Below are positions 1 through 49,381 of a DNA stretch of 49,381 nucleotides, one piece after another. The stretch covers positions 1 to 49,381 of the forward strand of contig JAJXWN010000002.1 in assembly GCA_021781595.1 (NCBI GenBank). The letters run 5' to 3'. The position numbers and the translations under genes are program-made. A model generated the notes under the pieces. That model was given only the letters and a program-made list of their open reading frames with translations, did not search any database and was not told the origin of the DNA. This stretch comes from a bacterium. Lineage in GTDB: Bacteria > Vulcanimicrobiota > Vulcanimicrobiia > Vulcanimicrobiales > Vulcanimicrobiaceae. Numbering within the stretch: position 1 is the stretch's first letter; every line of letters begins with the position of its first letter.

Positions 1-1
1 G

Positions 2-79
2 GAGGTCAGCCAGATCAACGTAGCCCTCGGGTCGATCCCCTCGGGCAATCTGAACATCGTACCGGGGAACACCCCCTAG
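2..79 (+). CDS. C-terminal end of an unidentified protein (partial)
   Basis: An open frame enters from the left edge and ends at a TAG at 77-79, giving the last 25 residues of a protein. The tail is rich in small and polar residues and ends in PGNTP. Nothing in it identifies a family. It is followed by a strong terminator hairpin, which fits the end of a transcription unit before dnaK. Confidence 0.45.
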   Translation, partial: EVSQINVALGSIPSGNLNIVPGNTP

Positions 80-101
80 CACGGTCTCGTCGTTCTCCGC
101 G

Positions 102-139
102 AAAAAAGGCCGTCCCGCAACCGCCGGACGGCCTTTTTT
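102..139 (+). terminator. Rho-independent terminator
   Basis: A 14-bp perfect stem (arms 102-115 and 126-139) with a 10-base loop carries six A on the left and six T on the right, so it can act on either strand. It separates the preceding gene from the dnaK unit. Confidence 0.9.
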
Positions 140-150
140 GTCTAAAGTGC

Positions 151-191
151 TGGAACATGAGCGTGCCGATAGCGTATGATACGTGGCACGC
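151..191 (+). promoter_or_regulatory. Candidate dnaK promoter with inverted repeat over the -10
   Basis: A TATGAT box at 175-180 is a good -10 match, with a weak -35 (TGGAAC, 151-156) 18 bases upstream. A 7-bp perfect inverted repeat, GCGTGCC at 161-167 and GGCACGC at 185-191, brackets the -10. This could be an operator for a heat-shock repressor. It matches neither the CIRCE nor the HAIR consensus as I know them. Confidence 0.4.
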
Positions 192-272
192 AACGATCCT
201 TGAGCGCCGTAAGCGGCAAGACCTAGCACGTGCGACGGTTGGTCCAGGACGCTCGGAAAGAGGTATGACTTC

Positions 273-2135
273 ATGGCTAAAGTGGTCGGCATCGACCTGG
301 GCACGACGAACTCCGTCGTCGCCGTGATGGAGGGCTCGACGCCCACCGTCATCGCCAACGCCGAGGGCTCGCGTACGACGCCGTCGGTGGTGGCGTTCAC
401 CAAGACCGGCGAACGGCTCGTCGGGCAACTCGCGAAACGTCAGGCGATCACCAACCCCGACCGTACGATCAGCTCGATCAAGCGGCGCATGGGTGAGGGA
501 GATTACCGCGTCAAGATCGACGGCAAGGATTACACCCCGCAAGAGATCTCCGCGATGATCCTGCAAAAGCTCGTCAACGACGCGAGCAACTACTTGGGCG
601 AACGGGTGACCCGCGCGGTCATCACGGTGCCCGCGTATTTCAACGACGCGCAACGGCAGGCGACCAAGGATGCCGGCAAGATCGCCGGCCTCGAGGTCCT
701 GCGCATCATCAACGAGCCGACGGCGGCTGCGCTCGCCTACGGCCTCGATAAAAAGGGCAACGAGACGATCCTCGTATGGGATCTCGGCGGCGGCACCTTC
801 GACGTTTCGATTCTGGAGGTCGGCGACGGCGTCTTCGAAGTGAAATCGACCAACGGAGACACTCGCCTCGGCGGCGACGATTACGATCATCGTATCGTGG
901 AATGGCTCGTCAACGAGTTTCGCCGGGATCAGGGCATCGATCTCTCCGGCGACAAACAAGCTATGCAGCGCCTAACGGAGGCGGCCGAGAAGGCGAAGAT
1001 CGAGCTCAGCTCGGTCGTGCAGACGAGCATCAATCTGCCGTTCGTCACCGCCGATCAGAACGGCCCCAAGCATCTCGACATCTCGCTCACCCGCGCAAAA
1101 TTCGAAGAGCTCACGGCGGATCTCACCGATCGCTGCGTGCAGCCGTTCAAGAACGCTCTGGCAGACGCAAAGATCGACGTCTCACAGATCAACGAGATCG
1201 TGATGGTCGGCGGCTCGACGCGCATGCCCGTCATCCAGGGACTCGTGCGCAAGCTCACCGGCAAGGACCCGAACCTCACCGTCAACCCGGATGAGGTGGT
1301 CGCCGTCGGCGCGGCCATTCAGGCGGGCGTGCTCTCCGGCGAAGTGCGCGACGTAGTCTTGCTCGACGTGACCCCGCTCTCGCTCGGCCTCGAGACGCTT
1401 GGTGGCGTCATGACGAGGCTCATCGAGCGCAACACGACGATCCCTACACGGAAGTCGCAGATCTTCACGACCGCAGAAGACGGCCAGACCTCCGTCGACA
1501 TCCACGTGCTGCAGGGCGAACGCCCCATGGCCCCGGACAACAAGACGCTCGGGCGCTTTCGCTTGGAAGGCATGCCGGCAGCGCCTCGCGGCGTTCCGCA
1601 GATCGAAGTCACCTTTAACATCGATGCCAACGGCATCGTGAACGTGGGCGCCAAAGATTTGGGCACCGGCAAGGAACAGCAGATAACGATCACCGCATCG
1701 ACCAACCTCAACAAAGACGAGGTCGAACGCATGGTGCGCGATGCCGAAGCTTCCGCTGCCGGCGACAAACGCAAGAAGGAAGAGGCCGAGGTCCGCAATC
1801 AGGCATCCAGCCTGATCTACTCCACCGAGAAATCGCTCAAAGAAGTCGGGGAGAAACTCGATGCGGGCGCCCGCGGTGAAGTCGAGGCCGCGCTCTCCGA
1901 ACTGCGCCGGATCAGCGAGAACGCCACGATCGAAGAGATCAAACCCGCAATCGAGAAGTTGCAGCAGGCCAGCTACAAGATGGCCGAGTTGCTGTATCAA
2001 AAGACGACGGCGGGAGCCGATGGCGCATCCGCCAACGGCGCCTCCGGCGGCGCGGCCTCGGAGAACGGTGCTCCCGAAGAAGGCGCGCCGGCCAGCGAAG
2101 ACGTCATCGACGCGGAGTTCAAAGAAGCCAAATAA
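273..2135 (+). CDS. dnaK: Chaperone protein DnaK (Hsp70)
   Basis: This is a full-length 620-residue cytosolic Hsp70, an ATP-driven chaperone that binds exposed hydrophobic peptide segments with DnaJ and GrpE. The N-terminal ATPase domain opens with the phosphate-1 motif GIDLGTTNS (residues 6-14), followed by DLGGGTFD and the [11 protein letters not shown] segment. The hydrophobic interdomain linker [14 protein letters not shown] leads into the substrate domain, and the tail ends in the typical acidic DVIDAEF motif after an Ala/Gly-rich stretch. The ATG at 273 has a GAAAGAGG ribosome site just upstream. It heads the order dnaK-grpE-dnaJ, the order known from actinobacteria; no hrcA or hspR gene is visible in the window. 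Confidence 0.98.
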
Positions 2136-2142
2136 GCACGCA

Positions 2143-2196
2143 CCACCGGACGCACCGGTCTTGTCATCCTTATGACAAGACCGGTGCGTCCGGTGG
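2143..2196 (+). promoter_or_regulatory. Perfect 25-bp hairpin between dnaK and grpE
   Basis: Arms 2143-2167 and 2172-2196 are perfect reverse complements of 25 bases, closed by a CCTT loop. It starts 7 bases after the dnaK stop and ends 27 bases before the grpE ATG. No T-run follows, so it is unlikely to be a simple intrinsic terminator. It may be an mRNA processing or stability element that sets dnaK output above grpE and dnaJ. Confidence 0.75.
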
Positions 2197-2223
2197 CCGC
2201 TTGTTCGCTCAATGTGAGAATAT

Positions 2224-2745
2224 ATGCAGGAAGATCACTTCAAGCATCGGGCCGATGCGACGGTCGCCGAGGACGGCATGCAAGCCGAAGCCGAGGCGCA
2301 GATTGCCGCCGAGCGAGCGCGCGCCGACGAGAACTACAGCAAGTTTCTCTTGGCGATGGCCGATTTCGAAAACTACAAGAAGCGCATCGAGCGCCAGTTT
2401 TCAGATATCGCGATCGCCGGCCGTAAGAAGCTACTCGCACAGTTCCTGCCGGTGCTCGACAACCTGGAACGCGCGCTCGCGTACGACGGCGAGAACGCCG
2501 ACGGCTTGCGCGACGGCGTGCAGCAGACTCTCAAGGGATTCGAGGCGGTGCTGGCTTCGGAAGGCGTGCGTGCGATCTCGATCAAGGGCCTGCCGTTCGA
2601 CCCAAACATCGCCGAAGCGATCGGCACCTACGATGTTGCCGGCGTTGCCGACGACATCGTCGTCGAAGAGGCTCAGAAGGGCTACATGCTCGGGAGCGAG
2701 TTGCTGCGCCCCGCGAAAGTGATCGTCGCCAAATCCGGCGGATGA
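2224..2745 (+). CDS. grpE: Nucleotide exchange factor GrpE
   Basis: This 173-residue protein is the ADP-release factor for DnaK. The N-terminal third is charged and helical (coiled-coil dimerisation stalk). The signature region NYKKRIERQF, then LLAQFLPVLDNLERAL and the C-terminal beta domain ending in LLRPAKVIVAKS, are typical of the family. The start has only a weak GAG ribosome site, and the large hairpin just upstream could further limit translation. The TGA stop abuts the dnaJ ATG with no gap, so grpE and dnaJ are probably translationally coupled. Confidence 0.95.
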   Translation: MQEDHFKHRADATVAEDGMQAEAEAQIAAERARADENYSKFLLAMADFENYKKRIERQFSDIAIAGRKKLLAQFLPVLDNLERALAYDGENADGLRDGVQQTLKGFEAVLASEGVRAISIKGLPFDPNIAEAIGTYDVAGVADDIVVEEAQKGYMLGSELLRPAKVIVAKSGG

Positions 2746-3750
2746 ATGAACTACAAAGATTACTATCAGATCCTTGGAGTTCCGAAGAATGCGCCCGAGA
2801 AAGACATCAAGTCGGCGTATCGCCGGCTCGCGCGCAAGTGGCACCCCGATGCGAACCCCGAGAGCCAAAAGGACGCCGAAGAGAAGTTCAAGGACATCCA
2901 AGAGGCCTACGAGGTCCTGGGCGACCCGGAGAAACGGCGCAAGTACGACGTTCTAGGACCGAACTGGCAAAAGGCCGCGCAACAGGCCGATCAGCAGCGC
3001 CGCTACCGTAACGCCCAGCAAGAGACGTTCTTCGACTTCGGCAACGGCGAAGGCGCCGGACCGAGCGGGTTTTCGGATTTCTTCGATATGTTTTTCTCGG
3101 GCGTCGGCCGCCGCCAGACGCCGCAGCAGACCGGCTTCGCGCAGCGTGGGCAAGACCTCGAAACGACGATCGAACTAACCCTGGGCGATGCCTACAAAGG
3201 CGGGAAGAAATCGGTCTCCCTGCAGCTCGAGGATATCTGCCCGCGCTGTCACGGAACCGGCACCAATCGCGGCTCGCTCTGCCCCCAATGTCACGGAACG
3301 GGGCGCCTGGTGACCACCAAGAAATTTGAAGTGACGATCCCGAAGGGCATCTCGGAGGGGCAGCGCATCCGCCTGGCCGGGCAAGGTGGCAGCGGCATCA
3401 ACGGTGCGCCCAACGGCGATCTCTTTCTGATCGTCAAACTCGTGGAAGACCCTGCGTTCAAGCGTAAGGGCGACGATCTGTACGTCGACCTTCCGGTGAG
3501 CATCTACGAACTCGTCCTCGGCAGCGACGTCAAGGTGCCTACGATGGCCGGAGACGTAACGATGACGATCCCGGCCGGCACGCAGAACAACCGGCTCCTG
3601 CGCCTCACCGGCAAGGGCATGCCGAAAGTCCGCAACGGCGGCAACGGCGATCAGTACGTGCGCTTGATCGGTCAGCTGCCTGCAACTCTCACGGATAAAG
3701 AGAAGAAACTCTTCAAAGAACTGAGTGCGCTTAGCAACGGAAAGAGATAG
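2746..3750 (+). CDS. dnaJ: DnaJ-family co-chaperone with reduced zinc finger
   Basis: This 334-residue J-protein stimulates DnaK ATPase activity. The J domain occupies about residues 3-70 with the HPD motif at 33-35, and a Gly/Phe-rich segment spans about 97-121. Only two CxxCxGxG motifs follow (Cys165/168 and Cys179/182), where a canonical DnaJ has four binding two zinc ions. The C-terminal substrate-binding domains are present. It is therefore intermediate between DnaJ and CbpA-type proteins, although its place directly after grpE argues that it is the main DnaK partner. It starts immediately at the end of grpE. Confidence 0.93.
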
Positions 3751-3782
3751 CCCGCAACCGCTCGCGTCACTCTGGAGGCATC

Positions 3783-4151
3783 ATGGTTAAAGATATCGCC
3801 TTTACGGCATACCCAGCGGCCGACGTGGAGGGCTTGATGACGTTCTATACGGACGTTCTCGGGCTGCGCTTCGGCGACCCGTATCGTGAGGACGGCGTTG
3901 CCAAATACGCGGAGGCTCATGTCGGGAACGGATACTTCAGCTTGATGACGCCGGAATGGATGGATGTCGCCCCGGGAAGCGCCGCCGGCATCGTCTTCGA
4001 GGTCGGCGACATCGAACGTGCCCTCTCGCATCTCTCCGAGAAGGACGTGCAGACCGAGGCCATCCACGATACGCCGGTCTGCCGTCTCTCGTCATTTCAC
4101 GACCCCGAAGGCAACAAGGTGACGCTCCATCAAGCAACGACCGCAAATTAG
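3783..4151 (+). CDS. VOC-superfamily (glyoxalase/bleomycin-resistance fold) protein
   Basis: This 122-residue single VOC domain has the usual pattern: an opening beta strand, FYTDVLGLRFG near residue 22, and a final FHDPEGNKVTLHQ motif with the metal-ligand-like Glu. The family covers glyoxalases, dioxygenases and drug-binding proteins, and the substrate cannot be told from sequence. A clear CTGGAGG ribosome site precedes the ATG. It follows dnaJ by 32 bases, in the place where actinobacteria have hspR, but it has no HTH and is not that regulator. Confidence 0.85.
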   Translation: MVKDIAFTAYPAADVEGLMTFYTDVLGLRFGDPYREDGVAKYAEAHVGNGYFSLMTPEWMDVAPGSAAGIVFEVGDIERALSHLSEKDVQTEAIHDTPVCRLSSFHDPEGNKVTLHQATTAN

Positions 4152-4175
4152 CCCGCAGCACGGAGCGCCAGTCAA

Positions 4176-5990
4176 ATGATCGGCGGTCACGGGCTACTGT
4201 GGTCCTCCATGTATCGCCCCGACAAACCACAGGCACCGCGCCGCGTGGACTGGCGCCGGATCGGCGTACTCTTCCGCCCCTACTGGCGGCAAGAGATCGT
4301 CGTGCTCGCCGCCATCGTTTTGGCGGCCGTGCTCGGGCTGCTACCCGGGTACATAATCGCGCGGATCGTCGACTCGGCTATACCGCATCGCGACGCCCAT
4401 CAACTCGTCGCCGACGTCCTGCTGGTCGTCGCGGCGGCTTCGGCCACCGCGCTCATCGGCGTCGGTCAGGGGTATTTGAACTCCATCGTCGGCGAAGGAA
4501 TCATGCGCGACATTCGGACTCGCCTGGTCGCACATCTTCACAAAATGCCGCTCGCCTTCTTCACTAACACGAAGACCGGCGAGATCATGAACCGCGTCTC
4601 CAACGACGTCGACAACATCGACAACGTGGTCACAGGGACCCTCACGACGATCGTCACGAACGTGGTCGTAATCGTCACGACGGTCATCGCGATGTTTCTG
4701 TGGGACTGGAGACTCGCGCTCATATCGATCGCCGTCGTCCCGCTGATGACCCTGCCGCTCTCTCCGGTGGGACGCCGCATGTACGAGATTCGCAAACTCA
4801 CGCGGCAGAAACGCGACGAGATCGAATCGATCACGCAAGAGACGCTCTCGATATCCGGCATCACGCTGATCAAATCGTTCGTCCGGGAAAAGTACGAGCG
4901 CAGCCGTTTCTACAAGGCCGGAACCGATTTGATGCGGCTCGAAATCGGTCTCGCGATGGTCGGGCGGTGGTTCCTCGCTTCGATCGGCGCGATGGTCATC
5001 GTCGGCCCCGCCATCGTATGGTTCGGCGGAGGCTGGCTCGCCATCGCGGGAAGCCTCAAGATCGGCGTCATCTTCGCCTTCATCACCTACATCCAGGGCC
5101 GGCTCTACGGGCCGGCCGCGGCGCTAGCCGGCATCCAAGTGCAGATCGTCAGCGCGCTCGCCGTCTTCGAGCGCATCTTCGATTACCTCGATCTCGAAAC
5201 CGAGGAGTACGCTCGCCCAGACTCCATAGCGTTGCCGTCGCTACGCGGCGACGTATGCTTCGAAGACGTTACGTTCTCCTACGGCGCCGGCCGCGATACG
5301 CTCGCGGGCGTAAGCTTGCACGTCGCACCGGGGCAAATCGCGGCATTCGTCGGTCCGTCGGGCGCCGGCAAGACGACGATCACGCAGTTGGTTCCACGCT
5401 TCTACGATCCCCAGCGCGGCCGCGTCCTCATCGACGGGCGCGACGTTCGTTCGGTCACGCTCGAGTCGCTGCGCCGCGACATCGGCATCGTGACTCAAGA
5501 GACGTACCTGTTCCACGACACGATCGCGAACAATCTGCGTTACGCGAAGCCGGAGGCGACCGACGACGAGTTGCGCGATGCCGCTCGCGCCGCGAATATC
5601 GACGATTTTATCGCGAAACTCCCGGACGGGTACGCGACCGTCGTCGGGGAGCGCGGGCACAAGCTCTCCGGCGGGGAGCGCCAGCGGCTCGCTATCGCGC
5701 GCGTGCTGCTGAAAAACCCTCACGTCTTGATTCTCGACGAGGCGACCAGTTCGCTCGACTCGCACAACGAGGCTGCGATCCAAGCCGCACTCGAGCACGT
5801 GATGCGCGGCCGTACGAGCATGGTCATCGCGCACCGGCTTTCGACGATCCGTTCCGCCGATGTCATCTTCGTCGTAGAGAGCGGGAGGATCGTCGAAAGC
5901 GGATCGCACGCCGTGCTGCTGGCGCGCGACGGCGCGTACGCGCGGCTGTACCACAAGCAGTTCCGCGACGACCCCACCACGATCGCCTAA
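4176..5990 (+). CDS. ABC exporter, fused membrane and ATPase domains (MsbA/MDR type)
   Basis: This 604-residue half-transporter has an N-terminal membrane domain of about six helices (residues 30-330) followed by a nucleotide-binding domain. Walker A GPSGAGKTT lies near residue 393, the signature LSGGERQRLAIARVLL near 497, Walker B VLILDEATSS near 516, and the H-loop in IAHRLSTIRSAD. It would work as a dimer exporting lipid, drug or peptide; the substrate is unknown. The ATG at 4176 has a distant GGAG; an in-frame ATG at 4209 is an alternative. The MFS gene follows 5 bases after its stop, so the two probably share a transcript. Confidence 0.93.
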   Translation: MIGGHGLLWSSMYRPDKPQAPRRVDWRRIGVLFRPYWRQEIVVLAAIVLAAVLGLLPGYIIARIVDSAIPHRDAHQLVADVLLVVAAASATALIGVGQGYLNSIVGEGIMRDIRTRLVAHLHKMPLAFFTNTKTGEIMNRVSNDVDNIDNVVTGTLTTIVTNVVVIVTTVIAMFLWDWRLALISIAVVPLMTLPLSPVGRRMYEIRKLTRQKRDEIESITQETLSISGITLIKSFVREKYERSRFYKAGTDLMRLEIGLAMVGRWFLASIGAMVIVGPAIVWFGGGWLAIAGSLKIGVIFAFITYIQGRLYGPAAALAGIQVQIVSALAVFERIFDYLDLETEEYARPDSIALPSLRGDVCFEDVTFSYGAGRDTLAGVSLHVAPGQIAAFVGPSGAGKTTITQLVPRFYDPQRGRVLIDGRDVRSVTLESLRRDIGIVTQETYLFHDTIANNLRYAKPEATDDELRDAARAANIDDFIAKLPDGYATVVGERGHKLSGGERQRLAIARVLLKNPHVLILDEATSSLDSHNEAAIQAALEHVMRGRTSMVIAHRLSTIRSADVIFVVESGRIVESGSHAVLLARDGAYARLYHKQFRDDPTTIA

Positions 5991-5995
5991 GCCTC

Positions 5996-7132
5996 GTGAA
6001 GAGTCGCCCCTTCCTTTGGCTCGTCGTCGCGACGCTGCTGACCGAGTTTGCCGCCAACCTGCCGATCGGAGCGATGCCGCTTGCGCTGCTGCGCGATCGC
6101 GCACTGCCGAGCGAGATCGCACTCGCCATGGGCGGTGGATTGTTCGCGCAGTTGTTCGGAAGCATCCCGGTCGGCGCGCTCGTCGACCGCGTCGGCCGGC
6201 TCGTGACGATCCGCGCGGCCGTAGTGCTGATGGCGCTCGCGAGCTTCGGCATGGCCGCGCTACACGGCCCGCTCTGGGGCGGATTGCTGATGGCGCTGCG
6301 CGGCTTCTCGATGATGAGCTACGTCACCGCGGAGTTCGCGTACGCTAGCGAAATCGTGCCGCCCAACCGGACGGTCTCGGCGATATCGACCCTGGGTTTG
6401 ATTGCGAACGTCGTCTTCGCGTTCTCGCCGGCCGTCGCGGTCTGGCTATGGCAGTCCGGTTTGCAGCGCGAGCAGTTCGCCATCGGGGGCCTGCTGACGC
6501 TCGTCGGCGGTTCCGTGCTCTGGTTTCTTCCGGCAAGACACGACGTTCGAGCCTCGCGCCGTTCGCGCCTCATCTTGATGCGTTCCGCGTGGCTTCCGGC
6601 GATGGTCTTTCTCGTCGCCGTGACGATGCAAAGCGGCGTGAACGGAACGCTGGCGGTGTTGACGTTCACGCAGCGCGGGATCGCCAATGGGGCGTTGATC
6701 TTCACTTCGATGGCGCTCGTAACCGCCGCACTGCGGTATCCGGCGGGACGCTTCGTCGATCGCTACGGACCGCGCCTCATCGCCATACCCGTAGCCGTCG
6801 CGGAGATTGCCGGCTGCCTGCTGGCCGCACGCGCGGATGCCCCAAGCCAAGTCCTGCTGGCGGGAGCGCTCCTCGGCGTAGCGTGGTCGGCCGTGGTACC
6901 GGTCGGGGTGGCGCTCTTTCTCGAGCACAGCAGCCGCGGGACCCGCGGCATCGCGATGGGCGCCTACAACCTTTCGTTCGCGATCGGAACCTCGTCCGGA
7001 GCGCTGCTCGCCGCGTTGCTCGTGAAGCTCGGCATCGGATACGAGGGCGCAATCGCCGCTTGCGCCATCGCACCGGCGATCGCCGTCCCCTGGGTCGTCT
7101 TCACGATGCGCAAAACGGCCCGATCTGCGTAG
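5996..7132 (+). CDS. MFS transporter
   Basis: A 378-residue inner-membrane carrier with about twelve hydrophobic helices. It has the MFS loop 2-3 signature GALVDRVGRL and a second-half copy, AGRFVDRYGPRL. The frame is open far upstream inside the ABC gene, but the hydrophobic protein begins at a GTG at 5996, five bases past the ABC stop. The substrate is not evident; drug or metabolite efflux is plausible given the exporter next door. It ends 15 bases from the convergent scoB gene, with no hairpin terminator visible between them. Confidence 0.9.
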   Translation: MKSRPFLWLVVATLLTEFAANLPIGAMPLALLRDRALPSEIALAMGGGLFAQLFGSIPVGALVDRVGRLVTIRAAVVLMALASFGMAALHGPLWGGLLMALRGFSMMSYVTAEFAYASEIVPPNRTVSAISTLGLIANVVFAFSPAVAVWLWQSGLQREQFAIGGLLTLVGGSVLWFLPARHDVRASRRSRLILMRSAWLPAMVFLVAVTMQSGVNGTLAVLTFTQRGIANGALIFTSMALVTAALRYPAGRFVDRYGPRLIAIPVAVAEIAGCLLAARADAPSQVLLAGALLGVAWSAVVPVGVALFLEHSSRGTRGIAMGAYNLSFAIGTSSGALLAALLVKLGIGYEGAIAACAIAPAIAVPWVVFTMRKTARSA

Positions 7133-7147
7133 CGCGGCGGCGGCGCT

Positions 7148-7819
7148 TCAAGCCGGCTCGGCCGCTATCGCCATGGTCGCCGGCTCGGAGGGCACGAGCA
7201 GACGCGCGCCGGTAGCCCGGCGCACCTCGTCGACACTCACGCCCGGCGCTACCTCCCGCAGGACCAGCCCCTCGGCGGTCACGTCCATTGCCGCCATGTC
7301 GGTCACGATCTTCTGCACGACGCCGCGCCCGGTGTAAGGCAGCGTACAGTTCACCAGGATCTTGTGCTCGCCGTCCTTCGCAACGTGCTCCATCATGACG
7401 ACCAGGCGCTTTGCGCCGTGTACCAGATCCATCGCGCCGCCCATGCCCTTGACCATCTTCCCCGGGATCATCCAATTTGCAAGATCGCCGCGTTCGGAGA
7501 CCTGCATGGCACCGAGCACAGCGAGGTCGATATGGCCGCCGCGAATCATGCCGAACGAGAGCGACGAGTCGAAGAACGACGCGCCCGGCAGGACCGTCAC
7601 CGTCTCTTTGCCCGCGTTGATCAGGTCGGGATCTTCCTGGCCTTGGTAGGGGTAGGGCCCCATGCCGAGGATGCCGTTCTCGCTCTGCAGCACCACGGAG
7701 ATGCCCGCAGGAACGTAGTTCGGAATCAGCGTCGGCAAGCCGATTCCTAGATTGACGTACCAGCCGTCGCGCAACTCCTGTGCGACGCGCGCGGCGAGTT
7801 GCGTGCGAGTCAGCGCCAT
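7148..7819 (-). CDS. scoB: 3-oxoacid CoA-transferase, subunit B
   Basis: This 223-residue beta subunit of a family I CoA-transferase moves CoA between succinyl-CoA (or another acyl-CoA) and a 3-oxoacid such as acetoacetate. It carries the SENGILG motif with the catalytic glutamate at residue 47, plus NLGIGLPT near the N-terminus. It starts one base after the stop of subunit A, so the two are translationally linked and form the usual heteromer. The divergent acyl-CoA dehydrogenase suggests a shared role in fatty-acid, branched-chain or ketone-body catabolism. Confidence 0.94.
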
Positions 7820-7820
7820 C

Positions 7821-8603
7821 TCAGTTCTCCCCCTTCAACGAATCGCCCGTAGCGGGCGCGGGGCGTGTCGTCACGCGCTCGATGCGTTTCCCTTCCGGCG
7901 AAACGCGTACGACTCGATGCACGAAGATGCCCGGCAGATGCACCTGTTCCGGGTCGATCTCGCCCGGCTCGACGAGGCGCTCGACTTCGGCGATCGTGAT
8001 CTTCCCCGCCATCGCACATAACGGGTTGAAGTTGCGCGTGGCCTTGTGAAAGACGAGGTTCCCTGCGCGGTCCCCGACGCTCGCGCGCACGAGCGCAAAG
8101 TCGCAGACGATCCCTTCTTCCATCACGTACTCGCGCCCGCCGAACGCCCGCGTCTCTTTCTTGGGCGACGTCTTCGCAATCGTTCCGTCGGGATTATAAC
8201 GCCACGGCAATCCACCGTCCGCGACCTGCGTCCCGACGCCGGCCGGCGTGTAGAACGCCGGGATGCCGCAACCGCCCGCGCGCAATCGTTCGGCAAGCGT
8301 ACCCTGCGGTACGAGTTCCACCTCGAGCTCGCCGCTCAGATACTGCCGCTCGAACTCCTTGTTCTCGCCGACGTACGAACCGGTGGTCCGGCGGATGCGC
8401 TTGGCATCGAGCAAGACGCCCAGCCCCCAGCCGTCGACCCCGCAGTTGTTCGAGACGGTTACGAGATCGGTCGCACCTTGTTCGAGCAATGCCCCGATGA
8501 GATTGTGTGGAATGCCGTTGAGTCCGAAGCCGCCGACGGCCAGCGTCGCGCCGCTGGGGATATCCCGAACGGCCTCGGCGCACGATGCAAATACTTTCTC
8601 CAT
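7821..8603 (-). CDS. scoA: 3-oxoacid CoA-transferase, subunit A
   Basis: This 260-residue alpha subunit has the CoA-binding GGFGLNGIP motif near residue 24, the GNKE-like segment GENKEFE, and the long FGGREYVME to KATRNFNP stretch of the family. It precedes scoB by a single base. Its ATG lies in a 152-base divergent region shared with the acyl-CoA dehydrogenase that contains a candidate operator at 8673-8699. The exact acyl substrate cannot be read from the sequence. Confidence 0.94.
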
Positions 8604-8672
8604 ACAACGCCATCTATGCTAGGGAAACCCTCCGGGGTCCCGCTTCACGCTCCGTCGTGGGGCGCGCGGCAG

Positions 8673-8699
8673 CGGTTTCGACGCGACGCGCCGAAACCG
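8673..8699. promoter_or_regulatory. Candidate operator (8-bp inverted repeat)
   Basis: CGGTTTCG (8673-8680) and CGAAACCG (8692-8699) form a perfect 8-bp inverted repeat with an 11-base spacer, between the divergent scoA and acyl-CoA dehydrogenase genes. The size and symmetry fit a dimeric repressor site such as TetR type. No such regulator gene lies nearby, so this is inference. Confidence 0.4.
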
Positions 8700-8755
8700 A
8701 CGCGGAATGCCAGGCGCCGCGCAACGAGCGGCGCGCTCAAGAAGGAGCCCCTCCC

Positions 8756-9946
8756 ATGGCCGCTTCCACGCCGCACGACGCATCCTCCGAGGAAGAGGCG
8801 CTGATCCTCGAAGTGGTACGCGATATCGTTGCCCAAAAAGTCGCACCTCGCGCCGCCGAGATCGACGCGCGTGCCGAGTATCCGCAAGATCTGCGAGAGC
8901 TCTTCGCGCAGAACGACCTGCTCGGGATCCCGATCCCCGTCGAATATGGCGGCCTCGGCGGCTCCTTCGTTACCTACGTCAAGGTCGTTGAGGAGATCGC
9001 CAAGGCCTGCGCGTCGAGTTCGCTGATCGTCGCCGTGCAGGAGCTGGGCATGCTTCCGATTTTGATCGGCGGCAACGAAGCGCAGAAGCAGCGCTATCTC
9101 CCTAACGTCGCATCGGGGAAGTGGATCGCGGCCTACGCGCTGACCGAATCAGGCAGCGGCTCCGACGCCGCCGGTTCGATGCGCACTCGCGCCGAGAAGA
9201 AAGGCGACGCCTACGTCTTGAACGGGCAGAAGATTTGGATCACCAACGGCAGCGTCGCGGATGTCGTCTGCGTCTTCGCCGTTACCGACCCGGCCAAAGG
9301 CGCGAACGGCATCAGCGCGTTCATCGTCGAGAAGACCTTTCCGGGCTTCGTCGTCGGCAAGCACGAAAAAAAGATGGGCATTCGCGGTTCGCCGACCGTC
9401 GAATTGATCTTCGATAACTGCGAGGTCCCCGCGGCGAACCTGCTCGGGAACGAAGGCGAAGGCTTCAAGATCGCCATGAAGGTGCTCGACAAATCGCGCC
9501 CCGGGATCGCGGCGCAGGCGCTCGGTATCGCGCAAGGTGCGCTCGACTACGCTGCCGCCTACGCGCAGGAGCGCATCGCGTTCGGAAAACCCATCGGACA
9601 CCAGCAGGGCGTCGGCTTCATGCTCGCCGACATGAAGACGGAGGTCGAATCGGCCCGCCTGCTGCTCTACGAAGCCGCGCGCAAGTGCGACGCAGGCGCA
9701 GCGGACGTCACGCTCTGGGCGGCGATGGCGAAATTGAAGTGCGGCGACGTTGCCATGAGCGTCACCACCGATGCCGTGCAGGTTCTAGGCGGGTACGGCT
9801 ACTCGGCCGAGTACCCGCTCGAACGGATGATGCGCGACGCCAAGATCACGCAGATCTACGAAGGCACCCAGCAGATCCAGCGCTTGGTTATCTCCCGCGC
9901 GTTGGCCGGCAGAGGGAAACCGGTCAAAGCTACGCCCAATACGTAG
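8756..9946 (+). CDS. Acyl-CoA dehydrogenase
   Basis: This 396-residue FAD enzyme desaturates acyl-CoA at the alpha-beta bond and passes electrons to ETF. It has the family signatures YALTESGSGSDA in the middle domain and VLGGYGYSAEYPLERMMRD in the C-terminal domain. The catalytic glutamate in IYEGTQQIQ is at about residue 369, the position used by short-chain and medium-chain type enzymes. The frame is open upstream, but the ATG at 8756 has a GAAGGAG site 8 bases before it. It is divergent from scoAB, suggesting a common catabolic route. Confidence 0.94.
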   Translation: MAASTPHDASSEEEALILEVVRDIVAQKVAPRAAEIDARAEYPQDLRELFAQNDLLGIPIPVEYGGLGGSFVTYVKVVEEIAKACASSSLIVAVQELGMLPILIGGNEAQKQRYLPNVASGKWIAAYALTESGSGSDAAGSMRTRAEKKGDAYVLNGQKIWITNGSVADVVCVFAVTDPAKGANGISAFIVEKTFPGFVVGKHEKKMGIRGSPTVELIFDNCEVPAANLLGNEGEGFKIAMKVLDKSRPGIAAQALGIAQGALDYAAAYAQERIAFGKPIGHQQGVGFMLADMKTEVESARLLLYEAARKCDAGAADVTLWAAMAKLKCGDVAMSVTTDAVQVLGGYGYSAEYPLERMMRDAKITQIYEGTQQIQRLVISRALAGRGKPVKATPNT

Positions 9947-10076
9947 GAAGGCACTCCCGCCGCCGTTCAGTTCCTAAAGAGGGGGACGCCACACCCGGTC
10001 GAACTTTTGAGCCTCACGTTCCGTTCTAGGACTGTGACGAACGCCTGGTCTATGGTCCGGGCGCTACTCTTATGTG

Positions 10077-10084
10077 AAAGGAGG
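10077..10084 (+). promoter_or_regulatory. Strong ribosome binding site of the lysine-rich gene
   Basis: AAAGGAGG, a near-perfect anti-16S match, lies 9 bases before the ATG at 10094. It is the strongest such site noticed in the window, suggesting heavy translation of the small basic protein. Confidence 0.7.
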
Positions 10085-10093
10085 AATACTCGA

Positions 10094-10336
10094 ATGAAGA
10101 AGCTTCTCGCATCGCTCGTCGCCGCATCGTTCTTGCTGGCGGCTCCGGTCATGGCCGCAACTACCCATACCAAGACCAAAACGCACGCGGTCTCGAAATC
10201 CGGCAAACACACCAAGACGACCAAGCACACTAAAGTGACCAAGAAGACCAAATCGCCAAAGAAAGGCAAGTCTTCGAAGAAGACCACTAACGCCAAGAAG
10301 ACCAAGTCGACCAAGGGCACCAAGGTCAAACACTAG
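10094..10336 (+). CDS. Secreted lysine/threonine-rich small protein
   Basis: This 80-residue protein has a clear Sec signal peptide (MKKLLASL, hydrophobic core, cleavage after about residue 21, VMA-A). The mature part of about 58 residues is almost only Lys, Thr, Ser, Gly and His, with KT/KK repeats such as KHTKTTKHTKVTKKTKSPKK, and has no acidic residue. It should be extremely basic and disordered. Binding to DNA, anionic polysaccharide or lipid A is possible but unproven. It has a very strong ribosome site and its own terminator at 10372-10398. Confidence 0.8.
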   Translation: MKKLLASLVAASFLLAAPVMAATTHTKTKTHAVSKSGKHTKTTKHTKVTKKTKSPKKGKSSKKTTNAKKTKSTKGTKVKH

Positions 10337-10371
10337 TCCCCCGTTATATTCTTTCGCGTTTATCTCGAACG

Positions 10372-10398
10372 GCGCGGTGGCAACACCGCGCTTTTCTT
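10372..10398 (+). terminator. Rho-independent terminator with GCAA tetraloop
   Basis: An 8-bp GC-rich stem (10372-10379 with 10384-10391) is closed by a GCAA loop and followed by TTTTCTT. It ends the lysine-rich gene and overlaps the last codon of the convergent VIT gene. Confidence 0.88.
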
Positions 10399-11215
10399 AG
10401 CCGCCAAGGCCCATCGGCGTATATCCGAAGAGCGGCGGGATGTAATGTCCGGCCAAGAACGATATGACGAAGACGACGGTTCCGTACATCGCGATCTCGA
10501 GGCCACGCAGCCACGGATTGCGCCCTCCCATGCGCCCGGCTACCACACCGATGCCGAAGAGCCCGCACAGAGCGAATATCCCGCTGGCGAAGACCGCGTG
10601 TGCGAGCGGAACCCCGACGAAGTACGGGACGATCGGAATCACCGAGCCCAGCGCATACGAGCCGGCCATCGCCAAAGCCGGGAACAGACCCGACTGTTCT
10701 GCGATGCGCGGATCGATACCGAACTCGTCGCGCATCATTTCATAAAGATAGATCTCGGGGTTTTTCGTCAGCCGCGTTACGATCATCTGCGCTTCTTCCG
10801 AGCTGAAACCTTTGACCTTATAGTAAGCGACTTGTTCGGCGAACTCTTCTTGCGGATGCGCCTCCATCTCGTCGCGCTCCATATCGACGCTGGCCTGCAC
10901 GACCTCGCGCTCCGATTTGGAGCCCTGGTAATCACCGACGCCCATCGAGAGCGCGCCCGCGATGAGCGCCAGCAGTCCGCTGATGATGACGGTCAGGCGC
11001 CCGCCGGACGCGATGCCGATGCCCGTTAGGATGCCCATCGTCGTGAGGATACCGTCTTTTGCCCCAAAGACGAAGTTCCGCACTGCTCGCTGGCGTTCGA
11101 GTTGCCGTCGTTGCGGCGTATCGGGGATGCGCGGTTGGACGTGCTTCCAGTCGGCCGTATCCACGTTAGGATGATCCGGCAGATTCGGTTCGTACCTCAA
11201 AGATGTTCGACCCAC
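10397..11215 (-). CDS. VIT1/CCC1-family transporter
   Basis: This 272-residue membrane protein belongs to the family of iron and manganese carriers (plant VIT1, yeast CCC1). After a hydrophilic N-terminus it shows VRNFVFGAKDGILTTMGIL, the first helix motif typical of the family, and GDYQGSKSE after helix 2. A charged cytosolic metal-binding segment with the conserved ERDEM and EE clusters follows, then three further helices. It probably moves Fe2+ or Mn2+ out of the cytosol. The listed start is a GTG overlapping the S9 peptidase end by 19 bases; a TTG at 11200 overlapping its TGA is an alternative. Confidence 0.9.
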   Translation of the reverse strand: MGRTSLRYEPNLPDHPNVDTADWKHVQPRIPDTPQRRQLERQRAVRNFVFGAKDGILTTMGILTGIGIASGGRLTVIISGLLALIAGALSMGVGDYQGSKSEREVVQASVDMERDEMEAHPQEEFAEQVAYYKVKGFSSEEAQMIVTRLTKNPEIYLYEMMRDEFGIDPRIAEQSGLFPALAMAGSYALGSVIPIVPYFVGVPLAHAVFASGIFALCGLFGIGVVAGRMGGRNPWLRGLEIAMYGTVVFVISFLAGHYIPPLFGYTPMGLGG

Positions 11216-13332
11216 CAGGTAAGCATATGGCCGAAGAGCTGGCGATGTTGGGCAAGTCCCGCGATCGGGTGGAGCGTCCGCGGATAGACCATGAAATCGA
11301 CGTCTTCCTTATCCGCGAGCACGAACTGCTGCAACAGCGCGATAGAGTTGGCCATATGCACGTTGTTGTCGCTCGTGCCGTGGCTGATGAGCAGAGCACC
11401 GTGCAGATTCTTAGCCGCCGTCAGCACCGAGCTTTCGTCGTACGCGCGCGGATGGTCTTGCGGGCGCCCCATATAACGCTCCGTGTAGATCGTATCGTAC
11501 AAGTGCCAATCGGTCACCGGAGCGACCGCCGCCCCCGCTCTGAACAACGTCGTATGCGTGAGGGCGTACGCCGTTTCGTATCCGCCGAAACTCCATCCCC
11601 AGATCCCGATGCGCTTGGCATCGACGTATGGGAGCGAATCCAAGTAGCGCACTCCGATCACCTGCCCGAGCAGCGAACCCGGGCCGAAGTCGTGATAGAG
11701 CATACGTACGTGCACGTCGCTATTCACCTGCGATGCGGGCCCGTCGATAGAGAACACGATGAAGCCCCGGCGCGCGAGCAGTTGATGGTACAGCGCAAAT
11801 TGGTAGCCGAAGCCGTCGGTCGTCGTCGGAGCCGCCGGACCGCCGTAGACGTAGACGATGACCGGGTACCGGCGATGCGGATCGAAGCGGGGCGGCACGA
11901 GCATCCACGCGTCGAGCGGACCGTACGCCGAGGGTACCTCGAACATCCGCACCGGCAGCAGCGCCGCCTGCAGCGCCGCGTTCTTCGCAGCGAGCGTCGC
12001 GAGGACTCGGCCGTCGCGCAGATTCACGAGGTCCGCCTGCGGAGGCTGGTTCACGGTCGAATGCGTATCGACGAACGTCGCGGCGCCGGGCGCCAGCCAA
12101 ACGCGGTGCGTCCCCTTCGCCGGCGTAAGATCCTCCACGGAACCACCGTGGAGCGGCACCGCAAGCAACGAACGGTCTCGCCGCGTCGGATAGGCCGCCG
12201 TGACGTAGGCCACGTGCGACCTCGGGTCCGTTCCGAGCAGATTGAAGGTGCGGTAGGCTCCGGTCAGGCGGCGCAGCGCGCCCCGCGCCGCACGTTCGTA
12301 GAGCCCGAACGTACCGCCGCGATCGAGGACCCACAGGGAGGAGCCGTTCGGCAGCCACGCCGGCAGAGGTACGTCGTCGAGCCATTTCGGGTCGGACTGG
12401 GCATAGATGCTCTGCGGCGGCCGCGAGAGATCGTTCCATTCAACGACGCGCAAGTGCTTTTGGGAGCGATCCAGCAACTCGGCGAGCAGATCTTTCGAGT
12501 TCGGCTTCCATCCGAAGAACGGCAAATACTCGTCTTTCGCCCCCGCGTCGTAGAGGAGGCGGCTCGCGCCCGTTCGCAGATCCACCACGCGCAGCGTGAC
12601 GCGCGGGTTGTTTTCTCCCGCGAGCGGGTAGCGCTGGTAGCTCACGGTGTTATCGTATGGCAGGAAGTCGACGATGGGAAACTCCGTTACGCCCCGCTCG
12701 TCCATCCGAAGATACGCAATCGCATTCCCGTTGGGCGACCAAGCGTAGCCGTGCGCCGTCCCGAGCTCTTCCGGATACACCCAATCGAGCTCGCCGTTGA
12801 GGATCGCGCCGCTTCGCCCACCACGGGTCACCCGCGTAATCCGCAGCCTCCGGCCGAGGTGGGCGACGTACAGGTCCGCTGCGTGGACGTAGGCGATGGC
12901 ATCACCCAGCGGTGACCACTGCGGATCCCGCGCGCGGCCGGCGACCTTGCGGTCGGTGCCGGCCGCGACGTCACGTATGTAGAGCGTCCCCCGCTCGAGG
13001 TACGCGAGCGATCTTCCGTTCGGCGACCAGACGAGCGAGCCCGGCGTGCGTGCGCTCTTGCCGAACCGGGCGGGATCGATCAAGACCCGGCTGCGCCTGG
13101 AGGCAACCTCGTACAGGTAGACCGGAAGTACCGCCTTCGGGTCTTGGCCGGGCAACACGTACGCAAACGCGCGGCCGTTGGGTGCCCACACGATCCCGGA
13201 CGGCAGAAAGCCCCATGGCGGGCGACCGGCAAAGACGCTGTTCAGCGTCAGGTGAAAGGCCGGGCTCGCGGCTGCAGCACCAGCGCAAGTTGAGACAAGA
13301 AGTAGGACGGCCATTATGGAGCGGCGCAGCAT
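11197..13332 (-). CDS. S9 family serine peptidase (dipeptidyl-peptidase IV type), secreted
   Basis: About 711 residues: a signal peptide (MAVLLLVSTCAGAAAASP), an N-terminal beta-propeller with repeated WSPNG/WAPNG blades, and a C-terminal alpha/beta hydrolase domain. The catalytic triad is visible: Ser in GWSFGGYETA, Asp in HGTSDNNVH, His in YPRTLHPIAG. It should cut N-terminal dipeptides or short peptides outside the cytoplasm. The frame is open further upstream, but the signal peptide fixes the start near 13332 (in-frame ATGs also at 13314 and 13359; no clear ribosome site). The VIT gene follows with overlap. Confidence 0.92.
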   Translation of the reverse strand: MLRRSIMAVLLLVSTCAGAAAASPAFHLTLNSVFAGRPPWGFLPSGIVWAPNGRAFAYVLPGQDPKAVLPVYLYEVASRRSRVLIDPARFGKSARTPGSLVWSPNGRSLAYLERGTLYIRDVAAGTDRKVAGRARDPQWSPLGDAIAYVHAADLYVAHLGRRLRITRVTRGGRSGAILNGELDWVYPEELGTAHGYAWSPNGNAIAYLRMDERGVTEFPIVDFLPYDNTVSYQRYPLAGENNPRVTLRVVDLRTGASRLLYDAGAKDEYLPFFGWKPNSKDLLAELLDRSQKHLRVVEWNDLSRPPQSIYAQSDPKWLDDVPLPAWLPNGSSLWVLDRGGTFGLYERAARGALRRLTGAYRTFNLLGTDPRSHVAYVTAAYPTRRDRSLLAVPLHGGSVEDLTPAKGTHRVWLAPGAATFVDTHSTVNQPPQADLVNLRDGRVLATLAAKNAALQAALLPVRMFEVPSAYGPLDAWMLVPPRFDPHRRYPVIVYVYGGPAAPTTTDGFGYQFALYHQLLARRGFIVFSIDGPASQVNSDVHVRMLYHDFGPGSLLGQVIGVRYLDSLPYVDAKRIGIWGWSFGGYETAYALTHTTLFRAGAAVAPVTDWHLYDTIYTERYMGRPQDHPRAYDESSVLTAAKNLHGALLISHGTSDNNVHMANSIALLQQFVLADKEDVDFMVYPRTLHPIAGLAQHRQLFGHMLTWWVEHL

Positions 13333-13375
13333 GATGAGGCGGAGTTCACCGCGGCGCATCGCGAATACTTGCTTG

Positions 13376-13894
13376 ATGGCCGACCCGTTCGACGAAGCGT
13401 TCACCCAGAGCAATCCCATCGTAGTCGCCGCCACGCGTATCCGCGCCCGGCGCGACATCGATGCAGCGGCCGACGGCGCCGCGGACCCGGCCACCCGGCG
13501 CCTTGAGGACGCCGAGGCTGCACTTGCGGCCTTTGCGGAACAACTCCGATCGGGCGTCAAGCGTTTGAACGCCATCCTCGGGGAGCGCACCGGCGTCACC
13601 TTCGTGAGATTGCTCCACCCTCTCCGGGTGCGCCTGCGCTTTCGCGGCAAGCGGGTCGGGCTCGACTTGGACGAGATGCACCAGCTGGTTCGCATCAGCG
13701 GAGGCAATCTCGACGGGGAGTGGCAGTTCGATCCGAATGCCGAGGCGCCGTCGCTGATCAATCTTTCGAAGCTGTCGACGGAGAGCGGCTATGGAGAGCC
13801 GCTGACGGCGCCGAACCTCCTCAGACTCGTCGCACAGGACGCAGAGTTGCCGCGGCCGCCCCACCTCGACGCACCCGGCCCTTTGCGCTTTTGA
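13376..13894 (+). CDS. Hypothetical protein, 172 residues
   Basis: I do not recognise this family. The N-terminal third is helical with many Ala/Arg/Glu (possible coiled coil, residues 20-65). The rest is mixed, with LHPLRVRLRFRGKRVGLDL and a C-terminal segment PSLINLSKLSTESGYG. It looks like a soluble cytosolic protein. Its composition and frame are like real genes, and the frames opposite lack family features. The ATG lies 43 bases from the divergent peptidase start. Its last 74 bases overlap the end of nth tail to tail. Confidence 0.65.
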   Translation: MADPFDEAFTQSNPIVVAATRIRARRDIDAAADGAADPATRRLEDAEAALAAFAEQLRSGVKRLNAILGERTGVTFVRLLHPLRVRLRFRGKRVGLDLDEMHQLVRISGGNLDGEWQFDPNAEAPSLINLSKLSTESGYGEPLTAPNLLRLVAQDAELPRPPHLDAPGPLRF

Positions 13895-14519
13895 CGAGCT
13901 TCGGCGTCGGACAGATTCCGTTCACCGGGCACTCCCCACAGAGCGGCGCCCGAGCCTTGCAGATGCGGCGTCCGTGGAGGATCAACCAATGGTGAGCGTG
14001 GCGCCACTTCTCGCGCGGTAGGAGAGCGGTCACGTCTTTCTCAACCTGAAGCGGCGTCTTGCCGAGGGTTAGACCCAAGCGGTGCGCGACGCGAAAAACA
14101 TGGGTGTCGACGGCAAACGCAGCCTCGCCGAACGCCACCGACATGACCACGTTGGCTGTTTTTCGCCCGACGCCGGCTAGCGACTCGAGGGCTTCCCGTT
14201 CGCGCGGAACCTCGCCGCCGAATTTCTCGGAGATGTCGCGCGCGGCTCGGACGATATTCTTGGCTTTCATGCGATAGAAACCGCAGGATTTAATCAAGCG
14301 CTGAACGTCGAGCTCGTTCGCCTTGGCCAGTTGCCGTACCGTTGGGTACCGCTCGAACAGCGCGGGCGTCGTCAGGTTCACTCGTACGTCGGTGCATTGT
14401 GCCGAAAGAATGACGGCGACGAGCAGCTCGTATGGGTTGCGGTACTCCAGAGCCGTGGCCGCGTGCGGATACGTACGTTCGAGAATCGCGAGTTCCTCGA
14501 ACGCTACGGCCTTGGACAC
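13821..14519 (-). CDS. nth: Endonuclease III (DNA glycosylase/AP lyase)
   Basis: This 232-residue base-excision-repair enzyme removes oxidised pyrimidines and nicks the abasic site. It has the helix-hairpin-helix LAGVGRKTANVV with the catalytic Lys, the catalytic Asp in AVDTHVFRV, and a C-terminal 4Fe-4S motif C-X6-C-X2-C-X5-C (CKARAPLCGECPVNGIC). The GTG at 14519 is chosen because the protein from there aligns without gap to the start of E. coli Nth as I recall it, and an AGGA precedes it. It starts 5 bases after the GGDEF-STAND gene stop, so the two are likely cotranscribed. Confidence 0.94.
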   Translation of the reverse strand: MSKAVAFEELAILERTYPHAATALEYRNPYELLVAVILSAQCTDVRVNLTTPALFERYPTVRQLAKANELDVQRLIKSCGFYRMKAKNIVRAARDISEKFGGEVPREREALESLAGVGRKTANVVMSVAFGEAAFAVDTHVFRVAHRLGLTLGKTPLQVEKDVTALLPREKWRHAHHWLILHGRRICKARAPLCGECPVNGICPTPKLVKSAKGRVRRGGAAAATLRPVRRV

Positions 14520-14524
14520 CTTTC

Positions 14525-17500
14525 CTACAGCAGCACGCACTCGCGCAACATCGCGATCAACGTCGTCGAGGCTCCGCGCGCGCGCCTGCGTTCGAACTCG
14601 GCCGCGCCGATTGCGCCGCACACGCGGTTTCGAATCCCATCGTACTCCGCCACATCGGCCGTTGCCAGTACGGCGGCGTTGCGGCTACGGTAGCGTTCCG
14701 CGAACCCCGTCAACTCGGCGGCCATCGTATCCTTGCCGGTCGCGTTCGCAAACCACGCGCACGTCTCCAAGAAGTACGCGACGTAGTGCGGGGGTTCGGA
14801 GGAGGCGTAGACTCCTGCGGCGCCGCGAAGCGCTTCGCGCGCCGCCCCTACCTCCCCAAGCCGCAAACGGCAACGAGCCAAGATGGAGAGTGCCAGCGCC
14901 AGCAGCGGATGGCCGATCCGCTCGAAGATCGCGCAGGCTTCTTCCGTATCCCGTACGGCGGCCTGCGTTTCATCGATCCGGTACTTGATTTGCCCGCGCG
15001 TCAGCAGCGACGAAGCGAGTTTGTACCCAAGATCGATGCGGCGGCAGATGTCGACGGCTTCGTCCGCGTACGCGAGCGCTACGGCGTGGTTGCAATAGCC
15101 ATCCGTCTCGACGGCACCGAGGTTCGCAACGACCGCCGCGATCGCATGCGGGTTCTTTGCACGGCGGAAGACCTCGAGGCAGCGCCCGTAGATATCGCGC
15201 GCCTCGCCGAAGTTGCCGCGCATGTAGTAGGAACTGCCGATCGTCTGCAGGCAGCGCGCCGCATTGACTTCGTCCCCCGCACGCTCGAACGCGGCGAGCG
15301 CGTCGCGCGCCGCGCGCTCCGCCGTCGCAGGATCGGCTTGACCGTAGGCGAGCACTGCCAAGCAACGGTGGAGGCGCCCGCGGGTGGCGTCGTCGAGCGA
15401 CTCTTCATGCCGCAAGCCCAGCCGCGCCAAGCGGCGGCCTTCGGCGTGGCGGCCGATGCGCCCGAGGAAACCGGCGAGATTCGCGAGCAGATCGGCACCG
15501 GCGCGCGCGTCGAGTTGTTCGGGCAGCAGCCGGCGCAACGCCAGAACGTAGTTGTCGATCTCAACCCGGTCGGCGATGAGCGATGCCTGGTACTCCGGAT
15601 CGCCGCCGTCTACCGGCAGCCGCTTCGATGCCTTTGCGTAGTAGCGCGCGAAGCGGTCCCGCAGCGACTCGGCGTCATCGTCCTCTTGCAGGCGCTGCGA
15701 CGCGTACGCCGCGGTCGATTGTAGCATTCGAAAGCGCGTACCCTCATTCTCCGTCGCGACGAGCGACTTGCGCTCGAGCGATCCCAAGAGCGCCTCGGTT
15801 TCACCGGGCGCCATCTCGGCAGATTTGCACACCTCGCGAACCGCCTCGACGCGACCGCCCAGCGCGAAGACCGAAAGACGCCGAAACAAGCGGCGCTCCT
15901 GCTCGGAGAGCAGCCGATAACTCCAATCGAACGCGTGGTAAAGACTCTCTTGCCGGGGGTGCGGCGCCCGCGCCGAGAGCGAGAGCACCCGCGCCGCGTC
16001 CCCAGGCTCCAAGATCTCACGCACGTGCCCCGCCACCAACTCGAGGGCGAGGGGCAGGCGATCCAGTTTGCGGCAGATCGCATCGAGCGAATCCGGATCC
16101 AGGGGCAAATCGCTATTCCCGCCAGCCCGCCTCGCTCGTTCGAGAAAGAGCTGCCGGGCATCCTCGGGCGGCAAACCGCCGACGTGGACGACGCACTCGC
16201 CGGCAATCGAGAACGGCTCGCGGCTGGTCGCGAGCACCCGGATCCGCGGAGCCGCGAGCAGCAGCCGCGCAATCGTCGAAGCGCACTCGCCCAGGAGATG
16301 TTCGCAGGTGTCCAAGAGCACCAGCGCCTCGACGTCGCGCAGATCGCGGAGCAACGCTTCGAAGGCTCCCTCGCCGGTCGCCTCCCGGATGCCGAAAACG
16401 TTCGCCAAGGCCGAGATGAGCTGCGCCGAATCGTGGAGCGATGCGAGTTCGATCAACCGCGCACCGTCTTGGCAGCAGCAGGCATACCGCTCCGCAAAAC
16501 GCGTTGCCAGGCGAGTCTTACCGGCACCCGGCGGACCCACGAGGGTAGCCAGCCGGGCGCTCCGGAACGTTCGCTCCAACTTCGCTAGCTCCATCTCTCG
16601 CCCGACGAAGGTGGTGATGTAGCTCGGCATGTTGTGGCGTGCGTCGAAACGTTCGTGGTTGGCGGGCGTATCCGAGCGGTGCCCTTGCGCGACGTACCGG
16701 TTGCGTCCCGCATTCTTGGCTTCATATAGCTGGTGGTCGGCAAGTTCGACCAGGCTCGTTGGATCGCGATCGGGCACCGCGACGCCGGCGGCTACGCCCA
16801 AACTCACCGTAACACGCTCGAGCGTCGTGCTCGCGTGGTCGAGCGCGAGATTCGAGACGCTAACGAGAATGTGCCGTGCGGCCTTGCAGGCGGCCCGTTC
16901 GTCGGCACCGGGAAGCAGCATCACGAACTCCTCGCCGCCGTAACGAGCAACGAGGTCCAGCGGGCGCGGCGCGCACGCGGCGATCCCGCGCGCGATCTTC
17001 TGCAAGCACAGATCGCCGGCGACGTGCCCGTAACGCGCGTTGTAGGCATGGAAGTAGTCGACGTCGACGAGGATCAGAGCCAGGCTCTGCGCGGAGTGCG
17101 CCGCGCGGCTCCATTCGGCGGCTAAGCGCGCGTCGAAGGCTCGCCGGTTCGCGAGTTGCGTTAACGCGTCGCGCGTGGCCAGCTCCGCCAAACGCCGGTT
17201 CGCCAGGAACGCCGCCAGGTATAGCGCCGCCGTCTCGAGCGTTGCGAGAATCGCTTCACCGATGCCGGCGTCTTCGCTCTGTAAGGCGATCGCCCCGATC
17301 GAGTCGCTTCCGGCGCGTAGCGGGAATGCAGCGGTGGCATAGCCGCCGTCCTCGCCGCGGACCATCGCCCCGGCCTCGACCGCGCGCAGCAGCGACGGCC
17401 ACGATGTCGGGAGCTCGCCGGTGCCCGACTCGACATCTTTGGTGTGGGAGTAGACCGGCCTAAGGCCGTCGCCCAGATCGATCACCGCCGCAAAAGAGCG

Positions 17501-17611
17501 AAGCGACGTGGCGCCGGAAGAGCCGGCGCGCAGCGTTTCAAAGACCTCCTCGAGCGGAGGATCGCGCGCGAGCACTCGCGCCAGATCACCCAGCAGATCG
17601 CGCGACGTCAC
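14525..17611 (-). CDS. GAF-GGDEF diguanylate cyclase fused to STAND ATPase and TPR repeats
   Basis: A 1028-residue fusion. Residues 15-135 look like a GAF sensor. Residues 145-308 are a GGDEF domain with metal-binding LVDVDYF (Asp183/185), active-site GGEEF at 225-229, and the product-inhibition RxxD site at 216-219 in correct spacing, so active c-di-GMP synthesis with feedback is predicted. After a linker comes the TTFVGRE entry motif and a STAND/NB-ARC ATPase: Walker A GPPGAGKT at 359-366, Walker B VLLDTCEH around 434, sensor ATSREP at 461 and LPLALEL at 519. Residues from about 690 to the end are helical repeats of TPR type. No DNA-binding domain is seen. The layout copies the known class III adenylate cyclase-STAND-TPR proteins with the cyclase swapped. 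Start GTG, 48 bases after mutY. Confidence 0.92.
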   Translation of the reverse strand: MTSRDLLGDLARVLARDPPLEEVFETLRAGSSGATSLRSFAAVIDLGDGLRPVYSHTKDVESGTGELPTSWPSLLRAVEAGAMVRGEDGGYATAAFPLRAGSDSIGAIALQSEDAGIGEAILATLETAALYLAAFLANRRLAELATRDALTQLANRRAFDARLAAEWSRAAHSAQSLALILVDVDYFHAYNARYGHVAGDLCLQKIARGIAACAPRPLDLVARYGGEEFVMLLPGADERAACKAARHILVSVSNLALDHASTTLERVTVSLGVAAGVAVPDRDPTSLVELADHQLYEAKNAGRNRYVAQGHRSDTPANHERFDARHNMPSYITTFVGREMELAKLERTFRSARLATLVGPPGAGKTRLATRFAERYACCCQDGARLIELASLHDSAQLISALANVFGIREATGEGAFEALLRDLRDVEALVLLDTCEHLLGECASTIARLLLAAPRIRVLATSREPFSIAGECVVHVGGLPPEDARQLFLERARRAGGNSDLPLDPDSLDAICRKLDRLPLALELVAGHVREILEPGDAARVLSLSARAPHPRQESLYHAFDWSYRLLSEQERRLFRRLSVFALGGRVEAVREVCKSAEMAPGETEALLGSLERKSLVATENEGTRFRMLQSTAAYASQRLQEDDDAESLRDRFARYYAKASKRLPVDGGDPEYQASLIADRVEIDNYVLALRRLLPEQLDARAGADLLANLAGFLGRIGRHAEGRRLARLGLRHEESLDDATRGRLHRCLAVLAYGQADPATAERAARDALAAFERAGDEVNAARCLQTIGSSYYMRGNFGEARDIYGRCLEVFRRAKNPHAIAAVVANLGAVETDGYCNHAVALAYADEAVDICRRIDLGYKLASSLLTRGQIKYRIDETQAAVRDTEEACAIFERIGHPLLALALSILARCRLRLGEVGAAREALRGAAGVYASSEPPHYVAYFLETCAWFANATGKDTMAAELTGFAERYRSRNAAVLATADVAEYDGIRNRVCGAIGAAEFERRRARGASTTLIAMLRECVLL

Positions 17612-17659
17612 GAACCGTTCCCATGAGCGAGCCTTTTCTTCACGCTCTCGCGCGGCACC

Positions 17660-18577
17660 TCAGTCGCGTAACGCAAGGCCGGCGCCCGACTTGTCGATGA
17701 GTCCGTCGTGCACCAGCGATTCGACCACGATCCCGAACTCGCCGATGCTGCGCTCACCGAGCTTCGGCTCCAACTCGCGGTGGAGATCGAGCAGGCTCAC
17801 GCGTTGCCCCGGCGGCAGCGCTCGCAGACGGTCGACGATGCGCCCGCGTACGTAACGGGTGCTCCGCTCGAACGGAACGATCTCTTGCGGTGCGCGCCTG
17901 CGCGGATGGCGGCGCCGTGCCGCATCGAGGCGTGCGGCGTCGATCGGGGCGGCGGCGCACGCCGTTCGAATCGGGCAGATCGAGCACTTCGGCGCGCGCG
18001 CCGTGCAGATCGCCGCACCCAGGTCCATCAAACCAGAATTCCAGGCGTGCCCTCGCCCCTTCGGCACGAGCGCGCGTGCATCGGCATCGAGCGTTCGCGC
18101 GCTGGCGCTCGGCGGATACTCGAGGCCATATAGCCAGCGGTGGACGACGCGGCGAACATTCGTATCGATCGCAGCATCGTCGAGATCGAAGGCAAACGCG
18201 CGGACGGCGGCGGCGGTATACGCTCCGACTCCGGGTAAGGATCGCAGCGACGCCTCGTCGGATGGCACCGCCCCGCCGAATCGTTCCATCAGCGTCCGGG
18301 CCAGCAATTTGAGACGGACGGCACGCGAATTGTAGCCGAGCCCCTTCCACATGCGCACCACGTCCGCGGTACTCGCCGTTGCCAGCGACTCCAAGCTCGG
18401 GAACCGGTGCACGAAGGCTTCGAACGCCTGCAGCGCGCGGTCGACCTGCGTCTGCTGGAGCATGAGCTCGCTCACCAGCACGCGATATGGGTCGCGCGTC
18501 TTGCGCCACGGCAGGTGCGCGCGGCCGCACCGGCCGTACCAGGCCAGGAGCAGCCGATGCAACCGCGGGTGGCTCAC
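17660..18577 (-). CDS. mutY: A/G-specific adenine glycosylase MutY
   Basis: This 305-residue repair enzyme removes adenine mispaired with 8-oxoguanine. It shows LPWRKTRDPYRVLVSELMLQ with the catalytic Glu, the hairpin LPGVGAYTAAAV, the catalytic Asp in AIDTNVRRVVHRW, and the 4Fe-4S cluster CTARAPKCSICPIRTAC. The C-terminal 80 residues (FERSTRYVRGRIVDRLRAL onward) resemble the short winged-helix-like end of actinobacterial MutY rather than the NUDIX-like domain of E. coli MutY. The GTG at 18577 overlaps the TGA of the MocR gene as GTGA, which fixes the start and suggests coupling. Confidence 0.94.
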   Translation of the reverse strand: MSHPRLHRLLLAWYGRCGRAHLPWRKTRDPYRVLVSELMLQQTQVDRALQAFEAFVHRFPSLESLATASTADVVRMWKGLGYNSRAVRLKLLARTLMERFGGAVPSDEASLRSLPGVGAYTAAAVRAFAFDLDDAAIDTNVRRVVHRWLYGLEYPPSASARTLDADARALVPKGRGHAWNSGLMDLGAAICTARAPKCSICPIRTACAAAPIDAARLDAARRRHPRRRAPQEIVPFERSTRYVRGRIVDRLRALPPGQRVSLLDLHRELEPKLGERSIGEFGIVVESLVHDGLIDKSGAGLALRD

Positions 18578-20043
18578 GAACGAACGCGCGCGATCGCCAG
18601 GCCGATGCGGTGGATGCCTTCGGCAATCTCGATGCGAGGCACCGCCGTAAGCGCAAGCCTGAGGTTGTGGTCGCCGCCGGAGTTCGCGTAGAACGCCTCG
18701 CCGAAGAGAAACGAGGCGCCTTGCCGTTCCGACGCATCGAGCAGCGGCCGCGCGCGGATCTCGCGTGGCGTCGTCACCCACAAGTAGAATCCTCCACTAG
18801 CTTTGCTCGTCCGAAAGGTCGCCGGCCAGTACGCGGCAATCGCTTCGTCGGCGATAGCGCGCCGCGCGAAGAGTTCCTCCCGCAGCTGCGCGACGTGAGC
18901 GTCGTATCCGGACTGCAGGTAGTCGCGGATGGCCGCCTGCACGTAGAGACTCGTGGCCATGTCGTGCGCCTGCTTACGCAGCAGCAGCCGCTCGAGAATC
19001 GTCCGCGGCGCAGAGAGCCAGCCGACGCGAAGGCTCGGGGCGATCGTCTTGCTGAACGTGCTCAAATAGACGACGTAATCGGGAGCCAAGCCGACGAGCG
19101 GAGGGCTTTCATTTCTCGCAAGCTCGCCGTAGGGGTCGTCCTCGATGATCGGGATCCCGGCACGGCGCGCCACGGTCACCAGCCGTTCGCGCCGGTCGGC
19201 GTTCATCGTCGCGTTCGTTGGATTGTGGATCGACGGCATCGTGTAGATGAAGCGCGGGCGGCGCGTGCGCAGGATCGCCTCCACGTGGTCGACGCGCATG
19301 CCGTCGTCGTCGAGCGGCACCGGAATGGCTCTCAACCCGCAGATCTGAAAGATTTGCAGCGCGCCCGGATAACTAGGCGTCTCGACGATGATCTCGTCGC
19401 CCGGCTCGGCGAGACTCTGTGCGACGATCATGATGCCCTGCGTCGAGCCGGTCAGCACGATCACATCTTTGGCTTGCGTGCGCGCGCCGCGAGCCGTCAT
19501 GCGATGCGCGATCGCCGCGCGCAGTGGCTCGTACCCCTCCGAATCACCGTACGAGAGCACGATGCGCGGATCGGCAGCGACGCGCGAGAAACACTTCGCG
19601 AGTTCGGGGAGCGGCGACGGTTCGTCGGGCGCTACGCCTTGCACGAACGAGATGCGCCCAGGCTCTTGCTTGGCGGCGAGCTCGCCAAGCACCATGGGAA
19701 ACTCGCCCACGCGCCAGGGCGGCAGCGTCACCCACCAGGGAACGGCGGCCGAGCGCTCCGGCTGCCCGGCGCGCAGCGTCGGCACGACCCGCGAACCCGA
19801 CCCGACCCTCTGCTCGATCAAACCGTCGGCCACCAGCTCGCGATAGGCGCGCACGACGGTGCTCCGGTTGACGCCGAGCCGGACCGCCAGCGTACGCTCA
19901 GGCGGCAGGCGCGTCGATTCGGGAAGCGTCCCTGCGAGGATGGACTCGCGCAGACCTTCGTAGATCTGCCGGTAGAGGGGAACGATGCTGTTCCGGTCGA
20001 GCGGCGGAAGCGCACCAGGCCATCCAATCTTGGACATTCCCAC
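18574..20043 (-). CDS. MocR-family transcription regulator (GntR HTH plus aminotransferase-like domain)
   Basis: 489 residues. The N-terminal winged helix (PLYRQIYEGLRESILAGTLP, then LPPERTLAVRLGVNRSTVVRAY) is GntR type. The rest is a fold-type I aminotransferase domain with the PLP lysine in LSTFSKTIAPSLRVGW and the GSTQGI pocket motif. Such proteins sense PLP or amino-compound ligands and control vitamin B6, GABA, taurine or amino-acid genes. The listed start is GTG; ATG at 20037 is an equally good start. It leads the co-directional run with mutY, the GGDEF-STAND gene and nth, and is divergent from lpdA. No PLP gene is adjacent; pdxST lies 22 kb away. Confidence 0.93.
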   Translation of the reverse strand: MGMSKIGWPGALPPLDRNSIVPLYRQIYEGLRESILAGTLPESTRLPPERTLAVRLGVNRSTVVRAYRELVADGLIEQRVGSGSRVVPTLRAGQPERSAAVPWWVTLPPWRVGEFPMVLGELAAKQEPGRISFVQGVAPDEPSPLPELAKCFSRVAADPRIVLSYGDSEGYEPLRAAIAHRMTARGARTQAKDVIVLTGSTQGIMIVAQSLAEPGDEIIVETPSYPGALQIFQICGLRAIPVPLDDDGMRVDHVEAILRTRRPRFIYTMPSIHNPTNATMNADRRERLVTVARRAGIPIIEDDPYGELARNESPPLVGLAPDYVVYLSTFSKTIAPSLRVGWLSAPRTILERLLLRKQAHDMATSLYVQAAIRDYLQSGYDAHVAQLREELFARRAIADEAIAAYWPATFRTSKASGGFYLWVTTPREIRARPLLDASERQGASFLFGEAFYANSGGDHNLRLALTAVPRIEIAEGIHRIGLAIARVRS

Positions 20044-20061
20044 CCAATTTCGCCTGATTGG
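20044..20061. promoter_or_regulatory. Short inverted repeat upstream of mocR
   Basis: CCAAT at 20044-20048 and ATTGG at 20057-20061 form a 5-bp inverted repeat with an 8-base spacer directly before the MocR start, in the divergent region with lpdA. It could be an autoregulatory site, but it is short and may be chance. Confidence 0.2.
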
Positions 20062-20177
20062 CTGGTTTCACCCCTACTTTGGTCCGCTCCGCAACGCATA
20101 CGGATTGCTAAGATGAACGTGGATTGGAGTGCCGAACGATGCGCGCAGTGCATCGTCGTCGCAGTAAGGAGCGGACA

Positions 20178-21623
20178 TTGGCTGAACATCAGGTTGACGC
20201 GGTCGTCATCGGCGCCGGACCCGGCGGATACCATGCGGCGATTCGTCTGGGACAACTCGGCAAGAGCGTCATCTGCGTCGACCGCGACGAGGCCGGCGGC
20301 GTATGCCTCAATTGGGGCTGCATCCCGACGAAGGCACTGCTCCACGTCGGCGAAATCGCACGGCAGATCTCGCATGCCGACGCGCTGGGCCTCAAGGTCG
20401 CAGGCCTGCAAATCGACCGGGAAGGCGTCGCGGCATTCAAGGCCGGCGTCGTCGCAGCGAATGTCGGCGGCGTCAAGACGCTCTTCAAAGCCAACAACGT
20501 GCAGTTCGTGTACGGCGAAGCGTCCTTCAAGAGCGCCAGCGAGATCCTCGTCAAGAAACGCGGCGGCGGCGAGACGACGATCGCCGCGCAGTACGTCGCG
20601 ATCGCAACGGGATCGGCTCCCGTCGACGTGAAGGCGTGGCCGCGCGACGGAGAGGTGATTTTGAACTCCGACGATGCGGTTCAGATGAAGCGCATCCCAA
20701 GAAACCTCCTCGTCATCGGCGGCGGCGTCATCGGCCTCGAGTTCGCGACCGTGTACACGCGCCTGGGCGCGAAGACGCTGGTGATCGAGGCGCTGCCACA
20801 GATCCTTACCGGCATCGACGCCGAGATCGGCAAGACGCTCGGGCGCATCCTCAAGAAGCAGGGCGTGGAGATCATGCTCGATACCAAGGTCGGTACCGTC
20901 GACAAGAGCGGTAAGAACGCGAAGGTCACCTTCAACGGTGCCGGCACCGGCGGTAAGGACGAGACGCGCGAGTTCGATATGGTGCTCGTCGCGGTCGGGC
21001 GGCGCCCGGTAACCGACGGACTGAATCTCGCTGCCGCGGGCCTCTCTACGAACGAGAAAGGATTCATCGACGTCGATGCGCAGAGGCGCACGAAGGTCGC
21101 CAACATATTCGCTATCGGCGACGTAACGGGCGCCCCGATGCTCGCTCACAAAGGCATGAAAGAAGGCGTCGTCGCGGCGGAGGTGATCGGCGGCGACAAA
21201 TCCGCCGCGTTCGATCCGGTTGCGATCCCGAACTGCGTCTACACCGACCCGGAGGTTGCGACCGTGGGCCTATCCGAAGAGGAGGCAGCAGCGCAAGGGT
21301 ACGAGCTGCGCATCGGCAAGTTCCCGCTTGCCGCGAGCGGCCGCGCGCGCACGATGAACGAGACCGACGGCATGATCAAGCTCGTCGGCGACGCAAAGAC
21401 CGATCTGTTGCTCGGCATGCACGTCGTGGCGCCGCAGGCGGAATCGCTCATCGGCGAAGGCGTGATCGCGCTCGAGATGGGCGCAACGCTCGAAGACATC
21501 GGCCTTTCGATCCACCCGCACCCGACGCTGACCGAAGGCATCATGGACGCGGCCGAAGCGGCGCACGGCAAAGCGATTCACATCGTTAACGCGAAGCCCA
21601 AAGCCGCGGCCACGCCACGCTAG
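20178..21623 (+). CDS. lpdA: Dihydrolipoamide dehydrogenase (E3)
   Basis: 481 residues from the TTG start. This FAD disulfide reductase re-oxidises dihydrolipoamide in 2-oxoacid dehydrogenase complexes or the glycine cleavage system. FAD motif VVIGAGPGGYHAA, redox disulfide GGVCLNWGCIPTK, NAD motif VIGGGVIGLEFA, FAIGDVTG, and the C-terminal catalytic HPHPTLTE are all present. A TTG at 20178 with AAGGAG six bases before it fits better than the upstream ATGs at 20124 and 20139, which lack ribosome sites and add an unconserved basic stretch. It leads into lipB-lipA, so a lipoate locus. Confidence 0.94.
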   Translation: MAEHQVDAVVIGAGPGGYHAAIRLGQLGKSVICVDRDEAGGVCLNWGCIPTKALLHVGEIARQISHADALGLKVAGLQIDREGVAAFKAGVVAANVGGVKTLFKANNVQFVYGEASFKSASEILVKKRGGGETTIAAQYVAIATGSAPVDVKAWPRDGEVILNSDDAVQMKRIPRNLLVIGGGVIGLEFATVYTRLGAKTLVIEALPQILTGIDAEIGKTLGRILKKQGVEIMLDTKVGTVDKSGKNAKVTFNGAGTGGKDETREFDMVLVAVGRRPVTDGLNLAAAGLSTNEKGFIDVDAQRRTKVANIFAIGDVTGAPMLAHKGMKEGVVAAEVIGGDKSAAFDPVAIPNCVYTDPEVATVGLSEEEAAAQGYELRIGKFPLAASGRARTMNETDGMIKLVGDAKTDLLLGMHVVAPQAESLIGEGVIALEMGATLEDIGLSIHPHPTLTEGIMDAAEAAHGKAIHIVNAKPKAAATPR

Positions 21624-21640
21624 GGAGGAGGGCGATTTCA

Positions 21641-21740
21641 GGCAGTAGCCTTTTCCCACGGATGGGAAAAGGCGGGCGTCCCGCGCGTAGGGGAACCTGC
21701 CGCCCAACCAATAGCGCCGGCAGCCGCGCGGCTGGGAAAC
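21641..21740 (+). other. Structured spacer between lpdA and lipB
   Basis: Three helices can form in the 123-base gap: an 11-bp hairpin (21648-21658 with 21663-21673, loop CGGA), a GTAGG-GGAA-CCTGC hairpin at 21687-21700, and a perfect 14-base palindrome at 21721-21734. GGCAG at 21641 can also pair with CTGCC at 21697. No T-run follows, so this is not a plain terminator. It may be a leader element for lipBA or an mRNA-processing site. It does not match a riboswitch class that I can name. Confidence 0.45.
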
Positions 21741-21746
21741 AATGAA

Positions 21747-22421
21747 ATGAACGGGACGAAACCGGCCCGGTTGTTAGATCTAGGATTGCGCCCGTACCGC
21801 GAGGTGTGGGATCTGCAGCGTGCCGCCCACGAACGCGTTTCGCGCGGCGAGGACCCCGACACGTGGATCTTCGTCGAACACGCGCCGGTGATAACGCTCG
21901 GCCGCAAGGCGAAGCGCGGGAACGTTTTGGCATCGCCGGAGTTATTGGCCGCGCGCGGTGTGGATATCGTCGAGATCGAACGTGGCGGCGATGTGACCTA
22001 TCACGGACCGGGGCAGATCGTCGTCTATCCGATCCTCAAACTCGCGCGGTTTCGGGAAGTCGTTCCGCTGGTACGCGCGCTCGAAGGCGCGGCGATCGGC
22101 GCGTGCGCATCGTTCGGCGTTACGGCCGAGCGCTGGAGCGAGCACGCCGGCGTGTGGGTGGGGCGCGATCAGATCTGTGCGATCGGCTTAGCCGTGCAAA
22201 AGATGACGACGCTGCACGGGATCGCGCTGAACGCGTGCACGCCGCTGGATTACGACAGGCTCATCACTCCGTGTGGCCTGGCCGAGCGCGGAATCACGAG
22301 TCTGACCCGCGAAACCGGAAGAAACGTGAGCGTAGGCGAAGCGAAGGCGGCTCTGCTCGCTTCGCTCTCCACCACATTCAACGTGCGATTCGAACCGCCC
22401 GCAGAGGTTGCGTGCGCGTGA
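21747..22421 (+). CDS. lipB: Octanoyl-ACP:protein octanoyltransferase LipB, catalytic Lys position altered
   Basis: This 224-residue enzyme moves octanoyl groups from acyl carrier protein to lipoyl domains. The family pattern [16 protein letters not shown] (79-94) and the catalytic Cys176 in LITPCGLAE are present, as is TTLHGIALN. The lysine that normally precedes the (I/V)(C/A)(S/A)(L/I)G motif (Lys135 in E. coli) is Gln142 here (RDQICAIG, codon 22170-22172); a lysine occurs ten residues later (Lys152). Activity is therefore uncertain, although lipA and lpdA beside it argue for a working pathway. The stop overlaps the lipA start as GTGA. Confidence 0.92.
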
Positions 22422-23299
22422 CGAGAGTAGAGCCCGCCGCCGAACGCATCCCGAAACCGCACTGGTTGAAGGTGCCGCTGCCTCATGGCGACGAGTACGA
22501 AAGCGTCAAGGCGAAGGTCAACGCCCTCGCGCTCAACACCGTGTGCAAAGAGGCGAGATGCCCGAACCTCGCCGAGTGCTGGGGCGCGGGAACCGCGACC
22601 ATCATGATTCTCGGCGATACCTGTACGCGCGGCTGCCGCTTTTGCAACGTGAAGACCGGCAATCCGAAAGGCTTCGTCGACTGGCTCGAACCGGCGCGCG
22701 TCGCAAACGCAGTGCGCGATCTCGGCTGGAAGTATCTAGTCGTGACGGCCGTGGACCGCGACGATCTTCCGGACGGGGGCGCGCTGATCTTCGCGAACAC
22801 GGTGCGGGCGATTCACGAACGCGTTCCGGGAAGTAAGGTCGAGATCCTCACCGGCGACTACCGCGGCGATCTCGCAGCGCTCGACATCGTGCTCGATGCG
22901 GCGCCGGATGTTTTCGCTCACAACCTGGAGACGGTGCGCCGGTTGACGCCGCGCGTGCGGGACAAGCGCGCGAATTACGATCAGTCGCTGCGCGTGCTCG
23001 CCCATGCCAAGAAACGCGCACCCGCCGGCTTCACGAAGACCTCCCTCATGATCGGCCTCTCCGAGACCGACGAAGAGATCGAGGCGGCCATGGAGGATGC
23101 GCGCGGCGTAGGCGTCGACATCCTCACCATGGGCCAGTACCTGCAGCCGACCAAGAAGCACCTCGCCGTGCATGAGTTCGTAACGCCGGAGAGATTCCGC
23201 CGCCTCGGGGCTCTGGCGAAGTCCAAAGGCTTCCACCAGGTGGTTTCGAGCCCGCTCTCGCGCAGTTCGTACCACGCCGAACAAGCCTTCCGCGCTTAA
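22418..23299 (+). CDS. lipA: Lipoyl synthase (radical SAM)
   Basis: 293 residues. This enzyme inserts two sulfurs into protein-bound octanoyl groups. The auxiliary 4Fe-4S cluster motif C-X4-C-X5-C is at 43/48/54 ([12 protein letters not shown]), the radical SAM motif CTRGCRFC at 69-76, and the C-terminal serine that ligates the auxiliary cluster lies in [10 protein letters not shown]. The GTG at 22418 overlaps the lipB TGA; another in-frame GTG at 22412 lies nearer the GAGG ribosome site, so the start may be two codons earlier. It lies in the lpdA-lipB-lipA run. Confidence 0.96.
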
Positions 23300-23338
23300 T
23301 GGAAACGTGCTTGCCTCCGACAGCCTCCTAGGAGCCTA

Positions 23339-26300
23339 ATGACGGGATTTTTTCTTCGGCGGCCGATCTTTGCAGCCGTATGCTCTCTCGTTATCCTGAT
23401 TGCCGGTCTGATCGCCATTCCGACCCTGCCGGTCGCCCAGTATCCGCAGATCGCGCCGCCGACGGTGACGGTAACCGCAAACTACATCGGCGCGAGCCCC
23501 GAGGCCGTCGAGACTTCCGTAACGACGCCGCTCGAGGAGGCGATCAACGGCGTCCAAGGGCTGCGCTACATCTCGTCGACGAGCGCGCAAGGCGTGTCGA
23601 CGATCACCTGCACGTTCGATCTGGGCCGGAACCTGGATATAGCGGCGACCGACGTGCAGAATGCCGTGCAAACGGCGCTGGGCCGCCTTCCCAACGAGGT
23701 GAAGCAGACCGGCATCACCGTCAGCAAGAACTCCGGGACCTTCACGATGGGCCTGGCGCTCACCTCGAACAACGCCAAGTACGATACGCTCTTTCTCAGC
23801 AACTATGCCGAGTTGAACATCGTCAACGTCCTCAAGCGCGTGACCGGCGTGAGCGACGTGAGAATTTTCGGGCAGCGCCGCTACGCGATGCGTATCTGGC
23901 TAGATCCGCACGCGCTGGCGGCACGCGGCCTAACGGCCGGAGACGTGGTAACCGCACTCCAGCAGCAAAACGTCCAAGTGGCGGCGGGCAGCATCGGCTC
24001 GGCCCCCGAACCCCGCACGCAGTCCTACACGCTTACGGTCAACGCCGCCGGGCAATTGACCGACCCCAAACAATTTCGAAACATCATCCTGCGCAGCAAC
24101 CCCTACGGGGGCTTCACGCGCCTCGGTGACGTAGCCCGCATACAACTCGGAGCGGAGGATTACTCATCGTTCATACGGTTCGACGGCAATAGCAACGTCG
24201 TCGGGCTCGGCGTCCTACAACTGCCCACCGCAAACGCGCTGACGGTTTCGAAGAGCGTGCTGGCGAAGATGGCCGAGCTCTCGAAGAGTTTCCCGGCCGG
24301 CGTCCACTATCAAGTCGCGTTCGACTCCACGTCGTTCGTGCGCGAGTCGATTAAAGAAGTCGTCACCACGCTCGTGCTCTCGATCGTCCTCGTCGTGCTC
24401 GTTATCTTCTTGTTTCTCCAGGACCCGCGCTCGACGCTCATCCCCGCTGCAACGATCCCCGTGTCGCTCATCGGCACGTTCTTCGTGATGAAACTTTTCG
24501 GCTTCACGATCAACACGATCACGCTCTTCGGGTTGACGCTCGCAACGGGACTTGTAGTCGACGATGCCATCGTCGTCATAGAAAACATCGCGCGCTTCGT
24601 TCAGGAGAAGAATCTGCGCGGCATCGAGGGCGCGGGCGCGGCGATGCGCGAGATTCAGAGTGCAGTCGTGGCTTCGTCGCTCGTACTGCTTGCGGTTTTC
24701 ATTCCGGTCGCTTTCTTTCCGGGCACGACCGGGCAGCTCTACAAGCAGTTCGCGCTGACGATCGCCGCGTCGATCACGATCTCGCTCTTCGCCGCGCTGA
24801 CGCTTGCGCCGGTGCTTTCCGCGCGGCTGCTCCGGTCGCGCGGGGAGTCCGAGCACGGTTTCTTCGGTTGGTTTAACCGCGGGCTGCACGGCTTCCGCCG
24901 GATGTACGGCGTCCTGCTTCCCAAGTTCTTCAAGCGACGCTGGGCCGTCTTCGGAGTCTTCGCCATCGCGCTGCTGGCGACCGGATGGCTCTTCAAAACG
25001 ACGCCGACCGGGTTCATCCCCAGCGAAGATCAGGGCTACTTCATCGTTCTGGTACAGGCTCCCGAAGGGAGCTCGCTCGCAGACGAACGCCGTATCGCCA
25101 TCAGAGCGGAGCGTATCGTTCGCGGCACCCCCGGCGTAAGCCACGTCTTCGACATCGGGGGCTTCAGCTTCGCAGGAGCGGGGCCCAACCGCGGCATGAT
25201 GTTCGTACGGCTGAAGCCGTGGTCGCAGCGAAAGAGTTTCGCCGAATCGATGACGGGCATTCTCTATGCGGGTCCGCACGCATTGATGCCGCGCTTCCAA
25301 AAGGAGATTCCCGGCGCGCAAGTCCTCGCGTTCAACCCTCCGGCGATAAACGGCGTCGGAAGTTTCGGCGGCTTCCAATTCGAGTTGGAAGACCGCGGAA
25401 ACGTAGGCCTGCCGGCGCTCATGAAGACGGCTTCCAAATACATGGCACTCGGGAATCGCCCCGGTACGCCGCTTGCGCAGGTTTTTACCCAGTTTCGCAT
25501 CAACTCGCCGCAGCTTCAGGTCGACGTCGACCGCAACAAGGCAACGGCCATCGGCGTCTCGCTTACCGATCTCTTCGACACGATGCAAACCGAGCTCGGG
25601 TCGGTGTACGTCAACGACTTCGATTATCTCAACCGCTCGTACCGCGTCTACGTGCAAGCCGATACCAAATACCGCGACCGCGTCAGCGCGCTCAACGGGC
25701 TCTATGTCCGTTCGAGCTCGGGCGGGATGACGCCGGTCGGCGCCCTCGTGAACGTGCGCCGCGTCCTCGCCCCGCCGATCATCACCCACTACAACCTCTT
25801 TCGCTCGATCGAGATCAACGGCAACGCGAAACCCGGGTACGGTACCGGGCAAGCGATCCAAGCCATGCAGCAGATCGCCAAGAAAGTAGATCCGCCCGGC
25901 GTAGGCTACGAATGGTCGGGGCTCTCGCTCGACGAGATCCAATCGGGCGCACAGAGCGTACTTATTTTCTCCCTCGGGCTAGTCTTCGTGTTCTTGGTGC
26001 TCTCGGCACAGTACGAGAGCTTCGTCGACCCTCTGATCGTTATCTTAGCCGTACCGGCCGCGCTGCTGGGCGCGCTGCTCTTCATGAACTACCGGATCGC
26101 GATGGGGCATGCCGGCTTCCCCTTCATCTTGCTGGCAGGCGACCCCAACCTTTCGCAGGATGCCTACGCCCAGGTCGGTTACGTCATGCTCATCGGACTC
26201 GCGTCCAAGAGTGCGATCCTGATCGTCGAGTTCGCCAACCAGCAACTCAGGCAAGGCGCCGACGTGGTGACGGCCGCGCTCCGCGCCGCGCAGACGCGGC

Positions 26301-26560
26301 TGCGCCCCATCCTGATGACCTCGATCGCCTTCGTCATCGCGGTTCTTCCCCTGGTCTTCGCCTCGGGGGCCGGGAGTGCCGCGCGCCATTCGCTCGGAAC
26401 GGTCGTCTTCGGCGGCATGCTGGTCTCGACGGCGCTGAACCTCGCGATCACTCCGGTCCTCTACGTCATCGTGAAGTCGATCGCGTTACGTCTCAAGCGG
26501 CGAAAACCCACCCCTGCCGCAACCATCCCGCCGGCCGAAGGCAGGGTTTCCCAGCCGTAA
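23339..26560 (+). CDS. RND efflux pump, HAE-1 (AcrB-like) inner-membrane subunit
   Basis: 1073 residues, the normal length of AcrB-type proton-driven exporters. It has the N-terminal helix, two large periplasmic loops and twelve membrane helices. The proton-relay residues are present: Asp408 and Asp409 in GLVVDDAIVVIEN (AcrB 407/408) and Lys957 in GLASKSAILIVEF. The periplasmic GFIPSEDQGYF motif is intact. TAGGAG precedes the ATG. Unusually, no membrane-fusion protein or TolC-type gene lies next to it; upstream is lipA and downstream an unknown secreted protein. Substrate unknown. Confidence 0.95.
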   Translation: MTGFFLRRPIFAAVCSLVILIAGLIAIPTLPVAQYPQIAPPTVTVTANYIGASPEAVETSVTTPLEEAINGVQGLRYISSTSAQGVSTITCTFDLGRNLDIAATDVQNAVQTALGRLPNEVKQTGITVSKNSGTFTMGLALTSNNAKYDTLFLSNYAELNIVNVLKRVTGVSDVRIFGQRRYAMRIWLDPHALAARGLTAGDVVTALQQQNVQVAAGSIGSAPEPRTQSYTLTVNAAGQLTDPKQFRNIILRSNPYGGFTRLGDVARIQLGAEDYSSFIRFDGNSNVVGLGVLQLPTANALTVSKSVLAKMAELSKSFPAGVHYQVAFDSTSFVRESIKEVVTTLVLSIVLVVLVIFLFLQDPRSTLIPAATIPVSLIGTFFVMKLFGFTINTITLFGLTLATGLVVDDAIVVIENIARFVQEKNLRGIEGAGAAMREIQSAVVASSLVLLAVFIPVAFFPGTTGQLYKQFALTIAASITISLFAALTLAPVLSARLLRSRGESEHGFFGWFNRGLHGFRRMYGVLLPKFFKRRWAVFGVFAIALLATGWLFKTTPTGFIPSEDQGYFIVLVQAPEGSSLADERRIAIRAERIVRGTPGVSHVFDIGGFSFAGAGPNRGMMFVRLKPWSQRKSFAESMTGILYAGPHALMPRFQKEIPGAQVLAFNPPAINGVGSFGGFQFELEDRGNVGLPALMKTASKYMALGNRPGTPLAQVFTQFRINSPQLQVDVDRNKATAIGVSLTDLFDTMQTELGSVYVNDFDYLNRSYRVYVQADTKYRDRVSALNGLYVRSSSGGMTPVGALVNVRRVLAPPIITHYNLFRSIEINGNAKPGYGTGQAIQAMQQIAKKVDPPGVGYEWSGLSLDEIQSGAQSVLIFSLGLVFVFLVLSAQYESFVDPLIVILAVPAALLGALLFMNYRIAMGHAGFPFILLAGDPNLSQDAYAQVGYVMLIGLASKSAILIVEFANQQLRQGADVVTAALRAAQTRLRPILMTSIAFVIAVLPLVFASGAGSAARHSLGTVVFGGMLVSTALNLAITPVLYVIVKSIALRLKRRKPTPAATIPPAEGRVSQP

Positions 26561-26629
26561 AGCGGTAGGTACGCGTTCACCTGGGACTGATATTTTTAAT
26601 AGGCTGTCCCCGCTGTCTTGGAGATCGAT

Positions 26630-27808
26630 ATGGTTCGTACCTTACTTCGTGCGTCGACGGCCATGGTGTTAGCCGTCACGATCGGCATGGCTGCGGCACC
26701 AGCCGCGTTGGCGGACACCGGCGCGGCGCTATCGAGCGGCGTCGTTCAATCCGCGAACGTCGCCATCAAGAATGCCATGACCGCTCAAACTCACAAGGCG
26801 GACCGGCCGGCGCTGCCCGGTGGTACGCTCGCACAGGTTCCTCCGGTCCGGCAACAACCCGTCAGCCAGCAACAGCTCGGCCTGCCGACCGGCTTCACCT
26901 ACACGTTTGATCTCTCTATCGCCAAACCGTTCGGCGACATCGGAAGCAAGACGGGCTGGCTCCCGGGCGGCATGGACGTGGTGGCCGGCTACGGCTTCGA
27001 CCCGACCACGCGCATCGTCGCAAATTACTACGAGCTGCAGCACTATCCGGCCGGCTTCAACAGCGGCGTGAAGCCGTTCTACATTCAAGGCCTGCCGAAT
27101 GGCGCGCCCGTTGACTTGGCGCAGTTGCACCCCCAGATCGACGTCGCGACCAAGGACCGCTTCGTCCTGCTCAATCTAGAGAAGTTGTTCTTGATCAAAC
27201 TCAACGGCGGGAAGGTCATACCGCTGGTCGTCACGCCGACCTACGTCGCGCGCTGGTCGAAGATCGCGTCCTCCCCGAGCAACAATGACATCGTAGCGTT
27301 CGAGCACAACGGATATCCGGTCTATGGCGTGCACACGCGCACGGCGCAGGTCGAATCGATCGCGTTTACGCTGCCGTTCTTGAAGACGCCGAAGATGTTC
27401 GGCACATTCACCGTCGCGCCGTCGTGGCTAGTTCACACGGCCGGGCTCAACCAAGACAATCACGTGCAGTTGTACCAGATTCTCTACCTCGAGTACAACC
27501 CAACGCCGACGACCAAATTCTTCTTCGAACCGCAGAGCTCGCGCGACTATCTACCGGCCGACCCGTACGCCCAGCACTTGATGGCGTACTTCCTGGGCGT
27601 CTCACACCGCATCGGCAATGCCGGATTCGTCCAGTTGGTTCTCAACAGCGGTGGACCGACAAATTACAGCCCGTACGGCGTCTCGGCTCTGTACTGCCAG
27701 CAGGCGGGGAACTGCGCGAACACCACGGTTCCCGCAGTCGGCGGTTTGAAAGCGACGCAATTGCAAATCCAATTCGGCATCGGCTCGCCGAGCGTGATCC
27801 AATTCTAA
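26630..27808 (+). CDS. Predicted outer-membrane or exported protein, unknown family
   Basis: 392 residues with a Sec signal peptide (MVRTLLRAS, hydrophobic core, cleavage near AALADT, about residue 29). A Pro/Gln-rich linker follows at about residues 60-82, then a long part rich in aromatic residues and alternating polar/apolar strands, ending in SVIQF. A C-terminal Phe is typical of outer-membrane barrels folded by BAM, so a barrel is a reasonable inference. A GGAG site six bases before the ATG supports this start over an earlier TTG. It lies between the RND gene and a GDSL lipoprotein, overlapping the latter by one base if that gene starts at 27808. I do not recognise the family. Confidence 0.75.
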   Translation: MVRTLLRASTAMVLAVTIGMAAAPAALADTGAALSSGVVQSANVAIKNAMTAQTHKADRPALPGGTLAQVPPVRQQPVSQQQLGLPTGFTYTFDLSIAKPFGDIGSKTGWLPGGMDVVAGYGFDPTTRIVANYYELQHYPAGFNSGVKPFYIQGLPNGAPVDLAQLHPQIDVATKDRFVLLNLEKLFLIKLNGGKVIPLVVTPTYVARWSKIASSPSNNDIVAFEHNGYPVYGVHTRTAQVESIAFTLPFLKTPKMFGTFTVAPSWLVHTAGLNQDNHVQLYQILYLEYNPTPTTKFFFEPQSSRDYLPADPYAQHLMAYFLGVSHRIGNAGFVQLVLNSGGPTNYSPYGVSALYCQQAGNCANTTVPAVGGLKATQLQIQFGIGSPSVIQF

Positions 27809-27825
27809 TGATGGGATACTGCGCT

Positions 27826-29406
27826 ATGTTGAAAAACCTCATCCGACCGCTTGCGGTCCTCTCCGTATTCGCCTTAGCCGCCTGCGGCGGCGGCGGAGGC
27901 ACGGCGCCCACGCAAAGCGTGATCCCGCCGAAGACCGGCGGCACGGGTCTCTTCGCCACCATGGTCGGCGTCGGTGACAGCCTCACGGCCGGCTATCAAT
28001 CCGCCGGCATCGTCGGCGTTGCGTCGAGCAACCCGCTCTCGATACTGCCCGGCAACCTCGTGCCGCCGACTCAGGAGAACGGCTGGTGGACGCTTGCCTA
28101 CGAGCAAGCCACCGGCACCTCGGCAGCCGCGATGGCCAACCCGGCGACATCGGTGCTTCCGCTCATCAACGGGCCCGGCCTAGGAGGTCAGCTCATCCCG
28201 GTTTCGCCGGCTATCTCGCCGGTCGGCTTCGCTCCGTCGCATCCGGGCTGCGATCCCTTCAACCAAGAGGCATACCAGCTGAGCACGGCCCTTTCGGTGG
28301 TGCGCGCCAACCCAAACGCCACGATCCTCGACGTCGCGGTTCCCGGCCAGACCGCCCATGAAGCGCTCTACGAAGTCGCGCCCTTGACGGGACCGCCGCC
28401 AAGCATGGTGGGCACGGCACCGAACATCTCCTGCCCGCCGTATCCGAGTTCGGCGACCGACCCGACAGCGGGCGGCCTCCAACAGCTCGTCCAAGGCGAG
28501 AGCAGCCTCTTCTACCCCATCCTGGGCGGTTTTGCCGGCAAGATCCAAAACCTCGACCAGGTCGACGCCGCAGCGGCGCTGCACCCGACGCTGGCCACCG
28601 TCTGGCTTGGCGCAAACGACCTGCTGAAGTTCACCTTCTCGGGCGGCAATCCGGTCGCGACCGATTCGCCCGCGCAGATGCAAACCGACATTACGCAGAC
28701 GATCGAGCGCCTGCAAAATGCCGGCGCCAAAGTCGTCGTTGCGAACCTGCCGGATATCCTCATCACCCCGCAGTTCTTTCAGGGCGGCGTGCCCGCCAAC
28801 CCGGCGCAGCAGTGCCTCGTGCGCAGCTATGTCTTCTGCGGCCTGCTCCAAGCCTTCCTAAGCCAAGGTTTGCCGCCGGCAAACGCGCAAGCGGCGGCCG
28901 CACAGTATACCGGATATCTGCAGACGGCCTATAGCGTCGGTCCCAACGGGTACCTCACCGAGAGCGGATTCTTCGCCTTTCTCTCGCAGATTGCTCACGG
29001 CGTGCAGCAACCCGTCCTCGACCCGAACGGTAAGGGCTCCGGTCTCGGCGGCGTCTACCTGACGGATGCTTTCGCCGCACAAGTCCAGGGCCTGAATACG
29101 GCCTACAACGCGTCGATAGCGGCGGCGGCACAAACCACCGGCGCGCCGCTCGTCGATATCCACGCGCTCTTCGCGGGCATCCTGCAAGCCGGCGGCGTGC
29201 CGATCAACCCGCCGAAATGCTGCAGTCTCGTTCTCGGCGGTGGACTTCTCAGCTTCGACGGCCTGCATCCGTCGGATACCGGATACGCGCTCCTGGCAAA
29301 TGCGTTCATCGGAACGATCGACCAGGCGTTCGGCGCTACGGTTCCACCGCTCAGCCAAGCGCAGATCGGTGCAATCTACGCTACCGACCCGTACGCTCCG
29401 CACTAA
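27826..29406 (+). CDS. SGNH/GDSL-family hydrolase lipoprotein
   Basis: About 526 residues. The N-terminal lipobox FALAAC makes Cys20 the lipid-modified residue. Block I GVGDSLTAG carries the nucleophile Ser52, block III is LGANDLL, and block V DGLHPSD supplies the Asp/His pair, so it is predicted to be an active esterase or lipase-like enzyme anchored in the cell envelope. The in-frame ATG at 27808 overlaps the previous stop (TAATG) and could be used instead; 27826 gives the better signal peptide. It probably forms a unit with the barrel-like protein. The substrate is unknown. Confidence 0.9.
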   Translation: MLKNLIRPLAVLSVFALAACGGGGGTAPTQSVIPPKTGGTGLFATMVGVGDSLTAGYQSAGIVGVASSNPLSILPGNLVPPTQENGWWTLAYEQATGTSAAAMANPATSVLPLINGPGLGGQLIPVSPAISPVGFAPSHPGCDPFNQEAYQLSTALSVVRANPNATILDVAVPGQTAHEALYEVAPLTGPPPSMVGTAPNISCPPYPSSATDPTAGGLQQLVQGESSLFYPILGGFAGKIQNLDQVDAAAALHPTLATVWLGANDLLKFTFSGGNPVATDSPAQMQTDITQTIERLQNAGAKVVVANLPDILITPQFFQGGVPANPAQQCLVRSYVFCGLLQAFLSQGLPPANAQAAAAQYTGYLQTAYSVGPNGYLTESGFFAFLSQIAHGVQQPVLDPNGKGSGLGGVYLTDAFAAQVQGLNTAYNASIAAAAQTTGAPLVDIHALFAGILQAGGVPINPPKCCSLVLGGGLLSFDGLHPSDTGYALLANAFIGTIDQAFGATVPPLSQAQIGAIYATDPYAPH

Positions 29407-29409
29407 CGA

Positions 29410-29473
29410 GCCTATCGGTTAGAGATCGAAGAGGGCGCCCGCGGGCGCCCTCTTCGATCTCTAACCGATAGGC
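29410..29473. terminator. Perfect 64-bp palindrome between convergent genes
   Basis: Two 32-base arms (29410-29441 and 29442-29473) are exact reverse complements with no spacer. It begins 4 bases after the GDSL stop and ends 4 bases before the gdh stop, so it probably serves as a two-way transcription barrier, though it has no T-run on either side. The length and perfection are well beyond a usual terminator. Confidence 0.7.
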
Positions 29474-29476
29474 CGA

Positions 29477-30736
29477 TCAGGCGTAGACGCCGCGCAGTTT
29501 CAGCGACTGCACGACGCGATCGATCGCGATCATGTAGGCCGCCGTGCGGTAAGGCACCTTGTACTGGTTGACGATCTTACGCATCTCGTGGAAGTTGACG
29601 AGTAGCGTATCCTCGAGGCGCTCGTTGACCTCCGCCTCCTTCCAGAAGTAGCCCATACGGTCTTGGACCCACTCGAAGTACGAGACCGTGACGCCGCCGG
29701 CGTTGGCCATGATATCCGGAATCACGACGATGCCCTTCTTGTTGAAAATACGATCGGCCTCAGGGGTAGTCGGCCCGTTCGCGCCCTCGACGATCAGCTT
29801 GGCTTTGACGAGGTTCGCGTTTTCCGTATTGAGCTGTTTTTCCAGCGCGGCCGGCACGAGCACCTCGCAATCGCTGACGAGCAGCTCGGCGTTGCTGATG
29901 CGATCGCCGCCGTCAAAGCCTTCGAGCGAGTGGTGCTCCTTGGCCAGAGCAAAAGCTTTCTCGACATTCAGCCCTTGGGCGTTGTAGTAGCCGCCCGTAA
30001 TATCCGAGATGCCGACGACCTTGCAGCCACGCTCGGCAAAGAGCTTGGCCGCGTACATACCGACATTGCCGAAGCCCTGCACGACGACGCGCACTTCCTC
30101 TGGGCGAAGGTGCATGTTCTCCATCTCGTCGAGAGCGCAGATCGTCACGCCGCGCCCGGTCGCTTCGACCCGCCCGCGCGAGCCGCCGATTGCCAGCGGT
30201 TTTCCGGTAACGACGCCCGGCGTATTCTGGCGCATATGCATCGAGTACGTATCCATGAACCACGCCATGACCTGCGGCGTGGTGTTGACGTCGGGCGCCG
30301 GAACGTCTTTGTCGGGGCCCACGACCTCGACGAGCTCCGCAGCGTACCGCCGCGTGATGCGCTCGAGCTCGTTCATCGACAACGTCGCCGGGTCGCAGGT
30401 CACGCCGCCCTTGGCGCCGCCGAAGGGGAGGTCGACGACCGCACACTTCCAGGTCATCCAGAAGGCAAGCGCGGTCACTTCGTCGAGCGTTACGCCGGGG
30501 TGGTAGCGGATACCGCCCTTGCCGGGTCCGCGTGCAAAATTGTACTGCACGCGATACCCGGTGAAGACTTCAAATCCACCGGTATCCCGCTGGAAGGGGA
30601 TCGAGAAGATAATCTGGCGCGACGGGTGCGTCAAGATCGCACGCATCGACGCGTCCAGTTCGAGTAGGTCCGCAGCTTCGTTGAAATACGCGATGGCGTC
30701 GCCGAATACCGAGACGTCGCGCACGGCAGTGGTCAT
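29477..30736 (-). CDS. gdhA: Glu/Leu/Phe/Val dehydrogenase, probably glutamate dehydrogenase
   Basis: 419 residues. Reversible oxidative deamination of glutamate to 2-oxoglutarate. The substrate domain has GGIRYHPGVT and PFGGAKGGV with the catalytic lysine, plus PAPDVNT; the dinucleotide domain has VQGFGNVGMYAA. The length and the tail QDRMGYFW fit the hexameric class of about 420 residues. Cofactor choice cannot be stated safely. It lies downstream of ychF on the same strand after 110 bases, so it could have its own promoter. Confidence 0.93.
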   Translation of the reverse strand: MTTAVRDVSVFGDAIAYFNEAADLLELDASMRAILTHPSRQIIFSIPFQRDTGGFEVFTGYRVQYNFARGPGKGGIRYHPGVTLDEVTALAFWMTWKCAVVDLPFGGAKGGVTCDPATLSMNELERITRRYAAELVEVVGPDKDVPAPDVNTTPQVMAWFMDTYSMHMRQNTPGVVTGKPLAIGGSRGRVEATGRGVTICALDEMENMHLRPEEVRVVVQGFGNVGMYAAKLFAERGCKVVGISDITGGYYNAQGLNVEKAFALAKEHHSLEGFDGGDRISNAELLVSDCEVLVPAALEKQLNTENANLVKAKLIVEGANGPTTPEADRIFNKKGIVVIPDIMANAGGVTVSYFEWVQDRMGYFWKEAEVNERLEDTLLVNFHEMRKIVNQYKVPYRTAAYMIAIDRVVQSLKLRGVYA

Positions 30737-30846
30737 AAAACGATATAGCCTCCAGAAAAGTCCAAACCCGGTACCTTTGCGGCGAGCGCCCCGATTTCCC
30801 TATCGGTACTGCGCGCGCGTCGAACGGCCCAGGGGCTAGGCCGCTC

Positions 30847-31941
30847 TTAGACGCTGAAGCGGAAGTTGACGACGTCGCCCTCACGCATGACGTACTCCTT
30901 GCCCTCGGAACGGACGCGGCCGGCGGTACGAAGCGCGTCCATGGTTGCGTACTTCACGTAATCGTCGTACGACACGATCTCCGCGCGAATGAAGCCCCGC
31001 TCGATATCGCTATGGATCTTCCCGGCAGCCTGCGGCGCCTTGCTTCCTCGTGTGATCGTCCAAGCCCGCGCCTCCTTCTCTCCGGCGGTCAGGAACGTCA
31101 TCAAACCGAGCAGATCGTAGGCGGCCACGATGAGATCGGCGAGCCCGCTGCGGTCGATGCCGATCTCGCGGCAGAACTCTTGCGCCTCCTCCGGCGACAG
31201 CCCGGCGAGCTCCGCCTCGACCTTACCGCAGATCGTAACCGTGCGGCCGCCCTCGGCGGATGCAATATCGCCTACCCGCCGGACCAAGGGGCCAGGGTGA
31301 CCGATCTGCGCTTCGTCGATATTCGCAACGTAGAGCAGCGGTTTGGCGGTCAACAGGAACGATTCCGCAGCCACCTCGGCCTCGGGCGTCCCGAGAGCGA
31401 ACGTTCGCGCGGGAACGTTCTGCTCCAGACCCGCAATGAGATTCTTCGCGGCCTCAACCTTAGGGCGCAGTTTTGGGTTGGCACGCGCCTCGCGTTCGAT
31501 CTTCTCCAGGCGTTTGCGCAGCGTTGCAAGATCGGCCAGGGCCATCTCGATGCCGACGATCTCGATGTCCCGCGCGGCGTCGGGACCGCCCTCGACGTGG
31601 GTGACGTTGTCGTCCTCGAAGCAGCGCACCACCATCGCGATGGCGTCGACTTCGCGGATGTGGCTCAGGAAGGCGTTCCCGAGGCCTTGGCCGGAGCTGG
31701 CCCCTCGTACCAGCCCCGCGATATCCACGAAGCGCACGGTCGCCGGAACCACGCGTTCGGAGTCCAGCAGCCGCTGCAGGACGGTCAGGCGCTCGTCGGG
31801 GACGGGCACCTCGCCGATATTCGGCTCGATGGTCGCAAAAGGGTAGTTAGCGGCGAGCGCTTGCGCCGACCGCGTCAGGGCGTTGAAGATGGTCGATTTG
31901 CCGACGTTGGGCAAACCTACGATTCCGCATGAAAGAGCCAT
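30847..31941 (-). CDS. ychF: Ribosome-binding ATPase YchF
   Basis: 364 residues, the standard length. This Obg-related P-loop protein prefers ATP because the guanine-specifying NKxD is replaced; here the segment reads YVANIDEAQ. The G1 motif GLPNVGKST, G3 DIAGLVRGAS and the C-terminal TGS-like domain (RGSKAPQAAGKIHSDIERGF) are present. It binds ribosomes and is linked to stress and translation control. The frame is open upstream, but ATG at 31941 gives the conserved MALSCGIVGLPNVG start, with GGAGG about ten bases before. Divergent from the BFN gene. Confidence 0.96.
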   Translation of the reverse strand: MALSCGIVGLPNVGKSTIFNALTRSAQALAANYPFATIEPNIGEVPVPDERLTVLQRLLDSERVVPATVRFVDIAGLVRGASSGQGLGNAFLSHIREVDAIAMVVRCFEDDNVTHVEGGPDAARDIEIVGIEMALADLATLRKRLEKIEREARANPKLRPKVEAAKNLIAGLEQNVPARTFALGTPEAEVAAESFLLTAKPLLYVANIDEAQIGHPGPLVRRVGDIASAEGGRTVTICGKVEAELAGLSPEEAQEFCREIGIDRSGLADLIVAAYDLLGLMTFLTAGEKEARAWTITRGSKAPQAAGKIHSDIERGFIRAEIVSYDDYVKYATMDALRTAGRVRSEGKEYVMREGDVVNFRFSV

Positions 31942-32020
31942 GATGAACCGCCCTCCGTTCGGCCGGGCTCGCCCGCTTCCCTCGGAATGGAAAGGTGCGC
32001 GACGCGTAGGATAGAGTAGC

Positions 32021-32494
32021 ATGCGCCAGATGAAGGTTGACAAGCTCGGCATCGACCTGCTTACGCATGATCCGGTGGTGATCCTCAAGGATACGGACGG
32101 CAAGCGCTTCCTGCCGATTTTGATCGGTCCGTTCGAAGCGACCGCGATCGCACTGGCTCTGGAAGGTGCCCCTGTCCCTCGCCCGCTCTCCCACGATCTC
32201 ATGCGCGCGATCCTCGACACGCTCGAAGCGCACCTCGAACAGGTCATCATCCACGATATCCGGGAATCGACGTTCTTCGCGAAGCTCATCGTGCGCGCCG
32301 ACGGCGAACTGCAAGAGATCGACGCGCGCCCGTCCGATGGTATCGCCCTCGCGCTGCGGATGCACGCGCCGATCTACGTCTCGGACAAAATCGTGCTGGA
32401 GGAATCCGCGCCCGACAAGAATGGCGACGACATCGAATTCGAGCGCTTCAAGAAATTCATCGACGACCTCAAGCCATCCGACTTCGAGCGCTAG
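32021..32494 (+). CDS. Bifunctional nuclease (BFN/DUF151) family protein
   Basis: 157 residues. The BFN domain is seen through FLPILIGPFEATAIALALEG, PRPLSHDLM and the DARPSDGIALALR motif. Family members have reported RNase and DNase activity or act as stand-alone domains of unclear role, and the core domain here is complete. ATG at 32021 or, four codons in, at 32030 (MKVDKLG). Nothing else near it points to a pathway. Confidence 0.9.
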   Translation: MRQMKVDKLGIDLLTHDPVVILKDTDGKRFLPILIGPFEATAIALALEGAPVPRPLSHDLMRAILDTLEAHLEQVIIHDIRESTFFAKLIVRADGELQEIDARPSDGIALALRMHAPIYVSDKIVLEESAPDKNGDDIEFERFKKFIDDLKPSDFER

Positions 32495-32513
32495 CGCGAC
32501 CGCTCGCGCGCAA

Positions 32514-32680
32514 CTAGTGTGCTGAACCATAATTGCCGTGACATGATCCAGCGAGGGATTTTTCGTCGGGGCGAGACGCGAAGAGGGAGCAACGCCGTAG
32601 CGTTATGCCCGATGAGCAACGAAACCCCGGTGGAACGGACCCGCTGGGCATGTTGCGACAATCATGGCTCAGCACACTAG
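32514..32680. mobile_element. MITE-like element with CTAG ends (IS630/Tc1-mariner type)
   Basis: The 167-base segment starts and ends with the inverted repeat CTAGTGTGCTGA / TCAGCACACTAG (32514-32525 and 32669-32680). Extending inward, 22 of the first 25 bases match, the three differences all being transitions, and weaker pairing continues to a central hairpin AACGC-CGTA-GCGTT at 32591-32604. No transposase frame fits inside. CTAG ends with duplicated TA are the mark of IS630-type insertion. The right end supplies the TAG stop of the solute-binding protein gene on the minus strand. Confidence 0.75.
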
Positions 32681-34302
32681 ATATCCCATTGCCAGATGTT
32701 GTACCACGGAGTCGACGTGGGATTAGCCTTGAAATGCCGAAGGTCGACCGAGCGTACGACGAGCCTGCGCAGCTGGTAGAGCGGGATGTACGGTACCGTA
32801 GCGTGGATCAAGCGTTCGGCGCGACGGTAGATCGCCGCGCGTGCGCGCGCTGCATCGGTCGCCAAACCGGCTCGCTCCAGCGCATCCAATTTGTGGTTGC
32901 AGTACCCGTAAACGTTCTGGCCCCGAGGGTACCAGCGGTCACATCCAAGATAGACCAGATTGTTCGGGTCCCACGCCAGCGTCGTCGAATAATCGGCAAA
33001 ATCGTATCTCCCCGTAAAGATGGGACCGTCGTAGGAGAAAATCGTATTGTAGGGATAGGTCTTGAGGTGCAGCCGCACCCCGATCGCCGCGAAATACTGC
33101 TGCAACTGTAACGCCGCCAACCGGATGTTCGACGACCCGGCGATGACCGCGATGTCGTAGTCCAGCCGCACGCCGTTCTTGGCACGCACTCCGCCGGGTC
33201 CGCGTTTCCAACCCGCGGCATCGAGCATGCGGTTAGCCGCGGCCGGATCGTACCGGTACGGCGGAAGATCGAGGTACCCGATCGCGGTGGACGGCTCTAC
33301 GGCACCGGTCGCCTCACCGACGCCGTGCGTCAACTTGCGCGCGAGGGCCCGGTAGTCGATCGACATCGCGAGGGCCATGCGCACGGTCAAGTCCCCGAGC
33401 CCAGCATGGCGCTCGTTCATCACCAACACGTTTTGCGCGTTCCATGGAACGGTCTCGACGGCCGCTCCGGGTATGCTCTCGTACTGTTCGTAGAGCGCGG
33501 CCTGCGGAGCGGTGATGAGATCGATCTGGTGGAGCCGCATTTCGTCGAGCATCGTTTCGTCGTTGGGGATCACGTAGAAGACGATCTTTGCAAGCCGCGG
33601 ACGGCCTTTGAAATAATCGTCGTTACGCGCCAGGACGATCTCGCGGCCGCGCTCCCACTTCACGAATTTGAACGGCCCCGTGCCGATCGGCGCCGAGTCG
33701 AACGGAACGCGGTCGATCGAGCGGTACTTCGCCAGAATGTGGGCCGGCAGAATCGGCTTTCCGCCCTCCTGAAGCGGCGTAAAAAACAAGCTGACGAACG
33801 GCGGGTAGCGGCGTTTCAAGTGCACCACGACCGTGTAGGCGTTCGGCGTATCGATCGACGCCACCCGATCGTAGCCCTCGCGGTACAGCGTGTCGTTACG
33901 CGGATTGACGACGGCTTCCCACGAAAACTTCACGTCGCGCGAAGTGAACGGTGCGCCGTCCTGCCACTTCACGCCGTGGCGCAGGTGGTAGACGTACGTC
34001 TTGCCGCCGGGCGATATGCCGCCATCGGCCAGCGTCGGCACCTCGGTCGCCAGATCGCCAACCAGCCGCCCACGATCGTTCGCCACCACCAAGTACGAGA
34101 AGATCATGGATGAGAGATCGTATGTGATGTCCATCTCGGAAAGGTAGGGGTTCAGGCGATCCGGATCGGCGACGTCGGCGAAGCGCAGGACGTGCGGCAC
34201 GGTCCATGCGTGGCGACCGCCGCGCACGGCGTTCTCCGTGGCGATCCGCGTACAACCCGCGAGCAATGCGACGCCGAGCAACATGGCAAAGGCAGATTTC
34301 AC
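32677..34302 (-). CDS. Family 5 extracellular solute-binding lipoprotein (peptide/nickel type)
   Basis: 541 residues. The lipobox VALLAGC makes Cys17 the lipid anchor. The family 5 signature region YVYHLRHGVKWQDGAPFTSRDVKFSWE and the GTGPFKFVKWERG motif mark it as the binding subunit of a peptide or related ABC importer. The GTG at 34302 with GAAGGA six bases before is the start; an upstream ATG would remove the signal peptide from the N-terminus. No permease or ATPase gene is adjacent, so it is an orphan. Its stop codon TAG lies inside the CTAG end of the MITE-like element. Confidence 0.92.
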   Translation of the reverse strand: MKSAFAMLLGVALLAGCTRIATENAVRGGRHAWTVPHVLRFADVADPDRLNPYLSEMDITYDLSSMIFSYLVVANDRGRLVGDLATEVPTLADGGISPGGKTYVYHLRHGVKWQDGAPFTSRDVKFSWEAVVNPRNDTLYREGYDRVASIDTPNAYTVVVHLKRRYPPFVSLFFTPLQEGGKPILPAHILAKYRSIDRVPFDSAPIGTGPFKFVKWERGREIVLARNDDYFKGRPRLAKIVFYVIPNDETMLDEMRLHQIDLITAPQAALYEQYESIPGAAVETVPWNAQNVLVMNERHAGLGDLTVRMALAMSIDYRALARKLTHGVGEATGAVEPSTAIGYLDLPPYRYDPAAANRMLDAAGWKRGPGGVRAKNGVRLDYDIAVIAGSSNIRLAALQLQQYFAAIGVRLHLKTYPYNTIFSYDGPIFTGRYDFADYSTTLAWDPNNLVYLGCDRWYPRGQNVYGYCNHKLDALERAGLATDAARARAAIYRRAERLIHATVPYIPLYQLRRLVVRSVDLRHFKANPTSTPWYNIWQWDI

Positions 34303-34342
34303 TGCGCTTCCTTCGAGGGTCGTGGGAGCGCACCTCGAATCC

Positions 34343-35149
34343 ATGCCCTCCATGAATACCAACGAACGCGCCGACATCGGCGTCTTTGGCGGCTCGGGCT
34401 TCTACTCGCTGATAGAAAACGCCCGCGAAGTCGCGATCGAAACCCCCTACGGAGCGCCGAGCGACCGGCTCGCGCTCGGCGAGATCGCGGGCAAGCGCGT
34501 CGCATTTTTGCCGCGTCACGGGAAGGACCATCGCCTCCCGCCCCATACGATCAACTACCGCGCCAACCTCTACGCTATGAAGATGCTCGGCGTGACGCGC
34601 ATCATCGCACCGACCGCCTGCGGTTCGCTCAAGACCGAGGTAAAGCCGGGTTCCATGGTCGTGGCCGACCAGGTGGTGGACCGCACGAACGGGCGCCGCG
34701 ACACCTTCTACGACGGCCCGATTACGACGCACGTCAGCTTTGCCGATCCCTACTGCCCGACGCTTCGCCCGATCGCGGTCGACGCCCTGAAGGCCATGGG
34801 CGTGGAGACGCACGAGCGCGGCACCATCGTCGTCATCCAAGGTCCGCGTTTCTCCACACGCGCCGAATCGCGGTGGTTCCAGAGCCAGGGCTGGGAGGTC
34901 ATCAATATGACCCAGTACCCAGAGTGCTATCTGGCGCGCGAACTGGAGATGTGCTACGTCAACATCTCGCTGATAACCGACTACGATGTCGGCTTGGAGG
35001 GGATGAGCCCGGTCTCGCACCACGACGTCATCGAGGTTTTTAACAAGAACAACGCTCGCGTGAGAACTGCGATCTCTAAGATCGTCGAGCGTATCGACCT
35101 CGGCAGCGCCTGTGCGTGTCATCACGCGCTCGAAGGCTCGCGCGCCTAG
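34343..35149 (+). CDS. mtnP: S-methyl-5'-thioadenosine phosphorylase
   Basis: 268 residues of the purine nucleoside phosphorylase family, MTAP branch. It splits methylthioadenosine with phosphate to adenine and methylthioribose-1-phosphate, salvaging the by-product of polyamine and other SAM-dependent pathways. FGGSGFYSL opens the domain, LPRHGKDHRLPPHTINYRAN and VIQGPRFSTRAES bind phosphate and substrate, and VINMTQYPE is the base/ribose pocket. The start is uncertain (ATG 34343 or 34352, GTG 34322); none has an ideal ribosome site. The polyamine link fits the Orn/Lys/Arg decarboxylase at 39-40 kb. Confidence 0.93.
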   Translation: MPSMNTNERADIGVFGGSGFYSLIENAREVAIETPYGAPSDRLALGEIAGKRVAFLPRHGKDHRLPPHTINYRANLYAMKMLGVTRIIAPTACGSLKTEVKPGSMVVADQVVDRTNGRRDTFYDGPITTHVSFADPYCPTLRPIAVDALKAMGVETHERGTIVVIQGPRFSTRAESRWFQSQGWEVINMTQYPECYLARELEMCYVNISLITDYDVGLEGMSPVSHHDVIEVFNKNNARVRTAISKIVERIDLGSACACHHALEGSRA

Positions 35150-35150
35150 G

Positions 35151-35858
35151 ATGCCCTCCCAGCCGCGCACCGATCTCTCGCTCTACTGGCACGCGTTCCC
35201 GGTCTACGCACGCAACCTCGCAGTGCTCCTTCCTCCCTTGCTCGCCGCAGTCGTCCAGCAACTTCTGAACTATGCGGGCGCGCAGCTCACCGGACCGCTC
35301 GGCGGAATCGGAATGGGCATCTTCGGCTTCATCGGGCAGCTGGTCTTCGGCTTCGCCTTCGGCGTCTCACTGATCGTGGCGGACGATGCGTGGCGGCACG
35401 AGCGTGCGAACTTGGGGACGGACTGGGACGAGGCGAAGCGCAAGGCGGGCAACATCCTGCTCGCGACGGTCGGCCTCTTCTTCATGATCTACGTCGCTCA
35501 GATGATTGGCTCGATCCTCGGCGGCGGTGGGAGCCTCGCGGCGGGCGCGCTCGCGGTGCTCTTTCTCATCTACACCATACCGGCAGCCTCGCTGGGAGGC
35601 TCGCCCGGACCCTACGCGCTGAGTTCCTCGATCCAGATCGCGCGCCGGGAACCGGGCCCTACGCTTTTACTGACGGTCGTCAGCTTGTTCGTCTACTACT
35701 TCATCGGCTTCATGCTTCCGCCGATACTCGCGGCCTACGTTAGCTTCCCCTCGTATGTCGCGCTGCAGATGCTGCTTCCGTCGTTAGCGATCGGCTACGT
35801 CGCGCTGATCGTTGCCAAGCAATACACCGACAGCGCCTTTAGCCGGTGGTGGCGATAG
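35151..35858 (+). CDS. Multi-pass membrane protein, unknown function
   Basis: 235 residues with about five or six hydrophobic helices, several rich in Gly and Phe (GGIGMGIFGFIGQLVFGFAF). No enzymatic motif is seen, and I do not recognise the family. The ATG comes one base after the mtnP stop (TAGGATG), suggesting coupled expression. The end overlaps the convergent holB end by 20 bases. A general stress, lipid or transport role cannot be distinguished. Confidence 0.75.
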   Translation: MPSQPRTDLSLYWHAFPVYARNLAVLLPPLLAAVVQQLLNYAGAQLTGPLGGIGMGIFGFIGQLVFGFAFGVSLIVADDAWRHERANLGTDWDEAKRKAGNILLATVGLFFMIYVAQMIGSILGGGGSLAAGALAVLFLIYTIPAASLGGSPGPYALSSSIQIARREPGPTLLLTVVSLFVYYFIGFMLPPILAAYVSFPSYVALQMLLPSLAIGYVALIVAKQYTDSAFSRWWR

Positions 35859-36861
35859 GGCTCGCCGCGCTCGTCAACGCCATCCGCACCATCTCCACGA
35901 CCAGCGCCGGGCTGACGTTCGTGCGTGCCAGGCGTTGCGCTTCGGCAAGCCGGGCCAGTATGGCGATCGCCGCTTCATTGGGGACGGCAGGCAACGCTCG
36001 CAGCCGCGCCTCGTAATCGATTGCGAGCAGCGGCGCTCCGCCGCCGGCGGCATGGCTTGCAATCCAATCTCGCACCAGCGTCTTTACGGTTTCGAGTCCC
36101 TCGTCGAGCGTCTCGCGCGTGGCCCACGCCTCGCCGGGCGACGCTCCGGCAACGATGTCGAAGAACCAGTCCGCTACGCAGGCGCGCAGGTGTTCGTCGT
36201 CGAGCGCTGCGAGGGCCGTCGTCGCGCTCCCTTGCGAGAGTGCGGCACCAAGGCCGGCTCGCGCCGCGTCGAAACCCTTGCGCCGTAAGATCTCCGCGAC
36301 CTCAGATCGTCTCAGCGCCGGAAACCGTATCTCGACCAGTCGCGAGCGGATCGTCGCGAGTAACCTCCCGGGTGTCGAAGTCGTGAGCAGCAGCACGACC
36401 GCCGGCGGCGGCTCCTCGAAGAATTTGAGCAGCGCGTTGGCGGCCTCGTGCGAGACGAAATCGATATCGCCCAAGACGACCACGCGTAGTCCGCCCGAGT
36501 AGGACTGCAGCGAGAGCAGCCGGACGAGATCGCGCGCCGTCATCTCGTCGGATTCGTGGAACCCGAGCGCACCCTCAGGGTCGCCGATCTTGAGCGGGCC
36601 GAGACTTTCGAGCAGATCGGGGTGGCGCGTCTCCTCCTTGCCGATAAGGCGGCACGAGGCACAGGTTCCGTCGTATCCGATGACGCCATCCTTGGGCGCT
36701 TCGCAGAGCAGCGATTGGGCCAATCTTCGCGCGAACGTCTTCTTCCCGACGCCCTGCGGGCCGGAGAAGAGGTACGCATGCGCCAGCGCGGGCTTGCGCA
36801 GCCCCGAGAAGAACGCGAGCGGTCCGCGGGCGCCGACAACGTCGAACTGCAGATCGCTCAC
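35839..36861 (-). CDS. holB: DNA polymerase III subunit delta-prime
   Basis: 340 residues, an AAA+ clamp-loader subunit. Walker A-like GPQGVGKKT, the Cys segment CASC, the LLKFFEEPP motif and sensor ATIRSRLVEIRF are seen; the Arg in SRL or SRC is the usual trans-acting finger. It overlaps the tmk end by four bases as ATGA, the standard tmk-holB pairing, and is cotranscribed with it. The C-terminal part is less conserved, as usual in this family. Confidence 0.92.
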   Translation of the reverse strand: MSDLQFDVVGARGPLAFFSGLRKPALAHAYLFSGPQGVGKKTFARRLAQSLLCEAPKDGVIGYDGTCASCRLIGKEETRHPDLLESLGPLKIGDPEGALGFHESDEMTARDLVRLLSLQSYSGGLRVVVLGDIDFVSHEAANALLKFFEEPPPAVVLLLTTSTPGRLLATIRSRLVEIRFPALRRSEVAEILRRKGFDAARAGLGAALSQGSATTALAALDDEHLRACVADWFFDIVAGASPGEAWATRETLDEGLETVKTLVRDWIASHAAGGGAPLLAIDYEARLRALPAVPNEAAIAILARLAEAQRLARTNVSPALVVEMVRMALTSAASPIATTG

Positions 36862-37469
36862 CGGACCCTCGCCTCGAACGCTCGCATCGCCGCAGCTATG
36901 ACGGCCTCCACGCTTGCTTCGCCGTCGAGCACGACGATGCGCTCGTGCTGCCGTGCCAACTCGTGGAAGCCGCCTCGCACGCGCTCGTGGAAGGCAGGGT
37001 CCTGATTCTCGATGCGATCCGCAGTTTGGGAGCGCGCGAGCACGCGGCTTTGCGACGTCGTCACGCAGACGTCGACGAAGAACGTCAAGTCCGGGGTGAG
37101 GCCGTTCGACGCGATATCGCAGATTTGCCGCACGCGCTCGATATCCAAGCCGCGCCCGTAGCCCTGATAGGCAATCGTGGAATCGACGAACCGGTCGCAG
37201 AGCACGATGCGCCCTGCGCCGAGTGCCGGCCTAAGCACCTCCGCTACGAGCTGCGCCCGCGACGCGTTCAGCAAGAGCGTCTCCGCCCAAGGGTTCAACG
37301 CCGACTCGAGGTCGAGGAATATCGCGCGCATCGCGTCGCCGGCCGGCGTCCCGCCTGGTTCCCGGGTCGCCAGCGGGTCGCGGCCGGCAGCGCGGAGCGC
37401 GCCGAGCACTCCGTCGAGCAACGTTGTCTTTCCGCTGCCCTCGATGCCCTCGATGGTAATGAACGCCAT
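36858..37469 (-). CDS. tmk: Thymidylate kinase
   Basis: 203 residues. It phosphorylates dTMP to dTDP. P-loop IEGIEGSGKTT, the DR(F/Y) motif in LCDRFVDSTIAYQGYGRG and the LID-region Arg residues (ARSQTADRIENQD) are in place. It lies 2 bases after the R3H ATPase gene and overlaps holB by ATGA, forming a tight nucleotide/replication operon. Confidence 0.96.
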   Translation of the reverse strand: MAFITIEGIEGSGKTTLLDGVLGALRAAGRDPLATREPGGTPAGDAMRAIFLDLESALNPWAETLLLNASRAQLVAEVLRPALGAGRIVLCDRFVDSTIAYQGYGRGLDIERVRQICDIASNGLTPDLTFFVDVCVTTSQSRVLARSQTADRIENQDPAFHERVRGGFHELARQHERIVVLDGEASVEAVIAAAMRAFEARVR

Positions 37470-37471
37470 CG

Positions 37472-39025
37472 CTAGAGGCGTTCCTCGCCGCCTCCCGGCA
37501 TGATGCGCACGCGCCGGTTCGGTTCCAGGCCCGTGCTGCGCGACTGCAAGCGGTAGCGCTCGGCCAACTGATGCTGCATTCGCCGAACGTAGGATGTCTG
37601 CGGAGAGAGTTCGACCGCGTTCTTGTTGAGCAATACCTGATAGATCGCCTCTTCCGCTTCGCGTAGCGCGATCTCTTCGTTGTCGATCGCGGGCAAATTG
37701 AAGACGTTTTTCAGGCAGCCCTGGATCTGCGTCGTCGTGTTCGTCTTGATCGAATAGATCGGCACGTTTTCGGAAGCGATCTGCTTGAGCCGTGGCTGCT
37801 CCTTGCGCTCGAGCGCCTTGAGCGTCAGCACGAGATCAGCGTCGTCCCAGGTGCGCGCGATCGTGGCGTTCACGCGGAGGTTATGAATCGCGCGCTCGAT
37901 CTTATTCCGAGAGACGCCGTATGGAAAGATAAACAGCGGCCGGTCGGCTTCATCGGTCTCTCGAACCTCCTCGTGCAGGGCGCCGGCCAACGCCGGCATC
38001 GACTCGGTATCGGCCTCTTGCACGATCGCGACGGCGCCGCTCGCGCTTCGCTGTCGAATCTCCGGCTGCGGCTGGTATCCGCGCAACAACGCGTCGACCA
38101 CCTGCGCAACGTTCTTATGGATGGCCAGGCGATCGCGATCGTGAATCTCTACGACCGCATCAAAGGTCGGGGGAGCCTTCCGCTCGAGCACCGTCTTGCG
38201 CGTCCCGCGGCGGCGAGCCTCCTCGTCGGAGAGCGTCACCGCGCTGATGCCGCCGACCAGGTCGGAGAGGGTCGGGTTCATCAGCAGATTCTCGAGCGTC
38301 TGCCCGTGTGCCGTACCGATGAGCGTCACGCCGCGTTCGGCAATCGTACGCGCCGCAAGAGCTTCGGCCTCGGTGCCGATCTCGTCGATCACGACGACCT
38401 GCGGCATATGGTTCTCCACCGCTTCGATCATCACGGCATGCTGGAGCGCCGGGTCCGTGACCTGCATGCGGCGCGCGGTTCCGATGCCGGGATGAGGGAT
38501 ATCGCTATCCCCGGCGATTTCGTTGCTGGTGTCGACGATGACGACGCGCTTGCGGTCCTCGCTAAGCATGCGCGCGCACTCGCGCAGCATCGTCGTTTTA
38601 CCGACGCCGGGACGGCCGAGAAGGCAGATCGACTGCCCGCTGCGCAGTATATCGAGGACGATGTCGATCGTTCCGTATACGGCGCGGCCTACGCGGCACG
38701 TCAGGCCGACGATCTTGCCCGTCCGGTTGCGAATCGCGCTGATGCGATGCAGCGTCTGCTCGATACCGGCGCGGTTGTCCCCCGCGAACGGTGTAACCCG
38801 CGAACACACTTGGGCGAGATCTTCTTGGGAGACCGGCGTCTCCGAAAGATACACGAAATCGTTTTCGAAGCGCGCCTCTGGCGGGCGGCCCAAATCGAGA
38901 ACGACTTCGATCATGGCCTCTAGGTTCGGAAGACGAACGAGCGCCTGTCTAATTGGGAGTGGGAAGATGTCGAGGAGTTGGGTGAGTTCCCAACCCGGAG
39001 AGATCGATTCGGCTTTGACCGCCAA
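37472..39025 (-). CDS. R3H-domain AAA ATPase (Ycf45/SpoIIIAA-like)
   Basis: About 517 residues. The ATPase core resembles SpoIIIAA and cyanobacterial/plastid Ycf45, with Walker A LLGRPGVGKTTMLRE, Walker B VVVIDEIGTE and TAHGQTLENL. The C-terminus carries an R3H single-strand nucleic-acid-binding motif (RRMQHQLAERY). The exact job is unknown; the tmk-holB neighbourhood may be linked to nucleic-acid handling. There is no ATG; a TTG at 39025 with GAGGG six bases before is preferred, and a TTG at 39100 would add 25 residues that look unconserved. Confidence 0.88.
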   Translation of the reverse strand: MAVKAESISPGWELTQLLDIFPLPIRQALVRLPNLEAMIEVVLDLGRPPEARFENDFVYLSETPVSQEDLAQVCSRVTPFAGDNRAGIEQTLHRISAIRNRTGKIVGLTCRVGRAVYGTIDIVLDILRSGQSICLLGRPGVGKTTMLRECARMLSEDRKRVVIVDTSNEIAGDSDIPHPGIGTARRMQVTDPALQHAVMIEAVENHMPQVVVIDEIGTEAEALAARTIAERGVTLIGTAHGQTLENLLMNPTLSDLVGGISAVTLSDEEARRRGTRKTVLERKAPPTFDAVVEIHDRDRLAIHKNVAQVVDALLRGYQPQPEIRQRSASGAVAIVQEADTESMPALAGALHEEVRETDEADRPLFIFPYGVSRNKIERAIHNLRVNATIARTWDDADLVLTLKALERKEQPRLKQIASENVPIYSIKTNTTTQIQGCLKNVFNLPAIDNEEIALREAEEAIYQVLLNKNAVELSPQTSYVRRMQHQLAERYRLQSRSTGLEPNRRVRIMPGGGEERL

Positions 39026-39115
39026 TACTGACCCTCGCTTCCAAAATGTTCCATCTCTCTTCCCGTTATCGGGCGGCCAACCTTCATCGTTGGGCGGCAA
39101 CCAGGAGGCTCTCTC

Positions 39116-40624
39116 CTACGGTTCCTTGACGACGCGGATCGTCTTCAGCTCGTCGTCGTACGGCCCTTGCATGCGGACGCCGGCCCTCATCTCTAGAGCG
39201 AGATAGTCGATGAGCTCCTGGGTTATCTCCTCTCCCGGCGAGATCGCAGGTATGCCCGGCGGATACGGCGATATCGTCTCGGCACAGATCCGTCCCTTGC
39301 TCTGCTTGAAACGCACCGATTCGGCCGGCGCCAAGAATGCTTCGCGCGGCAGCATGCGCATCGGCGGAATCTTCGGGAGCTTGTAGCTGCCCGTCTTCAG
39401 CCGGCGGTCGAGCACGCCCGATGGCGAAAAGATGTCGACCTGGCGATCCTCGCGCGCCAACTCGGAGACACCGAAGACGAGCCGGTCGGCGGCCGCAGCC
39501 GTCGTGCCGATCGTAAAGAGCGCAACGACGTTGAAGAGGTCGGCCAGTTCTACCTGCACGTTGTAGCGCCGACGCAAGATCTCCGACGCTTCGTAGCCGG
39601 TGTACCCGAGATCTTTGACGGTAATCGTGATCTTCGTCGGGTCGATATCGAAGACTCCGGGCCGCCCCTGCAACTCTTCCCCGAAACAGTACACGCCCGC
39701 GATCGCGTTGAGCCGCCGGCGAGTATCCTCGGCGAGCTCGATCGTGCGGGAGAGGAGAGCCGCACCTTCGGTCGCCATCTGTTTGCGCGCCACGTCCAGC
39801 GATGCGAGCATCGGCAGGTTCGGCGAAGTCGAAAGAAACATCTTGATGACCGCTTTGAGCCGCTCGACGCGTACCCGGGGTCCGATTTGGTGCAGCATAG
39901 CGCACTGAGAAAAAGCCGAAAGCATCTTGTGCGTCGAGTTGATGCACAGATCGGCACCCGCCGCGGTCGCCGAGAGCGGGAGCGCCGGGTGAAAATGGAA
40001 ATGCGGCCCCCAAGCTTCATCGACCAGCAGCAACTTGCCGGCATCGCGTACGATGCGGACGATCGCTTCGAGGTCGGCCGCCACCCCGTAATAGGTTGGG
40101 CTCACGACGTAGACCGCCGCGACGTCCGGGTATGCCTGGAGCGCCTGGCTCACGGTCTCCGGCGTGACGCAATGGTCCATGTGCAACGCTTCGTCGACTT
40201 CCGGGCGCATGTATATCGGATGTGCGCCGCTCATGACCAAGCCGCCCAGCATCGATTTGTGCGCGTTGCGGGGCACGGCGATCTTTTCGCCCGGGTTTAC
40301 CGCGGTCATCATCATGCACTGGTTGCCGCTCGTCGAGCCGTTGATCAAGAAAAACGAACGATCGGCTCCGTAGGCCTCGGCCGCGAGCTCTTGGGCCTCT
40401 TTGATCGACTCGGTCGGCTGCAGCAAATCGTCGATGCCCGGCATCGGAGTCAGGTCGATCGAGCAAATGTTGTCCCCGACGAACTCTCGAAACGCCAAAT
40501 CCATTCCAACTCCCTGCATATGCCCGGGCGTGTGAAACGGGATGACGCCCGCGTCGACGTAATCGAGCAGGGCTTGGAAGTACGGCGTCTTCGTCTGATC
40601 CAACGTCAAACCGCAGAATGCCAA
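39116..40624 (-). CDS. Orn/Lys/Arg decarboxylase (group III, PLP)
   Basis: 502 residues. PIPFHTPGHMQG-like start (VIPFHTPGHM), GSTSGNQCMM and the PLP lysine in NSTHKMLSAFSQ mark the SpeA/CadA-related short decarboxylases found in Firmicutes and cyanobacteria. The substrate (arginine, lysine or ornithine) is not certain; arginine to agmatine is common in this subgroup. Polyamine use fits the MTA phosphorylase gene 5 kb away. The start is poorly defined: TTG at 40624 or TTG at 40603, neither with a clear ribosome site. Confidence 0.9.
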   Translation of the reverse strand: MAFCGLTLDQTKTPYFQALLDYVDAGVIPFHTPGHMQGVGMDLAFREFVGDNICSIDLTPMPGIDDLLQPTESIKEAQELAAEAYGADRSFFLINGSTSGNQCMMMTAVNPGEKIAVPRNAHKSMLGGLVMSGAHPIYMRPEVDEALHMDHCVTPETVSQALQAYPDVAAVYVVSPTYYGVAADLEAIVRIVRDAGKLLLVDEAWGPHFHFHPALPLSATAAGADLCINSTHKMLSAFSQCAMLHQIGPRVRVERLKAVIKMFLSTSPNLPMLASLDVARKQMATEGAALLSRTIELAEDTRRRLNAIAGVYCFGEELQGRPGVFDIDPTKITITVKDLGYTGYEASEILRRRYNVQVELADLFNVVALFTIGTTAAAADRLVFGVSELAREDRQVDIFSPSGVLDRRLKTGSYKLPKIPPMRMLPREAFLAPAESVRFKQSKGRICAETISPYPPGIPAISPGEEITQELIDYLALEMRAGVRMQGPYDDELKTIRVVKEP

Positions 40625-40737
40625 GAATCTCAGGTTTTCCCTGCAACGAACCCGCCGGAACGTCGAAGGAGTCTCCGGTTACCCGTCCCGGCGGCTCTCG
40701 CGCCGCGGTCTCGAGGGGGCGGCGCCGGCCACGATCT

Positions 40738-41268
40738 TCAGGCCTCGATGCGCTCCTCGATCGACACGTTGTAGAGAAACAGGAACTTGCACCACTCACC
40801 CGGCAGCGTGTTGCGCTTGATCTGAATCCACGGGATGTATTTCGGCTGCCGCGGCTTGCGCACGAGCACCATGTTGGCGTCCCCGGGCGCCCGGTTGTTC
40901 TTGCGGTTGTTGCACCGCATGCAGGCGCAAACGAGATTTTCCCAAGTAGACGGGCCGCCCTTGCTCTTTGGAACGATGTGGTCGACCGTCATCAACTTGT
41001 CGCCGTGAAGCCCGCAGTACTGGCAGGTATGATCGTCGCGGATCAGGATGTTCTTTTTCGTCAGCGCAACCCTTTGTATCGGCCGCCTGATGTAGTAGAG
41101 CATCCGAATGATCGAGGGCATGCGCATCTCGAACGTGGGCGACGAGATCACGCGTTCGCGCCCGTGAACGAGCTCGGCCTTACCTGAAAAGATAAGTTTA
41201 ACCGCCCGCTGAAAACTCGTGACGTTCAGCGCTTCGTACGTGAAATTCAGCACGAGGACCTCGCTCAC
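40738..41268 (-). CDS. HNH endonuclease family protein
   Basis: 176 residues. The HNH core reads CQYCG, TVDHIVPKSKGGPSTWENLV and CNNRKNNR, so it has both zinc CxxC pairs and the catalytic His. A strand-rich N-terminal part (LNFTYEALNVTSFQRAVKLI) is shared with the stand-alone HNH proteins common in cyanobacteria and related phyla, whose role is unknown. There is no methylase or phage gene around it, so this is not obviously restriction. GGAGGGGG precedes the GTG start. Confidence 0.9.
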   Translation of the reverse strand: MSEVLVLNFTYEALNVTSFQRAVKLIFSGKAELVHGRERVISSPTFEMRMPSIIRMLYYIRRPIQRVALTKKNILIRDDHTCQYCGLHGDKLMTVDHIVPKSKGGPSTWENLVCACMRCNNRKNNRAPGDANMVLVRKPRQPKYIPWIQIKRNTLPGEWCKFLFLYNVSIEERIEA

Positions 41269-41308
41269 GATCCCCCTCCGTACGGCCGCAAAAAACCAAG
41301 GGCGAGGC

Positions 41309-41602
41309 TCATAGGCCTCGCTTTCGGATGAACGCCATGCGCGTTTCCGTGAGCATCTGGGCTGTTGCCAGGCGTTCCTCCGGCTTCAGGCGCTCCTTGA
41401 CGCGCTCGAACGCCGCACTCGCGACGTCGATGGCAATCTCGGCCGCCTGCAAGCTGGACCCTTCGTCTGCGCTTTCCGCCAAGTAGGCGTGCGCGGCCAG
41501 CGAGAGCGTCGCTATCACCTCCGCGAGCAGCGCCTCGACGGGTGGAATCTGACCGCTAAAGCCCGCCCCTTGCGCGTCGAGCGGTGGAGATTGCGAACTC
41601 AT
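41309..41602 (-). CDS. Small helical protein, unknown function
   Basis: 97 residues, Ala-rich and predicted almost wholly helical after a flexible 20-residue N-terminus (PPVEALLAEVIATLSLAAHA, then an acidic/basic helix ending RMAFIRKRGL). It loosely resembles DUF1844-type proteins, but I am not sure. It lies between HNH and pdxT on the same strand. Confidence 0.6.
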   Translation of the reverse strand: MSSQSPPLDAQGAGFSGQIPPVEALLAEVIATLSLAAHAYLAESADEGSSLQAAEIAIDVASAAFERVKERLKPEERLATAQMLTETRMAFIRKRGL

Positions 41603-41614
41603 GACGCTGAGAAT

Positions 41615-42295
41615 TTACGCGACGTCTCTACGGTTCCCTATCCCGGCCGCGCGACCGGCCTCAGACGCCTGAAGCACCATGCTCAGGAAGTATTCGTGGA
41701 CGCGCGTGTCGGCGGTGAGTTCCGGATGGAACGACGTACAAAGAACGTTCCTCTCGCGGACCATCACCGAATGCCCGTCGCGCTCGGCTAGCGACTCAAC
41801 GCCGCGCCCCTGGCGTTCGATCCAGGGGGCCCGGATGAAGATCGCGGGGAAGGGCTCGGCGCCGAGAACCGGGATCGCCAAAGCGACTTCGGCTGAGTCG
41901 TTCTGGCGGCCGAATGCGTTGCGCCGCACGGCGATATCGATAAGGCCGAGGGTCGGCTGTTCGAGGCCGGCGACCTCCCGCGCCACGACGATCGTGCCCA
42001 TGCACGTGCCCCACAACGGCAGCCCAGCGCGAACGCGGTCCTGCAGCGGTCTGCCGAGGTCGAAGCGGGCGAGCAGTTTCATCACCGTGGTGGACTCGCC
42101 GCCCGGCACGATCAAACCGTCGACCCGCGCGAGGTCTGCACGCGTCTTCACGCCGACGGCCGAAACGCCGACGCGCCGCATCACCGCGATGTGTTCGTCC
42201 ACGTCGCCTTGCAGGGCGAGCACCCCAATCGAGATCCGCTCGGATATCCCGGCGACGAACCGAGCAGAAAATGGCGTACCCCCAGCCGCTTCCAC
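41615..42295 (-). CDS. pdxT: Pyridoxal 5'-phosphate synthase glutaminase subunit PdxT
   Basis: 226 residues. This class I glutaminase supplies ammonia to PdxS. The GGESTT motif, nucleophile Cys in WGTCMGT, and the His/Glu pair in SFHPELT are present, with IGVLALQGDVDEH at the domain start. The GTG at 42295 with GGAGG five bases before is a better start than an ATG at 42313 without a ribosome site. It follows pdxS by about 25 bases. Confidence 0.95.
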   Translation of the reverse strand: MEAAGGTPFSARFVAGISERISIGVLALQGDVDEHIAVMRRVGVSAVGVKTRADLARVDGLIVPGGESTTVMKLLARFDLGRPLQDRVRAGLPLWGTCMGTIVVAREVAGLEQPTLGLIDIAVRRNAFGRQNDSAEVALAIPVLGAEPFPAIFIRAPWIERQGRGVESLAERDGHSVMVRERNVLCTSFHPELTADTRVHEYFLSMVLQASEAGRAAGIGNRRDVA

Positions 42296-42319
42296 GTGAT
42301 CCTCCGGTGCCATAGGTTG

Positions 42320-43213
42320 CTAATTGCCGCGCGAGGCGAGCAACTCCGATTCCGGCAGATTCCGCAGATCGATACCCGCCATCGCTTGCGCGCCCTTGCC
42401 CAGCGCCTTGCTGGCCGCTACGATCACGTTCGGATCCTCGAAGTGCGTGGTCGCGTCGACGATGGCCTTGGCGAACGCTTTCGGGCTGTTCGATTTGAAG
42501 ATGCCGCTGCCCACGAAGATTCCTTCCGCGCCGAGCTGCATCATGAGAGCGGCGTCGGCCGGCGTCGAAACGCCGCCCGCGCAGAAGAGCACGACCGGGA
42601 GCCTTCCCTCGCGCGCCGCCTCACGCACGAGTTCGAGCGGCGCACCGAGATCGCGAGCCCGCGCCGTCAACTCCTCCTCGGGTACGACCGTCAACTCTTT
42701 GATCGCGTCCCGGATGCTGCGCATGTGGCGCACCGCCTCGACGATGTTCCCGCTGCCGGCCTCGCCCTTGCTGCGGATCATCGCCGCGCCTTCGGCGATT
42801 CGGCGCAAGGCCTCGCCGAGATCGCGAGCGCCGCAGACGAAGGGCGTCGTGAAAAGATGCTTGGAAACGTGATATTTTTCGTCGGCGGGGGTAAGGACCT
42901 CGGATTCGTCGATAAAGTCGACGCCAAGCGCCTGCAGCGCCTGCGCCTCGGCGAAATGCCCGATGCGCACCTTGGCCATCACCGGAATCGTCACCGCGTC
43001 CATGATGCTCTGCACGAGTTCCAAGTTGCTCATTCGTGCAACACCGCCGTCGGCGCGGATATCCGCCGGGATGCGTTCGAGCGCCATCACGGCGACCGCA
43101 CCGGCATCCTGCGCGATCGCGGCCTGCTCGGGGGTGACGACGTCCATGATGACGCCGCCCTTGAGCATCTGCGCGAGCCCGCGCTTAACGGTTATGGTTC
43201 CGGTCTCTGTCAT
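42320..43213 (-). CDS. pdxS: Pyridoxal 5'-phosphate synthase subunit PdxS
   Basis: 297 residues. It makes PLP from ribose 5-phosphate, glyceraldehyde 3-phosphate and ammonia (DXP-independent route). Catalytic Asp24 (VIMDVV), Lys81 (VMAKVRIGH) and Lys149 ([11 protein letters not shown]) fall at the canonical numbers. AAGGAGAACG precedes the ATG. The product PLP serves the MocR regulator and decarboxylase encoded in this window. Confidence 0.98.
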
Positions 43214-43260
43214 GGTTTCGTTCTCCTTGCGGCTACGGGCCGTGACGCCCGCGCACTCCT

Positions 43261-43291
43261 ATCATACCAGGTTACGAATGCGGCGTTGCAA
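43261..43291 (-). promoter_or_regulatory. Candidate pdxS promoter (extended -10)
   Basis: On the minus strand TGG-TATGAT (43269 to 43261) forms an extended -10, with TTGCAA at 43286-43291 as a -35 at 19-base spacing. It lies about 50 bases before the pdxS ATG. The same TATGAT box is seen before dnaK. Confidence 0.5.
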
Positions 43292-43730
43292 GCGAAACCG
43301 GCCCGGGCGAGGCTTGCACCCTTTGGGACGTGGGCAGCGCGCTTGGCAGCGGCGCGGCGCGACGCCAAATGGGGAGATTTATGTTGGGCGTAGGGCTCGG
43401 CGATGCCGCCTCGGGCCGGGGCAATGGCGTGGGCCGAGAGACCGGCAGCGGTACGGGCGGAACGCGCGGGTCGGGGAAGCCCGGTGAGGTGGCGGCCGCG
43501 AGAACCTGCGAACGTTTCCAGTCGGGGCCATACGGCGCCGACTTCTCGTTCGGGGCGAGGGTGGTGGTCACGGCCGGAACGCTCGTAAGGCGCTTTTCCG
43601 CGGTGCGCCCCAGCACGCGCTCGCCAAGGTGCTCGCCTATCGCGATGGAAGCGAGCAACACAATGACGCCGAGGGCGAGTACGCCCGTAATGAAGCGTTT
43701 GGATGGATCGAGCATGGGATGGTAATACAT
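43272..43730 (-). CDS. Membrane-anchored proline-rich protein, unknown
   Basis: 152 residues: one N-terminal membrane helix (FITGVLALGVIVLLASIAIG, about 13-32), then a Pro/Ser/Thr-rich extracytoplasmic tail without Cys. Low complexity suggests a wall- or periplasm-spanning linker. An in-frame ATG at 43715 could be the true start. A competing frame on the plus strand (43330-43725) has no such organisation. I do not recognise the family. Confidence 0.6.
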   Translation of the reverse strand: MYYHPMLDPSKRFITGVLALGVIVLLASIAIGEHLGERVLGRTAEKRLTSVPAVTTTLAPNEKSAPYGPDWKRSQVLAAATSPGFPDPRVPPVPLPVSRPTPLPRPEAASPSPTPNINLPIWRRAAPLPSALPTSQRVQASPGPVSLATPHS

Positions 43731-43771
43731 CCGCGCCCAGGCCGGCGATTCCTTTCGTGCGGACCGGGCGG

Positions 43772-46207
43772 CTACGTCGGCTGCAGGAGTTTCGACCCGG
43801 CGGCGCTCCGGGCCGGACGGCCTGAGGCGAGACCGAAGAGATGAATCTCTCGCAACTCGCCCGCTCCCAGATGCGCGCGGCGATTCGTGCCGCGAAACTC
43901 CATCATTACGTCACGGGCCGTGTCGTTCGTATTGCACAAGAACGCCAGCACGGCGCCGCCATCGTCCTCGAAGGCGACCGCGCCGACCTCGACCGGTGAC
44001 GTCGTCACCTCGTCGCTCACGTCGCGGCCCGCATAGATGCAGGTGAAGGGCTCCTCCGCAGAGAGCTCCGGCATGTTGCCGTAGATGACGCTGCGCTCGA
44101 GATCGACCACATAGGTACGCCCGCGGCCGCCCCACTGCACCCGCGCCGCCGCCATCCACTTCCAGCCCGCCGGGCGAAGCGGCGCCAAGTGCAGCCGCCC
44201 GCTCGTGCGGTATCCGTCCAGGCCCCCGACGGTCTCGGCGACCGCCCACAGATACTTCGCGCCGGTCCACGGCGAGAGGTACATGCCGCGGTTGGTCAGC
44301 GACGCACCGTCGAACCATTCGCCGAACTCGCCGGGCACGGTGTTGCGCGCGCTGCCGCCTTCCATCGTTTCGTAGATGCGCTGCAGCCAATGTACCGCGG
44401 CATCGGTCATTCCATTGCGAGCCAGCGCGACGGCGAACCAGAGCGTGAGATCGGGCCACACGCCCCCCAGCAGCCCGAAGCCGTGCGACGGGAAGTACCA
44501 TGAATCTGCCGTAGAGATCGTTCGCAGCCCGACCGGCGTCACGAAGTCTTCTTCGCTCAAACGCCGCAGAATCGCTCGCCGTTCTTCGTAGCCGGCGACG
44601 CCGAAAAGCACCGGGAAGATTTCGTCGGCCGTAAAGCTATCCTGGTAGTTGCCGTCTTGATCGTAGTTCAGAACGAAGGCTCCGGTCTCTTCGTTGAACA
44701 GTTCGCGCATCATCGCTTCGCGCAGCGCGGCGGCTTCACGCGAGTATCTCTCCCAATGCGCTCCGTCGTTGGCAACGGCACATAGCATCGCGGCGGCCTC
44801 GAGCGCGAAGACCCCTTCGGCGTTGATCTCCGTGACCGCGCCGTCGAGGGTATAGTACGGAATAATGTTTCGCCACGAACTGATGCCGAACATATCGACG
44901 CCGCTCGCACGGCAAAAAAGCAAACCCTTGCCGTCTCGCTGTGCGAGCATATAGTCTGCAATCTTGCAAATGAGCGGCAACGCCTGCGTGGCCCACGCAT
45001 CGTCGAGCGTTGCGTTATAGTGGTGCAGCATCGCAATAAGGTGCAGCGGAGTGTCGTCGTTGATGTTCAAGTCGTACGACGTCTTGAAGCCGGTGACGCC
45101 CCGGACGTACTCGATCATCTCGCCGCTCTCCTCGGCGAAGCGGTTGAACACTTCGATCGCATCGCGCGAGAACGCCGGCAAAAAATAATCGAAACCATGC
45201 ACGAACCACGAGGTATCGCGCGACACCAGGATATCCGAGGGCGGAGAGTTGGTCGAGCCCCAGCCGTGAGGGTACTCCTTGACGATGCGCAGCATGTTGG
45301 CCTTCGCCCAAACCACACCGCGGCTGATCTCCGGCGAGGGCGTCATGAAGCGTGCGTCCGCAAGTTGCGCCGCGAAGTAGCGCTGCGTGGCGTGCAACGC
45401 TTGCTTATCGTAGAGCAGCTGCTCGAGTACGGGACGCGAGCGCGCGTAGCCGTCCCTGTGAAAGACGACGGCCAGGCGGAGCGACTCGCGTGCGCCGGGC
45501 GCGATGGCGATGCGGTATTCAAACGCTCCGAAGATTCGCCTCCCGACGCACTGCGCGGATTCCGGCGCCGCGTCCCCCGCCGGCTCCTGCGCGCGTAACG
45601 AACCGATGCGCATGTGGTGGAGGAGCGTTTGTTCGCGCAATCCCACTTCGCCGGCGTAGGGTTCGCGCGAACCGCCCCACCAGCGTTCCGCGCCGGTCTC
45701 TTCGTTTCGCGAGCAGATGTAGGCCCCGTCGACCCATGCGCGCAGGTCGTACTCGGCCTCGCCGTAAAAGCGCTGTCCGACCAGCAGCGCCCAAGGAAAG
45801 ACCGCGATCTCGACCGGCGCGGTTCCCGGGTTGTGCAACGTCAAATCGATGACGAAGGAGACGGCGCGGTCGTGCGCGGGGCCGTGCGGAACGTAGAACG
45901 CTTCGGTCACGTGAACGCGATCGAGGAGCGTGAACTCCGATATCTGGGCGTACGGCAGGAACGTGAACTCGCGCGTGAACTGGTGGGGAAAGATCGTCCG
46001 GTCCGAGCCGTCGATGCGATACGCGATCTGGTGCGTGCCGAAGACGATCCGATCGGTGTCGGCATCCCAGAGCCCGCGTATGCCGCCTTTGCCGGTGGAC
46101 TGAACGTACGTCTTTAAATTTCCGAGCAGCACGCCGTAGGGCGTCTCCGACTCCGGCAACACGTACGCGCAAAATTCGTTGTGTTGTGCGTCGTAGCTGG
46201 CTCGCAT
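43772..46207 (-). CDS. Large (alpha/alpha)6-barrel glycosidase-like protein (GH133/GDE-like or GH94-like)
   Basis: 811 residues. The N-terminal 280 residues look like a beta-sandwich (FPHQFTREFTFLPYA and similar strands). The middle resembles glycogen-debranching enzyme C-domains, with INDDTPLHLIAMLHHY and TEINAEGVFALEAAAML, followed by repeated helix-hairpin segments; the end carries another beta domain. I do not see an unambiguous catalytic pair, so whether it is a debranching enzyme, a phosphorylase or another six-hairpin glycosidase is open. No signal peptide, so probably cytosolic. Divergent from ispE. Confidence 0.75.
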   Translation of the reverse strand: MRASYDAQHNEFCAYVLPESETPYGVLLGNLKTYVQSTGKGGIRGLWDADTDRIVFGTHQIAYRIDGSDRTIFPHQFTREFTFLPYAQISEFTLLDRVHVTEAFYVPHGPAHDRAVSFVIDLTLHNPGTAPVEIAVFPWALLVGQRFYGEAEYDLRAWVDGAYICSRNEETGAERWWGGSREPYAGEVGLREQTLLHHMRIGSLRAQEPAGDAAPESAQCVGRRIFGAFEYRIAIAPGARESLRLAVVFHRDGYARSRPVLEQLLYDKQALHATQRYFAAQLADARFMTPSPEISRGVVWAKANMLRIVKEYPHGWGSTNSPPSDILVSRDTSWFVHGFDYFLPAFSRDAIEVFNRFAEESGEMIEYVRGVTGFKTSYDLNINDDTPLHLIAMLHHYNATLDDAWATQALPLICKIADYMLAQRDGKGLLFCRASGVDMFGISSWRNIIPYYTLDGAVTEINAEGVFALEAAAMLCAVANDGAHWERYSREAAALREAMMRELFNEETGAFVLNYDQDGNYQDSFTADEIFPVLFGVAGYEERRAILRRLSEEDFVTPVGLRTISTADSWYFPSHGFGLLGGVWPDLTLWFAVALARNGMTDAAVHWLQRIYETMEGGSARNTVPGEFGEWFDGASLTNRGMYLSPWTGAKYLWAVAETVGGLDGYRTSGRLHLAPLRPAGWKWMAAARVQWGGRGRTYVVDLERSVIYGNMPELSAEEPFTCIYAGRDVSDEVTTSPVEVGAVAFEDDGGAVLAFLCNTNDTARDVMMEFRGTNRRAHLGAGELREIHLFGLASGRPARSAAGSKLLQPT

Positions 46208-46291
46208 GCCGTTGAGTACGCCTTCCGAGGCCCCTAGCCCGCTTGCTTCTCTACGAGGTGCGGAGGAGCTCGGCGTTGGAAGGAAAGCGGC

Positions 46292-47161
46292 GTGAGACTA
46301 CGCGCTCCCGCAAAATTGAACCTGACGCTGGAGGTACTCGATCGACGGCCCGATGGACTGCACAATCTGCGCAGCCTCATGGTGCCCGTCGACCTCTGCG
46401 ACGAACTCGAGATCGAGCCGCACGCAGGCGGGTTCGAGTTCATCTGCGATCGGCCCGAACTGGCCGCGGGTAATCTCGTCGAACGCGCCGTGCTCGCGCT
46501 GCGCCCCCCCTCGCTCGACTGGCGGATTACGCTGCGCAAGGCGATACCGGTCGGATCGGGCATGGGCGGCGGCTCCAGCGACGCTGCCGCGGTACTGGCA
46601 GCGGCGCAGGGCGGCGCCTTCGGTTCGCTCGGCACGCGCGATTACTTGGCTATCGCGCGCTCGCTCGGATCCGACGTCCCGTTCTTCCTGGTTCGGACCG
46701 GCGCTCTGGTCGAATCCGCCGGCGAGCGCGTTACCGCCGTCGGCGCGCTGCCCCCTTGGCACGCCGTCATAGTCGCGCCGCCGGTCGGCATCTCGACGGC
46801 ACAGGCCTATGCGGACCTGGATGCGCGCCCCAAGACCACGAGGCCGCGCAGCGGATCGGTAACGCTGCAGGCGCTCGTAGCGTTACAACGCGCCGAGTTC
46901 GAACGGGTGAACGAACTGCTGAGCAACGACTTCGAAGCGGTGGCTATCGAGCGCTCGCCGGAGGTCGGCATCGCGGGCGCGGCGCTGCGCGCAGCCGGCG
47001 CAGCCCATCCGGTCATGAGTGGTTCGGGATCCTGCGTCTACGCGCTGGTGCCGTCCTCCGGCGAGCGGGACGCAGTGGCGCGCCGCCTCTCCCTGCCACC
47101 GCGCTACCGGGTCTACTCGGTTGCGTTCTACCGGGCGGATGGCTGGAAAGCGGCCACGTGA
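46292..47161 (+). CDS. ispE: 4-diphosphocytidyl-2-C-methyl-D-erythritol kinase
   Basis: 289 residues, a GHMP kinase of the MEP isoprenoid pathway. RAPAKLNLTLEVLDRRPDG opens the protein, and PVGSGMGGGSSDAAAV is the ATP loop. GTG start with GGAAGGAAA about six bases before. The stop overlaps the next gene as GTGA. Confidence 0.95.
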   Translation: MRLRAPAKLNLTLEVLDRRPDGLHNLRSLMVPVDLCDELEIEPHAGGFEFICDRPELAAGNLVERAVLALRPPSLDWRITLRKAIPVGSGMGGGSSDAAAVLAAAQGGAFGSLGTRDYLAIARSLGSDVPFFLVRTGALVESAGERVTAVGALPPWHAVIVAPPVGISTAQAYADLDARPKTTRPRSGSVTLQALVALQRAEFERVNELLSNDFEAVAIERSPEVGIAGAALRAAGAAHPVMSGSGSCVYALVPSSGERDAVARRLSLPPRYRVYSVAFYRADGWKAAT

Positions 47162-47934
47162 GGCGGGTCACGGCGGTCGTGTTGGCAGGCGGCCCGCCAG
47201 ACGCGATCGCTGCGTTTACACCCGGTGCGCCGAACAAAGCCTTCGTTGAGATCGCCGGCGTTCCGCTCGTAACGCGCGTGCTACGCGCGCTGCGCTCGTC
47301 CACCGCCGTCGGCCGGATCGTCGTCGTCGCCCCACCCGCCACGCACGCCTGGGAGGCTCTGGCTCTCGCCGATACGTGCAGGGCGGACGGACCACGCATC
47401 GGCGAGAGCCTGCGAGCCGGGCTCGCCGGCCTCGACCCGGAGGAAGGCGTGCTGGTCGCCGCATCGGACCTCCCGGTGCTCACCGCGCTCTGCATCGACG
47501 ATTTCGTGCGGCAGGCGGCCGCCGCCGGCGCCGAGATCGCCTACAGCTGCCTCGAACGGCAGACGCACGAAGCGCGCTTCCCCGAAGTCCCGCACACGTG
47601 GGCACGGCTGCGCGAAGGCACCTACTGCGGGGGCGGCTTCGTTACGATCAAGCCGCGCGTCTATCCGCTGCTGGGCGGCTTCATCGAACGATTGGGGCGG
47701 GCGCGAAAGAACCCGTTTCAGCTCGCATCGTTGTTCGGCTGGGATATTTTGCTGAAGTTCGCCGTTCGCCGGGTCACCATCGCGAGTGCCGAAGAACGCG
47801 CGTCGCGCATTCTCGGCGCGAAGGTACGTGCGGTCGTTTCGCCCTATGCGGAGAGCGCGGTCAACGTCGACCGAGAGAGCGACGTCGCACTGGCCGAGCG
47901 GCTCGTGCGAGCTATGGAGAACGCCAGCGCGTGA
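47158..47934 (+). CDS. MobA-like nucleotidyltransferase
   Basis: 258 residues from a GTG overlapping the ispE TGA. The N-terminal AVVLAGG, NKAFVEIAGVPLV and the aspartate in ASDLPV are those of the MobA/NTP_transf_3 fold, which joins NTPs to sugar phosphates or cofactors. The substrate is unknown; the ispE coupling raises IspD-like use, but the sequence looks closer to MobA. It overlaps the ubiX end by 23 bases. Confidence 0.85.
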   Translation: MRRVTAVVLAGGPPDAIAAFTPGAPNKAFVEIAGVPLVTRVLRALRSSTAVGRIVVVAPPATHAWEALALADTCRADGPRIGESLRAGLAGLDPEEGVLVAASDLPVLTALCIDDFVRQAAAAGAEIAYSCLERQTHEARFPEVPHTWARLREGTYCGGGFVTIKPRVYPLLGGFIERLGRARKNPFQLASLFGWDILLKFAVRRVTIASAEERASRILGAKVRAVVSPYAESAVNVDRESDVALAERLVRAMENASA

Positions 47935-48475
47935 AGAGGTTGTTGGGAATCCCGAGCTGATCGAGCGCTTTCCCAACGGTGTGCGCGACGACGTCGTCGA
48001 CCGTTGCCGGCTTGGCATACATCGCCGGCATCGGCGGTAGGATGACAGCGCCGATCTCCGCCAACTGCGTCAGCGTGCGCAGATGGCCCAGATGCAATGG
48101 CGTCTCTCGCACCACCAGCACGAGCCTCCGGCGCTCCTTCAGGCACACGTCGGCCGCGCGGACGAGGAGATTCGAGTTCAGCGAGTACGCGATGGCCGCC
48201 GCGCTTTTCATCGAGCACGGGATCACGAGCATTCCGTCCGTAACGAACGAACCGCTCGAGACGGCGGCTGCCAGATCGTCGTTGGAGTACACGACGTCGG
48301 CCAGCGCTTCGAACTCCTCGACCGGCTTGTCGGTCTCGAGTTCGATCGTGCGGCGAGCCTGGTCGCCGAGCACCAAGTGAGTCTCGATGTCGTTCGCAGC
48401 GCGCAGCGCCCGTAGCGCGGCATAACCGTAGATGCTTCCGCTGGCACCGCTGATGCCGATAACGATCCGCCGCAT
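47912..48475 (-). CDS. ubiX: Flavin prenyltransferase UbiX
   Basis: 187 residues. It makes prenylated FMN, the cofactor of UbiD-type decarboxylases. MRRIVIGISGASGS is the family N-terminus; RRLVLVVRETPLHLGHL and PPMPAMYAKPATVDDVV are the other signature stretches. The open frame runs further upstream, but ATG 48475 fits the usual length. No ubiD gene lies in the window. Confidence 0.95.
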   Translation of the reverse strand: MRRIVIGISGASGSIYGYAALRALRAANDIETHLVLGDQARRTIELETDKPVEEFEALADVVYSNDDLAAAVSSGSFVTDGMLVIPCSMKSAAAIAYSLNSNLLVRAADVCLKERRRLVLVVRETPLHLGHLRTLTQLAEIGAVILPPMPAMYAKPATVDDVVAHTVGKALDQLGIPNNLFTRWRSP

Positions 48476-48552
48476 GCTGCGCGCATTACACGCCCGCCGC
48501 GCGGCCGCCTGGTCTGTGGGACTTTTTCGCAGCCCCGCCAAAGACTGGCACC

Positions 48553-49381
48553 GTGTCCCAATCCCCAGAGGCCCGATCGTTTGTCGCCGCAGCGGTCGCG
48601 TGGAGCCGCACCGCGGAGGAGCGCCACGCGATCCGGCTCATTCGATCCCCCTTCTCAGGCATCGCGCACGAGGTCGCGGCCGCCTATGCCGCCATCGGCC
48701 AGCGGGGCGAGACGTTGCTCGACTCCATGGCGCGGACGCGTTTAGCCGTGGGCGGCGAGCAGCGCGACGCGCTCTTCGCTTTCGCAGCGAAACTCGAGGA
48801 GCTTCGCGCCGCGGGGGAAGGAAGCGCCTCGGAGGAGCCGCTGCGCGCAACGATCGCGCGCCTTTTCGACCTCACCGCGGGCGGCGCGCCCTCCAACTCG
48901 TGCGCCTCCGGCGCGGCGCCGCCGGCGCTTGCCGACCCCGTCGCGCCGGAGGCCGGTTCGGGAGTGCGGGCGCGCCACGCGCACTTCAGCGCCTCCGCGC
49001 TCAACACGTATGCAGAATGCGCGCGCAAATGGTACTACCGCTATCTCTGCGCCGCGGTCGAGGACAAGAGTTCCCCGGCGGCAGTCTACGGCACCGCTTT
49101 CCACGCTGCGCTCGAAAGACTGCACACCGAAATCCCGCATCCGAGCGACGCGGCGCCGGAGGATTTGCGCCTGCGCCTCGAAGGATACGTCAACGCCGCC
49201 TTCGAGCGCTATCGCAACGGTTTCGGCACCGCCGTCGAGTACGAACTTCAGCGCCGGCGCGCGCAGCGTACCGCGTTGCGCTATGCCGACTGGCTGGCCG
49301 GCGAGGCACGGCGCGCGCCCTTTACCGTTTTGGGCTGCGAACTTTCGGCGCGGCTCGATCTCGAGGGCTACGATTTCATCG
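48553..49381 (+). CDS. RecB/AddB-type PD-(D/E)XK nuclease, 5' part (runs off the window)
   Basis: At least 276 residues. FSASALNTYAECARKWYYRY and VYGTAFHAALERLH are typical of the RecB/AddB C-terminal nuclease domain, the Cys being the first of the usual Fe-S ligands. The N-terminal part (IRLIRSPFSGIAHEVAAAYA) looks like the end of a UvrD-type helicase domain, but no helicase motifs precede it and ubiX blocks the way upstream. The GTG at 48553 is the only plausible start seen, with no ribosome site. Confidence 0.75.
   Translation, partial: MSQSPEARSFVAAAVAWSRTAEERHAIRLIRSPFSGIAHEVAAAYAAIGQRGETLLDSMARTRLAVGGEQRDALFAFAAKLEELRAAGEGSASEEPLRATIARLFDLTAGGAPSNSCASGAAPPALADPVAPEAGSGVRARHAHFSASALNTYAECARKWYYRYLCAAVEDKSSPAAVYGTAFHAALERLHTEIPHPSDAAPEDLRLRLEGYVNAAFERYRNGFGTAVEYELQRRRAQRTALRYADWLAGEARRAPFTVLGCELSARLDLEGYDFI

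Follow-up and report, generated by a model that had tools for sequence, protein, structure and literature searches.

Why should a gene that lies between two glycosylase genes of DNA repair encode a diguanylate cyclase domain joined to a STAND-type NTPase, and what would such a protein do? The locus raises this question in several parts: whether the fusion is real, whether its cyclase head is intact, which half of the chain governs the other, and whether its neighbors say anything about its role. The window, meaning the whole stretch of DNA that was analyzed, is an entire contig of 49,381 nucleotides from a genome of 2.26 Mb in 276 contigs, that of an uncultured member of the phylum Eremiobacterota. 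The features considered are listed in Table 1.

Table 1. Features of the fusion locus, in window coordinates
Feature	Position	Strand	Evidence and remarks
nth, endonuclease III, downstream neighbor	13821..14519	-	GTG start at 14519; TIGR01083, 262.8 bits, over cut-off
GAF-GGDEF-STAND-TPR fusion gene	14525..17611	-	1028 aa, GTG start; ORF and domain calls
TPR-like helical repeats, residues ~650-1028	14528..15664	-	TPR_12, TPR_MalT
STAND/NB-ARC-type NTPase, residues ~326-640	15692..16636	-	P-loop K365, Walker B D434; AAA_22/nSTAND1, AfsR profile match
GGDEF (diguanylate cyclase) domain, residues 145-305	16697..17179	-	GGEEF 225-229, I-site RxxD 216-219; Pfam
N-terminal GAF-like domain, residues 1-140	17192..17611	-	Terminal helix runs into GGDEF; profile of relatives' N-termini, GAF_2 in relatives
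mutY-like adenine glycosylase, upstream neighbor	17660..18781	-	HhH-GPD; TIGR01084, E 7e-68, under cut-off

The domain order GAF, GGDEF, STAND, TPR had been read by eye in the first-pass annotation, and it was borne out by Pfam together with a profile of relatives' N-termini; the catalytic motifs are intact and lie where that annotation had placed them. GGDEF is matched at E 8e-44 (149.7 bits against a cut-off of 23.8), AAA_22 above its cut-off over residues 351-447, and TPR_12 over residues 747-816; nSTAND1 (residues 334-622) and a MalT-like TPR region are matched below their cut-offs. The protein itself has no Pfam match to GAF, but its residues 3-139 match a profile built on the N-terminal regions of 33 relatives in other genera (E 7.7e-18), and GAF_2 is matched by 19 of the 35 aligned fusion proteins. 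Within the same set, at E<=0.01, AAA_16 is found in 34 proteins and NB-ARC in 22. The STAND family profile matches the AfsR structures 8k60 (E 5e-47) and 8jke (E 1e-45). An AlphaFold model from the single sequence was unusable (pLDDT 39). A chance join or misassembly was considered and ruled out, since the same gene occupies the same place in two more genomes: a second genome has it (the orthologues in the two congeneric genomes are 96% identical), and a third, one further congener, carries it split over two contig ends.

The residues on which both active sites depend are strongly conserved. D183, D185, N191, D200, R216, K299, R303, K365, and D434 are identical in all 35 aligned sequences. The features by which a diguanylate cyclase is recognized in sequence (GGEEF, D183, N191, D200, E227, K299, and R303) are all present and invariant or nearly so; we take the metal-, GTP-, and I-site roles of these residues from homology with PleD. 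At the I-site, R216 is conserved in 35 of 35 sequences and D219 in 34. The STAND NTPase motifs are likewise present, with G359, G362, G364, K365, and D434 invariant and R464 kept in 33 of 35. Residue 188 is histidine in the window protein and lysine in 32 of the 35. Between species of the genus the fusion ORF is under purifying selection, with dN/dS of about 0.17 overall and 0.16 for GGDEF, 0.13 for STAND, 0.19 for TPR, and 0.34 for the N-terminus; the flanking genes give comparable values (mutY 0.27, nth 0.20).

Conservation does not extend to every copy. GGEEF is kept in 38 of the 41 fusions checked, and the other three read GEDQF, GGKEF, and GEEEF. The first of these belongs to G015 (L058:6429-9542, minus strand), the nearest homologue outside the genus at 42% identity, which has also lost RxxD but is still matched by GGDEF (E 5e-35) and retains NB-ARC and TPR; at least one family member therefore seems to work without cyclase activity. 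Because the motif residues are conserved but three copies are damaged, cyclase activity is likely for the window protein and most of the family, though not for every member. The first-pass annotation had allowed that the GGDEF domain might prove inactive; judged by sequence, this applies to the G015 homologue and not to the window protein.

Loci spanning GGDEF through STAND number 47, in 33 of 149 Eremiobacterota genomes and 17 genera; about a dozen of these are absent from the alignment used as query. All but one lie in the window's own family, the exception (G072) coming from another family of the same class. One genome, G019, has two fusion genes in tandem (L079:5172-8408 and 8513-11740, plus strand) that are sisters on the STAND tree and likely represent a recent duplication. 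Beyond the phylum, 297 Actinomycetota and 349 Pseudomonadota genomes were searched; among the matches listed, the best are STAND-only and start with the STAND part, a weak negative in that two candidates were scored per genome and the list is confined to E<=1e-150. In a tblastn search of 72,556 plasmid records none covers 80% of the protein, the best reaching 51%, mostly of the STAND part. A profile scan of genome contigs gave the STAND part in none of 80 loci among the matches listed and is useless as a census, as the chosen patterns sat in the GGDEF core.

What the head contributes is best seen against the other heads borne by related STAND domains. Of 90 such domains collected, 41 carry GGDEF and 27 a class III cyclase, the remaining heads being BTAD, winged helix, GAF, HTH_31/HTH_3, and TIR. 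The class III domain is thus the head on 27 of the 49 sampled STAND domains that lack GGDEF, in agreement with the first-pass claim that it is the usual STAND-linked cyclase and a GGDEF head unusual. Within the window's family, class III cyclase, BTAD, HTH_31/HTH_3, TIR, and GGDEF all occupy the same N-terminal place on STAND-TPR, so the N-terminal domain is likely the output and STAND-TPR the shared control. The window's genome holds two other STAND proteins that we found (one BTAD-STAND-TPR, and one STAND-TPR cut by a contig end), and a STAND query retrieved none of its other ten GGDEF matches.

Phylogenies of the two parts differ. The GGDEF label has to change 10 times on the STAND tree, a count in which one row labeled 'other' is in fact the GGDEF fusion of the split congener; a single clade for the STAND parts of GGDEF fusions was rejected (AU p=0.0126, with long branches in play). 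In the tree of GGDEF domains, 36 of the 41 heads and one partial fusion fall in one cluster (SH-aLRT 85) that stands apart from the genome's other GGDEF domains and outside sequences. Since the heads cluster and a single clade is rejected for the STAND parts joined to them, the heads appear to have been shuffled; the simple reading of these trees is that one GAF-GGDEF module would have been joined to several STAND lineages in the family. The same family also includes a TIR-STAND protein (L260:806-3487, plus strand) with TIR_2 at residues 15-154 followed by AAA_16/NB-ARC, a defense-like head on a chassis of similar type.

How might the two halves work together? The window's genome has 11 GGDEF, 5 EAL, and 5 PilZ matches, so c-di-GMP signaling is probably in use. 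GGDEF enzymes need two domains face to face, and STAND-driven rearrangement or assembly would therefore lend itself to the control of a cyclase head. By analogy with MalT and AfsR, we give a little better than an even chance to c-di-GMP synthesis being controlled by a STAND/TPR switch that responds to ligand and ATP. The protein would then be a cytoplasmic diguanylate cyclase with the STAND switch as its regulatory part. In the resting state the STAND NTPase, with nucleotide bound, and the TPR arm would keep the GAF-GGDEF head unproductive; once the TPR sensor binds a ligand or partner and ATP replaces the bound nucleotide, the STAND module would open, allowing two GGDEF domains to meet and c-di-GMP to be made. 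The RxxD I-site would provide product feedback, and GAF may supply a second small-molecule input. In this scheme we infer the enzyme activity, the direction of control, the oligomerization, and the ligand.

MalT passes between an ADP-bound resting form and an ATP-bound oligomeric form (PMC10427625). In AfsR the N-terminal head is kept inhibited by NOD and TPR until ATP binds, and ATP leaves the oligomeric state unchanged (PMC10936776); oligomerization as the trigger may accordingly not carry over. The fuller account takes the fusions to be a lineage-specific family of NLR-like diguanylate cyclases of the STAND-TPR type, whose c-di-GMP synthesis is gated directly by an ATP-driven STAND module and which arose by repeated head swaps on one chassis; we hold it tentatively, at a shade under even chances.

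The main rival to a STAND-gated cyclase reverses the direction of control. GAF and GGDEF would sense either a small ligand or GTP, or else c-di-GMP bound at the I-site, and would thereby control the STAND part, whose assembly, or the binding of a partner by TPR, would be the output. The near-invariant I-site residues fit such a role, as does the G015 homologue, which keeps its NB-ARC and TPR despite a broken GGEEF, and c-di-GMP is a known ligand of some P-loop NTPases (PMC10333796). A full catalytic motif in 38 of 41 copies is, however, beyond the needs of a pure binding role, and in sister proteins the N-terminal place is filled by simple output domains (class III cyclase, SARP, HTH, TIR). 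We consider reversed control unlikely, with perhaps one chance in several of being right.

A role in conflict or antiphage defense, in which STAND-TPR would recognize phage or cell damage and a pulse of c-di-GMP would act as the alarm, is less probable again. The first-pass annotation had hinted at defense. STAND proteins such as Avs5 do work in defense (PMC12931631); in vWA-MoxR conflict systems a GGDEF domain in rare cases takes the place of the cNMP cyclase (PMC7159879), and one STAND protein of the family bears the TIR head described above. Against this, PADLOC returned nothing above noise (best E 0.0017, over 35 P-loop residues), the neighboring genes are housekeeping genes with no defense island, and no recurrent effector gene was found beside the fusions. 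The hint thus finds no support at this locus, and we regard the defense reading as improbable.

There remain the neighbors themselves. mutY, the fusion, and nth are indeed co-directional on the minus strand with gaps of 48 (mutY) and 5 (nth) bases, as first reported, and this arrangement makes co-transcription plausible. The true start of the mutY-like gene is probably inside the ORF given in Table 1. Its protein has no Pfam match for the C-terminal NUDIX-like 8-oxoG-recognition domain; the last ~90 residues look by eye like a winged helix, and the family matches reach the C-terminus. The two genes mutY and nth adjoin or nearly adjoin in nearly every genome of the family and class. Across 20 mutY-nth slots from relatives (L175-L194), none holds STAND or GGDEF, and the backbone is largely kept: a MocR-like regulator, mutY, a variable insert, nth, and an S9 peptidase or VIT1. 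The insert ranges from 0 to 11 kb and differs in sequence, with S9-type peptidases in several. The mutY-nth interval (13821-18781 in the window) is thus a variable insertion slot inside a kept backbone.

The fusion lies between mutY and nth only in three species of the window's genus, and in about 35 fusion loci from 16 other genera neither mutY nor nth occurs in any flank examined. Because the older slot exists elsewhere without the fusion, and the fusions of other genera lie elsewhere, these comparisons of gene order argue that the fusion's place is an insertion in one genus, not a functional tie. The first-pass annotation had taken the neighborhood as a hint of a link between oxidative DNA repair and second-messenger signaling, to be weighed by whether the mutY and nth neighbors recur in relatives; when checked, they were not conserved outside the genus. 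That the fusion couples oxidative DNA damage repair to c-di-GMP signaling, as its tight co-directional packing in three species might suggest, is very improbable given that mutY and nth keep their proximity without it across the class, that other genes occupy the slot elsewhere, and that no fusion locus examined from the 16 other genera lies there.

When the neighbors of the fusion loci were compared, no ORF family was found in more than four loci, and no recurring neighbor suggested a ligand or pathway. Four loci from three genera (L082, L084, L088, and L089) have several neighboring ORFs in common, some of which resemble, by eye, DUF1501/DUF1800-type proteins and an acyl-CoA carboxylase; this location is possibly the ancestral site of the fusion gene.

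A search of the open literature, with subscription papers and protein-database annotations outside its reach, found no description of GGDEF-STAND proteins, so that within this scope the fusion is not already widely described, as the first-pass annotation had allowed that it might be. The words STAND, NB-ARC, NACHT, AAA, and TPR are absent from a census, dated 2022, of the inputs that c-di-GMP enzymes receive (PMC8846402). STAND gating would be an input mode for these enzymes that our search of the open literature did not turn up. If the protein is active, two large signaling worlds, c-di-GMP and the NLR-like STAND switches, are united in one chain, and there exists a natural series in which one chassis carries cAMP-type, c-di-GMP-type, DNA-binding, and TIR heads. 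Such a series would let one ask how a STAND switch controls whatever head is attached.

Set beside known systems, the fusion appears to be a known modular design in second-messenger form. AfsR and the large SARPs of Streptomyces share the STAND NTPase followed by TPR and the N-terminal output domain, and the AfsR STAND (8k60, 8jke) is the closest solved structural relative of the fusion's STAND part; they differ in lineage (Actinomycetota) and in having a DNA-binding SARP head, with an N-terminal OmpR-type DNA-binding domain and BTAD where the fusion has GAF-GGDEF. The Mclx proteins (Rv0386, Rv1358, Rv2488c; PMC4452763) likewise have an N-terminal nucleotide cyclase followed by an NB-ARC/STAND NTPase, as do the many Guanylate_cyc-STAND-TPR proteins of Eremiobacterota. 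In these proteins, however, the catalytic domain is a class III, cAMP/cGMP-type cyclase (Guanylate_cyc) instead of GGDEF, and Mclx ends in a LuxR HTH. MalT offers the same kind of switch, ADP-bound at rest and assembling when ATP-bound (PMC10427625), but its output is a C-terminal DNA-binding domain and it has no cyclase. Ordinary GAF-GGDEF diguanylate cyclases match the head in architecture and motifs but lack the STAND-TPR part. A Frankia protein (L103) of the order kinase-AAA_16-GAF-GGDEF, which may be compared with the kinase-TPR-GGDEF protein of Clostridium thermocellum (PMC1262709), has GAF-GGDEF on the same chain as a large P-loop ATPase, so that this combination is not itself new; its order is the opposite one, with the kinase N-terminal and GGDEF C-terminal. 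The variant here is an N-terminal GAF-GGDEF head on an AfsR-like STAND-TPR chassis.
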